In this document: piece by piece, positions 1 to 64,000 of the stretch
Layout: each line of letters begins with the position of its first letter
Numbering within the stretch: position 1 is the first letter of the stretch
Origin: Hyphomicrobiales bacterium
GTDB lineage: Bacteria > Pseudomonadota > Alphaproteobacteria > Rhizobiales > Rhizobiaceae
Direction of reading: 5' to 3'
Length of the DNA: 64,000 nt
Assembly (NCBI GenBank): GCA_900472175.1
Contig: UCHD01000004.1
Span: 305,723 to 369,722 of the forward strand
The notes under the pieces: model-generated
Seen by the model: only the letters and a program-made list of their open reading frames with translations
Databases searched by the model: none
What the model was told of the DNA's origin: nothing
Translations under genes and position numbers: made by a program

Positions 1-14
1 GTTCGCGTGTTTCG

Positions 15-1109
15 TCATTGCGAGTGGTGCGCAGCGGCGTCGGCCATCTCCTGCTGGTGTTCCGTCTTGCCGTCTTTCAGTTCTTCCAGGCGCTGGGCGA
101 CCATGCTGTCTCCGAGATTCTGCTCGCGCTTCCAGGGTGTACGCCCTTTCAGAACGCCGGATTCGTGCACGATTTCAGCGACATATTCTTCCTGCCGGTA
201 AGCCATGACATGCACGCCGGAAACGCCCTTGATCTCTTTCACCTCGTTGATGATGTCGATGCAGAGCTGTTTGCCTTCCTTCTTCTGATCCTGCGCACCT
301 TCCAGCCGCTTGATGATCGCATCAGGGATATGGATGCCCGGCACGTTGTTACGGATCCAGTTGGCTGTTTTGGCCGAGGCTAGCGGTCCGACGCCGACGA
401 GGATGAAGCATTTTTCATCGAAGCCGAGATCGCGAACCTTGTTCATGTAGTCGCGGAACATCGGCACATCGAAGCAGTACTGGCTCTGGACAAACTGCGC
501 GCCGGCCTCGATCTTCTTGCCGAGCCGGTAAGGGCGGAAATCGTAGGGCGGCGCAAAAGGGTTGATCGCGGCGCCGAGAAACACCTGCGGCGGCGTCGTC
601 AGCTTGCGGCCGGAGAGAAACTTGCCATTGTCGCGCATGATCCGCACGGTCTCCAGCAGCGACATGCAGTCGAGATCGAAGACCGGCTTGGCGCCGGGCT
701 GATCGCCCGCCTGCACCCCATCGCCGGTCAGGCACATGATGTTGGCGACGCCCATGGCGGCAGCCCCCAGCACGTCTCCCTGGATTGCGATGCGATTCTT
801 GTCGCGACAGGCGATCTGCATGATCGGCGCATAACCCATGCGCGTCAGCAGCGCGCAGATGCCGACCGACGACATATGGCAATTGGCACCGGACGCATCG
901 ACGGCATTGATGCCATCGACCCAGCCTTCGAAGATTGCGGCGCGTTCGTAGACATCTTCCGGGTTGGCGCTGTCGGGCGGGTTCAGTTCCGCGGTGACGG
1001 CGAATTCGCCGCGGCGCAGAACGCGCTCCAGGCGGCCGCGGGAGGAATGACCGGGCAGGGAATCGAGTGGAAGATCGCGGCCGAGCGGATTTTCATCGAT
1101 ATGGGCCAT
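15..1109 (-). CDS. metF: methylenetetrahydrofolate reductase (MetF family)
   Basis: 364-residue protein of the MetF TIM-barrel family, which interconverts 5,10-methylene- and 5-methyl-tetrahydrofolate in the cytoplasm. The N-terminal E41-L-N-P-P-D segment corresponds to the family's first-strand motif with the catalytic glutamate. Its start lies 3 bases after the end of the MetV-like gene, so the two are almost certainly co-transcribed. The setting (MetV-like protein, corrinoid protein and MttB-type methyltransferase nearby) suggests it handles methyl groups coming off a corrinoid system rather than, or in addition to, ordinary methionine synthesis; that part is inference. The gene ends 14 bases from the window edge, so any downstream operon member is not visible. 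Confidence 0.88.
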   Translation of the reverse strand: MAHIDENPLGRDLPLDSLPGHSSRGRLERVLRRGEFAVTAELNPPDSANPEDVYERAAIFEGWVDGINAVDASGANCHMSSVGICALLTRMGYAPIMQIACRDKNRIAIQGDVLGAAAMGVANIMCLTGDGVQAGDQPGAKPVFDLDCMSLLETVRIMRDNGKFLSGRKLTTPPQVFLGAAINPFAPPYDFRPYRLGKKIEAGAQFVQSQYCFDVPMFRDYMNKVRDLGFDEKCFILVGVGPLASAKTANWIRNNVPGIHIPDAIIKRLEGAQDQKKEGKQLCIDIINEVKEIKGVSGVHVMAYRQEEYVAEIVHESGVLKGRTPWKREQNLGDSMVAQRLEELKDGKTEHQQEMADAAAHHSQ

Positions 1110-1112
1110 GGC

Positions 1113-1691
1113 TCAGGCGTCCTTTGCAGCGGCTGCGGCTTCGCGGGCTTCGGCTGCCTGCGCGGTGACGCGCAGCCAGGACGAGGTTTCGCGCAGCGAC
1201 TGGTTGACCGGCTTCTGCACGTTCAGGATCGCATCCCCCTTGACCATGTTGCGCGAGCCTTCCCAGGCCTTGACCCAGACACAGGGCATGTCTGGCTCGA
1301 CTTCACAATTGCCATTGGCGCGAACGCCGCCGCAAGGGCCGTTGCGCAACTGCTTGGGGCAGTTCATCGGGCAGGACATGCCGGTCGACGACAAAGCGCA
1401 CTGGCCGCACATGCGACAGTCGAATAGCAAACCCTTCACGTTGCGCTCAATGAACGTGATCGGTGTTTCGACGCGATTGTAACCGATTGCCTTCCACAAC
1501 GGGTGAAGCAGCAGGAAGACGTCGGCGAACCGGTGATAGAACCATTCGAAGAACCGCGAATGGCGCACGGCCCACAGGCGGATCGTGTAGCTGCGGCGCG
1601 AACGGCGATTGGGCGAAACCCCCGACGGTGTGTAGGCGCCGGTGGCGGCCTTCTTGGCAGGAGCGGCATTGCCGGGTTTAGCGTCAGCCAT
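1113..1691 (-). CDS. MetV-like protein (methylenetetrahydrofolate reductase C-terminal, cysteine-rich)
   Basis: 192 residues. A basic N-terminus and a helical aromatic segment are followed by a cysteine cluster at residues 92, 95, 98, 107, 111, 120 and 129 (DCRMCGQC, then GMSCPMNCPK and NGPCGG). This matches the zinc/Fe-S 'MetF C-terminal' domain called MetV in acetogens, where it partners MetF. The ATG at 1691 overlaps the end of the upstream gene by 8 bases; a longer reading to 1739 would overlap that gene by 56 bases and was not chosen. It probably forms a complex with the adjacent MetF, supplying electron transfer or metal binding (inference from the family). Confidence 0.8.
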   Translation of the reverse strand: MADAKPGNAAPAKKAATGAYTPSGVSPNRRSRRSYTIRLWAVRHSRFFEWFYHRFADVFLLLHPLWKAIGYNRVETPITFIERNVKGLLFDCRMCGQCALSSTGMSCPMNCPKQLRNGPCGGVRANGNCEVEPDMPCVWVKAWEGSRNMVKGDAILNVQKPVNQSLRETSSWLRVTAQAAEAREAAAAAKDA

Positions 1692-1986
1692 TGTCTTTGC
1701 CGCCGGATTTGACCAGGGCGACCAGCCGCTCCTTGTCATAGGCTGCTTCCAGTTCCGCTGCGGCCTTGTCGGCCTCTGCCTCGAGATCGTCGGAAACCGG
1801 CACCGGGTCGGCCTTTCGCCATTCCGCCAGATAGTCGCCGCTATCGGCGGCCCCGGTGCGCATGGCGCACATGTCGATTGCCTCGGTGAAGCGCAGGGTC
1901 AGCTCGCGCTTGGCGGTCTTGCGGCCCTGCTTGATGATGACCTGCGCGGGAATATCGCGCCAGTAAACGATAATGCGATCTGCCAT
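1684..1986 (-). CDS. PF13769-type 'virulence factor' small protein
   Basis: 100-residue soluble, charged protein beginning MADRIIVYWRDIPAQV. It resembles the short alphaproteobacterial family labelled 'virulence factor' (PF13769), which has no established biochemical role. It is the first gene of the three-gene set with the MetV-like and MetF genes, and the overlapping stop/start points to translational coupling. Its company suggests a part in one-carbon metabolism rather than virulence; this is inference from position only. About 110 bases upstream of it carry no recognised feature. Confidence 0.65.
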   Translation of the reverse strand: MADRIIVYWRDIPAQVIIKQGRKTAKRELTLRFTEAIDMCAMRTGAADSGDYLAEWRKADPVPVSDDLEAEADKAAAELEAAYDKERLVALVKSGGKDNG

Positions 1987-2098
1987 ATGCCCGAATTCTC
2001 CTCTTACCCGACAATGCGCATCTTGGCGTGTCTGGGCTCACCTTGGCACGACGCGCGTCATGCTCAAAAGCGACTTGTCCCCAGTGTCGGCGATATAA

Positions 2099-2887
2099 CT
2101 ACCAGATGCTGCGTGAGAAGCCATTCCAGAGCCATGTCCAGACCGGCGGATGGTACCACTGGCGCGAATTGCCGTTTGACGGCAGGGGCTTGAGATTGCC
2201 GGACAAGGCATCCTCGACAGCGCGGACGGCAATACCGGTGGATGCCGCGGTCTGCAGCAGCGGATAGGTGTGCATCGTGTCGCTTTTCGACGGTGTCATG
2301 CGCGACTGATAGAGAATGTCGCCGGTATCGACCCCGGCATCGACTAGGTGCACCGTGGCGCCGAAATTGGCCTCGTCGTTTTCGACCCGCGCCCAATATC
2401 CGCCCATCAGGCCGCGATACTGCGGATTGATGCCGGCATGAAAATTGATGACGGGGCAGGGCATGGCTGCCAGTGTCGATGCGGACAGCATGCGGCAGCT
2501 GACGAGGAAAACGACCGCCGGATTCAAGGCGCGAATCTGCGCGATTGCGTCCGGTGTATTGATGGAATGCACTGCGATTACAGGAATGGCAGGATTGTCG
2601 CGATCGTCGGCGTCGTATTGGCGCAGGATCTCTGCCGTGCGTTTTTCTGTAAACCGTTTGCCGAATTTCGAAGCCACCATGGTGGCGAACTGGCCTGCCG
2701 CAGTCATCAGCCCCAGCTTGCGGATACGGCGCTTGAGGAAGACGGTTTTTGATTCCGGCTGCTCGAGTAGAACCGTGACGCTGCCAAACCGGCTTTCGAG
2801 CGCATTGATCAGGATCTGCGGATTACGTCCGCCAGCAGTGACGATGACGATGCGTTGGTTGGCTGCGGAGGTCATGCTGGCGGTCAC
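2099..2887 (-). CDS. formyltransferase family protein
   Basis: 262 residues. Residues about 10-100 form an N-terminal nucleotide-fold-like part, and the centre carries the folate-dependent formyltransferase signature: INFHAGINPQYRG with the catalytic histidine, and the downstream DAGVDTGDIL with the catalytic aspartate. The family moves a formyl group from 10-formyl-tetrahydrofolate to an amine (as in Fmt, PurN and sugar N-formyltransferases). The acceptor is unknown here. It starts 8 bases after exoD, so the pair is probably one operon; an envelope sugar acceptor and a C1-metabolism role are both possible. The start may be 12 bases further in (MTSAANQR). Confidence 0.75.
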   Translation of the reverse strand: MTASMTSAANQRIVIVTAGGRNPQILINALESRFGSVTVLLEQPESKTVFLKRRIRKLGLMTAAGQFATMVASKFGKRFTEKRTAEILRQYDADDRDNPAIPVIAVHSINTPDAIAQIRALNPAVVFLVSCRMLSASTLAAMPCPVINFHAGINPQYRGLMGGYWARVENDEANFGATVHLVDAGVDTGDILYQSRMTPSKSDTMHTYPLLQTAASTGIAVRAVEDALSGNLKPLPSNGNSRQWYHPPVWTWLWNGFSRSIW

Positions 2888-2895
2888 TGTCCGTT

Positions 2896-3540
2896 CTAGA
2901 TGATGAAGGCCAGGACAGCGCCGGCGGCAAGGATGACGCTTGCGGCGACCGCAAGCGAGACGATACCGATCAGGGCGCCGGCAACGAGACCAAGGCCGTC
3001 GCGTTCCGTATGGGCAAAGCCGATGACCGCAAGCGCGAAAGCAGGCAACCAGTTGCCGAAGGGAATGGGCAGGAAGATGACTACCGCCAGAATGAGGGCC
3101 AGCAACCCGATCAGCCGTTCGGCAAACCGGCTGCCGAGAAACCAGCCGCGCGGCTTGATCAGGGTTTCGGCGCGCTGCAGCCAGGGCGAGATGCGGTTGA
3201 CGAAAACGAAGAACGTGGCGTTGTCGAAGGCATAGTTGCCCATGCGCTGCGGTAGCCAGATGCGCGGGCGGCGGGACGCAAACATTTGCCAGGCGATGAA
3301 AATCAGCGGCAGGCCGAGAATGAAGGTGGCGCCGGGTGGCAGTGGAATGAGGTTCGGAAGGGCAAAGACGACGAGGAAAGCGCCGAAGGACCGGTCTTCC
3401 ATGGCAACGGCAAGTTCGCGCAGGGTGATTTTCGGTCCGGCGTTGAGCGAAAGATTGCGCAGCAGTTGAGAAAGTTGCTGCGGGTGGTGGCTGTGGGCCG
3501 CCGTCCTTGCCGATAGGTCCGTTGCGAAAATGTCCGTCAT
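2896..3540 (-). CDS. exoD: ExoD-type exopolysaccharide synthesis protein
   Basis: 214-residue membrane protein with a soluble N-terminus ending in ITLRELAVAMEDRSFGAF, followed by several hydrophobic segments (LIPLPPGATFILGLPLIF; LLALILAVVIFLPIPFGNW; C-terminal ASVILAAGAVLAFII). This is the ExoD family (PF06055), tied to exopolysaccharide production and alkali tolerance in rhizobia; its molecular function is not established. The ATG at 3540 is preceded by AAGGTG at usable spacing; a GTG nine bases upstream lacks one. It is upstream of, and probably co-transcribed with, the formyltransferase gene. Confidence 0.82.
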   Translation of the reverse strand: MTDIFATDLSARTAAHSHHPQQLSQLLRNLSLNAGPKITLRELAVAMEDRSFGAFLVVFALPNLIPLPPGATFILGLPLIFIAWQMFASRRPRIWLPQRMGNYAFDNATFFVFVNRISPWLQRAETLIKPRGWFLGSRFAERLIGLLALILAVVIFLPIPFGNWLPAFALAVIGFAHTERDGLGLVAGALIGIVSLAVAASVILAAGAVLAFII

Positions 3541-3662
3541 CCCCGTCACCTTTTTTGTGGTTGTTCGGGCGATTTTGGCGGGCGGCAGTTACGATGAACT
3601 TAAATCAAATGCGGCGTTTCATGCAAAATTGAGCGCAAGGCTAACAGATGGTTTCCGGGCTA

Positions 3663-4262
3663 TCAGGCGTGCAGAAGTGCCGGGGTCAGGTCGCCATAGC
3701 CGGTAAAGCGGTACTCGTAGGCCAGCCCCAGCGTTTCGGCGGCTTTGCGCGCCTTTTCCTGCAGCTTTTCGTCCTCCACCTGCGAGAGATAGACGAGTTT
3801 CTTGTAATGGCCGAAATACATGTCGCGCAATTCCGGATGACGGTCGAGGCCAAGCGGCTCGACAACGAAGGCGTCGAACTGGCGAGCAAGGAAATCGGTC
3901 AGAAAAAAAGAAGTGAAATCGTCGTCCCAACCGGCCTCGAAAGCGGCATTGCCGGCAAAGAAGGAAAAACAGTGCGGTCCGGCGATGCGCTCGACCTGTT
4001 CCTCCTCGCAAAGCCTGTCGAGAAGGCCACCAGTGCCGCAATCGGCATAGGCTACAAAGATGCGCTCAAATCCCTCGGCGCGGGCCTTGTCGATGGCGAT
4101 CTTGATGCCGGGCGTGATCTTGTCGGGTGTGTTGTGCCAGATGGCGGGAAGACAGGCGAGGTCGATATGGTCGAGCTTGTTTGCCTCGCAGACAGCAAGG
4201 ATTTCGCGGGCGATAGCACCGCAACCAATGACGTGAACTTTTTCCGATTTCGCGCGTTCCAT
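3663..4262 (-). CDS. DUF1638 family protein
   Basis: 199 residues. Shows the DUF1638 pattern: VHVIGCGAIAREI near the N-terminus (C14), AYADCGTGGLLDRLC (C75, C85) and AGPHCFSFF (H97, C98). The function is not established. DUF1638 genes are often found beside MttB-type methyltransferases and corrinoid proteins, and this copy sits next to both, so a job in methyl transfer, metal binding or corrinoid maintenance is plausible but unproven. The start was taken at MERAKSEKVH; the longer open frame upstream runs antisense through the lipoprotein gene and lacks DUF1638 similarity. Confidence 0.75.
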   Translation of the reverse strand: MERAKSEKVHVIGCGAIAREILAVCEANKLDHIDLACLPAIWHNTPDKITPGIKIAIDKARAEGFERIFVAYADCGTGGLLDRLCEEEQVERIAGPHCFSFFAGNAAFEAGWDDDFTSFFLTDFLARQFDAFVVEPLGLDRHPELRDMYFGHYKKLVYLSQVEDEKLQEKARKAAETLGLAYEYRFTGYGDLTPALLHA

Positions 4263-4322
4263 AGCCGAAGATCTTTCTTCCACGTCAATTGAACCTGTCA
4301 CCCAGCATAAGGAACCCGCGTC

Positions 4323-4481
4323 ATGACAGCAAAGACAATCGCCACCATCGGTCTCGTCCTCTTTTCCATCACGACGCTGGCGTCGTGCGGCAACACCATC
4401 CGCGGCATGGGCCGGGACACCGCCAACGCGGTTGATGCGACCCAGGACGCCGGCCGCAGCGTAGAGCGTGCTGCCAAGTAG
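4323..4481 (+). CDS. entericidin-like small lipoprotein
   Basis: 52 residues, found by reading the gap between the DUF1638 and corrinoid-protein genes. MTAKTIATIGLVLFSITT is a signal segment and LASC (C22) a lipobox; the mature part GNTIRGMGRDTANAVD followed by a short helix is typical of the entericidin A/B family of small outer-membrane lipoproteins. A strong hairpin terminator follows 20 bases after the stop. It is on the opposite strand to both neighbours and probably not functionally linked to them. Confidence 0.8.
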   Translation: MTAKTIATIGLVLFSITTLASCGNTIRGMGRDTANAVDATQDAGRSVERAAK

Positions 4482-4500
4482 CTGGGTCTTTAAGATAAGA

Positions 4501-4536
4501 AAACCGGCCACGCTTTTCACGCGCGTGGCCGGTTTT
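4501..4536. terminator. intrinsic terminator, probably bidirectional
   Basis: Perfect 12-bp inverted repeat AACCGGCCACGC (4501-4512) / GCGTGGCCGGTT (4522-4533) around a 9-base loop, followed by a T tract on the + strand and preceded by A residues. It lies between the convergent ends of the lipoprotein gene (+) and the corrinoid-protein gene (-), so it can serve both. Confidence 0.85.
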
Positions 4537-4557
4537 TGCATGCTCAAATTCGCTTGA

Positions 4558-5256
4558 TCAGGCGCCGGACAGCTGGTTGTGCTTGCGCTTCATAAAGTCC
4601 TTGGCCGTCTCCACGGCAACCGCCGCGTCGCGGCAATAGGCATCGGCGCCAACGGCCTTGCCGAATTCCTCGTTAAGAGGCGCGCCGCCGACGAGAACGA
4701 CATAGTCGTCGCGCATGCCTTTTTCCTTCATCGTGTCGATCACGACTTTCATGTAGGGCATCGTTGTCGTCAAAAGCGCCGACATGCCGAGGATATCGGG
4801 CTGTTCGCGCTCAATGGCGTCGAGATAGTTTTCGACCGGGTTGTTGATGCCGAGATCGACGACGTCGAATCCGGCACCTTCCATCATCATGCCGACGAGG
4901 TTCTTGCCGATGTCATGGATGTCGCCCTTGACTGTGCCGATGACAACCTTGCCCTGCTTCGGCGCGCCGGTGGCGGCAAGCAACGGCCGGAGAATGGACA
5001 TACCAGCCTTCATCGCGTTGGCGGACAGCAGAACTTCTGGCACGAACAGGATGCCGTCGCGGAAGTCGATGCCGACGATGCGCATGCCTTCGACCAGCGC
5101 CTGGGTCAGGACGTCATAGGGAGCCCAGCCGCGCTTCAGGAGGATGTTGGTACCATCCTCGATCTCTTCCTTCAGGCCGTCGTAGAGATCGTCGTGCATC
5201 TGCTGCACGAGTTCGTCGTCGGAAAGATCCTCGAGAATGATTTCGTCGTCTGCCAT
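4558..5256 (-). CDS. corrinoid protein of a methyltransferase system (MtgC/MttC-like)
   Basis: 232 residues. A helical N-terminal cap (about 10-95) precedes a Rossmann B12-binding domain with the 'base-off/His-on' motif D112-I-H-D-I-G followed by GFDVVDLG, where H114 should be the lower axial ligand to cobalt. This is the layout of MttC/MtbC/MtgC proteins, which carry a methyl group between a substrate methyltransferase and an acceptor. It is divergent from the mttB-family gene 338 bases away and faces the DUF1638 gene. The acceptor methyltransferase (MtgA/MtbA type) was not recognised in the window. Confidence 0.9.
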   Translation of the reverse strand: MADDEIILEDLSDDELVQQMHDDLYDGLKEEIEDGTNILLKRGWAPYDVLTQALVEGMRIVGIDFRDGILFVPEVLLSANAMKAGMSILRPLLAATGAPKQGKVVIGTVKGDIHDIGKNLVGMMMEGAGFDVVDLGINNPVENYLDAIEREQPDILGMSALLTTTMPYMKVVIDTMKEKGMRDDYVVLVGGAPLNEEFGKAVGADAYCRDAAVAVETAKDFMKRKHNQLSGA

Positions 5257-5594
5257 GATGGTTTTCCTCGGTTCCTGGCGCTGTCAGGCACAAACCTCCC
5301 CGACGCAGGCACTATACTTAGCTTTGTTGTTTCCAAAAGCTCTTTTCGAAAGCGACGTCGCATGCGATGAAAAACGACGGCACCGCGATAGTCGGCCGAC
5401 CCTATCCGGCTGCGCTTAACAAAAACAGTGTATTGGCTCATTCCATTGCCGGAAAATATGATATTCGCACTCTCCGCAGGCAGGCGTGTTCGAGTTGCGT
5501 CATCCGTTGGCGCATTGAGAACCGTTCGGATGCTGAGGCTTGCTAGCATAGGCTCGACAAGTGCGCAGACGAGGCGCGGGAGAGGATCAAAGAC
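5257..5594. promoter_or_regulatory. divergent promoter region between corrinoid protein and mttB-family genes
   Basis: 338 bases without a gene. Two 10-bp perfect palindromes stand out: GCGACGTCGC (5352-5361) and GTCGGCCGAC (5391-5400), 39 bases apart start to start, in the middle of the gap where a regulator of both genes could bind. No riboswitch consensus was recognised. The + strand gene has GGGAGAGG just before its ATG. Operator function is inference. Confidence 0.35.
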
Positions 5595-7166
5595 ATGGCT
5601 GATGTAACCGAGCAAACCGAAGAAACCGGCGGCCGCCGCTCGCGCGGCGAGGGCCGGGGTGCCGCCGCCCGCCGTGCCTCGCGTACCGGCGGCGGTGCGC
5701 CGCCATCGCTTCCGTATATCACTCGCAAGATTCGCGAGTACGAAGTGCTCGACGAGGAAGGCCTGGCGCTGATCGAGGCCAATGCTGACCTGATTCTTGA
5801 GGAAATCGGCATCGAATTCCGCGACGACGAAGAAGCGTTGGCGCTTTGGAAGCAGGCTGGAGCCGACGTGCGCGGACAGCGCGTGCATTTCCCCAAAGGT
5901 CTGTGCCGCGAACTCCTGAAAACCGCGCCGTCCAATTTCACCTGGCATGCCCGCAATCCCGAACGCAACGTTCACATCGGCGGCAAGGCGACAGTGTTTG
6001 CGCCGGTTTATGGACCTCCCTTCGTGCGCGATCTCGAAGGCGAGCGCCGCTATGCGACGATCGAGGACTTTCGCAATTTCGTAAAACTTGCCTATATGGC
6101 GCCGTCGATGCATTCCTCGGGTGGGACCGTCTGCGAACCGGTCGATATCCCGGTCAACAAGCGCCATCTCGATATGGTCTACAGCCATATCAAATACTCC
6201 GACAAGCCGTTCATGGGCTCGGTAACGGCACCGGAACGGGCCGAAGACACGATCGCCATGGCCAAGCTGGTGTTCGGTGATGATTTCGTCGAAAACAACT
6301 GCGTGACGCTGAATCTCATCAACGCCAACTCGCCGATGGTGTTCGACGAGACCATGGTCGGTGCGTTGAAGGTCTATGCGCGCCACAACCAGGCTTGTGT
6401 CATCTCGCCGTTCATTCTTTCCGGAGCGATGAGCCCGGTGACGGTGGCCGGAACCTTGACGCAGATTCTCGCCGAAGTGCTGGCCGGTGCCGCATTCACC
6501 CAGCTGATCCGCAAGGGCGCACCGGTGCTGTTCGGCACGTTCGCGGCGTCGATCTCGATGCAGTCGGGTGCGCCGACCTTCGGCACGCCGGAGCCGTCGC
6601 TGGTGTCCTATGGTGCTGCACAGCTTGCCCGCCGTCTCGGCCTGCCGTTCCGCACAGGCGGATCGCTCTGTGGTTCGAAGGTTCCCGATGCCCAGGCAGC
6701 TCACGAATCGGCCAACACACTGAACATGACGCTGCTTGCCGGCACCAACTTTGTTCTGCATGCCGCCGGATGGCTCGAAGGCGGTCTCGTATCGTCCTAT
6801 GAAAAATTCATGATCGACCAGGACCAGCTCGGTATGATGCAGAAGATGGCCGAGGGTGTGGACCTTTCGGAAAACGCGCAAGCGCTCGATGCGATCCGCG
6901 AAGTCGGTCCGGGTAGCCATTACCTCGGCTGCGCCCATACGCAGGCCAATTTCCAGACGGCGTTCTACCGTTCGGCGCTGGCCGACAACAACTCCTTTGA
7001 GCAGTGGGAAATCGAGGGTGAAAAGCGCGTCGAGCAGCGCGCCAACGCACTGGCTCGCAGTTGGCTGGAACACTATGAACGGCCACCGCTCGATGCCGCG
7101 ATCGACGCGGCGCTTCTCGACTTCATCGCCAAGAAGAAGGATTCGATGCCTGACGCCTTCACTTGA
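5595..7166 (+). CDS. trimethylamine methyltransferase (MttB) family protein, non-pyrrolysine
   Basis: 523 residues. After a low-complexity Arg/Gly/Ala N-terminus (residues 12-40) the protein follows the MttB TIM-barrel family along its length. No in-frame TAG interrupts it, so it belongs to the non-pyrrolysine branch, whose characterised members demethylate quaternary amines such as glycine betaine, proline betaine or carnitine onto a corrinoid protein. The divergent corrinoid-protein gene supplies the expected partner. The substrate cannot be read from sequence; the nearby bmt and quaternary-amine transporter genes favour a betaine (inference). Confidence 0.85.
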   Translation: MADVTEQTEETGGRRSRGEGRGAAARRASRTGGGAPPSLPYITRKIREYEVLDEEGLALIEANADLILEEIGIEFRDDEEALALWKQAGADVRGQRVHFPKGLCRELLKTAPSNFTWHARNPERNVHIGGKATVFAPVYGPPFVRDLEGERRYATIEDFRNFVKLAYMAPSMHSSGGTVCEPVDIPVNKRHLDMVYSHIKYSDKPFMGSVTAPERAEDTIAMAKLVFGDDFVENNCVTLNLINANSPMVFDETMVGALKVYARHNQACVISPFILSGAMSPVTVAGTLTQILAEVLAGAAFTQLIRKGAPVLFGTFAASISMQSGAPTFGTPEPSLVSYGAAQLARRLGLPFRTGGSLCGSKVPDAQAAHESANTLNMTLLAGTNFVLHAAGWLEGGLVSSYEKFMIDQDQLGMMQKMAEGVDLSENAQALDAIREVGPGSHYLGCAHTQANFQTAFYRSALADNNSFEQWEIEGEKRVEQRANALARSWLEHYERPPLDAAIDAALLDFIAKKKDSMPDAFT

Positions 7167-7273
7167 AGAGAGCCCGAACAAGCCAGGGAGAGAGGCGGAG
7201 CGGCGCAAGTAGCAGATATCATCCAGAATGAGGTCTGGCGCCCACATTACGACAGGCAGGGGCCGAAACCGAA

Positions 7274-7978
7274 ATGACCGGTCCCGTGGTGACATCGAAT
7301 GATGTTTTAGGTGAGCTCCGTGCAGCGCTTGCGCAGCACGGAGTTTTTTTACGCGGTGTCGTTAATTTTTCCGATGGCGAAACGGCACCCTTTTTGACAG
7401 ACGGACAGGCGGCAAAAAGCGTTGTCCTGCTTGGCAATATCGGCGGCTCCTTATGGCCGGCCTTCCAACGCTGGCGTGACGGCCTGCATGATCGCGGCGG
7501 CGAAAACCCGCTCGATCACTGGTCGAAGGCCGTGATCGAACCGGTGGCAGAGGCTTTCGGCGCCACGGCCTATTTCCCCTCCGATCCGCCCTGGCAGCCG
7601 TTCCAGCAATGGGCGATGCGGGCGGAGGGCTTGAAGGCTTCGCCGCTCGGAATTCTCATCCATCCGCGCTATGGCCTCTGGCACGGCTATCGCGGTGCGC
7701 TCGGTTTTGCGCAGAAGTTGCCTGAGGCCACCAACCAGATCGATCAGCACCCCTGCGATCACTGTCCCGAAAAGCCCTGTCTCTCCAGTTGTCCGGCGCA
7801 GGCTGTCCTGTTTTCCGGGTTTCAGCTAACGCCGTGCCGCTCTCACTTGAAAACGAGGGAAGGGCAGGCAGGCTGCATGACCGGCGGATGTCTTGCCCGC
7901 AACGCCTGTCCGGTTGGAGTGGAATATCGCTATCCGGCCGGGCAGCTGTATTTTCATATGGCCGCCCTGAATTTATAA
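7274..7978 (+). CDS. 4Fe-4S ferredoxin-like protein next to the methyltransferase
   Basis: 234 residues. The N-terminal 150 residues show no motif I can name. The C-terminal part has eight cysteines: C161-x2-C164-x4-C169-x3-C173-P, then C188, C201, C206 and C212-P, enough for one or two [4Fe-4S] clusters, with a loose likeness to epoxyqueuosine reductase-type domains. It lies about 107 bases downstream of the mttB-family gene on the same strand. Corrinoid methyltransferases need reductive reactivation of Co(II), so an activation or electron-transfer role is a reasonable guess but not shown. Confidence 0.7.
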   Translation: MTGPVVTSNDVLGELRAALAQHGVFLRGVVNFSDGETAPFLTDGQAAKSVVLLGNIGGSLWPAFQRWRDGLHDRGGENPLDHWSKAVIEPVAEAFGATAYFPSDPPWQPFQQWAMRAEGLKASPLGILIHPRYGLWHGYRGALGFAQKLPEATNQIDQHPCDHCPEKPCLSSCPAQAVLFSGFQLTPCRSHLKTREGQAGCMTGGCLARNACPVGVEYRYPAGQLYFHMAALNL

Positions 7979-8042
7979 GTTTCCCGCCTCCATTTTGCTG
8001 TTGTCGCGCGACAGGGTCTGGCGCGCATGAAATGAGGGAAAC

Positions 8043-8792
8043 ATGTTTCGTTCTTTAAGCATCGGGTTGGCCATGACTGCATCCATTCTCTCTGCTGATG
8101 AAGCCGCGGCTGCCTGCCGTACGGTGATGCACCTGACGCAAAGTTATGCGGTCTGCAGCTTTGACCCGGCGGCCAGCGATATCCGTATCCTGCATCGCGG
8201 CCGCGATGGTCGGCCCTATGGCGGTTTCGAGCCCCTCATGCGTGATCTACGCCAGGAGGGCGAATATCTCGAATTCGCCATGAATGGCGGCATGTACGAG
8301 CGCGACCTGACATCCGTTGGCCTGCTGGTGACCGATAGTGTCGAGCGCAAGGCGATCGACCGGGGCCACAGCTGGGGCAATTTTTACCTGAAGCCCAATG
8401 GTGTGTTCTTCCTGCAGGGGGACCGGGCGGGGGTTCTGGAAACCGAGGCCTATGTCGATGCGGCGATCAAACCGGATTTTGCGACACAATCCGGACCGAT
8501 GCTGGTCATCGACGGGCAACTGCACCCGGCTTTCCTGCCGCAGAGCGATAGCCTGCAGATCCGCAATGGTGTTGGCGTCGATCAGAAGGGCATGGCTATC
8601 TTCGCGATCTCGCTGGAGCCTGTACGCTTCCATGATTTCGCGACCCTGTTTCGCGATCAGCTTGGTTGCGCCAACGCGCTGTTCCTTGATGGATCGATCT
8701 CCAGCCTGTTTGCTCCGTCTCTCCCACGTTACGACAATACCCATCCGATGGGACCGATCATCGCCGTGACCCGGAAAATTCCGGGATCGTAA
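8043..8792 (+). CDS. phosphodiester glycosidase (NAGPA/DUF2233) family exported protein
   Basis: 249 residues with a signal peptide (MFRSLSIGLAMTASILSADEAAAA, cleavage near residue 24). The body shows the NAGPA-like features: FAMNGGMYERDL, the SGPMLVIDGQLHP segment, RNGVGVD and NALFLDGSISSLF. The family cleaves phosphodiester-linked sugars; the rhizobial substrate is unknown. GAGGG five bases before the ATG supports the start. It probably acts in the periplasm and has no obvious link to its neighbours. Confidence 0.75.
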   Translation: MFRSLSIGLAMTASILSADEAAAACRTVMHLTQSYAVCSFDPAASDIRILHRGRDGRPYGGFEPLMRDLRQEGEYLEFAMNGGMYERDLTSVGLLVTDSVERKAIDRGHSWGNFYLKPNGVFFLQGDRAGVLETEAYVDAAIKPDFATQSGPMLVIDGQLHPAFLPQSDSLQIRNGVGVDQKGMAIFAISLEPVRFHDFATLFRDQLGCANALFLDGSISSLFAPSLPRYDNTHPMGPIIAVTRKIPGS

Positions 8793-8846
8793 AAATATTT
8801 TGGTGCTGGCCCAAGGATCGGGCACGGCCAAACGTCTCAATATCAA

Positions 8847-9392
8847 TTGCAACAAATCCGGGCGGGTGATTTGGACGAGGATCTGATCGAACGGGCACAA
8901 AAAGGAGACCGAAATGCCTTCAGCCTGCTCGTCGAACGGCACTATGATTTCGTCCATGCGGTTGCCTGGCGCTGGTCCGGTAATATCGGCGATGCCGAGG
9001 ATATCGCCCAGACGGTATGCCTGAAGCTCGGTCAGGCGATCCGGGCGTTTCGGGGCGCCAGCCGTTTTCGCACCTGGCTCTACACGCTGACCTTGAACGC
9101 TGCGCGCGATCACCAGCGAAGCCAGGTGCGCGAACGGCGCAATGCGGCGAATTTTCTCGCCGACCCGACCAGCGCTGCGGCCAATGACAACCACGACCAG
9201 GCCGAAGCGCTCTGGGATGCCGTGCGGCAACTGCCTGACAAGCAGGGCGATGCCGTTCTGCTTGTCTATGGCGAAGGGCTGAGCCACGCGGCTGCCGCCG
9301 ATGTCATGGGCTGCTCGGAGGCGACTGTCTCCTGGCATGTGCATGAAGCCCGCAAGCGTTTGAAAATCCTGCTCGGCAGGGAGACGATGTGA
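8847..9392 (+). CDS. ECF-type RNA polymerase sigma factor
   Basis: 181 residues. Region 2 covers RAQKGDRNAFSLLVERHYDF to RFRTWLYTLTLNAARDH, and region 4 is the helix-turn-helix LSHAAAADVMGCSEATVSWH near the C-terminus. The start is uncertain: the frame opens at TTG 8847, and a second TTG at 8871 sits behind GGGCGG. The stop overlaps the ATG of the VWA gene (TGATG), so the two are translationally coupled. No separate anti-sigma gene is present; the coupled membrane protein may fill that role (inference). Confidence 0.85.
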   Translation: MQQIRAGDLDEDLIERAQKGDRNAFSLLVERHYDFVHAVAWRWSGNIGDAEDIAQTVCLKLGQAIRAFRGASRFRTWLYTLTLNAARDHQRSQVRERRNAANFLADPTSAAANDNHDQAEALWDAVRQLPDKQGDAVLLVYGEGLSHAAAADVMGCSEATVSWHVHEARKRLKILLGRETM

Positions 9393-11512
9393 TGAACGAC
9401 GATCTGAAAAACCTGGGCCAGATGACCCCGCCATCGCCTTCACCGGCTGCGCGCGCCCGTGCGCTGTCGCTGGCAATGCAGGCCTTCGACGAAAGCGAAA
9501 ATAATTCGAAAGCCCCCCAAGGAACCGCCGGTGCCCGGCGTCAAAGCTCCATACTCAACAGGCTATGGAGCCCCATCATGAACAGGAAATTTCTCGCAGG
9601 TTCGGCGCTCGCCACACTCCTGGTCGTACCCGCCGCCGCTTTTCTTACGTTGGAACTGACGCGGGGTGGTTTTCCGGTAAATCCAGACAGCCAGCAGGTC
9701 GAGGTGGCAAGTGGTGTTGCATCAAAGGGGGCCGAAGCCAAGAAAGCGGCGCCGTCAAAACCCGAGGCCGATCTGGCTGTAGAGACGCCCGTGGACAGCC
9801 ACGCGGTAACGCAAATGCCTGACACTCTTGCCGGCCAGGCCAATGACGGGGTGATCGCCGAACCCGCGGCCCGCGCAAGGGCCGATGACGAGGCGACGGC
9901 CAGCTATCCGGCACCTCTGCCATCGGATCAGAAATCGGTTGGCGCCGCCTCCAACCTCGAGCGGCGAACACAGTTTGCCGCCCCATCATCGGCGATCGCT
10001 ACGGACTCGATGGCTGCCGGTTCCATGGCGGAGATCATGCCATTTCCCATCCCCGCGCCGGTTGACACTCTTGCGCAACGGGAAGAAAACCGCGACCGAT
10101 TCACGTCTGCTGAGATCAACCCGGTTAAATCCGTCGCCACCGATCCGGTTTCGACGTTTTCCGCCGATGTTGATACTGCGTCCTATTCCTTCGTGCGCAA
10201 ATCGTTGATGGCTGGACAGATGCCGGACCGCGACAGCGTGCGCGTCGAGGAGATGATCAATTATTTCCCCTATGACTGGCCAGGCCCGGACAGCAAGGAC
10301 GCGCCGTTCAAGGCAACGGTCACCGTGCTGCCGACCCCGTGGAATGCCAATACGCGGCTGATGCATGTGGGTATCAAGGGGTTTGACGTGGCGCTGGATG
10401 TTGCGCCACGGGCCAACCTGGTTTTCCTGATTGATGTCTCCGGCTCGATGGACGAGCCGGACAAGCTGCCGCTTTTGAAAAGTGCTTTCCGGCTTCTGGT
10501 CGAGAAATTGAAGCCCGACGATACCGTGTCGATCGTCACCTATGCCGGCAATGCCGGTACTGTGCTGGAGCCGACGGCCATCAAGGACAAGGCGAAAATC
10601 CTGTCGGCGATCGACACCTTGCAGCCGGGTGGCTCGACGGCGGGTGCGCAGGGGGTGGAGGCCGCCTATGCGCTGGCAGAGCGGGCCTTCGTCAAGGGCG
10701 GTGTCAACCGGATCATGCTGGCGACCGATGGCGATTTCAATGTCGGCCCGACGAGCGACGAAGATCTGAAGGCGACCATCGAGGCCAAGCGCAAGAGCGG
10801 CATCTTCCTCTCTGTGCTCGGCTTTGGCCGCGGCAATTACAATGACGCGCTGATGCAGACCTTGGCGCAGAACGGCAATGGCACGGCCACCTATATCGAT
10901 ACGCTGGCCGAAGCGCAGAAATCGCTGGTCGAAGAGGCCGGATCGTCGCTTTTTCCGATTGCCAAGGACGTGAAGTTCCAGGTCGAGTTCAATCCGCAAC
11001 AAATCGCCGAATACCGCCTGATCGGCTACGAGACCCGCGCCCTGAAACGCGAGGATTTCAACAATGACAAGGTGGACGCTGGCGATATCGGCTCCGGCCA
11101 CCGGGTCACCGCGATCTATGAGATCACACCGAAGGGAAGCCCGGCGGTTCTCAATGATGACCTGCGCTATGGCGCAAGCTCAAAGGTGGAGGCTGATGCC
11201 AAACCGTCCGGGGAACTGGCTTTCCTGAAAATCCGCTACAAGCAGCCGGATAGCGATACCAGCAAATTGATCACCACCCCGGTGACGGAAGGCAATGCCG
11301 TAACGACGCTCCAGCAAGCTGGACAGGATGTCCGGTTCTCCGTTGCTGTTGCAGCGTTTGGCCAGAAGTTAAGGGGCACGGATGCGGTGTCCGCTTATCC
11401 CTATGGTTCGATCCTGGATCTAGCGTCCGGCGCCAAGGGCGAGGATGCCTATGGTTACCGGGCGGAGTTTCTCAATCTGGTTCGGCTTGCCAAAAGCCTC
11501 GGTGGCGAATGA
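9392..11512 (+). CDS. von Willebrand factor A domain membrane protein (YfbK-like)
   Basis: 706 residues. Roughly 65 cytoplasmic residues, one transmembrane segment (about 65-87, KFLAGSALATLLVVPAAAFL), then a long Ala/Pro-rich linker. Next come a Batten-type segment starting near SVATDPVSTFSADVDTASYS and the VWA domain with the MIDAS motif D348-V-S-G-S-M. The C-terminal part matches the DUF3520 region of YfbK proteins. Topology places the VWA part in the periplasm. Translational coupling to the ECF sigma gene suggests that the short cytoplasmic part could hold the sigma factor. ATG 9392 was chosen over the GTG three bases earlier. Confidence 0.82.
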   Translation: MNDDLKNLGQMTPPSPSPAARARALSLAMQAFDESENNSKAPQGTAGARRQSSILNRLWSPIMNRKFLAGSALATLLVVPAAAFLTLELTRGGFPVNPDSQQVEVASGVASKGAEAKKAAPSKPEADLAVETPVDSHAVTQMPDTLAGQANDGVIAEPAARARADDEATASYPAPLPSDQKSVGAASNLERRTQFAAPSSAIATDSMAAGSMAEIMPFPIPAPVDTLAQREENRDRFTSAEINPVKSVATDPVSTFSADVDTASYSFVRKSLMAGQMPDRDSVRVEEMINYFPYDWPGPDSKDAPFKATVTVLPTPWNANTRLMHVGIKGFDVALDVAPRANLVFLIDVSGSMDEPDKLPLLKSAFRLLVEKLKPDDTVSIVTYAGNAGTVLEPTAIKDKAKILSAIDTLQPGGSTAGAQGVEAAYALAERAFVKGGVNRIMLATDGDFNVGPTSDEDLKATIEAKRKSGIFLSVLGFGRGNYNDALMQTLAQNGNGTATYIDTLAEAQKSLVEEAGSSLFPIAKDVKFQVEFNPQQIAEYRLIGYETRALKREDFNNDKVDAGDIGSGHRVTAIYEITPKGSPAVLNDDLRYGASSKVEADAKPSGELAFLKIRYKQPDSDTSKLITTPVTEGNAVTTLQQAGQDVRFSVAVAAFGQKLRGTDAVSAYPYGSILDLASGAKGEDAYGYRAEFLNLVRLAKSLGGE

Positions 11513-11537
11513 CATATCCGGGCTGACATATGGCCAA

Positions 11538-11565
11538 GGCGCCTTCCGGTAAAACGGAGGGCGCC
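11538..11565. terminator. hairpin between convergent genes
   Basis: GGCGCCTTCCG (11538-11548) pairs with CGGAGGGCGCC (11555-11565) through a six-base loop with one G-T wobble. There is no clear T tract, but it is placed to end transcription of the VWA gene (+) and of the small gene on the other strand. Confidence 0.5.
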
Positions 11566-11574
11566 GATCGCTCT

Positions 11575-11922
11575 TCAAGCCTTCGGATAGGCCTTTTCCA
11601 GTCCACCCGAACGGACGAGGCCGGTTCGAAATGCCTGATAGGCGGCGTGCTGGCTGGATCTGGCCGCTTCCATCAGGCGAATCTGCAGCCGGGCAGGGGC
11701 ATTCGAACCCAGCCATTCACCGAGTTTTTCAAGCCTGAGTGAATTCAGCAGTTTTGCAGTCGAAGCAAGGTCGAGCTGGCGGTACAGGCCCTCAATCAGA
11801 TTCTCATCCTGCGCGGCGTTTTCCATCAACAGCTGCAGGGTGGCTTGCTCGCTTTCCCCGAGTGCTGCCAGCTTTTCGGCAACGGAATCACGGGCGGGAA
11901 ACGAGGCGGGTGTACCGTTCAT
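11575..11922 (-). CDS. small helical hypothetical protein
   Basis: 115 residues, beginning MNGTPASFPARDSVAEKLAA. It is rich in Ala, Leu, Glu and Arg, predicted almost entirely helical, with no signal peptide, no membrane segment and no cysteine. I do not recognise a family. GAAGAAAG lies upstream of the ATG; the longer open frame (to 12150) has unnatural composition and overlaps the start of the divergent glycosyltransferase gene. It is flanked by the hairpin at 11538-11565. Confidence 0.55.
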   Translation of the reverse strand: MNGTPASFPARDSVAEKLAALGESEQATLQLLMENAAQDENLIEGLYRQLDLASTAKLLNSLRLEKLGEWLGSNAPARLQIRLMEAARSSQHAAYQAFRTGLVRSGGLEKAYPKA

Positions 11923-12118
11923 CTTTGGGCTTTCTTCATTTTGCGACGGGTCAATCGGGCAGAGCACTACCGGCCGAGACTTGGGCAAAACTGGATTCAG
12001 CCGCATGCGGCGGCAAGGCTGGCGCAGCCTTGCGGGTGCTAAAGAACAGACAGTCGATGCCACGGGTGGCTGATGCCGCTGACCGGGCGTCCGGTTATTT
12101 TTTCGAACGGTGATCCGA

Positions 12119-13138
12119 ATGGCCCAGCTTTCGATCTGCATGCCCAGCAACCGGCCGTGGACGACGTCGCGCGAGGCGATCGAGAGCGCGCTTGTCTATG
12201 CGGAGAAAACCGGCGCGCGGCTGATCGTGTCCGACAATTCCCGCGATCCCGAAAAACGCTCGGCTCTTCAAAACCGTTCGCCCAGTCTGCTTTACCATTA
12301 TTCGCCGAGCGAGGACGCGTCCGGAAACTGGATGGAAGCCCTGTCACTGGCGGATACGCCGTTCCTGCTGCCGATGGGCGACGACGACCAAATCCATTTC
12401 AACGAAGGCAACACACCGGTCGATCTTTCGTTACTGTCCGATGACATTGCCGGCGTCCGTCCGCACACGCAGATCTGGACGGCAGAGAACGGGGTCTGCC
12501 AGACGGAAACCTACACGATCGATGCGCCATCGCCGGCCGAGCGGCTGCAGGAGTTCAGCCGCAAGGTGATGGGCAATAACAGCATGTTCTATAGCATCTA
12601 TCGCACCAGTGTGTTTCCGCGGTTGTTTCGGTTCTTCACCCAAATGCACCCGACCAAGGGCGGTTACTGCGATTGGAGCCTGACTTTTGCTTTGATCACC
12701 GCCGGCAGAATGATCCACGATCCGTCGCTGATCTACCGCTACGGCCTCGGCATCTGGGCGACAGGGGAAGGCATCGCAGCTGCTTCCAGCAATCTCTATC
12801 TGAAAGCAGGGCTTCCGGCGGACAGCGAAAAATACGCCGCTCTTTTGCGTTTCTTGGACGTTCATGTTTTCACGCTTCGCCCTTCGCTGCAATTGTCTGC
12901 AGAGGAGCGCGGCAACGTACTCCTGATAAACGGCCGCCTCGCCATGGCGGAGTTTCTGCAGAGCGTGCGGACCAATGCCGCAGACTATGACGAGGTGTTG
13001 GTTTATCTCGCAGAACTGATCGAACAGGAGCGGGACATCGATTCGATCTTCCATCTGGCGCTTTTGATGGCCGACTGTATCAAGCCCGGGCTGAAGGACG
13101 GCTATATCCGGTTTTTTCAGGCCGCTGCCACAGCCTGA
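12119..13138 (+). CDS. glycosyltransferase family A-like protein
   Basis: 339 residues. The N-terminus AQLSICMPSNRP, the VSDNSRDPE segment and FLLPMGDDDQIHF (a DDD in the DxD position) are typical of GT-A (GT2-like) nucleotide-sugar-dependent glycosyltransferases. The C-terminal half has no motif I can name. ATG 12119 is preferred because the protein then starts directly at the first beta strand; GTG 12110 is in frame. It is monocistronic and closed by the hairpin terminator at 13161. The substrate is unknown; a cell-surface polysaccharide is likely. Confidence 0.65.
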   Translation: MAQLSICMPSNRPWTTSREAIESALVYAEKTGARLIVSDNSRDPEKRSALQNRSPSLLYHYSPSEDASGNWMEALSLADTPFLLPMGDDDQIHFNEGNTPVDLSLLSDDIAGVRPHTQIWTAENGVCQTETYTIDAPSPAERLQEFSRKVMGNNSMFYSIYRTSVFPRLFRFFTQMHPTKGGYCDWSLTFALITAGRMIHDPSLIYRYGLGIWATGEGIAAASSNLYLKAGLPADSEKYAALLRFLDVHVFTLRPSLQLSAEERGNVLLINGRLAMAEFLQSVRTNAADYDEVLVYLAELIEQERDIDSIFHLALLMADCIKPGLKDGYIRFFQAAATA

Positions 13139-13160
13139 ACTGCGCTGAGCCAGAAACCGC

Positions 13161-13195
13161 AAGGGCCTGACAATCTTCTGATTGTCAGGCCCTTT
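13161..13195. terminator. intrinsic bidirectional terminator
   Basis: AAGGGCCTGACAAT (13161-13174) pairs perfectly with ATTGTCAGGCCCTT (13181-13194) over a six-base loop, with a short T run after it and an A run before it. It serves the convergent glycosyltransferase-like (+) and bmt (-) genes. Confidence 0.88.
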
Positions 13196-13211
13196 CAATT
13201 TGATGAGGCGC

Positions 13212-14231
13212 TCAGCCGCGGCGGCGGCTGCCGCGTTCGCGTGCCGGGGCGGACGGGCCTTCGTTGGCGGTCTTGTTGCGCATCGGGCCAATGCGCTCGA
13301 CGATGGTTTCGACCGTCGGCCGTTCACTTGGCACATAGGTGTCGAGGGCAACGCGCATTGCGGCCAGATGTTCGCAGGACGTCCCGCAGCAGCCGCCGAT
13401 GATCTTGGCGCCAGCATCGCGGGCAAGGCGGGCATAATCAGCCATCAGCGGCGGCGTGCCGGAATAGAAGATTTCCGAACCGCGGAATTCCGGAATGCCG
13501 CAATTGCCCTTGACGATGATGTTGGCGGCCGGATTGGCGTCGGTCATGTCGAGCAGCGAGGACAGGATGTCGGAGGCGCCGACGCCGCAATTGGCACCGG
13601 TTGCGACCGGGCCTTCGCCGATGTCCTGCGCGACTGCGAACATATCCTTCGGGTGCAGGCCCATCATCGTCTTGCCGGCCGTATCGAACGATCCGGTGTA
13701 GACGTAGGGAAGCCCGACCTTGACGGCGGCTTCGGCGGCTGCCCTGATTTCGTCAGGGGCCGACATTGTTTCGATCCAGGCGACTTCGGCGCCGCCAGCC
13801 TTCAGGCCCTCGATCTGCTCGACGAATGCCTCAACGGCATCCGCGTAGCTCATGGCGCCGAGCGGGATCAGCAGTTCGCCAGTCGGACCGACCGAGCCGG
13901 CCGTGATCACCTTGCGCGGTGCCTTGTCGGCAACGGCGCGGGCGATTTCAGCGGCGCGCTTGTTGAGATCGTGTACACGATCCTGCGCCTGATGCAGTTT
14001 CAGGCGATGCCGTGTGCCGCCAAACGAGTTGGTCAGGATGATATCAGCGCCGGCATCGACGAAATCCTGATGCAGCTTGGTGATGTTTTCCGGCTTGGCT
14101 TCGTTCCAGAGTTCCGGTGCTTCGCCCGCTTCCAGTCCCATCGCAAACAACGAGGTGCCGGTCGCACCATCGGCGAGAAGAACGCCCTTTTCGGCGAGCA
14201 GTTCGGAAAGCGGATTGGCGTGCACGGTCAT
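13212..14231 (-). CDS. bmt: betaine-homocysteine S-methyltransferase
   Basis: 339 residues of the zinc-thiolate homocysteine methyltransferase family, which moves a methyl group from a betaine (or S-methylmethionine) to homocysteine to give methionine. Visible motifs are DGATGT near residue 21, the zinc ligand cysteine in GANCGVG and the GGCCGT pair near the C-terminus. A bmt gene of this type is described for Sinorhizobium glycine betaine catabolism, which supports betaine over other donors. ATG 14231 has AGGA at good spacing; an upstream in-frame TTG (14261) would overlap the operator. A near-perfect 28-bp palindrome lies 29 bases upstream. The C-terminal tail is Arg/Gly-rich. Confidence 0.88.
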   Translation of the reverse strand: MTVHANPLSELLAEKGVLLADGATGTSLFAMGLEAGEAPELWNEAKPENITKLHQDFVDAGADIILTNSFGGTRHRLKLHQAQDRVHDLNKRAAEIARAVADKAPRKVITAGSVGPTGELLIPLGAMSYADAVEAFVEQIEGLKAGGAEVAWIETMSAPDEIRAAAEAAVKVGLPYVYTGSFDTAGKTMMGLHPKDMFAVAQDIGEGPVATGANCGVGASDILSSLLDMTDANPAANIIVKGNCGIPEFRGSEIFYSGTPPLMADYARLARDAGAKIIGGCCGTSCEHLAAMRVALDTYVPSERPTVETIVERIGPMRNKTANEGPSAPARERGSRRRG

Positions 14232-14259
14232 GGGGAATCCTGATCTGATCGGGTTTTCC

Positions 14260-14287
14260 AATCATATAAAGATATCCTTATATGATT
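14260..14287. promoter_or_regulatory. 28-bp AT-rich palindrome in front of bmt
   Basis: AATCATATAA (14260-14269) and TTATATGATT (14278-14287) are perfect inverted repeats; the spacer AGATATCC extends the symmetry so that only one of 14 base pairs is mismatched. It lies directly upstream of bmt in a GC-rich genome. Shape and position fit an operator for a dimeric ArsR-type regulator of the methionine/S-adenosylhomocysteine cycle (inference). Confidence 0.7.
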
Positions 14288-14311
14288 GCAAGCGCGCAGC
14301 CGCCGATGATC

Positions 14312-15574
14312 TCAATCCGTATCTCGGCGCAGATTGCAGCGCGCTGCCATGTTCAGCCCGAAAACTGCCAGTGCAAGCAGCATCCACATCGGGTCGGCGC
14401 GATTGAGGATGAAGGATTCCAGCATGCCGTTATAGGTCATGAAGATGACGACCATCATGCAGAACTCGGCGAAGTTCCGGCTGCCGGTCCGTCGCTCGGC
14501 ACGCATATAGTCGATCAAGGGCTTTACGAAGAGAAGCAGGATGATTACCGCGCCGCCGGGAATGCCGAACGTCAGCAAGGCGTCGAGATAGGTATTGTGC
14601 GCCGACACGATGCCGCGCACGTCCCAATCCGCTTCGAAATTGGCTTCCATGCCGCGAATGACCGGCGATTGCCAAAAGCTGGCATAGCCATGGCCAAACC
14701 AGGGATGCGCGGCGATGCTGTCCGATGCAAACTGCCAGATCGCATCGCGGCCCGTGAATGTCGGATCATCCAGCACGGCTGCGGTCATCGCTAGCAGGCT
14801 GGGCGAATAGATCGTCCCGACGGTGAGGCAGGTGACAAGGACGGCGAGACACAGGTGTGCGACGACGATTGCGCCCGAACTGCGGATGGCGGCGCCGCAC
14901 AGCACGATGCCGATCGCCATCGGCAGGAACCCGATCGTTGTCTTCGAGCCGGTGTGAAGAACGAAAATGACCGCAAGTAGCGTGATGGCCCATCCGCGCA
15001 GGCGGGCACCTGACCGGATGCAGTAGATGCCGAACATGGCGAGCACGGAAAACACCGGGGCCGCTACGTTCTTGTGCGAGAGATGACCGCGCCAGTAACC
15101 GGCATGCCACGATTCCAACGCGGAGGCCTGATGGATGGCCCTTTCTGGTAAGAGCACCAGGGCGGCGTAATTGATGACGAGCAGCAGCAGTACCGCATTG
15201 GCGCAGGCCTCGACAAAGTCCTTCTCGCTGCGCGGCAGGACCAGAACGCCGGCGACCATGAGCATGGCGACGAGGCTGAGCGTTACGCCGCGTGCCGAAG
15301 CGGCTGGGTCATAGGACTGCATGCACGAGAAATAGGCGATGGCAAAGATGATCAGCCAGCTGGGCGAGATCAGTTTCAGCAACGTGCGTGGCGCGACGGA
15401 GGCCAGCATGGAGAAGATGAACAGCCCGCCCAACCCGAGATAGCCGATCTGGTTGACGACGTTCGCCGTGCCCCCACCATCGCCCTCGGAAACGACATCT
15501 CCCATGAAGGGATTGAGGGTGAGGATCATGATGAACAGGCCGAAACCCGCAAGAAAGGTCGTTGCGGCCCGCAT
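14312..15574 (-). CDS. O-antigen ligase/polymerase-like membrane protein
   Basis: 420 residues with about ten to twelve hydrophobic segments. The Wzy_C-type central region has a large loop ending in WFGHGYASFWQSP and the conserved SAHNTYLDALLTFGIPGG segment, as in O-antigen ligases (WaaL) and polysaccharide polymerases. It probably acts at the periplasmic face of the inner membrane on lipid-linked sugars. The start at 15574 puts the first membrane segment near the N-terminus and has GGGG upstream; the frame is open to 15718 but that extension is soluble and unlike the family. Substrate unknown. Confidence 0.75.
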   Translation of the reverse strand: MRAATTFLAGFGLFIMILTLNPFMGDVVSEGDGGGTANVVNQIGYLGLGGLFIFSMLASVAPRTLLKLISPSWLIIFAIAYFSCMQSYDPAASARGVTLSLVAMLMVAGVLVLPRSEKDFVEACANAVLLLLVINYAALVLLPERAIHQASALESWHAGYWRGHLSHKNVAAPVFSVLAMFGIYCIRSGARLRGWAITLLAVIFVLHTGSKTTIGFLPMAIGIVLCGAAIRSSGAIVVAHLCLAVLVTCLTVGTIYSPSLLAMTAAVLDDPTFTGRDAIWQFASDSIAAHPWFGHGYASFWQSPVIRGMEANFEADWDVRGIVSAHNTYLDALLTFGIPGGAVIILLLFVKPLIDYMRAERRTGSRNFAEFCMMVVIFMTYNGMLESFILNRADPMWMLLALAVFGLNMAARCNLRRDTD

Positions 15575-15891
15575 TACCGCCGCAGCCCCTTCGGGTGCCG
15601 CTCGCGGTATGACTGTTCTGGCGTCTGCGTTGCGCAAGGTGCAGTGTCCGTGACTGACGGTAAAGATTGCGGCAGCCGTCGCCCCGTCCATGTCCTGCAG
15701 CGTCCAGCCGCGTGACATCAGCCTGAAAACGGGTTTGGCGGCTTCACCGCACAGTGCCCTCTCATGGTTAAATCGGCGTAAAGATCATTTCGCCGGGGGC
15801 TGTTGATGCCGCCACCAATCCAATTCGTGGATCCAACAAGGGTTCGGGACAGGCCGGATTGTCCGCCCCGTCCTCCAGATAAGTACCGCCT
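15575..15891. other. intergenic region, nothing firm
   Basis: 317 bases between the end of the transporter ATPase gene and the start of the O-antigen-ligase-like gene, both on the minus strand. Imperfect hairpins occur around 15850-15880 (GGCCGGATTGTCCGCC), which may be the end of the transporter mRNA. No gene, repeat or convincing promoter was recognised. Confidence 0.3.
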
Positions 15892-16935
15892 TCAGGCTGC
15901 CTGTAGCTGATGGCCGATCGGTGTCACCATGGCGGAAATGATCGTGCCGAGATCGAGCGAGCCGACCGGCTTGCCATTGGCATCGACGACATGTGCAATA
16001 TTCAGGCTGGCGACGGTCATCATCCGCGCCGCACTTTCGAGCACGGTTCCGATCGTGATGGGCATCCCTTCGGCATTGCCCGAGAGTGGCTTCATGATCG
16101 TTTCGACATTGATGACGCGGCCGCGGTTCACCTCCTTGACGAAGGCGGTGATATATTCGTCGGCCGGCTTCAGCACGATCTCCTGGCCGGTGCCTTGCTG
16201 GATCGCCTTGCCGTCGCGCAGGATGGCGATCTTGTCGCCGAGCCTGAGCGCTTCGTCGAGATCGTGGGTGATGAACACCACGGTCTTCTTCAGCTCTTTC
16301 TGCAGGTCGAGCAGAACCGTCTGCATGTCGACACGGATCAGCGGATCGAGCGCCGAATAGGCTTCGTCCATCAACAGGATATCGGCATCGTTGGTCAGCG
16401 CTCGGGCAAGGCCAACACGCTGCTGCATGCCGCCCGAGAGCTGGTTGGGATAGTGGTTTTCGAAGCCCTTGAGGCCAACGCGTTCGATCCATCCCTGCGC
16501 CCGTTTGCGGCTTTCCGCCTCGGGCACACCCTGGATTTCCAGACCATAGACGGTGTTTTCGATGATCGTGCGATGCGGAAGCAGCGCAAACTTCTGGAAC
16601 ACCATTGCCGTCTTGTGGCGGCGAAATTCGCGCAGGTCGTTTTCGCTCATCTTGCAGACATCGACACCATCATACAGCACTTCGCCGGCCGTTGGGTCGA
16701 TCAGGCGGTTGATGTGGCGGATCAGTGTCGATTTGCCGGAACCCGACAGGCCCATGACCACCATGACGCCACCGGCGGGCATGGAGATGTTGATGTCCTG
16801 CAAACCGAGCACGTGGCCGTGTTTCTCGTTGAGTTCGGTCTTGCCAAGGCCGGCCTTGACCTGATCGACGAAGTCGCGGCCGCGGGGTCCGAAGATCTTG
16901 TAGAGGTTCTTCACCTCGATTGCGTGACTAGCCAT
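15892..16935 (-). CDS. quaternary-amine ABC transporter, ATP-binding protein (ProV/ChoV-like)
   Basis: 347 residues. ATPase with Walker A GLSGSGKST, the signature LSGGMQQRVGLARAL and Walker B ILLMDEAYSALDP. A C-terminal region after about residue 280 (NVETIMKPLSGN and later VTPIGHQLQAA) fits the CBS-type domains found in ProV/OpuAA proteins. The QAT-type N-terminus (KIFGPRG) also fits. It overlaps the permease gene by 8 bases. Energises uptake of a betaine or choline-like compound. Confidence 0.9.
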   Translation of the reverse strand: MASHAIEVKNLYKIFGPRGRDFVDQVKAGLGKTELNEKHGHVLGLQDINISMPAGGVMVVMGLSGSGKSTLIRHINRLIDPTAGEVLYDGVDVCKMSENDLREFRRHKTAMVFQKFALLPHRTIIENTVYGLEIQGVPEAESRKRAQGWIERVGLKGFENHYPNQLSGGMQQRVGLARALTNDADILLMDEAYSALDPLIRVDMQTVLLDLQKELKKTVVFITHDLDEALRLGDKIAILRDGKAIQQGTGQEIVLKPADEYITAFVKEVNRGRVINVETIMKPLSGNAEGMPITIGTVLESAARMMTVASLNIAHVVDANGKPVGSLDLGTIISAMVTPIGHQLQAA

Positions 16936-17836
16936 GGATCACCTCCGAGTGCTTTTGCAGCCGCTTGCCATAGGCCTGGCTGGTGCGGTCAAAAATGATG
17001 GCGATTGCCACGAGCGCGAAACCATTGAAGAAGCCGACGGTGAAGAACTGGTTGTTGATCGCCTGCAATACGTTGCGGCCAAGACCGCCGACGCCGACCA
17101 TCGATGCAACCACGACCATGGCGAGTGACATCATGATGGTCTGGTTGATGCCGGCCATGATCGTCGGCAGAGCCAGCGGCATCTGGACGTTTTTCAACCG
17201 TTGCCACGGCGAAGAGCCAAACGCGTCGGCTGCTTCCAGCACTTCCTTGTCGACCAGCCGTATCCCCAGATTGGTCAGGCGGATCATTGGCGGCACGGCA
17301 TAGATGACAACGGCGATCAGGCCGGGAACCTTGCCGATGCCGAAGATCATGACGACCGGGATCAGGTAGACGAAGCTCGGCATCGTCTGCATCACGTCGA
17401 GGATCGGATTGATAATCGACTGGGCGCGCTCCGAGCGAGCCATCAGGATGCCGATCGGGATGCCGACGATGATGGCGATGAACGTACAGACCGTAACCAT
17501 GGCCAGCGTCACCATCGTGTCGTTCCACAGACCGACAAGGCCGATCAGCAGCATGGATACGATCGTGCCGATCGTGATGCGAATATCGCGGCTGCCATAA
17601 TAGACGATCGCGACCATGACGGCCAAAATAATGATCCAGGGTGAGCTGACGAACAGTTTTTCGAGGTAGTTCAAAAACCATTGAAGCGGCTGGACGAGCG
17701 CATCGATGACATTGACATATTCGCGGACGAGGGCCTTGAAGCCGTCATCGACGCTTTTTCGCGCCATTCGGATTGTCGTATCATTGATCGCCGGAAATTT
17801 ACAAAGCAGATCTGGCAAGTAACTGCATATTGCCAT
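16928..17836 (-). CDS. quaternary-amine ABC transporter, permease (ProW/ChoW-like)
   Basis: 302 residues with six or so membrane segments and the binding-protein-dependent permease loop EAADAFGSSPWQRLKNVQMP. It resembles ProW/OpuAB-type permeases of the ProU family. AAGGGG precedes the ATG at 17836. It lies between the binding-protein and ATPase genes in one operon. The substrate is set by the binding protein and is probably a betaine; with bmt and the MttB-family gene nearby this would supply both demethylation routes (inference). Confidence 0.9.
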   Translation of the reverse strand: MAICSYLPDLLCKFPAINDTTIRMARKSVDDGFKALVREYVNVIDALVQPLQWFLNYLEKLFVSSPWIIILAVMVAIVYYGSRDIRITIGTIVSMLLIGLVGLWNDTMVTLAMVTVCTFIAIIVGIPIGILMARSERAQSIINPILDVMQTMPSFVYLIPVVMIFGIGKVPGLIAVVIYAVPPMIRLTNLGIRLVDKEVLEAADAFGSSPWQRLKNVQMPLALPTIMAGINQTIMMSLAMVVVASMVGVGGLGRNVLQAINNQFFTVGFFNGFALVAIAIIFDRTSQAYGKRLQKHSEVIHG

Positions 17837-18139
17837 GTCGTTCCCCTTTTTGCCGGAAGTTTTATAGTGCCGGCTGCGTCGACGATGCCTGTTTGAGGCC
17901 GCGCGCAGACTTGGGTGGTTTCTTTCCGAACCCCGGCATGTCGTGCATGTGACAACTTTTCATCCCAAGCGACTATGCCGTTTGCGACGATTTTCGTTTT
18001 CACATCCGCATCTGATGGAAATACCGGCGGCATTTCATGTCGCCGGTATCGGGATTTGCTGTTTGCCGGCGCCATTCGGCGTGCCGGGTGGTGACCGAAA
18101 GCCGGCAGCGAATTTGCTCCGCTGCCGAAGGGCAAGCTC
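17837..18139 (-). other. binding protein-permease intergenic region with hairpin
   Basis: 303 bases inside the transporter operon. ATACCGGCG (18021-18029) pairs with CGCCGGTAT (18041-18049) across an 11-base loop, without a T tract. Such a hairpin behind a binding-protein gene commonly protects its mRNA or lowers read-through so that the binding protein outnumbers the permease; here that is inference. No gene was found. Confidence 0.45.
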
Positions 18140-19138
18140 TTAGAGGGCCGCCTTGACCTTTTCGGCGACGTCCGGAGCGACCCACTTGGTCCACATGTCC
18201 GGATAGGTTTCCAGGAAGTGCTTGGCGGCATCTTCGTTGGTGCCCTGGTTATCGGTCATCCAGGCGAGAACCTGGTTGACGGTGCCGTTATCCCACTTGC
18301 GGGTCTTGACGTAGTCCATGGCGACGCCAGCCTTTTCGGAAAACGCCTTGGTGACGACGGTGTAGACGTCCGAGGTCGGATAGGAGTTGACCTTAGGATC
18401 CGGGCAATCCGGAACCGCCGTGCAGGCGTCCCAGTCAGCCTTGTTGTGCTCGACGCCGAAGCTCAGCCGCGTCATTTGATACTTGCCGAGAATGGCCGTC
18501 GGAGCCCAATAGTAGCCGAGCCAGCCCGACTTCTTTTCAAAGGCGTTGGAGATCGAGCCGTCAAGGCCGGCGGCCGAGCCCGTGTCGACCAATTCGAAAC
18601 CCAGCTTCTCAGCGCCCAGTGCCTTATAGAGATTGGCCGTTGAAACCTGGCAATTCCAGCCCGACGGGCAGTTGATGACGGCAGCCTTTGAGGGATCTTC
18701 CGGAGCCGGGAACAGTTCCGGATGCTTCAGCGCGTCCTGAACGGTCTTGATATCCGGGTGTGCGTCCGCCAGGAACTTCGGAATCCACCAGCCTTCGACG
18801 CCGCCTTCGCTGAGGAGCGGCGCTGCCTCGATCAAGCGGCCTTCCTTGATGGCGGCATCCAGAGGCGTGCGCACGGCATTGACCCACAATTCCGGCGCCA
18901 TATCCGGCTGGGCCTTTTCGTTCATGGAGGTAAAGGTCGGCATGGTGTCGCCGGTAACCAGCGTTACCGTGCAGCCGTAGCCGTTTTCGAGGATGTACTT
19001 GTCGACCCAGGCGGCCACACCGGCCGATGCCCAGTTCATTTCGGCGATGCTGACTTCACCGCATTCGGCGGCTTGAGCCGAACCTGCCAGCGCATAAATG
19101 CCGGTAGCGATGATGGTGGAAGCGAGGAGCTTCTTCAT
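18140..19138 (-). CDS. quaternary-amine ABC transporter, substrate-binding protein
   Basis: 332 residues with a signal peptide cleaved after GSAQA (near residue 23). The body is an OpuAC/ProX-like binding domain with aromatic residues (NWASAGVAAW, ELWVNAV, EGWWIPKF, GWLGYYW) of the kind that form cages around trimethylammonium groups, and two Cys pairs likely to form disulfides in the periplasm. From memory it does not look close to the Sinorhizobium choline-specific ChoX sequence, so glycine betaine, proline betaine or carnitine remain open. GGGAGG precedes the ATG. Confidence 0.85.
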   Translation of the reverse strand: MKKLLASTIIATGIYALAGSAQAAECGEVSIAEMNWASAGVAAWVDKYILENGYGCTVTLVTGDTMPTFTSMNEKAQPDMAPELWVNAVRTPLDAAIKEGRLIEAAPLLSEGGVEGWWIPKFLADAHPDIKTVQDALKHPELFPAPEDPSKAAVINCPSGWNCQVSTANLYKALGAEKLGFELVDTGSAAGLDGSISNAFEKKSGWLGYYWAPTAILGKYQMTRLSFGVEHNKADWDACTAVPDCPDPKVNSYPTSDVYTVVTKAFSEKAGVAMDYVKTRKWDNGTVNQVLAWMTDNQGTNEDAAKHFLETYPDMWTKWVAPDVAEKVKAAL

Positions 19139-19649
19139 GTTTAAGACCTCCCAGTCTTATATGCAGCCAAAATCTTGGGGCTCATCGGGATACTGCATCT
19201 CCCGGAAACCCGATCGTTCAGGTTGAAGCAGGCCGGGGGGCTCTTGTGGCAAGGCCGATCTTTCATCCCCGCTGCGACGGCGCTGGAGTTTTCTTGTCTG
19301 GCCGCGGAACTCTGTCGCCAGCCATCTCTCTTTTTACCGTTGGGGGCAGCGTAAGTATTCCACAGGAGAAATCAACCTCCGGAATCGTTTCAAGCCGTGT
19401 GTACGGCATTTTCGGGGCGCCAGGCGGTCCGTGCAAGCCGTTGAATTTTAATGTACCGGGCAATATTTTGTGCAAATGCGCCGCTCTTTGGCGTAAAATT
19501 AGCGCTCCTTCACACAAGCGTTGCGAAGCGTGTTTTATCGCAGACAAATTGTGTTCCGTATGCGCCTTCACGCCGTTTTTCATTTGGCGTGAAAAAAAGT
19601 GAAAAAAAGACGGAATTCATCTTTGATTAAGCTCTCACTAACCATCCGG
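19139..19649. other. non-coding stretch upstream of the transporter operon
   Basis: About 510 bases without a credible gene. It should hold the promoter of the transporter operon (minus strand). Around 19440-19620 it is unusually AT-rich for this genome, and TTCACGCC...GGCGTGAA (about 19566-19592) forms an 8-bp hairpin followed by A residues rather than T, so it is not a terminator in either direction. Confidence 0.35.
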
Positions 19650-19812
19650 TAACACTGTCAGGCTAATTGTTTTCCTGCAGCGGAGGATACCTTGGCTGCC
19701 CGGCCGGATCAGGTTTTGCGTCCCGGCCGGAGCGATCTCCGGGTGTATGCCGGAGTGGCCATGTGTGATTTTGGCAGACCGCACGGTTCCGCAAGGAACG
19801 GGTGCGGTTTTC
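19650..19812 (+). ncRNA. candidate structured small RNA
   Basis: No reading frame fits, but the + strand shows three hairpins in a row: CCCGGCCGG with CCGGCCGGG around 19698-19725, CTCCGG/CCGGAG around 19737-19755, and a final GC-rich hairpin with a T tract (19778-19811). A TTGATT -35-like box lies at 19623. The arrangement of stacked hairpins ending in a terminator, pointing away from any gene, is what an unannotated small RNA would look like. The 5' end is a guess. Confidence 0.35.
19778..19811 (+). terminator. intrinsic terminator, + strand
   Basis: ACCGCACGGTTCC (19778-19790), GCAA loop, GGAACGGGTGCGGT (19795-19808), then TTTT. No protein gene on the + strand ends just before it, so it implies a non-coding transcript. 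Confidence 0.65.
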
Positions 19813-19847
19813 GCATTTCCGGGGAGACCTTTGTCTAGGCGCTGGCA

Positions 19848-19882
19848 CAAAAAAACCGCGCCATTCGAAAAAAGGCGCGGTT
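19848..19882 (-). terminator. intrinsic terminator, minus strand
   Basis: Read on the minus strand, AACCGCGCC (19882-19874) and GGCGCGGTT (19862-19854) form a 9-bp stem over an 11-base loop, followed by a run of seven T. It begins 25 bases after the stop of the 47-residue ORF and supports that ORF being a transcribed gene. Confidence 0.82.
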
Positions 19883-19907
19883 CGAATTGTCAGTCTGGGA
19901 GAAAGTC

Positions 19908-20051
19908 TCAGCCGACGCTGCGGGTCCGGATAAAGCCGAGCGGACCGAAGGGCGCGGACATGACTGTGTTGCGAACGCGCGACTGGCTGTCGGGAACCTT
20001 CGAGTTCCAGGCGATCTGAACGAAATTCGGCTTGCTGAAGATGAACAACAT
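19908..20051 (-). CDS. candidate 47-residue protein, unknown
   Basis: Starts MLFIFSKPNFVQIAWNSK, continues through a polar middle (VPDSQSRVRNTVMSAP) and ends FGPLGFIRTRSVG. No family recognised. Support comes from context: a strong minus-strand terminator 25 bases downstream, no other minus-strand gene it could serve, and an AAGG about 10 bases before the ATG. The N-terminus is mildly amphipathic, with no signal peptide. It is too short for default gene finders in many pipelines. It is divergent from cobQ and 246 bases away. Confidence 0.5.
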   Translation of the reverse strand: MLFIFSKPNFVQIAWNSKVPDSQSRVRNTVMSAPFGPLGFIRTRSVG

Positions 20052-20297
20052 CGGGGTGTGACCTTGGGTGTGGAGCGCCTTTCGCTCCGTGCTTTGATGA
20101 TGCTCATATACGCCTGTTTTAACCGAAATCAACGGGTGTTTTTGTCGCGAGATGTCGCTTTCAGAATGGTTTTGCGGCCGGACCGTACAACCCTCGCAGC
20201 GACCTGAAATATCGCGTGAGAAACCTACGTCAAAGACGGCCGAAATGCGGCGGAACATGGCTTTTCTTGTGGTGGCTGCAATGCTAGACGAAACGTC

Positions 20298-21752
20298 ATG
20301 ACAAAGACGATCATGCTTCAGGGAACCGGCTCGGATGTCGGAAAAACGGTACTCGTGGCGGGGCTCTGCCGCATCGCTGCCAATCGCGGCCTGAAAGTCG
20401 CGCCGTTCAAGCCGCAGAACATGTCCAACAATGCGGCTGTATCCGACGACGGAGGCGAGATCGGCCGCGCACAGTGGCTGCAATCGATGGCGGCGCGCAT
20501 TCCGTCATCGGTTCACATGAACCCGGTTCTGCTTAAACCCCAGTCGGAAACCGGCAGCCAGATCATCGTGCAGGGCAAGGTGGCCGGGCAGGCGAGAGGC
20601 CGCGACTATCAGGCCCTGAAGCCGAAGCTGATGGGCGCTGTCATGGAAAGCTTCGAAACCGTGCGGTCGGGTGCCGATCTCGTCGTCGTCGAAGGCGCGG
20701 GATCGCCCGCCGAAATCAACCTGCGGTCCGGTGATATCGCCAATATGGGATTTGCCACCCGCGCCAATGTGCCGGTCGTGCTGGTCGGCGATATTGATCG
20801 CGGCGGCGTCATTGCTTCGCTGGTCGGCACCCACACTATTCTGTCTGGCGAAGACCGTGCCATGATCAGCGGCTATATCATCAACAAGTTCCGGGGTGAC
20901 GTGTCGCTGTTTGACGATGGCATTGCGGCGGTCAACGGTTTTACCGGCTGGCCGTGCTTCGGCGTCGTGCCATGGTTGAAGAGTGCCGCCCGCCTGCCGG
21001 CCGAGGATTCCGTCGTTTTGGAAAAGCTGGCACGTGGGACGGGCAGGGCGCTGAAGGTCGCCGTGCCGGTTCTGTCGCGCATCGCCAACTTCGACGATCT
21101 CGATCCGCTTTCTGCCGAGCCAGAGGTCGATCTGGTCTTTGTGCGGCCGGGCGAGCGCCTCCCTGCAGATGCCGGCCTTGTCGTCATTCCCGGATCGAAG
21201 GCAACAATTGCCGATCTTGCGGATTTTCGGGCTCAAGGCTGGGACCGCGATTTGCAGGTGCATGTGCGGCGTGGCGGCCGTGTCATTGGCATTTGCGGCG
21301 GATACCAGATGCTGGGAGACCGGGTCACCGATCCGCATGGTATCGAAGGCAATGGCGGCGAAATCCCAGGGCTTGGCCTTCTGGCCGTCGAAACGGAGAT
21401 GGCGCCGGAAAAGACGGTGCGCAACAGCAGTGCCCGCTCGGCAATTTACGATGTCGCGCTGGAAGGCTATGAAATCCACCTTGGCCGCACGACCGGTGCC
21501 GATTGCGCCCGCCCGGCCGTGATCATCGATGGCCGGCCCGATGGGGCGGTCTCGGCCGACGGCATGGTCAGCGGCACCTATTTGCACGGCTTGTTTACCA
21601 GCGACGCCTATCGCGCAGCGCTGCTCAAAAGCTTCGGCATCGAGGGCGGCGGTGAAAACTACCGGCAATCGGTCGACCGCGCACTCGACGACGTCGCGGC
21701 CGAACTGGAGGCCGTGCTGGATCCGCGCTGGCTAGACGGACTGATGTCCTGA
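20298..21752 (+). CDS. cobQ: cobyric acid synthase
   Basis: 484 residues. Amidates the b, d, e and g side chains of adenosylcobyrinic acid a,c-diamide using glutamine and ATP. N-terminal P-loop-like [16 protein letters not shown]-terminal class I glutamine amidotransferase with the nucleophile cysteine in [10 protein letters not shown] and the histidine in GTYLHGLF. Length is normal for the family. It is separated from the main cob operon by the ClC gene on the other strand; no second B12 box was recognised in the 246 bases upstream. Confidence 0.96.
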
Positions 21753-21765
21753 TCTGGGCGGAAGT

Positions 21766-23607
21766 TCAAATCTCTCCTGATGCCTCGCGCCGCCTCCGGT
21801 CCAGTTCTTCGCTGTAGCGGCGCAGCGTGTGGCTTTCCGTCAAAAGACCGACAACGCGCCGTTCGATAAGGTTGTTGACCACGGCCAACGCATCGCTCTC
21901 GTTCGTGTCGAACAGGGCTGCCGCCTGCTTGGCATTCATGTTCGGCTGCAGGAAATCATTCGGCAGGCGGATGAAGCCCGAAAGCCCCTGCTTTTCCTCG
22001 CTGGCCTCGATGGGGCTGGCATAGACTTCGGGAACCTGGATGATGCCGGCATATTTCGCGCCATCGACGACGACGACGCGTTGTGTCGATCCGAGCGGAA
22101 AATCGCGGCGGAAATCCTCCAGCGTTGCCTGGGCGTCGATGGTGCGGACATCGGTACGCATCAGGCGGCCGACCGTCAGGTTGCGGATCCAGCCGACATC
22201 ATGGGCGCTGCGGATGCTTTCGCCGCGCAGGTGAAAACGCCATGTGGCGAACGAGTAGCCGAACGTGGTGCGCACCACGAGCGATGAGGTGATCACAGCT
22301 GCGAGGACCAGAACGGTGATCGGAAAATCGCCGGTGATTTCCAGCGCCAGGAAGGTCATGGTCAATGGCCCGCCGATGACGGCGACCGCCAGCGCGCTCA
22401 TGCCGACAACGGCATAGATGACGGGTGTCAGCGTTGCATGGGCAAAGATGTAGGGCGCAGAAAAGGCAAACAGCTTGCCGAGCAGCGCCCCCATGAACAG
22501 TGAGGCAAAGAACAGGCCGCCACGGAATCCGGAGCCGATCGAGACGGCCGATGCAAGCGATTTCAGGAGGAACAGACCGATCAACATCGGGATCGCCGGC
22601 GAACTGGCGAGATTGAGGTGCAAGGCGCCGTGACCGGCCGAAAGAACCTGCGGTGAGACCAGCGCCAGAAGGCCAACGACGACACCACCAAGCGCAGGCC
22701 GCATCGGCGCAGGGATCGAACTGCGGCGGGCAAGACCCTCGACCAGCGAGACACCCTTCATCAACAGGATGCCCATGCCGGCACAGAAGCAGCCGAGCAG
22801 CAATGCTGGCAGATAGTCGGCCGGAACGACCGCGCCGAACTGCCCGACATCGATGGTGAAATCACCGGCATAGAGCCATCGGGCGACGAGATTGGCGATC
22901 AATGCGGATACGACGACCGGCGTCAGCGACACGATCGTATAGGTGCCGATGATCAGCTCGAACGCATAGAAGGCGCCAGTCAAGGGTGCGTTGAACGCGG
23001 CGGCGATGGCTCCGGCGGCGCCACAGCCGACCAGCGTGCGCAGATCCGAGCGGCGAAGCTGCAGCGAAACGCCGAGCTTGGAGGCGATGCCGGACGCAAG
23101 CTGGGTGTACCCGGCCTCAAGCCCGACAGAGGCGCCAAAGCCGTTGGAGATCAGGTTCTGGACCGCGACGATGATGCTGTCGGTCAAGGACAGCCGGCCG
23201 CCATGCAGGGCGTTGGCCTCGATCGGGTCGACCATCGGTTTTTTGCGCCACGACGCCAGAAGAATCATCACAAGGCCGAGAATGATCCCGCCGACGACCG
23301 GCGCGATCAGCACCGAGATTTCGCCCCGCAGATCGCTGGCGCTCAACCGTTGTTCGTCGGCAATGCCGAAAATCAGGCTGTGCAGGCGGCTGGATATGAT
23401 GCTCATTGCGGTCACGGCGAGGCCTGACGTGATGCCGACGACGATGCCCGCGACGACCAGGCCGAGTTCACTGCGCCGCGCAAAGGCCCGCAAGCGCCCA
23501 CGGTCGAACAGTAGCGAGAGATAGCCGAGGCGGCGCAGGTCGAATTTGGGTATCATCTTCAGCTTCATTGCCAGGCCATCCAGTCTCTGCGCCGTCCTAA
23601 AAGGCAT
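21766..23607 (-). CDS. ClC family chloride channel/antiporter with CBS domains
   Basis: About 613 residues. Ten or more membrane helices with ClC signatures: GASVGLEAGYTQLASG in the place of the GxEGP selectivity motif (with its glutamate), and GSGFRGGLFFASLFMGA. A cytoplasmic C-terminus from about residue 460 on (VGRLMRTDVRTIDAQ; VVNNLIERRVVGLLTE) fits two CBS domains. It moves chloride or a related anion across the inner membrane. The frame opens at TTG 23622; ATG 23607 or 23568 are likelier starts, but neither has a clear ribosome site. It is convergent with cobQ and apparently unrelated to cobalamin. Confidence 0.85.
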   Translation of the reverse strand: MPFRTAQRLDGLAMKLKMIPKFDLRRLGYLSLLFDRGRLRAFARRSELGLVVAGIVVGITSGLAVTAMSIISSRLHSLIFGIADEQRLSASDLRGEISVLIAPVVGGIILGLVMILLASWRKKPMVDPIEANALHGGRLSLTDSIIVAVQNLISNGFGASVGLEAGYTQLASGIASKLGVSLQLRRSDLRTLVGCGAAGAIAAAFNAPLTGAFYAFELIIGTYTIVSLTPVVVSALIANLVARWLYAGDFTIDVGQFGAVVPADYLPALLLGCFCAGMGILLMKGVSLVEGLARRSSIPAPMRPALGGVVVGLLALVSPQVLSAGHGALHLNLASSPAIPMLIGLFLLKSLASAVSIGSGFRGGLFFASLFMGALLGKLFAFSAPYIFAHATLTPVIYAVVGMSALAVAVIGGPLTMTFLALEITGDFPITVLVLAAVITSSLVVRTTFGYSFATWRFHLRGESIRSAHDVGWIRNLTVGRLMRTDVRTIDAQATLEDFRRDFPLGSTQRVVVVDGAKYAGIIQVPEVYASPIEASEEKQGLSGFIRLPNDFLQPNMNAKQAAALFDTNESDALAVVNNLIERRVVGLLTESHTLRRYSEELDRRRREASGEI

Positions 23608-23675
23608 GGCATTGGAGATCAAGTGAAGTCTTGATCACATCACGCTAAACCGTGGTGGCGGAGATAGTGCCGCAA

Positions 23676-23704
23676 TTGACTTGATCCAGGTGAGCGCCTA
23701 ATCA
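23676..23704 (+). promoter_or_regulatory. possible promoter of the cob riboswitch transcript
   Basis: TTGACT (23676-23681), 17-base spacer, TAATCA (23699-23704). The -35 box is good and the -10 box poor. Transcription would begin just before the riboswitch at 23714, which is the main reason for listing it. Confidence 0.35.
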
Positions 23705-23713
23705 TCAGCCATT

Positions 23714-24083
23714 GGATGGTTCCCGATATGTCTGTGCATGCCGGGAGTAAATGGGAATGCGACGGGCCGGACCCAAGCCGGGCGTCCTTATCGCAGCCGA
23801 CCCCGCGACTGTAGAACGGTCAGGGTTCACCATTCGGGAAAGCCGGTGCTTCCGGACTGTCCGCACTCGCGGCAGCGGCGCGCATTGGCCCAACCGGAAA
23901 AGCCACTGGAGTGGCATTACGATCAGCCGGGGCTGGACGCCTCTATTGTCTACGAATCGTCCACCTCTTCGTGATGCCTGCCGATTGCGGTCAAGCAATC
24001 TGGCGCAAACCTCCGGGAAGGCGAGGTGGGCCCGTTCGTCCCTTTGGGGACGTGGCGCCGTGAGCCAGGAGACCTGCCATCCT
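23714..24083 (+). promoter_or_regulatory. cobalamin riboswitch
   Basis: Conserved blocks in order: GGTTCCCG near the 5' end, TAAATGGGAATGCGA (about 23747), CCCCGCGACTGTAG (about 23801), AAAAGCCACTGG (about 23897), CCGGGAAGGCGAGGTGGGC (about 24015) and the B12 box GAGCCAGGAGACCTGCC (24063-24079). GGATGG (23714-23719) and CCATCC (24078-24083) close helix P1. At about 370 nucleotides it is longer than the usual 200 or so, with the extra length between the GCCACTGG and GGGAAGGC blocks. It should shut off the downstream cobP operon when adenosylcobalamin is plentiful. Confidence 0.93.
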
Positions 24084-24155
24084 CAAGAGCCCCGGTTTAG
24101 CCTGGGGTTCGCCCATCCAGGGAGAGATACTCCCGATGCCAGCACGGAGGTTGTC

Positions 24156-24254
24156 ATGGCTTTATCATCCCGTTCCCTGAACGGCCCGTTTTGCATTGCC
24201 GCGCTTTTTCGCTCGCGCGGTCCATTGGTCTGCGTATTTCCCGGCGCGCGCTGA
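24156..24254 (+). CDS. 32-residue leader ORF between the riboswitch and cobP
   Basis: ATG at 24156 follows GGAGG with a six-base spacer, one of the best ribosome sites in the region. The product starts MALSSRSLNGPFCIAALF and ends RGPLVCVFPGAR. The stop lies 15 bases before the cobP ATG, close enough for translational coupling. Small hairpins (CCCCGG/CCTGGGG near 24092, GGGAG/CTCCC near 24121) sit between the B12 box and this site. It could be a leader peptide through which the riboswitch controls cobP translation, or a remnant; no family recognised. Confidence 0.5.
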   Translation: MALSSRSLNGPFCIAALFRSRGPLVCVFPGAR

Positions 24255-24269
24255 GGCCGGGACCATTCC

Positions 24270-24794
24270 ATGACATCGAAACAGTCAGGTAGCGTGCTGG
24301 TTCTGGGCGGCGCCCGGTCCGGTAAATCCACTTTCGCTGAAAAACTCGTGACGGCGTCGGGTCTGCGCATGTATTACGTCGCGACAGGAAGAGCCTGGGA
24401 CGGCGAGATGCAGGCAAGAATTGCCGAGCATCGCGATCGCCGCGGGCCGGACTGGCAAACCCATGAAGAGCCGCTTGAGCTTGCCGCCTGTTTGAAGGCG
24501 ATCGATGCGCCGGATCGCATCATTCTGATTGATTGCCTGACGCTCTGGGTCACCAATCTGATGATGGAGCACCGGGATATCGCGGCGGAATTTGAACGGC
24601 TTGCGGCCTATGTGCCGCTCGCCAAGGCCCGGCTGGTTTTCGTGTCCAACGAGGTCGGGCTTGGCATCGTGCCGGAGAACCGGATGGCGCGCGATTTTCG
24701 CGACCATGCCGGCCGGCTGCACCAGATCATTGCGGAGATATCCGCAGACGTCTATTTTATCGCGGCTGGATTGCCGCTGAAAATGAAGGGTTGA
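24270..24794 (+). CDS. cobP: adenosylcobinamide kinase / adenosylcobinamide-phosphate guanylyltransferase
   Basis: 174 residues. Phosphorylates adenosylcobinamide and adds GMP to give adenosylcobinamide-GDP in nucleotide-loop assembly. Walker [10 protein letters not shown] near residue 11, the [11 protein letters not shown] segment, and the [19 protein letters not shown] block typical of CobP/CobU. First protein-coding gene of recognised function after the cobalamin riboswitch; cobW starts 3 bases after its stop. GGGA lies before the ATG. Confidence 0.95.
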
Positions 24795-24797
24795 TCC

Positions 24798-25862
24798 ATG
24801 ACCACTGAAAAAACCGCCCACGGCAAGATTCCTGCCACCGTCATCACCGGCTTCCTCGGCGCCGGCAAGACGACGATGATCCGCAACATCCTGCAGAATG
24901 CGGAGGGACGCCGCATCGCGCTGATCATCAACGAGTTCGGCGATCTCGGCGTCGATGGCGACGTGCTGAAGGGCTGCGGCGCCGAAGCCTGCAGCGAGGA
25001 CGATATCATCGAGTTGACCAACGGCTGCATCTGCTGCACGGTCGCCGACGATTTTATCCCGACAATGACCAAGCTGCTTGAGCGCGAAAATCGCCCGGAC
25101 CATATCGTCATCGAGACGTCCGGCCTGGCGCTGCCGCAGCCGCTGATCGCCGCTTTCAACTGGCCGGATATCCGCAGCGAAGTCACGGTTGACGGTGTCG
25201 TTACCGTAGTGGACAGCGCTGCCGTTGCCGCCGGGCGTTTTGCTGACGACCACGACAAGGTCGATGCACTGCGCGTCAACGATGACAATCTCGATCATGA
25301 AAGCCCGATCGAGGAACTGTTCGAAGATCAGCTGACCGCTGCCGACCTGATCATCCTCAACAAGACCGATCTGCTCGACTCGACCGGTCTTGCCTTCGTC
25401 CGCAATGAAGTCTCGTCGCGCACCAGCCGCAAGCCTGCGATGATCGAGGCAAAGAACGGCGAGGTGTCCGCCGCCGTCCTGCTCGGCCTCGGTGTTGGCA
25501 CCGAAAGCGATATCGCAAACCGCAAATCGCATCACGAGATGGAACACGAGGCCGGTGAAGACCACGATCACGACGAATTCGACAGTTTTGTCGTCGAACT
25601 TGGTGCGGTCGCCGATCCGGCCGGGTTCATCGAAAAGCTGAAGCCGATCATTGCGGAACATGACGTGCTGCGCCTCAAGGGATTTGCCGATATCCCCGGC
25701 AAGCCGATGCGCCTGCTGATCCAGGGCGTCGGCGCCCGTATCGATCAGTATTTCGACCGCCCGTGGGCAGCCGGCGAAGTGCGCCGCACCCGCCTGGTCG
25801 TCATCGGTCTGCATGATATGGATGAAGCGGCCGTGCGCGCTGCGATCACAGCGGCGGTTTGA
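24798..25862 (+). CDS. cobW: CobW, metal-chaperone GTPase
   Basis: 354 residues of the G3E/COG0523 GTPase family; CobW is thought to supply cobalt to the CobNST chelatase. P-loop GFLGAGKTT (18-26), metal site NGCICCT (C77, C79, C80), NKTDLLDS guanine-binding motif, and a His/Asp/Glu-rich loop (HHEMEHEAGEDHDHDEFD) that may bind metal. It sits between cobP and cobN; the 193 bases to cobN are filled mostly by a palindromic repeat. Confidence 0.95.
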   Translation: MTTEKTAHGKIPATVITGFLGAGKTTMIRNILQNAEGRRIALIINEFGDLGVDGDVLKGCGAEACSEDDIIELTNGCICCTVADDFIPTMTKLLERENRPDHIVIETSGLALPQPLIAAFNWPDIRSEVTVDGVVTVVDSAAVAAGRFADDHDKVDALRVNDDNLDHESPIEELFEDQLTAADLIILNKTDLLDSTGLAFVRNEVSSRTSRKPAMIEAKNGEVSAAVLLGLGVGTESDIANRKSHHEMEHEAGEDHDHDEFDSFVVELGAVADPAGFIEKLKPIIAEHDVLRLKGFADIPGKPMRLLIQGVGARIDQYFDRPWAAGEVRRTRLVVIGLHDMDEAAVRAAITAAV

Positions 25863-25882
25863 TAATGGTGAGCGCGGAGTCG

Positions 25883-26032
25883 CCCCCTCTGTCCTGCCGG
25901 ACATCTCCCCCACAAGGGGGGAGATCAGCTGTGGCTGCCTCGCGCTCAAAGCTTTTGGTGCACGCGTCCCGGGGCCGCTCGGTCCCGATCTCCCCCCTTG
26001 TGGGGGAGATGTCACGCAGTGACAGAGGGGGG
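25883..26032. repeat. RIME-like palindromic mosaic repeat, cobW-cobN gap
   Basis: Two inverted copies of a module of about 43-45 bp: left 25883-25925 (begins CCCCCTCTGTC, contains ACATCTCCCCC and GGGGGGAGAT) and right 25988-26032 (ATCTCCCCCC...GGGGGAGATGTC...GACAGAGGGGGG), separated by about 62 bp. Each module folds on itself and the two pair with each other. This matches the style of rhizobial intergenic mosaic elements (RIME). A rearranged copy lies inside cobN. Confidence 0.85.
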
Positions 26033-26055
26033 TACGACTGCCCTCGGGGAATGCC

Positions 26056-29000
26056 ATGCATCTCCTTCTAGCCCAAAAGGGCACGATCACCGAGGGCGAG
26101 GAAGCGATCGATCTCGGCCAGTCGCCCGCCGATATCCTGTTTCTGTCGGCCGCCGATACCGAGCTTTCCTCGATCGCCGGAGCACATCGCACACGTGGGG
26201 CAAAGTCGAGCCTGCGGGTCGCCAGCCTTTTGACGCTCAAGCATCCGATGTCGGTTGATACCTATGTCGAGCGCACGGCGCGCCACGCCAAACTAATCAT
26301 CGTTCGCCCGCTCGGCGGCGCCAGCTATTTCCACTATGTGCTGGAGGCGCTGCATGCGGCTGCCGTCACGTATAAATTCCAGATTGCCGTGTTGCCTGGC
26401 GATGACAAGCCCGATCCAGGGCTGGAGCCTTTTTCGACCATTTCCGCCGAAGACCGCAATCGGATGTGGGCCTATTTCACCGAGGGGGGTGCCGGCAACA
26501 TGGCACGGCTGCTCGGTTATGCCGAAGCGCTGATCGATGGCTCGGAAAAGCCGGAACCGGCCGCCCCCTTGATGAAGGCAGGCATCTGGTGGCCGGGGCA
26601 GGGTGTGATCGGGGTCGAGGCCTGGAAAGCGGCGGTCGGGTTTGTCCCGGATATCGCTTCTCAATCGCCAGCCGGTTCGATTGTCGCTCTCTGCTTCTAC
26701 CGCGCGCTTGTTCAAAGTGGCGAGACCAAACCCGTCGAAGCCCTGATCGCGGCGCTTACTGCCGAGGGCATGACCGTTTTGCCGGTGTTCGTATCGAGCC
26801 TCAAGGATGCGGTGTCGATCGGCACGCTGCAGGCGATCTTTAGCGAAGTCCCGCCCACGGTGGTGATGAATGCCACTGGTTTTGCTGTTTCCGCGCCCGG
26901 GGCCGACCGCAAGCCAACCGTGCTGGAGTTTTCCGATGCGCCGGTGCTTCAGGTGATTTTTTCCGGATCCTCCCGTGCCGCTTGGGAGGCCTCGCCGCAA
27001 GGCCTGATGGCACGGGATCTGGCGATGAACGTGGCGTTGCCGGAGGTTGATGGCCGCATCCTGTCGCGGGCCGTCTCCTTCAAGGCTGCGGCCGTTTATG
27101 ACACCGAAGTCGAAGCCAATATCGTCGGCCATGAGCCGCTCGCCGACCGGATCGCCTTTGCCGCCAAACTGGCGGCCAACTGGGCGCGGCTGCGGCAGGC
27201 CGCACCGGCTGAGCGCCGCATCGCGATCATCATGGCGAATTACCCCAACCGCGACGGGCGGCTCGGCAACGGCGTCGGCCTCGATACCCCTGCCGGGACG
27301 ATCGAAGTCATGAGGGCACTGGCCACCGCCGGTTATGCGATCGATTCTATCCCCACCGACGGCGATGCCTTGATCCGGTATCTGATGGATGGACCGACCA
27401 ATTCGGCGCGGGCGGATCGCGAAATCCGCGAAACGCTTTCCTTGAGTCAATACAAGGCCTTCTTCTCATCTCTTCCCATTCGGATTCAGAATGAAGTTGC
27501 TGAGCGATGGGGTAGCCCGGAGGATGATCCGTTCTTTCGCGATGGCCGCTTCGCTCTGCCGCTGACGCGTTTCGGCGAAACGCTGGTCGGCATTCAGCCA
27601 GCGCGCGGATACAATATCGATCCAAAGGAAACCTATCACTCGCCGGACCTCGTTCCGCCGCATGGCTATCTGGCCTTCTATGCTTTCCTGCGCCGCGAAT
27701 ACGGCGTCCACGCCATCGTCCATATGGGCAAGCATGGCAATCTCGAATGGCTGCCGGGCAAATCGCTGGCGCTGTCGGAAAGCTGCTATCCGGAAGCGGT
27801 GTTCGGCCCTATGCCGCATCTCTATCCGTTCATCGTCAACGATCCAGGCGAGGGTACGCAGGCCAAGCGGCGCACCAGCGCCGTCATCATCGATCACCTG
27901 ACGCCACCGCTGACGCGGGCCGAATCCTATGGCCCGCTGAAGGACCTCGAAGCGTTGGTCGACGAATATTACGACGCGGCTGGCGGAGACCCGCGGCGTC
28001 TGCGGTTGCTCAGCAAGCAAATCCTTGAGCTTGTCCGCGATATCGGCCTCGACCAGGATGCCGGCATTGCTCGTACAGACGCTGAGGACAAGGCGCTGGA
28101 AAAGCTCGACGCCTATCTCTGCGACCTCAAGGAGCTGCAGATCCGCGACGGCCTGCATGTTTTTGGCGTGGCGCCGGAAGGGCGGCTGCTGACGGATCTG
28201 ACGGTTGCTTTGGCCCGTGTTCCGCGCGGGTTGGGCGAGGGCGGTGACCAGAGTCTGCAGCGGGCGATCGCGGCGGATGCAGGGCTGGGGTTGTCCACAT
28301 CAATCTCCCCCCCTGTGGGGGAGATGTCCGACAGGACAGAGGGGGGGAAAGCCTCCACAAGTTCTGCACCCGGGCTACCCCCCTCTATCGGCCGGGCCGA
28401 CATCTCCCCCACAAGGGGGGAGATCAACCCGGAGCGATTTTTCGACCCGCTCGACTGCGCCCTTTCCGATCCTTGGGACGGCCCGAAACCGGCGATCCTC
28501 GCTGAAGTATCCGAGGCCCCGTGGCGCACCGCTGGCGACACCGTCGAGCGTGTCGAGTTGCTGGCCGCCAAATTCGTCTCCGGCGAATTGGTTTGCCCTG
28601 ACGACTGGGTCGCCACCCGCGCCGTCCTGGAGGAAGTCGAAACCCGCCTAAAACCTTCGATCACCCAATCCGGCGCCGCCGAAATCGCTGCCTTGATGAC
28701 CGGGCTCGATGGCCGCTTTGTCGCGCCTGGCCCTTCCGGAGCGCCGACGCGCGGGCGTCCGGACGTGCTGCCGACCGGGCGCAATTTCTATTCGGTCGAC
28801 AGCCGCGCCGTGCCGACGCCGGCGGCGTTCGAGCTGGGCAAGAAATCGGCGGAGCTGTTGATCCGCCGCTATCTGCAGGATCATGGCGACTGGCCGACAT
28901 CCTTTGGCCTTACCGCCTGGGGCACATCGAACATGCGCACCGGCGGCGACGATATTGCCCAGGCGATGGCGCTGATCGGCACCAAGCCGGTCTGGGATAT

Positions 29001-29964
29001 GATGTCGCGCCGCGTCACCGGCTACGAGATCGTGCCGCTGGCGGTGTTGGGCCGTCCTCGAGTCGATGTCACCCTGCGGATTTCGGGCTTTTTCCGCGAT
29101 GCCTTCCCCGAGCAGATCGCACTGTTCGATACCGCGATCCGCGCTGTCGGTGCGCTCGAGGAGGACGATGCGGACAACATGATTGCCGCGCGCATGCGGG
29201 CGGAAACCAAACGGCTGGAAGCTGCCGGTGTCTCCACGAAGGATGCGTCACGGCGTGCCTCTTACCGGGTCTTCGGCGCGAAGCCTGGCGCTTATGGTGC
29301 CGGATTGCAGGCGCTGATGGATGAGGGCGGCTGGGATAACCGCGCCGATCTTGCCGACGCCTATCTCAGCTGGGGAAGCTATGCCTATGGCGCCGGGGAA
29401 GACGGCAAGGCCGAACGCGGGCTTCTGGAAGCGCGGCTGAAGACCGTCGAGGCCGTCGTGCAGAATCAGGATAACCGCGAGCATGATCTGCTCGACAGCG
29501 ACGATTATTACCAGTTTGAAGGCGGCATGAGCCTGGCGGTCGAGCAGATGGCCGGTACGCGGCCGAAGATCTATCACAACGACCATTCCCGCCCGGAAAA
29601 GCCGGTGATCCGCTCGCTGGAAGAAGAGATCGGCCGGGTGGTGCGCGGCCGCGTCGTCAATCCGAAATGGATCGATGGCGTCATGCGCCACGGGTACAAG
29701 GGCGCCTTCGAAATCGCCGCGACGGTCGATTACATGTTTGCCTTTGCCGCAACGACAGGCGCTGTCCGCAGCCATCATTTCGAGGCCGTCTACCAGGCCT
29801 ATGTGATGGACGAACGCGTCCGCCAGTTCATGGAGGACAAGAACCCGGATGCGTTGCGCGAAATGACCGACAAGCTGATGGAGGCGATCGATCGCGGCCT
29901 CTGGTCGCCCCGTTCGAACTCCGCCCGGTTCGAACTGCAAGGCCTTTCGGCGGCGGCGGAATAA
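26056..29964 (+). CDS. cobN: cobaltochelatase large subunit
   Basis: 1302 residues. Subunit of the ATP-dependent CobNST complex that inserts cobalt into hydrogenobyrinic acid a,c-diamide (aerobic pathway). CobN-type blocks run along the length (HAIVHMGKHGNLEWLPGKS, YNIDPKETYHSPDLVPPHGY, GKKSAELLIRRYL, WGTSNMRTGGDDIAQ). Residues about 746-793 are not CobN sequence: they are the translation of a palindromic repeat, lying between GDQSLQRAIAADAGLG and FDPLDCALSDPW. The frame is kept and no stop arises, so the gene should still be functional with a surface loop. GGGGA precedes ATG 26056. cobS and cobT are not in the window. Confidence 0.95.
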   Translation: MHLLLAQKGTITEGEEAIDLGQSPADILFLSAADTELSSIAGAHRTRGAKSSLRVASLLTLKHPMSVDTYVERTARHAKLIIVRPLGGASYFHYVLEALHAAAVTYKFQIAVLPGDDKPDPGLEPFSTISAEDRNRMWAYFTEGGAGNMARLLGYAEALIDGSEKPEPAAPLMKAGIWWPGQGVIGVEAWKAAVGFVPDIASQSPAGSIVALCFYRALVQSGETKPVEALIAALTAEGMTVLPVFVSSLKDAVSIGTLQAIFSEVPPTVVMNATGFAVSAPGADRKPTVLEFSDAPVLQVIFSGSSRAAWEASPQGLMARDLAMNVALPEVDGRILSRAVSFKAAAVYDTEVEANIVGHEPLADRIAFAAKLAANWARLRQAAPAERRIAIIMANYPNRDGRLGNGVGLDTPAGTIEVMRALATAGYAIDSIPTDGDALIRYLMDGPTNSARADREIRETLSLSQYKAFFSSLPIRIQNEVAERWGSPEDDPFFRDGRFALPLTRFGETLVGIQPARGYNIDPKETYHSPDLVPPHGYLAFYAFLRREYGVHAIVHMGKHGNLEWLPGKSLALSESCYPEAVFGPMPHLYPFIVNDPGEGTQAKRRTSAVIIDHLTPPLTRAESYGPLKDLEALVDEYYDAAGGDPRRLRLLSKQILELVRDIGLDQDAGIARTDAEDKALEKLDAYLCDLKELQIRDGLHVFGVAPEGRLLTDLTVALARVPRGLGEGGDQSLQRAIAADAGLGLSTSISPPVGEMSDRTEGGKASTSSAPGLPPSIGRADISPTRGEINPERFFDPLDCALSDPWDGPKPAILAEVSEAPWRTAGDTVERVELLAAKFVSGELVCPDDWVATRAVLEEVETRLKPSITQSGAAEIAALMTGLDGRFVAPGPSGAPTRGRPDVLPTGRNFYSVDSRAVPTPAAFELGKKSAELLIRRYLQDHGDWPTSFGLTAWGTSNMRTGGDDIAQAMALIGTKPVWDMMSRRVTGYEIVPLAVLGRPRVDVTLRISGFFRDAFPEQIALFDTAIRAVGALEEDDADNMIAARMRAETKRLEAAGVSTKDASRRASYRVFGAKPGAYGAGLQALMDEGGWDNRADLADAYLSWGSYAYGAGEDGKAERGLLEARLKTVEAVVQNQDNREHDLLDSDDYYQFEGGMSLAVEQMAGTRPKIYHNDHSRPEKPVIRSLEEEIGRVVRGRVVNPKWIDGVMRHGYKGAFEIAATVDYMFAFAATTGAVRSHHFEAVYQAYVMDERVRQFMEDKNPDALREMTDKLMEAIDRGLWSPRSNSARFELQGLSAAAE
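28303..28424. repeat. RIME-like palindromic repeat inserted in frame in cobN
   Basis: Same modules as at 25883-26032 but in the opposite arrangement: right-type module 28303-28347 (ATCTCCCCCCC...GACAGAGGGGGGG), about 30 bp spacer, left-type module 28378-28424 (CCCCCCTCTATCGG...GGGGGGAGAT). It is translated as SISPPVGEMSDRTEGG, a spacer, then PPSIGRADISPTRGEI. The coding frame is preserved across it. Confidence 0.9.
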
Positions 29965-30011
29965 CGGCGTTTCACCAATGAAAAAACGAATGAATTCGGA
30001 GAGGACAGACC

Positions 30012-30656
30012 ATGAGTGAAGACGACGTACAGGCAACCGAAACGGTACCCGTCCATGACGAGGCGCGCCACGCCATGAAAATGGCCAAGAAGAAGACCGC
30101 GCGCGAAAAGATCATGGCGACGAAGACGGACCAGAAGGGCCTGATCATCGTCAATACCGGCAAGGGCAAGGGCAAATCGACGGCCGGTTTCGGGATGATC
30201 TTCCGCCATATCGCCCATGGCATGCCATCGGCCGTCGTCCAGTTCATCAAGGGCGCTTGGGAAACCGGCGAGCGCGACCTGATCGAGAAGCATTTTGGCG
30301 ATGTCTGCCAGTTCTATACGCTGGGAGAGGGCTTTACCTGGGAAACGCAGGACCGTTCGCGCGATATCGCCATGGCCGAAAAGGCGTGGGAAAAGGCCAA
30401 GGAACTGATCCGCGACGAGCGTAATTCCATGGTTCTGCTCGACGAGATCAACATCGCGCTGCGCTATGACTATATCGACGTCGCCGAAGTTGTGCGATTC
30501 CTGAAGGAAGAAAAGCCGCACATGACCCATGTCGTCTTGACTGGCCGCAATGCCAAGGAAGAGCTGATCGAGGCTGCCGATCTCGTCACCGAAATGGAAC
30601 TGATCAAGCATCCGTTCCGTTCCGGTATCAAGGCGCAGGTCGGCGTCGAGTTCTAG
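30012..30656 (+). CDS. cobO: cob(I)yrinic acid a,c-diamide adenosyltransferase
   Basis: 214 residues. CobA/CobO/BtuR-type corrinoid adenosyltransferase that adds the 5'-deoxyadenosyl ligand from ATP. P-loop NTGKGKGKSTAGFG, then AVVQFIKGAWETGE, and the MVLLDEINIALRYDY Walker B-like segment. The first 40 residues are a charged N-terminal extension (DEARHAMKMAKKKTA) usual for alphaproteobacterial CobO. GGAGAGG precedes the ATG. It is 47 bases after cobN and ends the cobP-W-N-O run before the TSUP gene on the other strand. Confidence 0.95.
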   Translation: MSEDDVQATETVPVHDEARHAMKMAKKKTAREKIMATKTDQKGLIIVNTGKGKGKSTAGFGMIFRHIAHGMPSAVVQFIKGAWETGERDLIEKHFGDVCQFYTLGEGFTWETQDRSRDIAMAEKAWEKAKELIRDERNSMVLLDEINIALRYDYIDVAEVVRFLKEEKPHMTHVVLTGRNAKEELIEAADLVTEMELIKHPFRSGIKAQVGVEF

Positions 30657-30668
30657 GCGGCTGGAATC

Positions 30669-31454
30669 CTACCAGCCAAGCCAGATCCGGACCGGATGGC
30701 CCGGATCGGCGAGAAGCTTGATCGCCAGTGCGATGCAGGTGACGACGAGAAGCGGCTTGATGATTTTGGCACCGTTCTTCATGGCAAAACGCGATCCGAC
30801 CTGAGCGCCAACAAACTGGCCCACCCCCATCAGCAGGCCGACTTTCCACAGGATCACGCCGTATAGCCAGAAGACGATGAAAGCGCCGATATTGGAGCCG
30901 AAGTTGAGGAACTTCGTATGCGCTGTCGCCTTCAGAACCCCGAAACCTGCAAGGGCAATGAAGGCGAGCATGAAGAACGAACCCGTTCCTGGTCCGAATA
31001 CGCCGTCGTAAAAGCCGATCGCGGGTACCAGTGTCAGCGAAAACAGGAAGGGCGTCATCCTTTGTGCCTTGTCGGCATCGCCGAGGCTCGGCTTGATGGC
31101 GAAATAAAGCGCGATCGCGACGAGCAGGAAAGGCAGGACGGCCTTCAGCACATCGCCCGGCACCACCGTCGCAAGGATCGCCCCAAGCGCTGCTCCGAGC
31201 GCCGCCATCGCCGCCATTGGCAGTTGTTCCCGCAGGTTGACATGGCCATGCCGGGCATAGGCGAGGCTCGCCGAGCCGGAACCGAACAGCGACTGCAGTT
31301 TATTGGTCCCCAATGTTTCGAGCGGCGGAATGCCGGCAATCAGCATGGCAGGGATCGTAATCATGCCGCCGCCGCCGGCGATCGAATCAATGAAACCGGC
31401 GAGAAAGGCCGCGGCGAACAAAAGGATGAGGAGTTGGGGAGCAAGATCGTGCAC
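30669..31454 (-). CDS. TSUP (TauE/SafE, DUF81) family permease
   Basis: 261 residues with about eight membrane helices and two TSUP-type repeats, seen as AAAFLAGFIDSIAGGGGMITIPAM and later VPAIGFYDGVFGPGTGSFFMLAF (shown split: the second carries FYDGVFGPGTGSF). TSUP proteins move sulfite, organosulfonates or other anions; some relatives near cobalamin genes have been proposed as cobalt transporters, but nothing here decides this. It lies on the minus strand between cobO and cobE. A GTG at 31454 places the first helix at the N-terminus; the frame runs further upstream through non-coding-like sequence. Confidence 0.75.
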   Translation of the reverse strand: MHDLAPQLLILLFAAAFLAGFIDSIAGGGGMITIPAMLIAGIPPLETLGTNKLQSLFGSGSASLAYARHGHVNLREQLPMAAMAALGAALGAILATVVPGDVLKAVLPFLLVAIALYFAIKPSLGDADKAQRMTPFLFSLTLVPAIGFYDGVFGPGTGSFFMLAFIALAGFGVLKATAHTKFLNFGSNIGAFIVFWLYGVILWKVGLLMGVGQFVGAQVGSRFAMKNGAKIIKPLLVVTCIALAIKLLADPGHPVRIWLGW

Positions 31455-31792
31455 GGGAGACTCGTGAGAAATGAGCAATTCAGCCCTGTTTGTCAGAGCT
31501 TGCCCGGAAAAGCAAAGACCGCCTGACGATTGCTCCTCAAACGGGCCGGCACATTCCCAACCGTGACGCTCCAGGCTCTTCGAATGACGCAATCCGGTTT
31601 GACCGGGCAGGCGGCCTCCGGTAAACAGGAGGAACGTGCGACGGTGCCCATCACGGTGGGCTGAAAGAGCGTCCGGTGCGGCCGACCCAGTCAGGGGGCC
31701 TCCAGCCGGTGCTGTCCAGACCGCTTCGAAGCCTTTGGCTGTCGAAGGCCCCGGCGCATCGTGTTCGTGCGGCTCGGGAGGCGCGTTTTGTG
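31455..31792. other. structured intergenic region between TSUP and cobE
   Basis: 338 bases with several short hairpins on the + strand: CCGG/CCGG (31594-31606), CCTCC/GGAGG (31615-31632), GCCCA/TGGGC (31646-31661) and a GC-rich segment towards cobE. It must hold the divergent promoters. No B12 box (AGACCTGCC) or GCCACTGG block is present, so it is not a second cobalamin riboswitch that I can recognise. Confidence 0.35.
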
Positions 31793-32311
31793 ATGCATCT
31801 GGATATCGGCGATCAGGCAGGCCGCAGGCCGCTCGTTCTGGGCCTTGGCTGCGAGCGTGGCACGCCTTGCGACGAGGTGATCCTGCTCGCCGAGACAGCA
31901 TTGGCTGCAGCCGGTCTCGATTCCAGCGTGCTTACCGGTATTGCCTCGCTGGATAGCCGTAAAACCGAACCGGCGATGATCGCGGCTGCCGCGCACTTCT
32001 CCGTTCCCTTCGTGGTTTTCGATGCTGGTACGCTGGAAGCGCAGTCGCCGCGCCTGCAAAACCCGTCGGAGATCGTCTTTACCCTGACGGGCTGCCACGG
32101 CGTGGCGGAAGCGGCGGCTCTTGCTGCGGCAGGCGTGCCCGGTGCCCTGATCGTTCCGAAGATCAAGTCGGCCCATGCGACGGCAGCTCTTGCTTGGGGT
32201 TCGTTTATCGAATCGAATCAGAGTGTTGTAGCTGGGTGCTGGCACGCTGATTCCGCGCCTTCACATGTCGAATCATCGCCTATGTCCATGGCGCCAGGAG
32301 CCGCGCCATGA
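31793..32311 (+). CDS. cobE: cobalamin biosynthesis protein CobE (CbiG C-terminal type)
   Basis: 172 residues. The first 125 residues fit the CobE/CbiG_C fold: LVLGLGCERGTPCDEV at the N-terminus, IASLDSRKTEPAMIAAA, and VAEAAALAAAG. CobE is required in the aerobic cobalamin pathway, but its exact step is not settled. The C-terminal 40 residues after LIVPKIKSAHATAALA are probably a tail without fold. ATG 31793 (MHLDIGDQAG) is preceded by GGGAGG; an earlier in-frame ATG at 31676 would add an arginine-rich stretch unlike the family. The stop overlaps cobA by four bases. Confidence 0.85.
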   Translation: MHLDIGDQAGRRPLVLGLGCERGTPCDEVILLAETALAAAGLDSSVLTGIASLDSRKTEPAMIAAAAHFSVPFVVFDAGTLEAQSPRLQNPSEIVFTLTGCHGVAEAAALAAAGVPGALIVPKIKSAHATAALAWGSFIESNQSVVAGCWHADSAPSHVESSPMSMAPGAAP

Positions 32312-33150
32312 CCGACACCCTGTTTTCCGGCCTTCCTGAACTGGCGCCGGGCTCGGTCTGGTTGGTCGGCGCCGGTCCCGGCGATCCCGGTCTGTTGACC
32401 CTGCATGCCGCCAACGCGCTGCGTCAGGCTGATGTGATTGTCCATGATGCGCTGGTGAATGCCGATTGCCTGAGCCTCGCAAAACCAGGCGCAGTTCTGG
32501 AGTTTGCCGGAAAGCGCGGTGGCAAGCCATCGCCGAAGCAGCGCGATATTTCGCTGCGGCTGGTCGAACTGGCCCGCCAGGGCAAGCGCGTGTTGCGGTT
32601 GAAGGGTGGGGATCCCTTCGTCTTCGGCCGTGGCGGCGAGGAGGCTTTGACGCTGGTCGAACATGGCATTCCGTTCCGTATTGTACCGGGCATTACCGCC
32701 GGTATCGGCGGGCTTGCCTATGCCGGTATTCCGGTGACGCATCGCGAGGTCAATCATGCCGTGACGTTCCTCACCGGGCATGATTCTTCCGGCCTTGTTC
32801 CCGACCGCATTCACTGGGAAGGCATCGCCAAGGGCTCGCCTGTGATCGTCATGTACATGGCGATGAAGCATATCGGCCAGATCGCCGCCAATCTCATGTC
32901 TGCCGGCCGTTCACCGGATGAACCCGTCGCCTTCGTCTGCAATGCTGCCACGCAGGAACAGGCGGTGCTGGAAACGACGCTGGCGCGGGCCGAGGCCGAT
33001 GTTGTTGCGTCTGGACTTGAGCCGCCCGCCATCGTCGTCATCGGCGAAGTGGTGCGCCTGCGCGCGTCGCTCGACTGGCTGGGCGCATTAGGCGGCCGGG
33101 TTCTGACATCCGATCCGCTGTCCAGCCGGGCTTTCAAGGACCCGGCATGA
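32308..33150 (+). CDS. cobA: uroporphyrinogen-III C-methyltransferase
   Basis: 280 residues. Adds two methyl groups from S-adenosylmethionine to uroporphyrinogen III to make precorrin-2, the entry to corrinoid synthesis. Tetrapyrrole methylase blocks VWLVGAGPGDPGLLTLHA, VRLKGGDPFVFGRGGEE (reading LRLKGGDPFVFGRGGEEAL), and PGITAGIGGLAYAGIPVTHR are clear. ATGA overlaps at both ends show tight coupling with cobE and cobB. Confidence 0.96.
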   Translation: MTDTLFSGLPELAPGSVWLVGAGPGDPGLLTLHAANALRQADVIVHDALVNADCLSLAKPGAVLEFAGKRGGKPSPKQRDISLRLVELARQGKRVLRLKGGDPFVFGRGGEEALTLVEHGIPFRIVPGITAGIGGLAYAGIPVTHREVNHAVTFLTGHDSSGLVPDRIHWEGIAKGSPVIVMYMAMKHIGQIAANLMSAGRSPDEPVAFVCNAATQEQAVLETTLARAEADVVASGLEPPAIVVIGEVVRLRASLDWLGALGGRVLTSDPLSSRAFKDPA

Positions 33151-34451
33151 GCGGTCTTTTGATTGCGGCGCCATCGTCCGGCTCCGGCAAGACGACCGTG
33201 ACGCTCGGACTGATGCGGGCATTGCGTGATCGCGGTGTCGCCGTGGCTCCCGGCAAGGCTGGGCCGGATTACATCGACCCGGCCTTCCATACGGCCGCAA
33301 GCGGCAGAGCCTGCTTCAATTACGATCCCTGGGCCATGCGTCCGGATCTGTTGCGTGCCAATGCTGCTATGCAGTCTTCCGGTGATGAGGTGCTGATCGT
33401 CGAGGCGATGATGGGACTGTTCGACGGGGCGGTCGACGGGACCGGTTCGCCCGCCGATCTGGCGTCGTTGCTTGGTCTTCCGGTTGTTCTGGTGGTCGAT
33501 TGCGCCCGCATGTCGCAATCGGTGGCCGCTCTGGTGCGCGGCTATGCGTCCCATCGCGACGATGTCCGTGTGGCCGGGGTCATCCTCAACAAGGTCGGCA
33601 GCGATCGTCATGAAATGATGCTGCGCAATGCGGTGGATACCATCGGCATGCCGGTTCTTGGCGTTTTGCGGCAGGATAATGCCCTGAAGCTGCCGGAACG
33701 TCATCTCGGCCTTGTACAGGCCGGGGAGCATGGTGGACTGGATGTATTCATCGACCATGCCGCAATGCAGATTGAAAGGGGCTGTGATCTGGACGCGATC
33801 CTGTCACTGACCAGGTCGGAATCTCCGCGGCAGAGGGCTGCGCAAGTTTCACCGCTGAAGCCGCTCGGCCAGAAAATTGCTATCGCCCGCGATATCGCCT
33901 TTGCATTCTGTTACGAACACCTCCTGTCCGGCTGGCGGAGTGCTGGCGCGGAGCTGACATTCTTTTCGCCTTTGGCCGACGAGGCGCCCGCAGACGGTGC
34001 GGATTCCGTCTATCTGCCGGGGGGGTATCCCGAGCTTCATGCCGGGGTGTTGTCCGATGCAGGGCAGTTCAAATCCGGTATGGCTGCGGCGCGAGATCGA
34101 GGCGCCCGGATTTTCGGCGAATGCGGCGGCTACATGATGCTGGGCGAGGGGCTTGTCGCTGCCGATGGCAAGCGCTACGAAATGCTCGGTTTTCTACCGC
34201 TTGTCACCAGTTTTGCCGAACGCAAGCGGCATTTGGGATACCGGCGGATCACTCCGCTCGATGCCAGCTTTTTTGATGGTCCGCTGATGGCGCATGAATT
34301 TCACTATGCCACGATCCTGTCGGAGGGCGCTGCCGGCCGGCTGTTTGACACTGCCGATGCCGCAGGTACGCCGCTTGGACCTGCCGGACTGCGGCGAGGG
34401 CAGGTTGCGGGCTCTTTCATGCATCTCATCGACATGGTGCATGCCGCATGA
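33147..34451 (+). CDS. cobB: hydrogenobyrinic acid a,c-diamide synthase
   Basis: 434 residues. ATP- and glutamine-dependent amidation of the a and c carboxyls of hydrogenobyrinic acid. N-terminal dethiobiotin-synthetase-like domain with P-loop APSSGSGKTTVTLGL and GPDYIDPAFH; C-terminal class I glutamine amidotransferase with the cysteine in FGECGGYMMLGEGL and the histidine in GSFMHLIDMVHAA. Four-base overlaps with cobA and cobC. Confidence 0.95.
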   Translation: MSGLLIAAPSSGSGKTTVTLGLMRALRDRGVAVAPGKAGPDYIDPAFHTAASGRACFNYDPWAMRPDLLRANAAMQSSGDEVLIVEAMMGLFDGAVDGTGSPADLASLLGLPVVLVVDCARMSQSVAALVRGYASHRDDVRVAGVILNKVGSDRHEMMLRNAVDTIGMPVLGVLRQDNALKLPERHLGLVQAGEHGGLDVFIDHAAMQIERGCDLDAILSLTRSESPRQRAAQVSPLKPLGQKIAIARDIAFAFCYEHLLSGWRSAGAELTFFSPLADEAPADGADSVYLPGGYPELHAGVLSDAGQFKSGMAAARDRGARIFGECGGYMMLGEGLVAADGKRYEMLGFLPLVTSFAERKRHLGYRRITPLDASFFDGPLMAHEFHYATILSEGAAGRLFDTADAAGTPLGPAGLRRGQVAGSFMHLIDMVHAA

Positions 34452-35452
34452 CGGCTCCGATCCTGCATGGCGGCGGTATTACCGAGGCGGCGGCGGCATA
34501 CGGCGGCAGCCCGCAGGACTGGCTGGACCTTTCGACCGGCATCAATCCCAATCCTGTACTGCTGCCCGATATCCCGATCCATGCCTGGCACCGGCTGCCG
34601 GACCGTCATCTGGTGGACCGCGCGCGCAATGCTGCTGCCCGCTATTATCGTAGCAGCGATATTCTGCCGCTTGCTGTTCCCGGAACACAATCGGTTATCC
34701 AGCTGTTGCCGCGCCTTGTCGCGCCGGGCAGGCGCATCGCCATTTTCGGGCCGACCTATGGCGAATATGCGCGGGCTTTCGTCAGTGCCGGTTTTGTGGT
34801 CGATGAAATCTCGACGCCCGCTCAGGTGACGCCGGATCATGGGCTGGTGGTGCTGGTCAATCCCAATAACCCGACCGGACGCGCCGTTTTGCCTGCTGAT
34901 ATCACCGGCATGGCGATGCAGATGAAAGCCTATGGCGGGCTGCTGCTTGTCGATGAGGCCTTTGGTGATACCGAGCCGCATCTCAGCGTCGCCGGGCAGG
35001 CCGCGGGCCACGACAATCTCGTCGTCTTCCGCTCCTTCGGCAAATTCTTCGGTCTTGCGGGGCTGCGGCTTGGTTTCGTCATTGCGGCGGAGCCGGTTCT
35101 GTCGGCATTTCAGGAATGGCTCGGCCCCTGGGCTGTGTCCGGCCCGGCACTGGTGGTGGCGGCAGACCTGATGGATGGCGACACGCAGCCGGTTCGATCG
35201 CTGATTTTCGCGCGCAAGCAGGGCCTCGGCACTGTCCTGCGGCGAGCCGGGCTGACGATCATTGGCGGCACGCCGCTTTTCACCCTGGTGGAGCATGAAC
35301 GCGCGCCGGAACTGCACGCCCATCTCTGCAGGGCGCGGATTTTGACGCGAAAATTCGGCTACGCGCCATCGTGGCTCAGGATTGGACTTGCACCGGATGC
35401 GGCAGGCGATACACGTTTGGCGGATGCCTTGAGCAGTGTGCACCTCGCCTGA
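34448..35452 (+). CDS. cobC: threonine-phosphate decarboxylase-like enzyme CobC
   Basis: 334 residues of the fold-type I PLP aminotransferase family (called CobC in the aerobic pathway, CobD in Salmonella). Makes the aminopropanol phosphate moiety used in side-chain attachment. It shows DLSTGINPNP near the N-terminus, NPNNPTGR, VDEAFGD and the PLP lysine in SFGKFFGLAGLRLGF. Translationally coupled to cobB by ATGA. Confidence 0.93.
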   Translation: MTAPILHGGGITEAAAAYGGSPQDWLDLSTGINPNPVLLPDIPIHAWHRLPDRHLVDRARNAAARYYRSSDILPLAVPGTQSVIQLLPRLVAPGRRIAIFGPTYGEYARAFVSAGFVVDEISTPAQVTPDHGLVVLVNPNNPTGRAVLPADITGMAMQMKAYGGLLLVDEAFGDTEPHLSVAGQAAGHDNLVVFRSFGKFFGLAGLRLGFVIAAEPVLSAFQEWLGPWAVSGPALVVAADLMDGDTQPVRSLIFARKQGLGTVLRRAGLTIIGGTPLFTLVEHERAPELHAHLCRARILTRKFGYAPSWLRIGLAPDAAGDTRLADALSSVHLA

Positions 35453-35463
35453 ACGGACCCTCC

Positions 35464-36447
35464 ATGTCGACCGGAATTCTGCTTGTCCTGATCGCCGCCC
35501 TTTTGCTCGACCGCAGAGTCGGTGATCCCGACTGGCTTTGGCGCCGGCTGCCGCATCCGGTCGTCCTTTTCGGGGCGATGATCGGCTGGTGCGACCGGAC
35601 GTTCAACCGCAAGCGCCTGGGTGAGGAAGCCTTGCGGATCACCGGCGTGCTGATCATTACCGGATTGTTGCTGTGGAGCCTCTTTTGCGGCTGGCTGCTG
35701 CACAAGCTGTTCATGCAGATCGGGATTTTCGGCTGGCTGCTCGAAATAATCGTTGTCGCGGTGTTCTTGGCGCAAAAAAGTCTCGCCGACCATGTGTCGC
35801 GGGTGGCCACGGGTCTTCGGACCGGCGGGCTTGCGGGCGGCCGCCGGGCGGTATCGATGATTGTCGGGCGTGACCCGGAAACCCTGGACGAACCGGCCGT
35901 GTGCCGGGCGGCAATAGAAAGCCTGGCGGAGAATTTTTCCGATGGCGTTGTCGCTCCGGCTTTCTGGTATGCGCTGCTCGGCCTGCCTGGACTGCTGGCC
36001 TACAAGATGCTCAACACCGCCGATTCGATGATCGGCCACAAGAGCCCGAAATACCTGCATTTCGGCTGGGCTTCGGCGCGCCTCGACGATGCCGCCAACA
36101 TTCCGGCAGCGCGGTTGTCGATCCTGCTGATCGCTGCCGGTGCGGTGTTGACGGCCGGGCGCCGCGCCGCTGGCAATGCGATCGGCATCGCGTTGCGTGA
36201 CCATGGGCTGCATCGTTCGCCCAACTCCGGCTGGCCGGAGGCAGCGATGGCGGGCGCGCTTGACGTGCAACTGGCAGGTCCGAGAATCTATGCCGGTGCC
36301 GTGGTCAACGAGCCGATGATCAATGGCGCTGGCCGCCCGATGGCAACGGTGGCCGATGTCGAGGCCGGTGTTTCCATCTTCTACGGTGCCTGCGCAGCGC
36401 TGGTAGTCTTGGTGGCGTTTCTAGCCGTTTTCGCCAGTATAGTTTGA
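35464..36447 (+). CDS. cobD: adenosylcobinamide-phosphate synthase
   Basis: 327-residue membrane protein (CbiB/CobD family) that joins aminopropanol phosphate to adenosylcobyric acid. Visible blocks are LLLDRRVGDPDWLWRRLPHPV, shown here as DRRVGDPDWLWR and RLPHPVVLFG, then ESLAENFSDGVVAPAFWY and HRSPNSGWPEAAMAGAL. ATG 35464 fits the usual N-terminus; the frame is open upstream over the end of cobC. Last gene of the cobE-A-B-C-D run; 148 bases without a terminator follow. Confidence 0.94.
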   Translation: MSTGILLVLIAALLLDRRVGDPDWLWRRLPHPVVLFGAMIGWCDRTFNRKRLGEEALRITGVLIITGLLLWSLFCGWLLHKLFMQIGIFGWLLEIIVVAVFLAQKSLADHVSRVATGLRTGGLAGGRRAVSMIVGRDPETLDEPAVCRAAIESLAENFSDGVVAPAFWYALLGLPGLLAYKMLNTADSMIGHKSPKYLHFGWASARLDDAANIPAARLSILLIAAGAVLTAGRRAAGNAIGIALRDHGLHRSPNSGWPEAAMAGALDVQLAGPRIYAGAVVNEPMINGAGRPMATVADVEAGVSIFYGACAALVVLVAFLAVFASIV

Positions 36448-36595
36448 AGCCGTTACTCCGGATCGAGAAAAATCATCCGCTCGCGTTAACGCCGAATTTT
36501 CCAAGTGTCTTAAACGTCTATCATTGCAAAGACTGTAAAGTCTGTGTCGTGTTGGGACACCAGTAAAAAGATGCGTACTTCGGAGAGGATTTTTC

Positions 36596-37024
36596 ATGCG
36601 TAGATTCTTCGTTGCCTTGTTGGCACTCTTATTGATGCAGTTTCAGTCGAATTCCGCTTTTGCTGCCAATCTTATTGCCAGGATCAGCCTTTCTTCTCAA
36701 ACCATGACCGTGTCGCAGAATGGTTTCGTGCGGTACCGCTGGAAGGTTTCTACCGCGCGCAAGGGCTACGTCACGCCGCAGGGAAGCTGGAGCGCCAAGT
36801 GGCTGTCGAAAAACCATCGCTCGCGCAAATATGACGATGCGCCGATGCCCTACGCGGTGTTCTTCAACGGCGGTTATGCCGTTCACGCGACTTTCGATCT
36901 CAAACGCCTCGGCCGTCCGGCCTCACATGGCTGTATCCGCCTGCATCCCGACAATGCCGCCGAGTTCTTCTCGCTTGCCAGCCAGTATGGCCTGAAGAAC
37001 ACGCAAATCGTCGTTACCCGCTGA
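36596..37024 (+). CDS. exported L,D-transpeptidase (YkuD domain)
   Basis: 142 residues. Signal peptide MRRFFVALLALLLMQFQS ending near FAA (residue 24), then a short YkuD domain with the catalytic SHGCIRLHPDNA motif. Such enzymes cross-link peptidoglycan or attach lipoproteins in the periplasm. GGAGAGG lies a few bases before the ATG, and the 148-base gap upstream gives room for its own promoter. A perfect 15-bp hairpin follows. Confidence 0.88.
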   Translation: MRRFFVALLALLLMQFQSNSAFAANLIARISLSSQTMTVSQNGFVRYRWKVSTARKGYVTPQGSWSAKWLSKNHRSRKYDDAPMPYAVFFNGGYAVHATFDLKRLGRPASHGCIRLHPDNAAEFFSLASQYGLKNTQIVVTR

Positions 37025-37035
37025 TCGATGGGTTT

Positions 37036-37069
37036 GCTTGGGGGCTGGCGATAACGCCAGCCCCCAAGC
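37036..37069. terminator. 15-bp perfect hairpin between convergent genes
   Basis: GCTTGGGGGCTGGCG (37036-37050) and its exact complement (37055-37069) around an ATAA loop. It lacks a T tract but lies exactly between the L,D-transpeptidase (+) and MDR (-) gene ends. Confidence 0.65.
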
Positions 37070-37080
37070 TGTTCAAGCGG

Positions 37081-38106
37081 TCAGTTCAGATCGATGACGA
37101 TCTTTCCGAATGCGCCGCGATCGAGGTGGTCGAGCGCCGCATGCAGGTCTTCCAGCGGATAACGTGCGTCGATGACGGGTTTGATCCCGGTCGAATCGAT
37201 GGCGCGGCCGAAATCCTCCAGCGACTGCCGGTGACCAACGCTGATCCCCTGGATGACCGGCGACTTCAGCAGCAGTGGGCCTGCCGGCCCGGCGACCTCG
37301 AACCCCTCGAAAACCCCGATGACCGAGATGGTCCCTTGCACCGCAACGGCGCGGATCGATTGCCCGAGATTGGCGCCGCCGGCGATTTCGAGGATATGAT
37401 GCGCACCTTCGTCGCCGGTGATCCGGTAGACGGCTTCGACCCAGTCCTCCTTGCTGCTGTTGATGCCGTGATCAGCGCCGAGCGCCTTTGCCCGCTCAAG
37501 TTTCTCGCCGCTCCGGGAGGTGACGATAACGTTGGCACCATGCGCCTTGGCAATCTGCAGTCCGAACAGGGCAACGCCGCCGGTGCCCTGTACGAGCACG
37601 GTCGATCCGGCCTTGAGTTTGCCGCGCTCGATCAGCGCAAACCATGCGGTCAGGCCGGCGACGGGCAGGGTGCCGGCCTCGGCATCATCAAGGCTCTGCG
37701 GCGACGCGGCAAACCAGCCTTCCGGAAACACGACGTAGTCGGCCAGAACACCCTGATAGGCGCCGCCAAGCGTCTTGTAAGCCGGCGTTCGGGCGGTGCC
37801 GTTATCGCGGCCATCGATCCAGTCCGGCTTGAACATGGACGTCACCCTGTCGCCGGACCTGAAGCGGGTCACGCCGGATCCGATGGCGTCGACAACGCCT
37901 GCCATGTCGGAGGCGGGTACGAATGGTGTCGGCAGGGACAGTCCCATGCCCGTCTCGATCACCAGCTTGTCGCGATAGTTGAGCGAGGCAGCCGAAACCT
38001 TGACGCGAACCTCGCCCGGCCCGGGTTCCGGTATCGCCACGGTCTCCAGTTTCAGATTGGTGCGGCCGGCCGCCGGCATCGACCAGCGCCTCATTGTATC
38101 CGTCAT
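37081..38106 (-). CDS. zinc-independent MDR family NAD(P)-dependent alcohol dehydrogenase/quinone reductase
   Basis: 341 residues. Medium-chain dehydrogenase with the GroES-like N-terminus (PGPGEVRVKVSAASLNYRD), VPASDMAGVV and a nucleotide fold at VLVQGTGGVALFGLQIA. The cysteines that bind structural zinc are missing, as in quinone-oxidoreductase-like members. Substrate unknown. It is divergent from a LysR-type gene 115 bases away, which probably controls it. MTDTMRRW at 38106 was chosen over a longer frame that runs into the regulator. Confidence 0.8.
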   Translation of the reverse strand: MTDTMRRWSMPAAGRTNLKLETVAIPEPGPGEVRVKVSAASLNYRDKLVIETGMGLSLPTPFVPASDMAGVVDAIGSGVTRFRSGDRVTSMFKPDWIDGRDNGTARTPAYKTLGGAYQGVLADYVVFPEGWFAASPQSLDDAEAGTLPVAGLTAWFALIERGKLKAGSTVLVQGTGGVALFGLQIAKAHGANVIVTSRSGEKLERAKALGADHGINSSKEDWVEAVYRITGDEGAHHILEIAGGANLGQSIRAVAVQGTISVIGVFEGFEVAGPAGPLLLKSPVIQGISVGHRQSLEDFGRAIDSTGIKPVIDARYPLEDLHAALDHLDRGAFGKIVIDLN

Positions 38107-38221
38107 ATTCGTCTCCTGCCCTTCGGCTTGGTTCAAGCAATGATGCGACGCTAGCATTGCCTTTCGTTCGCCAGTGGCGATATGATTTCCGACTATTGGT
38201 TCCCTGGAGGCTACAAAGCGG

Positions 38222-39127
38222 ATGAACGATCGTTTGAACGGCGTCGCGGTTTTCGTCGAGGCGGTGGAGGCTGCCAGCTTTTCCGCGGCGGCCCAGAGGC
38301 TTAACCTGTCGCGCTCAGCGGTCGGCAAGACGATTGCCCGGCTGGAGGAGCGGCTTGGTGCCCGGCTGTTTCATCGCACCACGCGCAGCCAGACGGTAAC
38401 GGAAGATGGCCAGGCGTTTTACGAGCGCTGCCTGCGGGCGCTCGAGGAGTTGCGGGAAGGCGAGGCCATGCTCGAATCGGGCCGCAAGGAGGTGGCGGGG
38501 CGATTGCGGGTTTCCATGCCCGTGCTGTTCGGCCGCCGCTGTGTTGCGCCCATCCTGCTGAAACTTGCCAGCGAGCATCCGAAGCTGGAGCTCGATCTGA
38601 ATTTCACTGACAGCCGGGTCGATATCCTGGAGGACGGATTCGACCTTGCCATCCGCAACGGCCCGCTCGGCGAGTGGCCGGGGCTGATGGCGCGGCGGCT
38701 TGCGTATCAGCGCATGACTGTCTGCGCCTCCCCGGATTATCTGCGTGTCCACGGTATGCCAGGAACCCGGGAGGAATTGCGGGATCACCATGCGATCCTC
38801 TATGCCCGCTCCGGCTACATCCGGTCCTGGCTCTTTCCGGTCGATGGTGGCCCAGACACTGAAATCCTGCCGTCTTCGCGCATGCGTTTCGATGATCTGG
38901 AGATGATTGCCGATGCCGGTGTTTCCGGGCTCGGGCTCGTCTGGCTGCCCTGCTGGCTCGTTCGGGACAGGCTCCGCGACGGCAGTCTTGTCCGGCTGTT
39001 TGCAGGTGAGCGCCGATTGTCCTTCGATTGCCATGCGGTCTGGCCGCAGACCCCGCATCTGCCGCTGCGCGTCAGGCTGGCGATCGATGCCTTGGCCGCT
39101 GATCTCCCGGCTGCAACGGGCCTTTGA
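38222..39127 (+). CDS. LysR family transcriptional regulator
   Basis: 301 residues. N-terminal winged helix (NGVAVFVEAVEAASFSAAAQ, RSAVGKTIARLEERLGARLF) and a LysR substrate-binding domain with the FTDSRVDILEDGFDLAIR segment usual for the CrgA-type subgroup. GGAGG lies 11 bases before the ATG. Divergent from the MDR gene, the classic arrangement of a LysR regulator with its target. Confidence 0.9.
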   Translation: MNDRLNGVAVFVEAVEAASFSAAAQRLNLSRSAVGKTIARLEERLGARLFHRTTRSQTVTEDGQAFYERCLRALEELREGEAMLESGRKEVAGRLRVSMPVLFGRRCVAPILLKLASEHPKLELDLNFTDSRVDILEDGFDLAIRNGPLGEWPGLMARRLAYQRMTVCASPDYLRVHGMPGTREELRDHHAILYARSGYIRSWLFPVDGGPDTEILPSSRMRFDDLEMIADAGVSGLGLVWLPCWLVRDRLRDGSLVRLFAGERRLSFDCHAVWPQTPHLPLRVRLAIDALAADLPAATGL

Positions 39128-39264
39128 GGCCGGTATTGCGGGCTTGGCTTGATGTTTGGGCAACACCGCCGCCATAAATGCAACTCTTGCGCCCAAGGCC
39201 ATTGGCTTTTCAGCCGTATTTACCTATAGGTTCGCCAAAACATGTATTCTGAAGAGGTATGCGC

Positions 39265-39543
39265 GTGACAGCTACATTCGACAAGGTTGCCGACATCATT
39301 GCGGAAACGAGCGAAATCGACCGCGAGACGATTACGCCGGAAAGCCACACCATCGACGATCTCGGCATCGACAGCCTGGACTTCCTCGATATCGTTTTTG
39401 CGATCGACAAGGAATTCGGCATCAAGATCCCGCTCGAGCAGTGGACGCAGGAAGTCAACGAAGGCAAGGTTTCGACGGAAGAATATTTCGTCCTGAAGAA
39501 TCTTTGCGCCAAGATCGACGAACTGAAGGCCGCCAAGGGCTGA
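39265..39543 (+). CDS. acpXL: acyl carrier protein AcpXL
   Basis: 92 residues. Carries the 27-hydroxyoctacosanoyl (C28) chain built for rhizobial lipid A. The phosphopantetheine site is [12 protein letters not shown] with S37. GTG 39265 was chosen: GAAGAGG then has normal spacing and the length equals the known AcpXL proteins; the ATG two codons earlier would sit on top of the ribosome site. First gene of the acpXL-lpxXL cluster; about 225 bases separate it from fabZXL. Confidence 0.95.
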
Positions 39544-39769
39544 TGACGATATCCTGCGTTTGACGCGCGGGAAACACGTGCATGATTGATATCAATGCCG
39601 CCTGTCGCGTCGACCGCGCTTGACAGGCGGCATTTGCGTTTTTACTTGACGGTCGCATGATCGCGACACCGGACCTGTTTCGGGCGGGGTCATGCGCGGA
39701 TTTGAAATCCGGAATGTTCAGGCGCTTTTCCCAAGCGCTGTGTTCCGGGCCAAGCTGGATTTGCTCCTG

Positions 39770-40255
39770 ATGCTCCTTGAATATTTTCAGATGATCGATC
39801 GGGTCGAAACGGTCGATCTTAACGCCAAGACGCTGACAGCGCGTTCTGTGGTTCCGGCCAAAAGCCCCGTTTTCGAGGGCCATTTTCCGGGTTATCCGCT
39901 GGTGCCGGGCGTGCTTCTGATCGAGACGATGGCGCAGGCCTGCGGTTTTCTGGTGCTCGCCGCCACGGATTTCGCCGCCATGCCGTTCCTGATGTCGGTC
40001 GATGGCGCCAAGATGCGCACCTTTGTCGAGCCGGAAGCCGTGCTCGATATCGAAGCTTTTCTCGAACATGACGGGTCGGGCTTCGCCGTGGTGAAGGCAA
40101 AGATCACCTCGCAGGGCAAGAAGGTCTGCGATGCGCAGCTGAAGCTGCGCACCATGCCGTTCGATCAGGTGCCGCTCGGCCCGATCGTCAAGAAGCGTGC
40201 CGAAGAAGTGGGCTTGATGGCTGCAATAGCCGCTTCAGCCGCGACGGGGGAATGA
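39770..40255 (+). CDS. fabZXL: 3-hydroxyacyl-ACP dehydratase (FabZXL)
   Basis: 161 residues of the hot-dog FabZ/FabA-like family. Has the active-site region FEGHFPGYPLVPGVLLIE with the catalytic histidine, and MAQACGFL following it. Dehydrates hydroxyacyl-AcpXL intermediates during C28 chain building. MLLEYFQMIDRVETVDL is the family's usual N-terminus, so 39770 was preferred to the ATG at 39692, though its ribosome site is weak. ATGA overlap with the next gene. Confidence 0.88.
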   Translation: MLLEYFQMIDRVETVDLNAKTLTARSVVPAKSPVFEGHFPGYPLVPGVLLIETMAQACGFLVLAATDFAAMPFLMSVDGAKMRTFVEPEAVLDIEAFLEHDGSGFAVVKAKITSQGKKVCDAQLKLRTMPFDQVPLGPIVKKRAEEVGLMAAIAASAATGE

Positions 40256-41463
40256 CGATGAGCAAATCCGCCAATGATGTTGTGATCACCGGTGTCGGCA
40301 TCGTCACCAGCCAGGGTGTGGGCACCGAAGTGCATACGGCGCTTCTCACGGCCACAGAAACCCCGGCCGTACGTGTCGAGACGGAACGCTTCGCGCCTTA
40401 TCCGGTGCACCCGCTGCCGGAAATCGACTGGTCTCAGCAGATTTCCAAGCGTGGCGACCAGCGGCAGATGGAAAACTGGCAGCGCCTCGGCGTCTTCAGC
40501 GCCGGTCTGGCGCTTGATGATGCCGGTTTCAAGGATGATCTGGACGCTTGCGGCAGCATGGACATGATCGTGGCGGCCGGCGGCGGCGAGCGCGACATCA
40601 ATGTCGATTCGCTGATCGTCGATGAGGCCCTGAAGCGCAATGACCGCGAACAGTTGCTCAACGAGAAGCTGACGACGGAACTGCGCCCGACATTGTTCCT
40701 CGCCCAGCTTTCCAATCTGATGGCCGGCAATATCTCCATCGTCCACAAGGTTACAGGCTCCTCGCGCACCTTCATGGGCGAAGAGGGTGCTGGCATCTCT
40801 GCGATCGAAACCGCCTTTGCCCGCATCAAGGCCGGGCAGTCGACCCATACGCTGGTCGGCGGTGCGTTTTCGGCCGAACGGCTCGACATGATCCTGTTGA
40901 TCGAAGCGATCCAAGGCCATGCGCTCGGCGGCTACCAGCCAATCTGGTCGCGCAAGCCGGAAAACGGCGGCGGCATGATCACCGGTTCGGTCGGTGCGTT
41001 CCTGATGTTGGAATCGCGCGAGCACGCGAAGGCGCGCGGCGCCCGTATCTATGCGACGATCGATTCTGTCGGTGGAGATCGTGGCAGCCGCGACGGGGAT
41101 CGCCTCGAGCAGCGCCTGCAATACTTGACGGCTCCCGCTGCAGATGCCGATCCGTCGCGCACCGTGGTCTTTTCCGGCACGACCGGTTTTCCGGATCTTG
41201 CCGCGCGTGAGAAGGCGTTTCTCGATGCGCAGTTCCCCAAGGCTGCCGTGCGTGCCTATGGCGGGCTTGTCGGTCATGCGCTGGAATCGCAGTTTCCGCT
41301 CGGCTTGGCTTTCGCAGCTCTCTCGCTTGGAGCAGGCGCCAAGGTGCCGCCATTCGATCCTGATGGTGAAGGCCCCATGGAAAAGCCAGCAACGACCGCC
41401 ATCGTCACGACGATCGGCCATGCGCGCGGCGAAGGCATTGCCGTGCTTTCGGCAGAAGAATAA
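40252..41463 (+). CDS. fabF2XL: ketosynthase-like protein FabF2XL, catalytic cysteine missing
   Basis: 403 residues with the beta-ketoacyl-ACP synthase fold (VVITGVGIVTSQGVG; SVGAFLMLESREHAKARGA). The nucleophile region aligns without gaps to FabF but reads TFMGEEGAG (173-181), putting Glu178 in place of the catalytic cysteine. The first catalytic histidine (NAHGT in the partner) is replaced by SGTTGF (308-313). Only the second histidine is kept (VGHALE, H342). It therefore cannot condense chains by itself. It sits just before an intact FabF, like the chain-length-factor partner of type II polyketide synthases. Confidence 0.88.
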   Translation: MTMSKSANDVVITGVGIVTSQGVGTEVHTALLTATETPAVRVETERFAPYPVHPLPEIDWSQQISKRGDQRQMENWQRLGVFSAGLALDDAGFKDDLDACGSMDMIVAAGGGERDINVDSLIVDEALKRNDREQLLNEKLTTELRPTLFLAQLSNLMAGNISIVHKVTGSSRTFMGEEGAGISAIETAFARIKAGQSTHTLVGGAFSAERLDMILLIEAIQGHALGGYQPIWSRKPENGGGMITGSVGAFLMLESREHAKARGARIYATIDSVGGDRGSRDGDRLEQRLQYLTAPAADADPSRTVVFSGTTGFPDLAAREKAFLDAQFPKAAVRAYGGLVGHALESQFPLGLAFAALSLGAGAKVPPFDPDGEGPMEKPATTAIVTTIGHARGEGIAVLSAEE

Positions 41464-41475
41464 GGAGCGGCAGAT

Positions 41476-42759
41476 ATGACCAGCGCTTACAAGGATCATC
41501 TCGGCCGCCCGCTGATCGCCGTTACCGGCATGGGGGTCATCACCTCGCTCGGCCAGGGTGTCGAGGATAACTGGAAGGCGCTAACATCAGGCGTCTCCGG
41601 TATTCACAAGATCACCCGTTTCCCGACCGAGGGCCTCTCGACCAGAATCAGCGGAACCGTCGACTTTATTGATTTACCTGCAGAAAATGCCGTTGAGCGG
41701 TCCTATGCCTTCGCCCGCGAAACGACGGCTGAGGCGCTGGCGCAGGCCGGTATTTCCGGTGATTTCAACGGCCCGCTGTTTCTCGCAGCACCGCCGATCG
41801 AGCCGGAATGGAGCGCCCGCTTCGAACTGGCCGACCGGTCGCGGCCGTCGCAGAAGCAGGGCGATGCCTATGATCGTTTCCTCGCCGCCATGCGTGACCG
41901 CGCCGATCCGGTGTTTCATGAAGCCGCGTTGTTCGGCGCCATTTCCGAGCGCCTGTCCGACCGGTTCGGAACGCGCGGACTGCCGGTGACTCTTTCGACC
42001 GCCTGCGCATCGGGTGCAACAGCCATCCAGCTCGGAGTTGAGGCGATCCGCCAGGGCCGCACCGACCGGGCCTTGACCGTCGCCACCGATGGTTCCGTTA
42101 GCGCCGAAGCGCTGATCCGCTTTGCGCTTCTGTCGGCTCTTTCGACCCAGAACGACCCGCCGGAACGGGCCTCGAAGCCCTTCTCCAAGGATCGTGACGG
42201 TTTCGTCATTGCCGAAGGGGCGGCAACGCTGGTGCTGGAATCGCTGGAAGCAGCGGTCGCGCGCGGCGCAAAAATCTACGGCATCCTGAAAGGCTGTGGT
42301 GAAAAGGCGGATTCGTTCCACCGCACGCGGTCCTCACCGGACGGCGGCCCGGCGATTGCGACGATCCGCGCAGCCTTGGCCGATGCGGGCCTCAACGAGG
42401 GTGACATCGGCTATATCAACGCCCATGGCACATCGACGCCTGAAAACGACAAGATGGAATACGGCGCGATGCTGTCGGTGTTCGGCGAAGCATTGCCGTC
42501 CATTCCGGTGTCGTCGAACAAATCGATGATCGGCCACACATTGACCGCCGCTGGCGCTGTCGAGGCCGTGTTCTCGCTGCAGACGATCCTGACCGGCACG
42601 GTGCCGCCGACAATAAACTACCAGAACCCCGATCCGTCTATCGTTCTCGATGTCGTGCCGAACGTGAAGCGGGATGCGCAGGTTAGTGCTGTCCTGTCGA
42701 ACTCCTTCGGCTTCGGCGGCCAGAACGCCAGCCTTGTCATGGCTGCTGAACCGGCCTAA
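41476..42759 (+). CDS. fabF1XL: beta-ketoacyl-ACP synthase FabF1XL
   Basis: 427 residues with a complete active site: C177 in LSTACASGATAIQ, the first histidine in NAHGTSTPENDK and the second in SNKSMIGHTLTAAGAVEAV. Extends the acyl chain on AcpXL towards C28. It starts 12 bases after fabF2XL, consistent with the two acting as a heterodimer (inference). Confidence 0.93.
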   Translation: MTSAYKDHLGRPLIAVTGMGVITSLGQGVEDNWKALTSGVSGIHKITRFPTEGLSTRISGTVDFIDLPAENAVERSYAFARETTAEALAQAGISGDFNGPLFLAAPPIEPEWSARFELADRSRPSQKQGDAYDRFLAAMRDRADPVFHEAALFGAISERLSDRFGTRGLPVTLSTACASGATAIQLGVEAIRQGRTDRALTVATDGSVSAEALIRFALLSALSTQNDPPERASKPFSKDRDGFVIAEGAATLVLESLEAAVARGAKIYGILKGCGEKADSFHRTRSSPDGGPAIATIRAALADAGLNEGDIGYINAHGTSTPENDKMEYGAMLSVFGEALPSIPVSSNKSMIGHTLTAAGAVEAVFSLQTILTGTVPPTINYQNPDPSIVLDVVPNVKRDAQVSAVLSNSFGFGGQNASLVMAAEPA

Positions 42760-42813
42760 TCGGACATCATGTTTTTTCGGGGCAAGCACGCCTCGGGCTT
42801 AAGGACTTATATC

Positions 42814-43842
42814 ATGCGCGCTTTGCAACTGGTCGACGACCGCAAGCTGGAAATCACTGACCTTCCCGAACCGGAAGCTCCGGGTCCGGGCGAAGTCACG
42901 CTTCGCGTCAAGGCCGTCGCGCTCAACCATATCGACGTCTGGGGTTGGCGCGGCATGGCCTTTGCCAAGCGCAAGATGCCGCTGGTGATCGGCGCTGAAG
43001 CATCCGGCGTGGTCGACCAGATCGGCCCGGGTGTTTCCAACGTCCTGCCGGGGCAGCTGGTGTCGATCTACGGTGCCCGCACCTGCGGCCTCTGCCGTCC
43101 GTGCCGCGAAGGCCGCGACAATCTGTGCGAGAACGTCGGTGGCGTCCACGGTTTCCATCTCGACGGTTTTGCCCAGGAAAAGGTCAACCTGCCGGCGCGC
43201 CTGCTCGTTCCGGCCCCTCCGGGCGTCGATGCGGTGGCCGCAGCCGTTGCCCCCGTCACCTTCGGCACCGTCGAGCATATGCTGTTCGACAATGCCAAGC
43301 TTGAGCCGGGCGAAACGATCCTCATTCATGCCGGCGGTTCCGGCATTGGCTCGGCTGCGATCCAGCTGGCTAAGAAGATCGGCTGCACCGTCATCACCAC
43401 CGTCGGTTCCGACGACAAGATCGAGAAGGCCAAGGCGCTTGGCGCCGATCACGTCATCAACTACCGCAAGGACCGCTTTGAAGGCGTTACCCGCAAATTG
43501 ACCAAGAAGAAGGGCGTCGATGTCGTCTTCGAACATGTCGGCAAGGATACCTGGGCTGCCTCGATGTTCGTCCTGAAGCGTGGCGGCCGCCTCGTCACCT
43601 GCGGTTCGACCTCCGGCGTCTCGACTGAAATGAACCTGATGATGCTTTTCCAACAGCAGCTGAAGCTGCTCGGCTCCTTCGGTTGCCGCATGGAGAACAT
43701 GGCTGACGCCATGCAGAAGATGGCGCGCGGTCTCGTTCACCCGGTGATCGATACCGAAGTCGGCTTCAATGAGATCGACAAGGCGCTGGAGCGGATGGAA
43801 ACACGCCAGGTCTTCGGCAAAATCATCCTGCGGATGGACTGA
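42814..43842 (+). CDS. adh2XL: zinc-binding MDR dehydrogenase (Adh2XL)
   Basis: 342 residues. Medium-chain reductase with GHE-like substitute VIGAEASGVV, and a four-cysteine lobe (GARTCGLCRPCREGRDNLCE) that binds structural zinc. Nucleotide fold at ILIHAGGSGIGSAAIQLAK. In the C28 cluster it is thought to act in chain reduction or omega-1 functionalisation, but its step is not settled. ATG 42814 follows AAGGA at good spacing. Confidence 0.87.
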   Translation: MRALQLVDDRKLEITDLPEPEAPGPGEVTLRVKAVALNHIDVWGWRGMAFAKRKMPLVIGAEASGVVDQIGPGVSNVLPGQLVSIYGARTCGLCRPCREGRDNLCENVGGVHGFHLDGFAQEKVNLPARLLVPAPPGVDAVAAAVAPVTFGTVEHMLFDNAKLEPGETILIHAGGSGIGSAAIQLAKKIGCTVITTVGSDDKIEKAKALGADHVINYRKDRFEGVTRKLTKKKGVDVVFEHVGKDTWAASMFVLKRGGRLVTCGSTSGVSTEMNLMMLFQQQLKLLGSFGCRMENMADAMQKMARGLVHPVIDTEVGFNEIDKALERMETRQVFGKIILRMD

Positions 43843-43847
43843 ACACC

Positions 43848-44786
43848 GTGCGCATGCTGATCACACGACTGGTTCTTTCGGCGGAGCGTTTTCGCCAATG
43901 GTCGATCGCCCAGTTCGTCTTTCTGCTGTTGGGGACGCTCAAGCTGTTTCCGGCCAGAGGTGCCATTGAGTTCTCTGCGCGCTTCACAGGCTGGCTTGGG
44001 CCGAAATTGAAGCGCCGCCACAAGCTGACGATGACCAATCTTCGCAACGCTTTCCCCGAAAAGAGCGAGGCGGAGATCGAGGCGATCGCGCTGGAGAGCT
44101 GGAGCAGCATCGGCCGGCTTGCGGCGGAATACGTCTTTCTGGACGAGCTGTTCGATTTCGACCCGGCAAATCCGAAGCCCGGCCGTATCGAGGTGTCCGG
44201 TATTCCGCTGTTCCTCGAGCTGCGTGACAATCCGCGGCCGTTCATCGTCTTTACCGCCCATACAGGCAATTTCGAGCTGTTGCCGGTCGCAAGTGCTGCC
44301 TTCGGGCTGGATGTGACGGTGCTTTTCCGGCCGCCGAACAATCCGTATGTCGCCGACAAGGTTTTTGATTTCCGCAAGCAACGCATGGGCAATCTGGTTC
44401 CCTCGCATGCCGGATCGTCGTTCACGCTGGCGCGCAAGCTGGAGGCGGGCGGCGCTGTCGGTGTTCTGGTCGATCAAAAATTCCGCAAGGGCCTGATGAC
44501 CAAATTCTTCGGCCGCGACGTGCGCACCAATCCTTTGCTGGCAAAGCTGGTGCGGCAGTTCAATTGCGAAGTCTATCCGGCCCGCTCCATCCGGTTGCCC
44601 GATGGACGTTTCCGCCTTGAGCTGGAGCCGGCGATTGAAATCCCGCGCAAGCCGGACGGCGGTGTCGATGTCAATGCGACGGCACAGCTGTTGAACGACA
44701 AGGTCGAGAGCTGGGTGCGGGAATATCCGGGGCAATGGCTCTGGTACCACGACCGCTGGCACATCAAGAGATATCTGAAAGACTGA
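43848..44786 (+). CDS. lpxXL: lipid A very-long-chain acyltransferase LpxXL
   Basis: 312 residues of the LpxL/HtrB family, with one N-terminal membrane segment (IAQFVFLLLGTLKLFPA) and the catalytic HTGNFE (HX4E, H138/E143). Moves the C28 chain from AcpXL to the lipid A precursor at the inner membrane. GTG 43848 and ATG 43854 are both possible starts. Ends the acpXL cluster. Confidence 0.93.
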   Translation: MRMLITRLVLSAERFRQWSIAQFVFLLLGTLKLFPARGAIEFSARFTGWLGPKLKRRHKLTMTNLRNAFPEKSEAEIEAIALESWSSIGRLAAEYVFLDELFDFDPANPKPGRIEVSGIPLFLELRDNPRPFIVFTAHTGNFELLPVASAAFGLDVTVLFRPPNNPYVADKVFDFRKQRMGNLVPSHAGSSFTLARKLEAGGAVGVLVDQKFRKGLMTKFFGRDVRTNPLLAKLVRQFNCEVYPARSIRLPDGRFRLELEPAIEIPRKPDGGVDVNATAQLLNDKVESWVREYPGQWLWYHDRWHIKRYLKD

Positions 44787-45185
44787 TCATTCTCGTCCTG
44801 ACGGATTGCTGGCGTGATCGGCCACTTCCCTTTGGCGCCCGGGACAAGCGTCAGGGTCTTCACTTTTTTGTGCGCGCCTGCAGTCATTTTATCGCGTTAA
44901 GGGGGCCGCAGGTCGCAAATGGAGCCTCCGTGGGAGGAAATAGCGCCGCATTTCGGATCGTTTTATATTGACTGCCTAAATTAAGTTCACCGGAAACGTT
45001 TCAGGTGTTTTTTCGGGTGTTGAACACTATCTTTTTGAGTGTAGACTTCTCGTATTACTATAATGCGATTGCAAGCGCTTCGGGTTCGTGGGACGGCGCA
45101 TTTCAATCGATTTATTTTTTGATTGCGTTCAATTTTCCTGTGCTTTTTCAGGCCGTGTCGGAAAATTGGGGGAGTGGGGTGGAAA
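44787..45185. promoter_or_regulatory. upstream region of the PAS gene
   Basis: 399 bases without a gene and markedly AT-rich after 44980. It holds the palindrome GAAACGTTTC (44993-45002), which looks like a LacI-type half-site pair, and a promoter-like pair at 45035-45064. The upstream 200 bases show nothing. Confidence 0.4.
45035..45064 (+). promoter_or_regulatory. sigma-70-like promoter of the PAS gene
   Basis: TTGAGT (45035-45040), 18-base spacer, perfect TATAAT (45059-45064). It would give a leader of about 115 bases to the PAS gene. The palindrome at 44993-45002 lies about 33 bases upstream of the -35 box. Confidence 0.55.
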
Positions 45186-45899
45186 TTGAAGGCACTGATC
45201 GAGCTCTTCTGGTTCAAATATTCTCAGCTGCAATATGCGGTCAAATCCGACGATGATTTGCTGATCAGTGTTCTCGATCGCGAGATCGATCCGGTTCTCA
45301 CTGCAATCTATGAGGAAAAGGCCGAGAACGTCAGCGATGCTCGCCTGCAGTTCCGGTTTGTTCTCGATCTGCTGCGCAAGGAAGCCGACGACGTGTCGAG
45401 CGTGCTGCGCCAGCGCGATGTGCTGCAAACGCTGGCCGATCGCTATTTCGCTGCCGGCAGCAACGAGATTTCCGGAGAGCCTAGGTTGCCGCCGCCGCCG
45501 TCTATTGCGGCCCTCAAGGGCCGGGCTGACGAAGGCTTTCTCAACGAGGCGATCCTCGACTCTCTGCCGGACCGTGTTGCGGTGATCACTCCGGATTACC
45601 GCTATCTCTATACCAACCCTGTCAATGCGGCCCGGCTGGAAGAGCGGCCGATGGATCTTGTCGGCCGCCATATTGTCGAGTTCGTCGGTATCCAGCGCTT
45701 CGAGCAGCGGGTAAAGCCCAATCTCGACAAGTGTTTTTCCGGTGAACTGGTCGATTATACCTTCGCCAAGGATGTCGGGAACCGCACCGTCGTGGTGCGC
45801 TGCCGGATGACGCCGTGCATGTCGGGCACGGGCAAGGTCATCGGTGCTATTCTGGTGCTGCAGGAAATTGCCGACCGACGCCGCTCGATCGCGGCCTGA
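45186..45899 (+). CDS. PAS domain protein
   Basis: 237 residues from the TTG at 45186 (LKALIELFWFKYSQLQYAV) with GGTGG just upstream; the true start is uncertain since no ATG fits. A helical N-terminus of about 110 residues is followed by one PAS domain (ILDSLPDRVAVITPDYRYLYTN at its start, GAILVLQEI at its end). No kinase, GGDEF or DNA-binding part. It may sense a small ligand and pass the signal to another protein. Closed by a hairpin (45909-45928). Confidence 0.75.
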   Translation: MKALIELFWFKYSQLQYAVKSDDDLLISVLDREIDPVLTAIYEEKAENVSDARLQFRFVLDLLRKEADDVSSVLRQRDVLQTLADRYFAAGSNEISGEPRLPPPPSIAALKGRADEGFLNEAILDSLPDRVAVITPDYRYLYTNPVNAARLEERPMDLVGRHIVEFVGIQRFEQRVKPNLDKCFSGELVDYTFAKDVGNRTVVVRCRMTPCMSGTGKVIGAILVLQEIADRRRSIAA

Positions 45900-45908
45900 G
45901 GGCGAAAG

Positions 45909-45928
45909 GCGAGGGTGGTTACCCTCGC
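45909..45928. terminator. hairpin between convergent genes
   Basis: GCGAGGGT (45909-45916), GGTT loop, ACCCTCGC (45921-45928). Located between the PAS gene (+) and the VOC gene (-); no T tract. Confidence 0.5.
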
Positions 45929-45945
45929 TCGCCGGGCTTTGACCG

Positions 45946-46296
45946 CTACTTGTCTGACCAGACGGCCAGTTCGTAACCGTCCGGATCCTGGAAATGGAAG
46001 CGCCTTCCACCCGGGAAAGAAAAAATCTCCACAATGATGCGGGCGCCCTGCGCTTCGAGCCGCGCCTGTGTTCCTGCGAGATCATCGGCATAGAGGATGA
46101 TCAATGGGCCACCGGGCTTTGGTGTTCCCGTCGTCAGGCCACCGGTCAGCCGGCCATCGGTGAATTCGCAATATTGCGGGCCGTAGTCCGTAAACGACCA
46201 GCCGAATGCTGCGCCATAAAATGCCTTCGAGCGTGCAATGTCCGTCACGGCGAACTCGATATTGTCGATCTGGCGGTCAGTGCCCTTCTGTCCCAT
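45946..46296 (-). CDS. VOC (glyoxalase/bleomycin-resistance-like) family protein
   Basis: 116 residues of the vicinal-oxygen-chelate fold (DNIEFAVTDIARSKAFYGAAF at the start; FHFQDPDGYELAVWSD at the end with the metal-site glutamate). Function cannot be told from sequence. It starts 12 bases after the SRPBCC gene, and both sit behind an AraC-type regulator. Confidence 0.82.
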   Translation of the reverse strand: MGQKGTDRQIDNIEFAVTDIARSKAFYGAAFGWSFTDYGPQYCEFTDGRLTGGLTTGTPKPGGPLIILYADDLAGTQARLEAQGARIIVEIFSFPGGRRFHFQDPDGYELAVWSDK

Positions 46297-46308
46297 GATG
46301 GTTATTCC

Positions 46309-46707
46309 TTATGCTTCCAACTGTGCTTTCAATGCGTTGAGGTCCTTCTGGACCCATTCTGCATCGCTGTCGAATTGTTCCTTGCTCATGCCGGGCTGCC
46401 TGAGCAGCGTGAACATGACTTCCGCGCCGCTGCCGTTCGGCACGACACGCAGGGCATTATGGACTTGAAGACCCGTTTCCAGCGTGACGAGATGGTCGAG
46501 CACGCCCAGATCGTTGCGGGGCGTGAAGCGGACACGGGCATTGCCGAGTGCACCGTGTGCCACCCACTCGTCACCATCCGGCTCCAGTCCGGCTGCAAGG
46601 CCAGACGCCCATGATGGCATGTTTTTCGGTTGGGCCGCGAACGCATAGACGTCGCGCCAATCCCGCTCGATACCGATATGAACAATTCTCGCTTCCATCA
46701 CGGACAT
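46309..46707 (-). CDS. SRPBCC family protein
   Basis: 132 residues with the START/polyketide-cyclase-like pattern: RDWRDVYAFAAQPKNMPSW at the N-terminus, GVLDHLVTLETG in the middle and a long C-terminal helix. It may bind a small hydrophobic ligand. Second gene of the AraC-SRPBCC-VOC set. GGAG precedes the ATG. Confidence 0.75.
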   Translation of the reverse strand: MSVMEARIVHIGIERDWRDVYAFAAQPKNMPSWASGLAAGLEPDGDEWVAHGALGNARVRFTPRNDLGVLDHLVTLETGLQVHNALRVVPNGSGAEVMFTLLRQPGMSKEQFDSDAEWVQKDLNALKAQLEA

Positions 46708-46778
46708 ACCACCTTCTCCTTTTTACCGCTTGCAACCATGTGATGGCCGAACGCGAAAAGATTGAACAAAACGGACAA

Positions 46779-47564
46779 TCAGGCCGCAAGCTGCTGCCTG
46801 ATTTCGGCAGGCGGCAAACCGGCAAGCATCTGCACCTCGCGGCACATATGTGCCTGATCCGCGTAGCCCGCTTCGAGTGCCAGGAGGGCCATGGGCTGCG
46901 GTTGGTTCGTCTTCAGGAGCGACAGAAACCGCTGGAAGCGCAGGATCCGCGCGAGTGTCTTGGGGCCGTAGCCGAAGTGATCGAGGCAACGCCGCCGCAA
47001 CGTCCGTTCCCCATAGCCAAGTGCCCGCGCAAGAGTTTCGATCGTCTGCGGGCGTTCGTTGCTCTTGCGTGCCAGATGTTCGAAGGCGTGGCTCATATCA
47101 CCTGCGGGTGCCGTGACCCTGGCGGCTCGCCGTGTGAGAACAGCCTGCAGCAATGCCAGCCCCTCCGCCGCGGATCCCGTTTCCGATAGGCGTTCATGAA
47201 GCTCCCGGCCATCGGCTCCCCACAGGTCCGGGAGCGCAACCGTTTCGCCGGTGATTTCGGCCATGGACAGGTTCAGCCACCTGGCGGCAGCACCTGGCTG
47301 AAAGCGGATGCCGACAACGGTTTCGCCTGCCTGTAACGGTGGAAAGGCTGCGGTTCTGTCCGGACCGGCGACGAATAGCCCCTGGCTGGACCAGAGGATA
47401 TCGCTGCAGCCATCCGGCACGACGGCAACGCGGTTTTCGAAATCGGCAGGCAGGCTGTGGGACCAGGTGCACCGGAAATGCGTTGCCAATGCAGCCGGTG
47501 GCGGCTGTTCGCTGTACGTCCCGGCAGATGCGGCCATCACCATCTTTTCTCGCCCGGTCTTCAC
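46779..47564 (-). CDS. AraC family transcriptional regulator
   Basis: 261 residues. The N-terminal half is a DUF6597-like ligand domain (VVPDGCSDILWS; VGIRFQPGAAARWL), the C-terminal half a double helix-turn-helix (LARALGYGERTLRRRCLDHFG; LALEAGYADQAHMCREVQ). GTG 47564 is supported by GGAGG six bases upstream. It lies 71 bases before the SRPBCC gene and probably controls the downstream pair. Confidence 0.85.
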   Translation of the reverse strand: MKTGREKMVMAASAGTYSEQPPPAALATHFRCTWSHSLPADFENRVAVVPDGCSDILWSSQGLFVAGPDRTAAFPPLQAGETVVGIRFQPGAAARWLNLSMAEITGETVALPDLWGADGRELHERLSETGSAAEGLALLQAVLTRRAARVTAPAGDMSHAFEHLARKSNERPQTIETLARALGYGERTLRRRCLDHFGYGPKTLARILRFQRFLSLLKTNQPQPMALLALEAGYADQAHMCREVQMLAGLPPAEIRQQLAA

Positions 47565-47833
47565 CCATGTCCTCCTTGTTCCGGCTCTGCAAAGGCGGTT
47601 TCCCGATGAGAACCCTCACGGGTTAAATCCTACGCCAGTGCGCCGGAAAAGTATCACTTTTCACAACAATCACTTGTCGTTAATCGATTTGAATGCCAAA
47701 ACTCCCTCAGCATCCGCAGGGCGTGTTCAGGCCTCCAGCGCCGAACAAAATCGCCCTGCAAGTTCAATCTGGTGGAGCCGTGCGCACGCCCAGCCGGGCA
47801 CTGGCAGCTTCACTGTCCAACGGAGGCACATAC

Positions 47834-49264
47834 GTGGCACAGGCAGAAATCGGCCTTATCGGTCTTGGTGTTATGGGATCGAATCTGGCGCTCAACATTG
47901 CCGAAAAGGGCAACAAGATCGCAGTCTTCAACCGCACGGTCGAGGCGACGCGGAAGTTTTACGCCGAGGCAGGCAGCTTGCAGAGCCAGATCGTGCCGTG
48001 CGAGACCATCGAGGAGTTCGTTGCTGCCATCCGCCCGCCGCGGCCAATCATCATCATGATCAAGGCCGGAGAACCCGTCGATCAGCAGATGGAACTGCTT
48101 AAGCCCTATCTTGAGAACAACGACATCATGATCGATGCCGGCAACGCCAATTTCCGCGACACGATGCGCCGCTTCGACAATCTCAAGGACAGCGGCCTGA
48201 CCTTTATCGGCATGGGCGTTTCCGGTGGTGAAGAGGGCGCGCGCCACGGCCCGTCCATCATGGTCGGCGGCAAGGAAGACTCCTGGAAGCGTGTCGAGAA
48301 GGTGCTGACCTCGATTGCGGCAAAATACAATGACGATCCTTGCGTTGCCTGGCTCGGCGAAAACGGCGCTGGCCATTTCGTCAAGACCATCCATAACGGC
48401 ATCGAATATGCCGACATGCAGATGATCGCCGAAATCTACGGCATCCTGCGCGACGGACTGAAGATGAGCGCCACCGAAATCGGTGAAGTCTTTGGCGAAT
48501 GGAACAAGGGCCGCCTGAATTCCTACCTGATCGAAATCACCGAGACGGTCCTGAAAGCCGCCGACCCGATCACCGGCAAGCCGATCGTCGATCTCATTCT
48601 CGACAAGGCTGGCCAGAAGGGCACCGGCAAATGGTCGGTGATCGAGGCGCAGAACATGGGCATTCCGGCGACGGCTATTGAAGCTGCCGTTGCTGCCCGC
48701 AGCATTTCGTCGGTCAAGGGCGAGCGCGAAGCGGCTGAAAAGGTGCTTGGCCTGCCGAATGTCGGCGAGTTCAAGATTGCCGACAAGGCTGCCTTCCTCA
48801 AGGACCTCGAAAGCGCGCTTCTGGCCGCTAAAGTCGGCGCCTATGCACAGGGGTTTGCGGTCATGGCGGAAGCCTCGCGCGAATTCAACTGGAACCTGCC
48901 GATGCCGACGATCGCCAAGATCTGGCGCGCCGGTTGCATCATCCGCTCGCAGTTCCTCGATGAAATCACCACGGCCTTCACCAAGGATCCGAAGGTCGCC
49001 AACCTGATCGTCACTCCGGCCTTCTCCGCCATGGTCAAGGAAACCGACGGCGCGCTTCGCCGGGTCGTTTCCGCAGCCGTTCTCGGCGGCCTGCCGGTAC
49101 CAGCCCTTGCCTCGGCGCTCGGCTATTTCGACAGCTACCGCCGCGGCCGCGGCACGGCCAACGTCATCCAGGCGCAGCGCGACTTTTTCGGTGCACACGG
49201 CTTCGACCGCGTCGATGGTGCCGATTCCCACCATGGCCCGTGGGGCAGTGGCCTCAACGCCTAA
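47834..49264 (+). CDS. gnd: 6-phosphogluconate dehydrogenase (decarboxylating)
   Basis: 476 residues, the usual length. Oxidises 6-phosphogluconate to ribulose 5-phosphate with NADP. Signatures: GLIGLGVMGSNLALN (nucleotide fold), VSGGEEGARHGPS, KTIHNGIEYADMQ with the catalytic lysine. GTG 47834 has GGAGG six bases before it; the frame upstream (to 47693) has no ribosome site and adds an unrelated stretch. Confidence 0.96.
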   Translation: MAQAEIGLIGLGVMGSNLALNIAEKGNKIAVFNRTVEATRKFYAEAGSLQSQIVPCETIEEFVAAIRPPRPIIIMIKAGEPVDQQMELLKPYLENNDIMIDAGNANFRDTMRRFDNLKDSGLTFIGMGVSGGEEGARHGPSIMVGGKEDSWKRVEKVLTSIAAKYNDDPCVAWLGENGAGHFVKTIHNGIEYADMQMIAEIYGILRDGLKMSATEIGEVFGEWNKGRLNSYLIEITETVLKAADPITGKPIVDLILDKAGQKGTGKWSVIEAQNMGIPATAIEAAVAARSISSVKGEREAAEKVLGLPNVGEFKIADKAAFLKDLESALLAAKVGAYAQGFAVMAEASREFNWNLPMPTIAKIWRAGCIIRSQFLDEITTAFTKDPKVANLIVTPAFSAMVKETDGALRRVVSAAVLGGLPVPALASALGYFDSYRRGRGTANVIQAQRDFFGAHGFDRVDGADSHHGPWGSGLNA

Positions 49265-49290
49265 CCTTGTACTGGTGGCACCTAACAGAA

Positions 49291-49321
49291 AACCCGCGCG
49301 GAGCGATCCGCGCGGGTTTTT
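49291..49321. terminator. intrinsic bidirectional terminator
   Basis: AACCCGCGCGGA (49291-49302), GCGA loop, TCCGCGCGGGTT (49307-49318), followed by T residues. Serves gnd (+) and the LacI gene (-). Confidence 0.9.
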
Positions 49322-49339
49322 AAATGCCTGTCCTGCAGC

Positions 49340-50368
49340 TCAGATTGCCTTGCTGAGGCTTTGCAATTCTTCCGCGGGTGTGCCGGCAATGCGGCCCAGA
49401 ACGGCCTTGGCAAGCTCGCGGCCGGCATGGCGGATATCTTCGTTCATGGTGATGACTTCCGGCCGCAGCCAGCTCAGGAAATCGCTTGGGACCTTCGAGA
49501 CCATATCGACATCATGCTTCAGCCGCTTTCCGACGGCTTCGAGGCCCGCGATAACGGCGATCGATCCCGCACCGGACCCGGAGACGATGCCGTCTGGAGC
49601 GTCGGAGTCGCTCATCAGCGTCTCGAATGCGGCGCGGATGTCCACCAGGCTGTTGTCGATATCGACGGAATTGAAAGGGACCGCTTCAAGACCGAAGTCC
49701 CGGACAGCCCTGTCGAAACCCTTGCGCATGTGGCGGTGGAACGTCAGGTGCTGTGGTGGCTGCAGGAGAACGATACGCTTGCGGCCGAGCTCCGCCAAGC
49801 GCCGGACCGCTTCATAGGCAAAGCCCTCATTGTCGAAGTCATGATAGGGGTGGGCGAGGCCCATCTCAGTGCGCCCATGGGTCGCGAACGGAAAGTTCCG
49901 CTCCATCATCAAGGCGACGCGCGGATCGTTCGGCTCCGTCCGTGAAATAATCACACCATCGGCAGCACCCGTGTCGAGCACATAGCGGACAGGCGCCAGC
50001 GCGTCCTTGGAAAAGCGGTAGGGCGTGATAACGAGGTGATAACCGGTCGAAGCCAGGATCTCGGAGATGCCGACGACGATCGGGCTGGTCAGGCCCATCA
50101 CCTCTTCCTCAAGCGACAGGACAAGGCTGATGACATTGGTCTTGCCGGTCCGCAGCCGGACACCGGCGCGGTTTGGCTGATAGCCGACCTGCTTGGCGAC
50201 CAGCCGCACGCGCTCCTTTGTCTCGGCTCCAATGTCCGGGGCATCCTTCAGGGCGCGCGACACCGTCGTGATGCCAAGGCCAGTCATGAAGGCGATCGTC
50301 TTTAGGGTTGGGCGCTCATTCAATGTGGATGGCATGGCCGCCTGCCGGCTTTTGTTCTTCTCGTCCAT
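49340..50368 (-). CDS. LacI family regulator of the mannoside locus
   Basis: 342 residues. N-terminal LacI helix-turn-helix (RPTLKTIAFMTGLGITTVSRAL) and a periplasmic-binding-protein-like sugar domain (TDP-like FATHGRTEMG; PDGIVSGSGAGSIAV). ATG 50368 gives a short tail before the HTH; ATG 50335 is another choice. Divergent from the sugar transporter operon, with two similar operator-like palindromes in the gap. Probably represses both itself and the transporter operon in the absence of a mannoside (inference). Confidence 0.9.
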   Translation of the reverse strand: MDEKNKSRQAAMPSTLNERPTLKTIAFMTGLGITTVSRALKDAPDIGAETKERVRLVAKQVGYQPNRAGVRLRTGKTNVISLVLSLEEEVMGLTSPIVVGISEILASTGYHLVITPYRFSKDALAPVRYVLDTGAADGVIISRTEPNDPRVALMMERNFPFATHGRTEMGLAHPYHDFDNEGFAYEAVRRLAELGRKRIVLLQPPQHLTFHRHMRKGFDRAVRDFGLEAVPFNSVDIDNSLVDIRAAFETLMSDSDAPDGIVSGSGAGSIAVIAGLEAVGKRLKHDVDMVSKVPSDFLSWLRPEVITMNEDIRHAGRELAKAVLGRIAGTPAEELQSLSKAI

Positions 50369-50510
50369 TCCCGCCCATCGCCTTCCCAAGTTCAGGCCGA
50401 ACCAATCCAAAGGCGGCTTTGCCTGTCGCAGCCCCAAGAGGCTTATCTGCCTTATATCCGATTCATGACAGAGGGGCACCCGTGGCCGGTGCCGTCATTT
50501 TTTCTAAAAT

Positions 50511-50524
50511 CTGTAACGATACAG
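50511..50524. promoter_or_regulatory. LacI-type operator, regulator side
   Basis: CTGTAACGATACAG: inverted repeat around a central CG with one mismatch. It lies 143 bases upstream of the LacI gene start. Confidence 0.5.
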
Positions 50525-50829
50525 TAGACTTGTCGAGTGGTTTTTTCATCTTCCCGTTAGTTGTTCTCCATAGGGTTGAATCTTGCGTCGCACCAGAGCG
50601 GCGCTGCATGTGCGAGATTTCCACCGGACTGAATGAGGCGCTCTTAAAAGCGTAAACGTCCAAATTACTGCATTTTTAGCACTTTTCTGTGCGTTTCTGC
50701 GGTGCGGTAGGCCTCGGGGAACGGCATGTTCGCGTGGCGACATATTTTACTCCAGGTTGAGAATTCATTTTTATCCGAAATTGTGCGTTGTTGCGGTTGC
50801 GTCTGTAAAACGATTGAACTAAGTTTTTC

Positions 50830-50843
50830 CGGTAACGTTACAG
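50830..50843. promoter_or_regulatory. LacI-type operator, transporter side
   Basis: CGGTAACGTTACAG with the perfect 10-bp palindrome GTAACGTTAC (50832-50841). It lies 17 bases before the binding-protein ATG and shares GTAACG-TACAG with the other site. Confidence 0.6.
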
Positions 50844-50859
50844 TGAGGGAGGAGAACTC

Positions 50860-52092
50860 ATGAAATTGCGTTTGTTGGCTGCTGCATTGGCGGCGACTGT
50901 AGTGCTTCCATTGGGCATCGCTAACGCTGCCGATCTGGAAGTGACGCATTGGTGGACGTCCGGCGGTGAGGCTGCGGCCGTCGCCGAATTGGCCAAGGCA
51001 TTCGATGCCACCGGCAATCATTGGGTCGATGGCGCGATCGCCGGTTCCGGCGGCACGGCGCGGCCGATCATGGTCAGCCGCATCACCGGCGGTGATCCGA
51101 TGGGTGCCACCCAGTTCAACCACGGCCGCCAGGCTGAGGAACTGGTGCAGGCCGGCCTGATGCGCGACCTGACCGATGTCGCGACAAAGGAAAACTGGAA
51201 AGAGATCATCAAGCCGTCGAGCCTGCTCGACAGCTGCACGATCGACGGCAAGATTTATTGCGCGCCGGTCAATATCCACTCCTGGCAGTGGCTGTGGCTT
51301 TCGAATGCCGCGTTCAAGACGGCTGGCGTCGACGTGCCGAAGAACTGGGATGAATTTGTCGCCTCCGCTCCGGCGCTTGAAAAGGCCGGTATCGTTCCGC
51401 TCGCCGTCGGCGGTCAGCCCTGGCAGTCGGCCGGTGCGTTTGACGTGCTGATGGTCGCAATCGCCGGCAAGGACACGTTCAACAAGGTGTTCGGTGATAA
51501 GGACGAGGCTGTCGCTGCTGGGCCTGAAATCGCGAAGGTCTTCAAGGCCGCTGACGACGCCCGTAAAATGTCCAAGGGAAGTAACGTTCAGGATTGGAAC
51601 CAGGCAACCAATCTGGTCATCACCGGCAAGGCCGGCGGCCAGATCATGGGCGACTGGGCGCAGGGAGAGTTCCAGCTGGCTGGCCAGAAGGCCGGTACCG
51701 ATTACACCTGCCTGCCAGGTCTCGGTGTCAACGAAATCATCTCGACCGGTGGCGATGCCTTCTATTTCCCGCTTTTGAAGGATGCGGAAAAGTCAAAGGC
51801 TCAGGAAGTTCTTGCCTCGACGCTTCTCAACCCGAAGACACAGGTCGCCTTCAACTTGAAGAAAGGCTCATTGCCGGTGCGTGGCGACGTCGATCTGGCC
51901 GCAGCCAACGACTGCATGAAGAAGGGCCTCGATATCCTTGCCAAGGGCAATGTGATCCAGGGCACCGACCAGCTTCTGTCTGCCGATAGCCAGAAGCAGA
52001 AGGAAGACCTCTTCTCCGAGTTCTTCGCTTCCTCGATGACGCCGGAAGACGCGCAGAAGCGTTTCGCCGAGATCATCGCATCGGCTGATTGA
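50860..52092 (+). CDS. carbohydrate ABC transporter, substrate-binding protein
   Basis: 410 residues with a signal peptide (MKLRLLAAALAATVVLPLGI, cleaved near ANAA). CUT1-type solute-binding protein, similar in layout to glucose/mannose-type binding proteins (LEVTHWWTSGGEAAAV; CTIDGKIYCAPVNIHSW; WNQATNLVITGKAGG). The two to four cysteines may form a disulfide. GGAGGAG precedes the ATG. With the downstream beta-mannosidase the likely ligand is mannose, mannobiose or another beta-mannoside (inference). Confidence 0.9.
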   Translation: MKLRLLAAALAATVVLPLGIANAADLEVTHWWTSGGEAAAVAELAKAFDATGNHWVDGAIAGSGGTARPIMVSRITGGDPMGATQFNHGRQAEELVQAGLMRDLTDVATKENWKEIIKPSSLLDSCTIDGKIYCAPVNIHSWQWLWLSNAAFKTAGVDVPKNWDEFVASAPALEKAGIVPLAVGGQPWQSAGAFDVLMVAIAGKDTFNKVFGDKDEAVAAGPEIAKVFKAADDARKMSKGSNVQDWNQATNLVITGKAGGQIMGDWAQGEFQLAGQKAGTDYTCLPGLGVNEIISTGGDAFYFPLLKDAEKSKAQEVLASTLLNPKTQVAFNLKKGSLPVRGDVDLAAANDCMKKGLDILAKGNVIQGTDQLLSADSQKQKEDLFSEFFASSMTPEDAQKRFAEIIASAD

Positions 52093-52212
52093 TACGTCAG
52101 TCTGAACGGATGACCGGTTCCGCCTCAGCGGGGCCGGTCTGAAGTCCCGGTCCACTGACACCGGGGTTTCACACGTCTTCAAAAAAAACGCGATCCAGGG
52201 GAGGGTTGACCT

Positions 52213-53115
52213 ATGACGGGCCAAGCGAATGCCGGCCGGCCAAACCAGTTGCTGCGCAATCTGAATGCAAAGATTGCCTCAATTCCAATGATACTCACCG
52301 CCGTTGTCATCTTTCTCGGCGGTACAGTCTGGACGGTGGTTTACTCCTTCACCAATTCCAAGCTTCTGCCGCGTCTTTCCTTCGTTGGGCTCGATCAGTA
52401 CGAGCGTTTGTGGGCCGCGCCGCGCTGGCTGGTCTCCATCCAGAACCTTGCCATATACGGTGTGTTTTCGCTGATCTTCAGTCTCGTCATCGGCTTTCTG
52501 CTGGCGGCTTTGATGGATCAGAAGATCCGTTTCGAAAACACGTTTCGCACGATCTTTCTCTATCCATTCGCTCTGTCGTTCATCGTCACCGGCTTGGTCT
52601 GGCAGTGGGTTCTCAATCCGGAATTTGGTGTCCAGTCTGTCGTGCGGTCGCTCGGCTGGAGCAGCTTCACCTTCGATCCGCTCTACAATTCCAATATCGT
52701 CATCTACGGCATCCTGATCGCGGCCCTTTGGCAGGGCACCGGCCTTGTCATGTGCCTGATGCTGGCGGGGTTGCGCGGTATCGATGAGGATATCTGGAAG
52801 GCGGCGCGCGTTGACGGCATCCCGATGTGGAAGACCTATCTCTTCATCATCATTCCGATGATGCGCGCCGTGTTCATCACCACACTGGTGATCATCGCCA
52901 GCGGCATCGTCAAGGTCTACGATCTCGTTGTGGCGCAGACCAGTGGGGGGCCCGGCATCTCGTCGGAAGTGCCTGCCAAATACGTCTACGATTACATGTT
53001 CCAGGCACAGAATCTTGGCCAGGGCTTTGCCGCTTCGACCATGATGCTGATCACCGTCGCCATCATCATCGTTCCCTGGGCCTATCTCGAATTCGGAGGA
53101 CGCAAGCGTGGCTGA
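52213..53115 (+). CDS. carbohydrate ABC transporter permease (CUT1, first)
   Basis: 300 residues with six membrane segments and the EAA loop KAARVDGIPMWKTYLFIIIP. MalF-type permease. GGGGAGGG precedes the ATG, and the stop overlaps the second permease by eight bases. Confidence 0.92.
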   Translation: MTGQANAGRPNQLLRNLNAKIASIPMILTAVVIFLGGTVWTVVYSFTNSKLLPRLSFVGLDQYERLWAAPRWLVSIQNLAIYGVFSLIFSLVIGFLLAALMDQKIRFENTFRTIFLYPFALSFIVTGLVWQWVLNPEFGVQSVVRSLGWSSFTFDPLYNSNIVIYGILIAALWQGTGLVMCLMLAGLRGIDEDIWKAARVDGIPMWKTYLFIIIPMMRAVFITTLVIIASGIVKVYDLVVAQTSGGPGISSEVPAKYVYDYMFQAQNLGQGFAASTMMLITVAIIIVPWAYLEFGGRKRG

Positions 53116-54049
53116 GGTCGTAACTCTCAACAATTCGTCTGCGAAGGCGAGCACCGCGACCAAACCGGTTGCCGGGCCTCGGGGCAAGAAACCCCGTCCG
53201 ATGCTGTCGCCGCGCAATATCATGATCTATGGCGCACTGCTGTTTGCCGCCGCCTATTATCTGCTGCCGCTTTACGTGATGGTCGTCACCTCGCTGAAGG
53301 GCATGCCGGAAATCCGGCTGGGCAACATATTCTCGCCGCCGGTGGAAATCACGTTCGAACCCTGGGTCAAGGCATGGGCAACCGCCTGCACCGGTCTCAA
53401 TTGCGACGGTCTTTCGCGCGGCTTCTGGAACTCGGTACGCATCACCATCCCCTCGACCGTCATCTCCATCGCGATCGCCTCGGTCAATGGTTACGCGCTG
53501 GCCAACTGGCGTTTCAAAGGAGCCGACCTGTTCTTCACCATCCTGATCGTCGGTGCGTTCATTCCCTATCAGGTGATGATCTATCCGATCGTCATCGTCT
53601 TGCGTGAAATGGGATTGTACGGCTCGCTGACCGGCCTGATCATCGTTCACACGATCTTCGGCATGCCGATCCTGACGCTGTTGTTCCGCAACTACTTTAC
53701 CTCGCTACCGGAAGAGTTGTTCAAGGCCGCGCGGGTCGATGGGGCAGGGTTCTGGACGATCTATTTCAAGATCATGCTGCCGATGTCGCTGCCGATCTTC
53801 GTGGTGGCGATGATCCTGCAGGTCACCGGCATCTGGAACGACTTCCTGTTCGGCGTCGTGTTCACGCGGCCGGAATATTATCCGATGACCGTCCAGCTCA
53901 ACAATATCGTCAATTCGGTCCAGGGCGTGAAGGAATACAACGTCAACATGGCGGCAACCATCCTGACCGGTGCCGTGCCGTTGATCGTCTATTTCGTCTC
54001 CGGACGGCTTTTCGTTCGTGGCATCGCCGCCGGCGCAGTGAAAGGGTAA
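53108..54049 (+). CDS. carbohydrate ABC transporter permease (CUT1, second)
   Basis: 313 residues. MalG-type permease with six membrane segments and the EAA loop [23 protein letters not shown] start at 53108 behind GGAGG. Four bases before the ATPase gene. Confidence 0.92.
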
Positions 54050-54053
54050 TTGC

Positions 54054-55139
54054 ATGAATACCAACAGCGTATCAGTCAGGGATCTGTCATTGAGCTTCGG
54101 CGCAGTCACCGTGCTTGAAACTCTCAATCTCGACGTCAAGGATGGCGAATTCCTGGTTCTTCTGGGATCTTCCGGCTGCGGAAAATCGACCCTTCTCAAC
54201 TGCATCGCCGGCCTTCTCGATGTTTCCGACGGCCAGATCTTCATCAAGGACAAGAACGTCACCTGGGAAGAACCGAAGGACCGCGGCATCGGCATGGTGT
54301 TCCAGTCCTATGCGCTCTATCCGCAGATGACAGTGGAGGGCAATCTCTCCTTCGGCCTGAAGGTTGCCAAGCTCTCTCAGGCAGAGATCGACAAGCGCGT
54401 GGCGCGGGCCGCAGAAATCCTCCAGATTCAGCCGTTGTTGAAGCGCAAGCCCTCCGAACTTTCGGGCGGCCAGCGGCAGCGCGTGGCGATTGGCCGGGCC
54501 CTTGTCCGTGACGTCGATGTCTTCCTGTTTGACGAGCCCTTGTCCAATCTCGATGCCAAACTGCGCTCCGAATTGCGCGTCGAAATCAAGCGGCTGCACC
54601 AGTCGCTGAAGAATACGATGATCTACGTGACGCACGACCAGATCGAGGCCCTGACGTTGGCCGACCGGATCGCCGTCATGAAGAGCGGCGTCATCCAGCA
54701 GCTGGCCGATCCGATGACGATCTACAATTTTCCGGAAAACCTGTTCGTCGCCGGGTTCATCGGATCGCCGTCGATGAATTTCTTCCGCGGCGAAATCAAG
54801 GACAGGGGTGGCCGTAAGGTTGTCGAGATCAACGGTGTTGATTTTGCCATGGATGCCTATCCGGCCCGGGGACCGCTGGAAGCCGGCCGCAAAGTCGTTC
54901 TCGGCGTACGTCCGGAGCACGTCAAGGTCGATGAGCCGGGCGCGGAGATCCATGACGCGGTGGTCGATATCGAGGAGCCGATGGGCGCCGACAATCTGTT
55001 GTGGCTGAAGCTGGCCGGACAGACCATATCGGTGCGCATTGCCGGTGCGCGGCGCTATGCACCGGGAACGGCCGTGAAACTCAGCTTCGACATGTCGATG
55101 GCCTCGGTCTTCGATGCCGCGACGGAAAACAGGATCTGA
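54054..55139 (+). CDS. carbohydrate ABC transporter ATP-binding protein (UgpC/MalK-like)
   Basis: 361 residues. Walker [12 protein letters not shown], signature [16 protein letters not shown], Walker [14 protein letters not shown], then the TOBE/OB-fold regulatory region usual for MalK-type subunits. Fourth gene of the sugar transporter operon. Confidence 0.94.
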
Positions 55140-55237
55140 TCGCCCGAAACAGTGTGATGGCTGCCAGGAGGCGGCCGTCACGTCCGAATGAATGATGCCG
55201 GTCCTTTCTCGCGATTGGCTGCAAATGGAATACCACA

Positions 55238-57703
55238 ATGTCTGCTCTTGCCTTTTCCGCTCCTGTCACGCTTGATCTCTCCGGCGACTGGCGGCTTGCC
55301 TCGTCTGACAACAGCCACGCGCTGACGATCGCCATTCCCGGCGACGTCCATAGCGCCTTGCAGGCCGCTGGCGTGATCGCCGATCCCTATGCGGGCCGCA
55401 ACGAGGACGATGTGCAATGGGTGGCCCACAAGGACTGGGTGCTGGAAAGGCAGTTCCATCTCGATGAAGCAGACCTGCCGGGCCACTGGTATCTCGACAT
55501 CGAAAGCATCGATACCGTTGCCGACGTCTATATCAACGATCAGCTGGTGCTGAAGGCCGACAATTGCTTCCGGCGATACCGTCCGGATGCGGGGCCGGCC
55601 CTGAAGGCGGGCGAAAACACGCTGCGCGTTGTTCTCCATTCCTCGATTGCCGCAGGCGCTGAGCGGCAGGCGGCTCAACCATTCTACATCCCGTATTCGA
55701 CCGGCAATTCGCCGATTGCCAACGGCAATATGCTACGCAAGCCGCAATGCCATTTCGGCTGGGACTGGAATATCGCCATCGCACCGCTCGGTATCTACGG
55801 CACGATCACGCTGAAGAAACTTGTTACTGCCCGTATCGAGCACGTGACGACGCGGCAGGTTCCGCAAGGCGGCGGCGCCATCGACCTCCAGGTCACGGTG
55901 ACGCTCTTTGCGCAAGAGCCCGGCGTCGCCGGGATCGATTTTGGGCTTGATGGGCAACACGAGCACCTGGATTGCGCCGTTAACGCCGGCGAAACCCGGA
56001 TCACGCATGTCTTCACCGTCGAGAATCCGAAACTCTGGTGGCCTGCTGGCAGTGGCGGACAGGCGTTGTCACAGTTGACGGTCGCACTGCAGGGCGAAAC
56101 CGTCACCCGCCAGATCGGTTTTCGGACCGTCGAACTGTTGACCGACAAGGATGCAGCGGGCAGCCGGTTTGCCTTCCGTGTCAACGGCCGGGAAATCTTC
56201 TGCCGTGGCGCCAACTGGATCCCCGCCGATGCGCTGGTGTCGCGCGTCACGCCGGAAGGCGTCGAGGATCTCTTGCAGTCAGCCGTCGATGCCAACATGA
56301 ACATGATCCGCATCTGGGGCGGCGGTTTTTATGAGCCGGACTGGTTCTACGATCTGTGCGACCGGCTCGGCATCATGGTCTGGCAGGATTTCATGTTCGC
56401 CTGCAATCTCTATCCCTCGACGCCGGATTTCCTCGAAAACGTCGCGGCCGAGGTCGACTATCAAGTCAAGCGTCTGTCCTCGCATCCCTCGATCGTGCTG
56501 TGGTGCGGCGACAACGAGCTGGTCGGCGCGCTGACCTGGTTCGAGGAAAGCCGTCGGGATCGGGACCGTTACCTGGTCTCCTATGACCGGCTGAACCGTG
56601 TCATCGAGACCGGCATCAAGGCGGCGGCACCCGAGGCGATCTGGTGGCCGTCGAGCCCGTCGGTTGGGCCGCTGAATTTCGGCGATGCCTGGCATGCCGA
56701 TGGTTCCGGCGATATGCACTACTGGTCGGTCTGGCACGAGAACAAGTCGTTCGACAATTACCGCACCGTGCGGCCGCGCTTCTGCTCGGAATTTGGCTTC
56801 CAGTCCTACACCTCGATGCCGGTCGTGCGGCAATTCGCCGAGCAAAAGGATCTGAACGTCGCGTCCCCGGTGATGGAAGCGCATCAGAAGAATGCCGGTG
56901 GCAACGAGCGCATCGCCGCCACTATGTTCCGCTATTTCCGCTTCCCGAAGGATTTTTCCAACTTCGTTTATCTGAGCCAGATCCAGCAGGGTTTGGCGAT
57001 CCGAACGGCGGTCGATTTCTGGCGCTCGCTGAAGCCACATTGCATGGGCACGCTCTACTGGCAGCTCAACGACACCTGGCCGGTCGCCTCCTGGGCCAGC
57101 CTCGACTACGGCGGCAACTGGAAGGCCATGCATTACATGACCCGCCGGTTCTTCCAGCCGGTCGCCGTCGCTGCCATACCGTCCGATGACGGCAAGACCA
57201 TCAGCTTCTCGATGGTCAACGACACTGCAGTGCCGGTTACCGTCGAGCTTCAAACCTTCGTCGTCTCGCTCTCGGGCGAAAAGCATCCGCTGATGGCGGC
57301 GGCCGGGACCTGCAGTCCCGATCGCGCCGATACGCTGATGACGATAGCGGCATCGGACATTCCAAAGGACTCTTTGCTGTTCTGGTCCTTCGAGGCCTCG
57401 AACGGCATGCGCGGCGAGGGGCACCATGTTCAGGGCACTTACAAGGCGCTCGATCTTGAGCCATCCGGTCTGACGATCTCGGCGATACCGGCTGGCGACG
57501 GCTCCTACGGTGTAACCGTTTCGGCGGCCGGTCTTGCCTTGCATGTGATGATCGAGGCCGATGTCGAAGGCCGTTATTCCGACAACGCCTTCGACCTGAC
57601 GGCGGGTGAGAGCCGCATCATCCGCTTTACCCCGAGGGAGCCGTTGACCTCTGCACCAGTCTTCACCGGCTACGATCTGCAGTCCTGCCAGGGCAATGGA
57701 TAG
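55238..57703 (+). CDS. beta-mannosidase (glycoside hydrolase family 2)
   Basis: 821 residues in the GH2 multidomain layout: N-terminal jelly-roll (PGDVHSALQAAGVIADPY), Ig-like part, TIM barrel with acid/base E427 in LWCGDNELVG and nucleophile E518 in FCSEFGFQS, then a C-terminal beta domain. PGDVHSAL and the RIWGGGFYE block are typical of beta-mannosidases. No signal peptide, so it cleaves imported mannosides in the cytoplasm. About 100 bases after the transporter ATPase gene. Confidence 0.9.
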   Translation: MSALAFSAPVTLDLSGDWRLASSDNSHALTIAIPGDVHSALQAAGVIADPYAGRNEDDVQWVAHKDWVLERQFHLDEADLPGHWYLDIESIDTVADVYINDQLVLKADNCFRRYRPDAGPALKAGENTLRVVLHSSIAAGAERQAAQPFYIPYSTGNSPIANGNMLRKPQCHFGWDWNIAIAPLGIYGTITLKKLVTARIEHVTTRQVPQGGGAIDLQVTVTLFAQEPGVAGIDFGLDGQHEHLDCAVNAGETRITHVFTVENPKLWWPAGSGGQALSQLTVALQGETVTRQIGFRTVELLTDKDAAGSRFAFRVNGREIFCRGANWIPADALVSRVTPEGVEDLLQSAVDANMNMIRIWGGGFYEPDWFYDLCDRLGIMVWQDFMFACNLYPSTPDFLENVAAEVDYQVKRLSSHPSIVLWCGDNELVGALTWFEESRRDRDRYLVSYDRLNRVIETGIKAAAPEAIWWPSSPSVGPLNFGDAWHADGSGDMHYWSVWHENKSFDNYRTVRPRFCSEFGFQSYTSMPVVRQFAEQKDLNVASPVMEAHQKNAGGNERIAATMFRYFRFPKDFSNFVYLSQIQQGLAIRTAVDFWRSLKPHCMGTLYWQLNDTWPVASWASLDYGGNWKAMHYMTRRFFQPVAVAAIPSDDGKTISFSMVNDTAVPVTVELQTFVVSLSGEKHPLMAAAGTCSPDRADTLMTIAASDIPKDSLLFWSFEASNGMRGEGHHVQGTYKALDLEPSGLTISAIPAGDGSYGVTVSAAGLALHVMIEADVEGRYSDNAFDLTAGESRIIRFTPREPLTSAPVFTGYDLQSCQGNG

Positions 57704-57712
57704 GAGGTTTCT

Positions 57713-58402
57713 ATGCTGCGAAGCGAAGTCAATGCCATTATCGAACGAAGCGATGCTTTCATGCGCCAGCACGGTTTTGTCCTGCCGCCCTTCGCCTATT
57801 GGTCGCCGGATGAGCTGAAGACGCGGGTAGCGTCGGACACACCCTCGATCCGCGACACCCGTCTCGGCTGGGACATCACCGATTACGGCAAGGGCCGGTT
57901 CAGCGAGTTTGGTCTCGTGCTCTTCACCCTGCGCAACGGTTCGGCCGCAGCGCTCGCCGATGGTCGCGGCATGCTTTATGCCGAAAAGCTGATGATCACG
58001 GCAAAAGATCAGGTCAATCCGCTGCACCGGCATGCGGTGAAGACAGAGGACATCATTAATCGCGGCGGCGGCACGCTGGTGCTGCAGATGTATAATTCTC
58101 TGCCAAACGGCGATGTCGATGAGGCAAGCGACGTTGTGGTTGCCACCGACGCCCGTTTGCGGACGCTGAAAGCCGGGGCCCTGCTGCGGTTATCTCCCGG
58201 CGAAAGCGTCACCCTTTTGCCTGGCAATTGGCATGCCTTCTGGGCCGAGGCCGGCGATGTGCTGATGGGCGAAGTCTCCACCGTCAATGACGATTTGACG
58301 GACAACTATTTCCGCGAGCCCGTCGGCCGCTTTTCCACCATCCAGGAAGACACCAAACCGAGCCATCTCTTGGTGTCTGACTATGACACCTGGCTCTCAT
58401 AA
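57713..58402 (+). CDS. D-lyxose/D-mannose isomerase-like protein
   Basis: 229 residues of the cupin-fold D-lyxose isomerase family. Metal ligands are visible in NPLHRHAVKTEDII and LLPGNWHAFWAE. The family interconverts D-lyxose/D-xylulose and D-mannose/D-fructose. Placed right after the beta-mannosidase it would turn freed mannose into fructose (inference). GGAGG just before the ATG. Confidence 0.85.
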   Translation: MLRSEVNAIIERSDAFMRQHGFVLPPFAYWSPDELKTRVASDTPSIRDTRLGWDITDYGKGRFSEFGLVLFTLRNGSAAALADGRGMLYAEKLMITAKDQVNPLHRHAVKTEDIINRGGGTLVLQMYNSLPNGDVDEASDVVVATDARLRTLKAGALLRLSPGESVTLLPGNWHAFWAEAGDVLMGEVSTVNDDLTDNYFREPVGRFSTIQEDTKPSHLLVSDYDTWLS

Positions 58403-58424
58403 TCGATCCCAAGGAGGAATTTCC

Positions 58425-59186
58425 ATGCAGACCGTCAGCTTCCAGCTTTACAGCGCCCGCAATTTCCCGCCGCTTGCCGATGTCCTGAAAACAGTCGGTG
58501 CGAGCGGCTATAAACAGGTCGAGGGCTATGGTGCTCTGTACGCCGCACTCGACGATGCGGCCCTTGCCGCGCTGAAAGCCGACATGGACAAGAGTGGCGT
58601 GACGATGCCGTCCGCGCATTTCAGCCTTGATCTGCTCGAATCCGATCCGGCGCGCGCGCTGCACATCGCCAAGACGCTCGGCATCAAGTCGATCTATTGC
58701 CCGCATATCACCGTCGAACAGCGCCCAACCGACGCGAACGGCTGGAAAGCTTTTGGCGCACGCCTGGAAAAAGCCGGCAAGCCGTTCCGTGATGCCGGTC
58801 TCGATTTCGGCTGGCACAACCATGATTTCGAATTCGTGGCGCTGCCGGACGGATCGATCCCGCAGGACCATATCTTTGCCGGCGGACCGAACTTGTCTTG
58901 GGAGGCCGATATCGCCTGGGTCATCCGCGGCGGTGCCGATCCCTTTGCCTGGATCGAGAAACACGGTCATCGCATCACCGCTGTTCATGTCAAGGATATC
59001 GCAAAGGCCGGCGAAAATGCCGATCAGGACGGTTGGGCCGATGTCGGCCACGGCACCGTTGAATGGGCCAGACTGTTCAAGGCGCTGTCTGCGACGCCTG
59101 CCAAATACTACATCGTCGAGCACGACAATCCCAAGGACTACAAGGCGACGGCCGAGCGTTCGATCGCGTCGATCAAGACCTACTGA
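58425..59186 (+). CDS. sugar phosphate isomerase/epimerase family TIM-barrel protein
   Basis: 253 residues of the xylose-isomerase-like TIM-barrel family (FGWHNHDFEF, AVHVKDIAKAG, YIVEHDNP carry likely metal ligands). Works on a sugar or inositol derivative that cannot be named from sequence. ATG 58425 has AAGGAGG before it. It is 22 bases after the lyxose-isomerase-like gene. Confidence 0.85.
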   Translation: MQTVSFQLYSARNFPPLADVLKTVGASGYKQVEGYGALYAALDDAALAALKADMDKSGVTMPSAHFSLDLLESDPARALHIAKTLGIKSIYCPHITVEQRPTDANGWKAFGARLEKAGKPFRDAGLDFGWHNHDFEFVALPDGSIPQDHIFAGGPNLSWEADIAWVIRGGADPFAWIEKHGHRITAVHVKDIAKAGENADQDGWADVGHGTVEWARLFKALSATPAKYYIVEHDNPKDYKATAERSIASIKTY

Positions 59187-59201
59187 GAGAAAGACAGCAT
59201 C

Positions 59202-60335
59202 ATGACACGAGAACTTGGCGTCGGCATCATTGGATGCGGCAACATCTCCACTACCTATTTTACGCTTTCTCCGCTCTTCAAGGGCATCAAGGTCATTGCC
59301 TGCGCCGATATCAACCCGGCTGCCGCCGAAACACGTGCGGCTGAATATGGTGTCAAGGCGCAGACCATCGAGCAGCTGTTGGCCAATCCGGAGATCGACA
59401 TCGTCGTCAACCTGACGATCCCGGACGCCCATTTCCCGGTTTCCAAGATGATCCTGGAAGCCGGAAAACACGTCTACTCGGAAAAGCCACTTGTGCTTTC
59501 TCTGGAGCAGGGCGAGCAGTTGCGCGGCATTGCCACCGCCAACAATCTCAAGGTCGGCTGCGCACCGGATACGTTCCTCGGCGGTGCCCACCAGCTGGCG
59601 CGTGACTATATCGACCAGGGCAAGATCGGCCGTGTCACCTCTGGCACCTGCCATGTGCTCAGTCCCGGCATGGAAATGTGGCATCCGAACCCGGATTTCT
59701 TCTTCCTGCCCGGTGGTGGACCGATCCTTGATCTCGGCCCCTATTACATCGCCAACCTGATCAACCTGATCGGCCCGGTCAAGCGCGTGGCAGCCTTGAC
59801 CTCGATGGCCAATCCCACCCGCACGATTACCAGCGAGCCGCGCAAGGGGGAGGTCATTCCGGTCAAGACACCGACCAATATCCATGCGCTGCTCGAGTTC
59901 CAGAACGGCGCGACGATCACGCTTTCTGCAAGCTGGGATGTCTGGTCGCACAATCATGCCAATATGGAGCTTTACGGCACCGAAGGCTCGCTGTTCGTGC
60001 CGGACCCGAATTTCTTCGGTGGCACGGTCTCGGCCAGCGGCCGCGACAAGGATATCCAGCCGCTGGAAACTTGGGACCATCCCTTCGGTGTGCCCAATCA
60101 GGAGCACAAGCAGGGCATGATGGCCAATTACCGCACCGCCGGTCTCGCCGACATGGCGAATGCCATTCTTGAAGGCCGGGACGCGCGTTGCTCGCTGGAA
60201 CGGGCGTTGCATGGCGTCGATGTCATGGTCTCGATCCTGCAATCGGGCGAAGAAGGCCGGTTTGTCGAGCTGACAACGACCTGCACCCAGCCGAAAGCGC
60301 TCGGGATCGAAGAGGCGAAGGCGCTGTTGCGCTAA
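59202..60335 (+). CDS. Gfo/Idh/MocA family oxidoreductase
   Basis: 377 residues. N-terminal Rossmann fold (GVGIIGCGNISTTYF), EKPLVLSLEQGEQL with the catalytic lysine, and a C-terminal Gfo/Idh domain (GGGPILDLGPYYI). Oxidises or reduces a sugar with NAD(P). Last gene of the tight mannoside run; a rhizobial repeat begins right at its stop codon and an 11-bp hairpin follows. Confidence 0.88.
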   Translation: MTRELGVGIIGCGNISTTYFTLSPLFKGIKVIACADINPAAAETRAAEYGVKAQTIEQLLANPEIDIVVNLTIPDAHFPVSKMILEAGKHVYSEKPLVLSLEQGEQLRGIATANNLKVGCAPDTFLGGAHQLARDYIDQGKIGRVTSGTCHVLSPGMEMWHPNPDFFFLPGGGPILDLGPYYIANLINLIGPVKRVAALTSMANPTRTITSEPRKGEVIPVKTPTNIHALLEFQNGATITLSASWDVWSHNHANMELYGTEGSLFVPDPNFFGGTVSASGRDKDIQPLETWDHPFGVPNQEHKQGMMANYRTAGLADMANAILEGRDARCSLERALHGVDVMVSILQSGEEGRFVELTTTCTQPKALGIEEAKALLR

Positions 60336-60392
60336 AGCAATTCCCGAAAAAGTGTGCAGCGGTTTTGCGTTCGGAATTGCGTGAAAACAGAG
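60336..60392. repeat. rhizobial short palindromic repeat
   Basis: Starts at the stop codon of the Gfo/Idh gene: AGCAATTCCC...GGAATTGCGTGAAAAC, with AGTGTGCAGCGGTTTTGCG between the arms. I recognise this as a short repeat scattered through many rhizobial genomes. AGCAATTCC and GGAATTGC pair to a hairpin. Confidence 0.6.
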
Positions 60393-60467
60393 GCCAAATC
60401 TGGGGGTGCACAGCGGTTACGCTTTGCGGCGTCATCACAATAAAATATAACGTATCTATCCCAGTCG

Positions 60468-60493
60468 TTCCCGGAGCAGTGATGCTCCGGGAA
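60468..60493 (+). terminator. 11-bp hairpin between the mannoside run and the aldo-keto reductase
   Basis: TTCCCGGAGCA (60468-60478), GTGA loop, TGCTCCGGGAA (60483-60493), then TTCCATTTTCT. It may end the mannoside operon or sit in the leader of the next gene. Confidence 0.55.
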
Positions 60494-60525
60494 TTCCATT
60501 TTCTAAAACAGGGCAGGACCAAACG

Positions 60526-61557
60526 ATGAGCTGGCAACCGGCGGACAATCGCTACGAGACGATGAAGTACAATCGCTGCGGCAAGACCGGGCTGAAGCTG
60601 CCGGCGATCTCGCTCGGCCTGTGGCACAATTTCGGCCATGAGACGCCGCATGAGCGCAAACTCGACATGTGCCGCACGGCGTTCGACCTCGGCATCACTC
60701 ATTTCGACCTCGCCAACAATTACGGCCCGCCTCCGGGCGCGGCTGAAACCGCATTCGGCGAAATTCTGCGCACCGATTTTGCCGGTCTGCGCGACGAGCT
60801 GATCATTTCCTCCAAGGCCGGGTACGACATGTGGCCGGGTCCCTATGGCGAGTGGGGCAGCCGCAAGTACCTGATCGCCTCCTGCGACCAGAGCCTCGCG
60901 CGGATGGGTCTCGATTACGTCGACATCTTTTATTCGCACCGTTTCGATCCCGAAACGCCGCTGGAAGAAACGTGCGGCACGCTCGATCATATCGTCCGCT
61001 CGGGCAGGGCGCTCTATGTCGGCATTTCCTCCTACAATTCGCAGCGCACCCGGGAAGCCGCCGCGATCCTGAAGGATCTCGGCACACCGCTGATCATCCA
61101 TCAGCCGAGCTATTCGATGCTCAACCGCTGGGTAGAGGATGATGGCCTGGTCGATACGCTGGAAGATCTGGGTGTCGGCTCGATCGTGTTCTCGCCATTG
61201 GCACAAGGCATGCTGACGACCAAATATCTTGGTGGCATCCCCACCGACAGCCGCGCGGCGCAGAACCATTTCCTGAAGAAGGATTTCATCCGCCCGTCAA
61301 TCATCGACAATATCCGCAAGCTCAACGAGATCGCCGAAAAGCGCGGCCAGACGCTGGCGCAGATGGCCATCGCCTGGGTCCTGCGCGGCGGCCGTATCAC
61401 GTCGGCGCTGATCGGCGCCAGCCGGTCGTCGCAGATCGTCGATTGCGTGGCAGCCCTTAAGAACGACAGGTTCACGGCGGAAGAGCTGGCGGCAATCGAC
61501 GTTTACGCCAAGGAAGCCGACATCAACCTGTGGGCTTCGTCGGCGGAGCGCGATTAA
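60526..61557 (+). CDS. aldo/keto reductase (L-glyceraldehyde 3-phosphate reductase-like)
   Basis: 343 residues. AKR TIM barrel of the YghZ/MgrA type (YNRCGKTGLKLPAISLGLWH; GITHFDLANNYGPPPG with the catalytic Asp and Tyr; SSKAGYDMWPGPYG with the Lys; VDIFYSHRFDPETP with the His). Reduces aldehydes with NADPH; related enzymes detoxify methylglyoxal. It may have its own promoter in the AT-rich stretch near 60436-60460. Confidence 0.9.
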   Translation: MSWQPADNRYETMKYNRCGKTGLKLPAISLGLWHNFGHETPHERKLDMCRTAFDLGITHFDLANNYGPPPGAAETAFGEILRTDFAGLRDELIISSKAGYDMWPGPYGEWGSRKYLIASCDQSLARMGLDYVDIFYSHRFDPETPLEETCGTLDHIVRSGRALYVGISSYNSQRTREAAAILKDLGTPLIIHQPSYSMLNRWVEDDGLVDTLEDLGVGSIVFSPLAQGMLTTKYLGGIPTDSRAAQNHFLKKDFIRPSIIDNIRKLNEIAEKRGQTLAQMAIAWVLRGGRITSALIGASRSSQIVDCVAALKNDRFTAEELAAIDVYAKEADINLWASSAERD

Positions 61558-61581
61558 GCGTCCGATCTCTACATTATCAAA

Positions 61582-61617
61582 CAAAAGGCACCGGATTGGA
61601 AGATCCGGTGCCTTTTG
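61582..61617. terminator. intrinsic bidirectional terminator
   Basis: CAAAAGGCACCGGAT (61582-61596), six-base loop, ATCCGGTGCCTTTTG (61603-61617): a perfect 15-bp stem with A and T runs built into the arms. Ends the aldo-keto reductase (+) and cysA (-) transcripts. Confidence 0.9.
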
Positions 61618-61633
61618 CATTCAGGGCCTGAGT

Positions 61634-62653
61634 CTAAGCCGGATAGACCCGCGGACGGCGAATCTCTACAAAACCATGTGCATCAGCCCGGAACGGAAAT
61701 TCTGGAGCTGCGTCGAACTCGATGGGCTGGCCATCGACCGTCAGCGCCAGAACGCGCCTGGAATCAGGCCGGTCGATGACGCGGGCGATGGTGGCCTGGA
61801 TACCGTGGCCATCTTCGCGCCAGGTGACGTCGGCGGGCCTGAAGAACAGTTCTGCCGGACCATCGGCGATATCGGGTGCATCGAAGGTGACATTCTGGAT
61901 CTGGGCCTTTTCACCCGACACCGTAACCTTCAGGCGATTGGCATCGCCGAGAAAATTCATGACGAAAGCACTGGCGGGGGCGCGGCAGACCTCTTCCGGT
62001 GTCCCGGTCTGAACGATCTTGCCTTTGTCGAGAATGACGACGCGGTCGGCGAGGTCGAGGGCCTCGGCCTGGTCATGGGTGACGAACAGCGTGGTGATGC
62101 CGAGTTCGTCGTGGATCTTGCGCAGCCAGCGGCGCAGGTCACGCCGCACATTGGCATCGAGCGCGCCAAACGGTTCGTCGAGCAAAAGCACCTTCGGATC
62201 GACGGCGAGTGCGCGGGCCAGCGCGACGCGCTGCCGCTGACCGCCGGAAATCTGTGCCGGGAAGCGGTCCTGCAGCCCTTCCAGTTGGACAAGACGGAGC
62301 AGGTGTTCGACCCGGCCGGAAATTTCGGCGGCCGAGCGCTTGGTCTTCGAGACCTTCATGCCGAACGCGATGTTCTCGCCAACCGTCATATGCGGGAAGA
62401 GCGCATAGTGCTGGAAAACGAAACCGACGCCGCGGTGGCGCACCTCTATATCGGTTGCATTCTCGTCGCCAAAATAGATCGCGCCGCCATCCGGGAACTC
62501 CAGGCCCGCGACCATGCGCAGGATTGTTGTCTTGCCGGAACCGGAGGGGCCGAGCAGGGCGACCAGTTCACCGCTTTCTATATCCAGTGAGACGCCGTGC
62601 ACGGCGCGGAACGTGTCGAATGTCTTGACGACGGTGTCGAGGCGGATTTTCAC
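61634..62653 (-). CDS. cysA: sulfate/thiosulfate ABC transporter ATP-binding protein
   Basis: 339 residues. Walker A GPSGSGKTTIL, signature [15 protein letters not shown], Walker B LLLDEPFGALDANVRRDL and a TOBE domain. GTG start overlaps the end of cysW (GTGA). With cysW and cysT it imports sulfate for cysteine synthesis. Confidence 0.92.
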   Translation of the reverse strand: MKIRLDTVVKTFDTFRAVHGVSLDIESGELVALLGPSGSGKTTILRMVAGLEFPDGGAIYFGDENATDIEVRHRGVGFVFQHYALFPHMTVGENIAFGMKVSKTKRSAAEISGRVEHLLRLVQLEGLQDRFPAQISGGQRQRVALARALAVDPKVLLLDEPFGALDANVRRDLRRWLRKIHDELGITTLFVTHDQAEALDLADRVVILDKGKIVQTGTPEEVCRAPASAFVMNFLGDANRLKVTVSGEKAQIQNVTFDAPDIADGPAELFFRPADVTWREDGHGIQATIARVIDRPDSRRVLALTVDGQPIEFDAAPEFPFRADAHGFVEIRRPRVYPA

Positions 62654-63537
62654 GGTGTGGTCTCCGAAATATCAGGTGCTGTGCCGGCAAGCGACGGGCG
62701 GCGCACGCGGCCAGCGCCCCGGCGCTCAAGCGCCACCTTGGCAATCAGGGTAACGACGGCGAGCACCGCAAGGATCGAGGCAGCGGCAAAGGCGCCGACG
62801 GCGTTATAGTCGTGATAGAGCAGTTCGATATGCAGTGGCAGCGTATTGGTCTGGCCACGAATATTGCCCGAAACCACAGAAACTGCGCCGAACTCGCCCA
62901 TGACCCGCGAATTGCAGAGAATGACGCCGTAAAGCAGAGCCCATTTGATGTTGGGCAGCGTCACGAAGAAAAACGTCCGCCAGCCGCTGGCGCCGAGCGA
63001 GGTGGCGGCTTCTTCCAGATCGCGGCCCTGCGCCTGCATCAGCGGAATGAGTTCGCGGGCGACGAAGGGCGCGGTGACGAACATGCTGGCAAGCACGATG
63101 CCGGGCAGGGCGAACAAGATTTTGACATCGGCCGATTGCAACGCCTCGCCGAACAGGCCCTGCAGGCCGTAGACGAACAGATAGGCGACACCGGCGACGA
63201 TCGGGGAGACCGAGAAGGGGATCTCGATGACGATCAGCAGCAGCCGGCGGCCGGGAAAATCGAACTTGGTGATCGCCCAGGCAGTGGCCACGCCGAAGGC
63301 GGTGTTTATGGGCACAGCGATCAGTGCCGTCATCGCTGTCATCAAAATCGCATGACGGGTATCGGAATTGGCGATTGTCTTGCCGAAATAGGCGATGCCC
63401 TTGGAAAGGGCCTCGTAACCGATGACGGCCAGCGGCGCTATGATGATCAGCGCCACAAGCACCAACACGATGGCGATCATCGTGTTGCGGAAGATCGGGG
63501 CATCGCCGATCCGCGGTGGGCGTCGGGTTTTGGCCAT
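62650..63537 (-). CDS. cysW: sulfate ABC transporter permease CysW
   Basis: 295 residues, six membrane segments, and the permease loop EAATSLGASGWRTFFFVTLP. ATG 63537 follows AAGGG at good spacing, two bases after the cysT stop; a TTG at 63543 would overlap that stop. Confidence 0.92.
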   Translation of the reverse strand: MAKTRRPPRIGDAPIFRNTMIAIVLVLVALIIIAPLAVIGYEALSKGIAYFGKTIANSDTRHAILMTAMTALIAVPINTAFGVATAWAITKFDFPGRRLLLIVIEIPFSVSPIVAGVAYLFVYGLQGLFGEALQSADVKILFALPGIVLASMFVTAPFVARELIPLMQAQGRDLEEAATSLGASGWRTFFFVTLPNIKWALLYGVILCNSRVMGEFGAVSVVSGNIRGQTNTLPLHIELLYHDYNAVGAFAAASILAVLAVVTLIAKVALERRGAGRVRRPSLAGTAPDISETTP

Positions 63538-63539
63538 GA

Positions 63540-64000
63540 TCAACCCTTTACCGTGTAGCGCAGGGCACGTGCCTGCAGGAGGTTGGTGACGGCAAGCATC
63601 GTGAAGGCGGCGAAGAGCATCACCGAGGCGATCGCGGCGGATGCCGGATAGTCGTATTCTTCCAGCCGGATGAAGGCGAGAAGTGCGGTAATTTCCGTCT
63701 CAAACGGCTGGTTGCCGGCAATGAAGATGATCGCCCCGAATTCGCCGAGGCTGCGGGCGAATGAAAGCGACAGCCCAGCGAGCAGCGCTGGCGCCAGTTG
63801 CGGCAGGATCACCCGCAGGAAAATTTCCATGTCGCTGGCGCCCAGCGTCTGGGCCGCTTCCTCGAGCGCCGGATCAAGCTCCTCCAGCACCGGCTGCACC
63901 GTACGGACGATGAAGGGCAGGCTGGTGAAGGCCATGGCGATAATGATGCCGAGCGGCGTATAGGCCACCTTGATGCCGATTGCGGCAAGCGGCGCGCCGA
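63540..64000 (-). CDS. cysT: sulfate ABC transporter permease CysT (3' part)
   Basis: C-terminal 153 codons or so; the gene runs off the right edge of the window. The permease loop EEAAQTLGASDMEIFLRVILP and the EFGAIIFIAGN segment are those of CysT/CysU. A GTG at 63968 is in frame but is not the true start, because the reading frame and the family sequence continue past it to the edge. Confidence 0.9.
   Translation of the reverse strand, partial: GAPLAAIGIKVAYTPLGIIIAMAFTSLPFIVRTVQPVLEELDPALEEAAQTLGASDMEIFLRVILPQLAPALLAGLSLSFARSLGEFGAIIFIAGNQPFETEITALLAFIRLEEYDYPASAAIASVMLFAAFTMLAVTNLLQARALRYTVKG

Follow-up and report, generated by a model that had tools for sequence, protein, structure and literature searches.

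Can a palindromic repeat that lies scattered between the genes of a bacterium also enter a conserved enzyme and be translated there as a tolerated loop? The question is raised by cobN in the stretch of 64,000 nucleotides of a Rhizobiaceae genome analysed here as a whole (hereafter the window). A first-pass annotation had described in this gene a 122-bp element made of two inverted modules, and its coordinates, frame and flanks all proved correct. The features concerned are listed below in window positions.

25880..25925, + strand: F1 arm (T-P) of the intergenic cobW-cobN copy, whose tails point outwards
25988..26032, + strand: F1 arm (P-T) of the intergenic cobW-cobN copy
26056..29964, + strand: cobN, cobaltochelatase subunit CobN, 1302 aa, a single open frame across the element (open reading frame; TIGR02257 1777.8 bits, PF02514 1292.3 bits)
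26605..26691, + strand: CobN site A loop, residues 184-212, free of F1-F3 here and a second insertion hotspot in relatives
28282..28440, + strand: CobN site B loop, residues 743-795, variable, from AADA to FDPLD (alignment of 97 CobN; AF2 pLDDT <50 at 746-793)
28303..28346, + strand: F1 arm 1, palindrome then tail (P-T), in-frame reading ISPPVGEMSDRTE (sequence comparison)
28347..28377, + strand: spacer separating both arms (sequence between the arms)
28378..28424, + strand: F1 arm 2, tail then palindrome (T-P), in-frame reading PPSIGRADISPTRGE (sequence comparison)

The identity of the protein as CobN, a subunit of a vitamin B12 enzyme, is firm, given its scores against TIGR02257 and PF02514. 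Residues 750-790 are encoded by the element (28303-28424), which belongs to a rhizobial palindromic mosaic repeat labelled F1 here. Both of its modules, of about 45 nt, consist of a 23-nt palindrome (P) followed or preceded by a tail (T) of about 20 nt. They are ordered P-T, spacer, T-P in cobN, with tails inwards, and T-P, spacer, P-T in the cobW-cobN gap, with tails outwards. The kinship of these two copies and their reversed order, both announced by the first-pass annotation, are borne out by the complementarity of 25880-25925 to 28303-28348 (46 nt, 93%) and of 25976-26013 to 28399-28436 (38 nt, 87%).

When aligned with the solved CobN chain 9uk9_A, query residue 745 falls on chain residue 744 and query residue 796 on chain residue 747, 50 query residues thus facing 2 chain residues. 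The insert therefore adds 48-50 residues, in agreement with the gain of about 45-50 residues without stop or frameshift initially claimed, and cobN is open throughout. This open frame suggests that CobN is made with the loop. We consider it likely, with good confidence, that the element is an F1 copy that inserted into cobN without disturbing the frame and gives, on translation, a flexible loop in a part of CobN that can accommodate additional residues.

Copies of F1 in the genome and in three proteins

A search of the 5.46-Mb genome with the 122-mer yielded 82 matching pieces at E ≤ 0.01, which group into 23 places, and 20 further regions were retrieved; several of the matches elsewhere in the genome reached 1e-13 to 1e-14, and with so many pieces at such scores the resemblance to genomic repeats is not due to chance. 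Once genes were called by codon usage and matches merged into 23 intervals, 20 of these fell outside called genes, mostly near gene ends, and 3 inside. The further in-gene copies that the first-pass annotation had suggested looking for were found in the tail of UvrB, beyond the UVR motif, and in FtsY, before the GTPase domain, and all three in-gene copies are in frame.

L117:3689-3821: F1 copy in the UvrB C-tail of this genome
L123:2774-2938: F1 copy in the FtsY N-region of this genome

Tails point inwards in the CobN (28303-28424) and UvrB (L117:3689-3821) copies and outwards in the full intergenic copies and the FtsY copy of this genome.

Similar copies occur across the genus. F1-type peptides were recognized in 12 of the 23 UvrB C-tails read (25 loci, L246-L270, L257 and L267 being unread by motif), the remaining tails often harboring other repeat-like strings (SSPQRGE and similar), and in 22 of the 24 FtsY N-regions read (L271-L294). 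Eight FtsY present a string like EPVLGLAEGKTRGG within the tail arm, i.e., a further nested insertion. Genome G001 has no F1-type peptide in CobN (L018), UvrB (L268) or FtsY (L294), despite 13 F1-like sites in the genome. Annotators should be aware that an unusually long loop in CobN, UvrB or FtsY of rhizobia is in many cases repeat DNA and not a domain.

F1 was also present in 182 records of a plasmid collection, including 73 from Rhizobium and 69 from Sinorhizobium. Among the best 60 places, 55 lay in annotated records and none of these 55 under an annotated feature of a gene table that is itself incomplete, so that in-gene copies look rare in plasmids. Two contigs of the genome studied terminate in an F1 copy (L125 at a contig end, L127 at a contig start), and the CobN matches of genomes G021 and G025 are split across contigs around site B. 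The repeat content of draft genomes is hence likely undercounted. As for a known RNA family, Rfam returned at E ≤ 1 three mir-family matches far below gathering scores, which were taken as chance.

These dispersed copies contradict two trivial explanations, namely that the loop is an ancestral part of CobN that merely looks like a repeat, or that it results from an assembly error. Loop length is indeed variable in most relatives examined, as an ancestral loop might be, but the DNA of the loop is matched by repeats lying between genes elsewhere in this genome, many relatives have short loops and similar inserts recur in separate genomes. The first-pass annotation had feared that all related CobN might carry a homologous loop of unrelated DNA, and the same observations speak against this. 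Its other concern, faulty assembly of the region, is very unlikely since five other cobN genes compared have 53-codon loops with the same module order. Taken together, an ancestral repeat-like loop or an assembly error is scarcely credible.

Gain, loss and exchange at two loops of CobN

Matches to cobN were obtained in 26 of the 26 genomes of the genus searched. The comparison started from 110 loci, of which 9 partial, broken or contig-end loci (L013, L016, L022-L024, L027-L030) and 4 identical ones were dropped, leaving 97 distinct full-length proteins; as the named loci are the best 80 of 581, this set is not random. Inserts were assigned to the families F1-F3 by BLAST against four reference arms, a procedure that misses other repeat families.

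With this definition, 57 of the 97 CobN have an F1-F3 palindromic repeat in at least one loop, including 20 with repeats in both, and 40 have none. Site A was free of them in 69 proteins and contained F1 in 20 (16 tails-out, 2 tails-in, 2 single), F3 in 6 and mixtures in 2. At site B, 48 proteins had none, 32 had F1 (17 tails-out, 8 tails-in, 7 single), 14 had F2, 2 had F3 and 1 had a mixture. Composite cases include an F3 pair nested in an F1 pair (L020) and parts of two repeat families in each of L064 and L015. With repeats at the same two spots in many relatives, loops A and B look like places where repeat DNA can land and be tolerated.

The suggestion that relatives lack the insert was upheld in part. 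Short site B loops do exist, with 5 residues in Brucella/Ochrobactrum, 9 in Sinorhizobium meliloti (L040) and a short loop also in 9uk9, but close relatives are rarely empty: read by eye, 19 of 23 CobN of the same genus carry repeat sequence at site B, at times of another family. Two genomes, G015 and G017 (completeness 78 and 87), have broken CobN frames, which are taken as assembly faults given this low completeness and the similarly short or split state of their UvrB or FtsY matches.

A wider draw over the family gave a match in 108 of 161 genomes, 60 of which, mostly best-scoring, were fetched; with 7 duplicates dropped, 53 new CobN regions remained (set 2). F1-F3 repeats were recognized in 17 of these 53. 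In the family-wide regions the longest loops measure 180 residues (A) and 134 residues (B), and further repeat-like strings such as HPEPVEG and SPRLRGEG occur.

When mapped on a CobN tree from which the loops were left out, the presence and family of the inserts require at least 22 state changes at A and 31 at B when all classes are considered, and by family at least 16 for F1 and 8 for F3 at A, and 14 for F1, 12 for F2 and 2 for F3 at B, these counts lumping gain and loss. Exchange of loop content between sister genes is directly apparent in two pairs of sequences. The site B flanks of L001 and L003 are 98.7% (left, 150 nt) and 94.7% (right) identical, and those of L004 and L009 98.0% (left, 150 nt) and 94.7% (right); in both pairs one gene has F1 and the other F2, and identity ends at the loop borders. 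At site A, L009 harbors an F1 pair that L004 lacks; the difference is an in-frame one, and L004 reads GGGGGG between matching flanks.

In-gene copies also resemble the repeats of their own genome. The base in the palindrome loop is A in 31 of 40 copies of this genome, 29 of 38 in G023 and 14 of 18 in G014, and in 0 of 75, 0 of 49 and 0 of 42 copies of G002, G009 and G010, respectively (exact matches to the A form, relative to all matches with at most 2 mismatches). Within CobN loops, UvrB tails and FtsY N-regions, to which the in-gene count was limited and in which letters other than A and T were ignored, the A:T ratio was 14:2 in 3 A-rich genomes, 25:26 in 12 intermediate ones and 1:51 in 11 A-poor ones. 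The A-rich and A-poor genomes differ with a Fisher p of 1.4e-11, a value that overstates independence since the 3 A-rich genomes are sister species and in-gene copies are counted in the totals; Spearman rho is 0.76 over 22 genomes. The pattern is one of in-gene arms matching the repeat pool of the genome to which they belong, and may have arisen by conversion, repeated insertion or shared descent of both.

Selection on the insert and comparison with known repeats

In six cobN genes with a 53-codon F1-in loop, pooled as 15 non-independent pairs with common sequences, pN/pS amounts to 0.68 for the loop, compared with 0.12 for the remainder of CobN, so that the loop residues appear almost unconstrained, with the frame maintained. 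Synonymous sites diverge less inside the loop than elsewhere in CobN (0.06 vs 0.25 for L001/L002), and this would also fit a constraint at the DNA or RNA level. An AF2 prediction of residues 120-1302 from 40 sequences places the insert between two helices with a pLDDT <50 for residues 746-793, which is weakly consistent with a flexible loop. With a mean pLDDT of 68, the model is of mediocre quality, and values below 50 are given to 269 of 1183 residues, some in conserved stretches outside the insert, so that low pLDDT does not single the insert out.

The frame of the inserts is strongly biased. Palindrome-to-tail arms of F1 read ISPLxGEM in 42 of 42 phased cases in set 1 and in 16 of 19 in set 2 (58/61 in total), and tail-to-palindrome arms read DISPxRGEI in 37 of 48 and 11 of 15, respectively, all others using one second frame; the counts take in the arms in which the core motif was found (90/99 in set 1, 34/37 in set 2). 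Among 34 orientations of intergenic copies, the ISP frame is open in 23, SPP in 5 and LPP in 13. Since intergenic copies thus leave other frames open, stops explain only part of the bias. Nor is F1 specially stop-free in general: in 17 full intergenic copies, 2.4 of 6 frames are open on average, compared with 1.9 after base shuffling. Neutrality by itself would predict a weaker frame bias than is seen; shared ancestry inflates the arm counts. The rule is not absolute, as a different frame of the tail-to-palindrome arm (HLPHKGGDQ) is common in FtsY.

Such a strong frame bias, together with the same 53-codon F1-in loop in several species, could indicate that the loop was recruited as a useful protein part, e.g., for contact with CobS/CobT, and that inserts are adaptive. 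The pN/pS of the loop, its wholesale replacement by unrelated peptides in near-identical genes and the occurrence of the same repeats in UvrB and FtsY make such a recruitment very unlikely.

The hairpins might otherwise be kept for a role of the RNA or DNA, such as ribosome pausing at a domain border or mRNA processing, the peptide being a by-product. The predicted RNA fold of the element is very stable (MFE -81.6 kcal/mol, z -7.0), synonymous sites of the loop are conserved relative to the core, and hairpin-forming inserts of several families occupy the same places, as this hypothesis would require. On the contrary, 40 of 97 CobN do without F1-F3 at either loop, the site B loop of Brucella/Ochrobactrum measures only 5 residues, site A of the window cobN has none of the three families, families are swapped between sisters, and the element has no terminator-like site, a search for a transcription terminator at the element having found none. 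Homogenization with the genomic pool would, in addition, explain conservation without constraint. A nucleic acid role appears improbable on balance.

We read F1 instead as a protein-coding palindromic repeat that behaves like the palindromic elements of Rickettsia (RPEs): flexible loops tolerate it, and its in-gene copies stay matched to the intergenic ones. Copies would first have spread between genes through a mobilizing activity. Those out of frame or in folded parts would then have been lost, and the survivors are located at CobN sites A and B, in the UvrB C-tail and in the FtsY N-region; these locations are observed, whereas selection, like disorder of the UvrB and FtsY regions, is presumed. 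The residues would thereafter have been under little selection with the frame retained, as shown by pN/pS and open frames. Finally, in-gene arms could trade sequence with intergenic copies or be overwritten by them, and could also be deleted or give way to another family, a putative mechanism behind a pattern that is directly visible.

In-frame palindromic repeats as such are an already known kind. The title of a 2002 paper reportedly presented protein-coding palindromes as unique to Rickettsia; later papers described them in other bacteria too. According to the accessible parts of two papers, RPEs are short palindromic repeats found between genes and in frame inside proteins, and Wolbachia also has protein-coding palindromic repeats (PMC10969869, PMC2229807); expression and activity were reported for the RPE-bearing protein Gmk (PMC2229807). 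The likeness to RPEs proposed by the first-pass annotation, i.e., a structural repeat that disperses between genes and that proteins accept as a loop, is supported by recurrent insertion at two CobN loops, the in-frame UvrB and FtsY copies and relatives with short loops. F1 is indeed a dispersed palindromic repeat that is also intergenic, is in frame in CobN, UvrB and FtsY, and has insert-free homologues. As far as these sources describe them, it shares with the RPE and Wolbachia repeats the location between genes and in frame in unrelated conserved proteins, the recurrent peptide, and being tolerated rather than inactivating. It differs by its rhizobial hosts, by having several repeat families share two loops of a single protein throughout a bacterial family, by loop contents swapped between sisters, and by two inverted modules in either order. 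The likeness is one of kind, drawn from descriptions, and the protein products of F1 are predicted from the genes.

Palindromic repeats inside open reading frames are also described for REPs. The available portion of one study reports REPs of the GTAG and CGTC families within ORFs, many of them in repair genes including R. conorii uvrB, and, in recB genes of Xanthomonas, differing REPs at roughly one position (PMC3733652); RIME is not mentioned by name in it. F1 is similar in lying inside ORFs, but its arms of about 45 nt exceed the 20-40 bp given there for REPs (PMC3733652), and its genome has no match to a Y1 (RAYT-type) transposase at E ≤ 0.001, such matches occurring in 2 of the 26 genus genomes. 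Mobilization of F1 by a RAYT was rejected on this ground.

RIMEs, the Rhizobium-specific intergenic mosaic elements, are treated as intergenic in the accessible text (PMC2573895). Compared by description only, F1 resembles them in being rhizobial, multi-copy, palindromic, mosaic and mostly intergenic, whereas it is also in frame in three proteins. As outlined in the parts available, MITEs such as Correia and ERIC are likewise short, with inverted-repeat ends, devoid of their own gene and known from in-frame fusions (PMC10969869, PMC2229807). For F1, a possible TA target duplication is seen as an enrichment of TA at the outer ends, with a 3′ TA in 8 of 18 copies, both sides in 1 of 18 as scripted, and a 5′ TA in 2 of 18 (as many as 10 of 18 once the 8 TT rows are taken as TTA with the A assigned to the element); TA makes up 1.7% of the window.

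No report of rhizobial in-frame repeats or CobN inserts was found in the open-licence literature searched. As far as this search reaches, the new points are that different repeat families occupy the same loops of a single enzyme throughout a bacterial family, that sister genes show exchange, and that in-gene arms agree with the genomic pool. Rhizobia have protein-coding palindromes in core proteins, and sister genes differ in their presence or family at 95-99% flanking identity. With this natural series of empty, filled and exchanged alleles, it becomes possible to test, in bacteria that are genetically tractable and non-pathogenic, what protein-coding repeats cost, which frame rule they obey and how they move.

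Matches to tRNA 3′ ends at site A

Loops free of F1-F3 were compared, by ungapped matches, to 40 distinct tRNA genes, with 120 control CobN windows, the best of which scored 14.5. This mark was exceeded by 19 of the 69 F1-F3-free site A loops, and by 0 of the 19 F1-F3-free site B loops of at least 20 nt; in set 2, it was exceeded by L211 and, barely, L220 only. The site A matches fall in the last ~32 nt of the tRNA and reach the CCA end in 11 of 19 cases, 17 being antisense and 2 sense. The best-matching tRNAs vary, with two tRNA-Met, Arg-TCT, Ser-TGA and Trp. In the two genomes checked, the fragment was identical to a tRNA of the same genome at 31 of 32 and 30 of 32 positions.

Sites A and B could be true capture sites, at which one process repeatedly inserts or exchanges short hairpin DNAs as in-frame cassettes, from at least three palindromic families and from the 3′ ends of different tRNA genes (T-arm towards CCA, mostly antisense), an extension that we hold rather unlikely.

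In genome G027, the 3′ end of a tRNA-Met is repeated about 22 kb apart over ~50 nt (G027:C6:154632 and G027:C6:177025, loci L134 and L139), as expected for an element integrated at that tRNA. This repeat is longer than the stretches in cobN, and an integrase att scar was not adopted as the source of the tRNA fragments.

In-frame tRNA-like fragments were seen at site A of L075, L035, L043, L076, L034, L062, L074, L054, L045, L049, L053 and others, and the sister species L053 and L074 match different tRNAs there.
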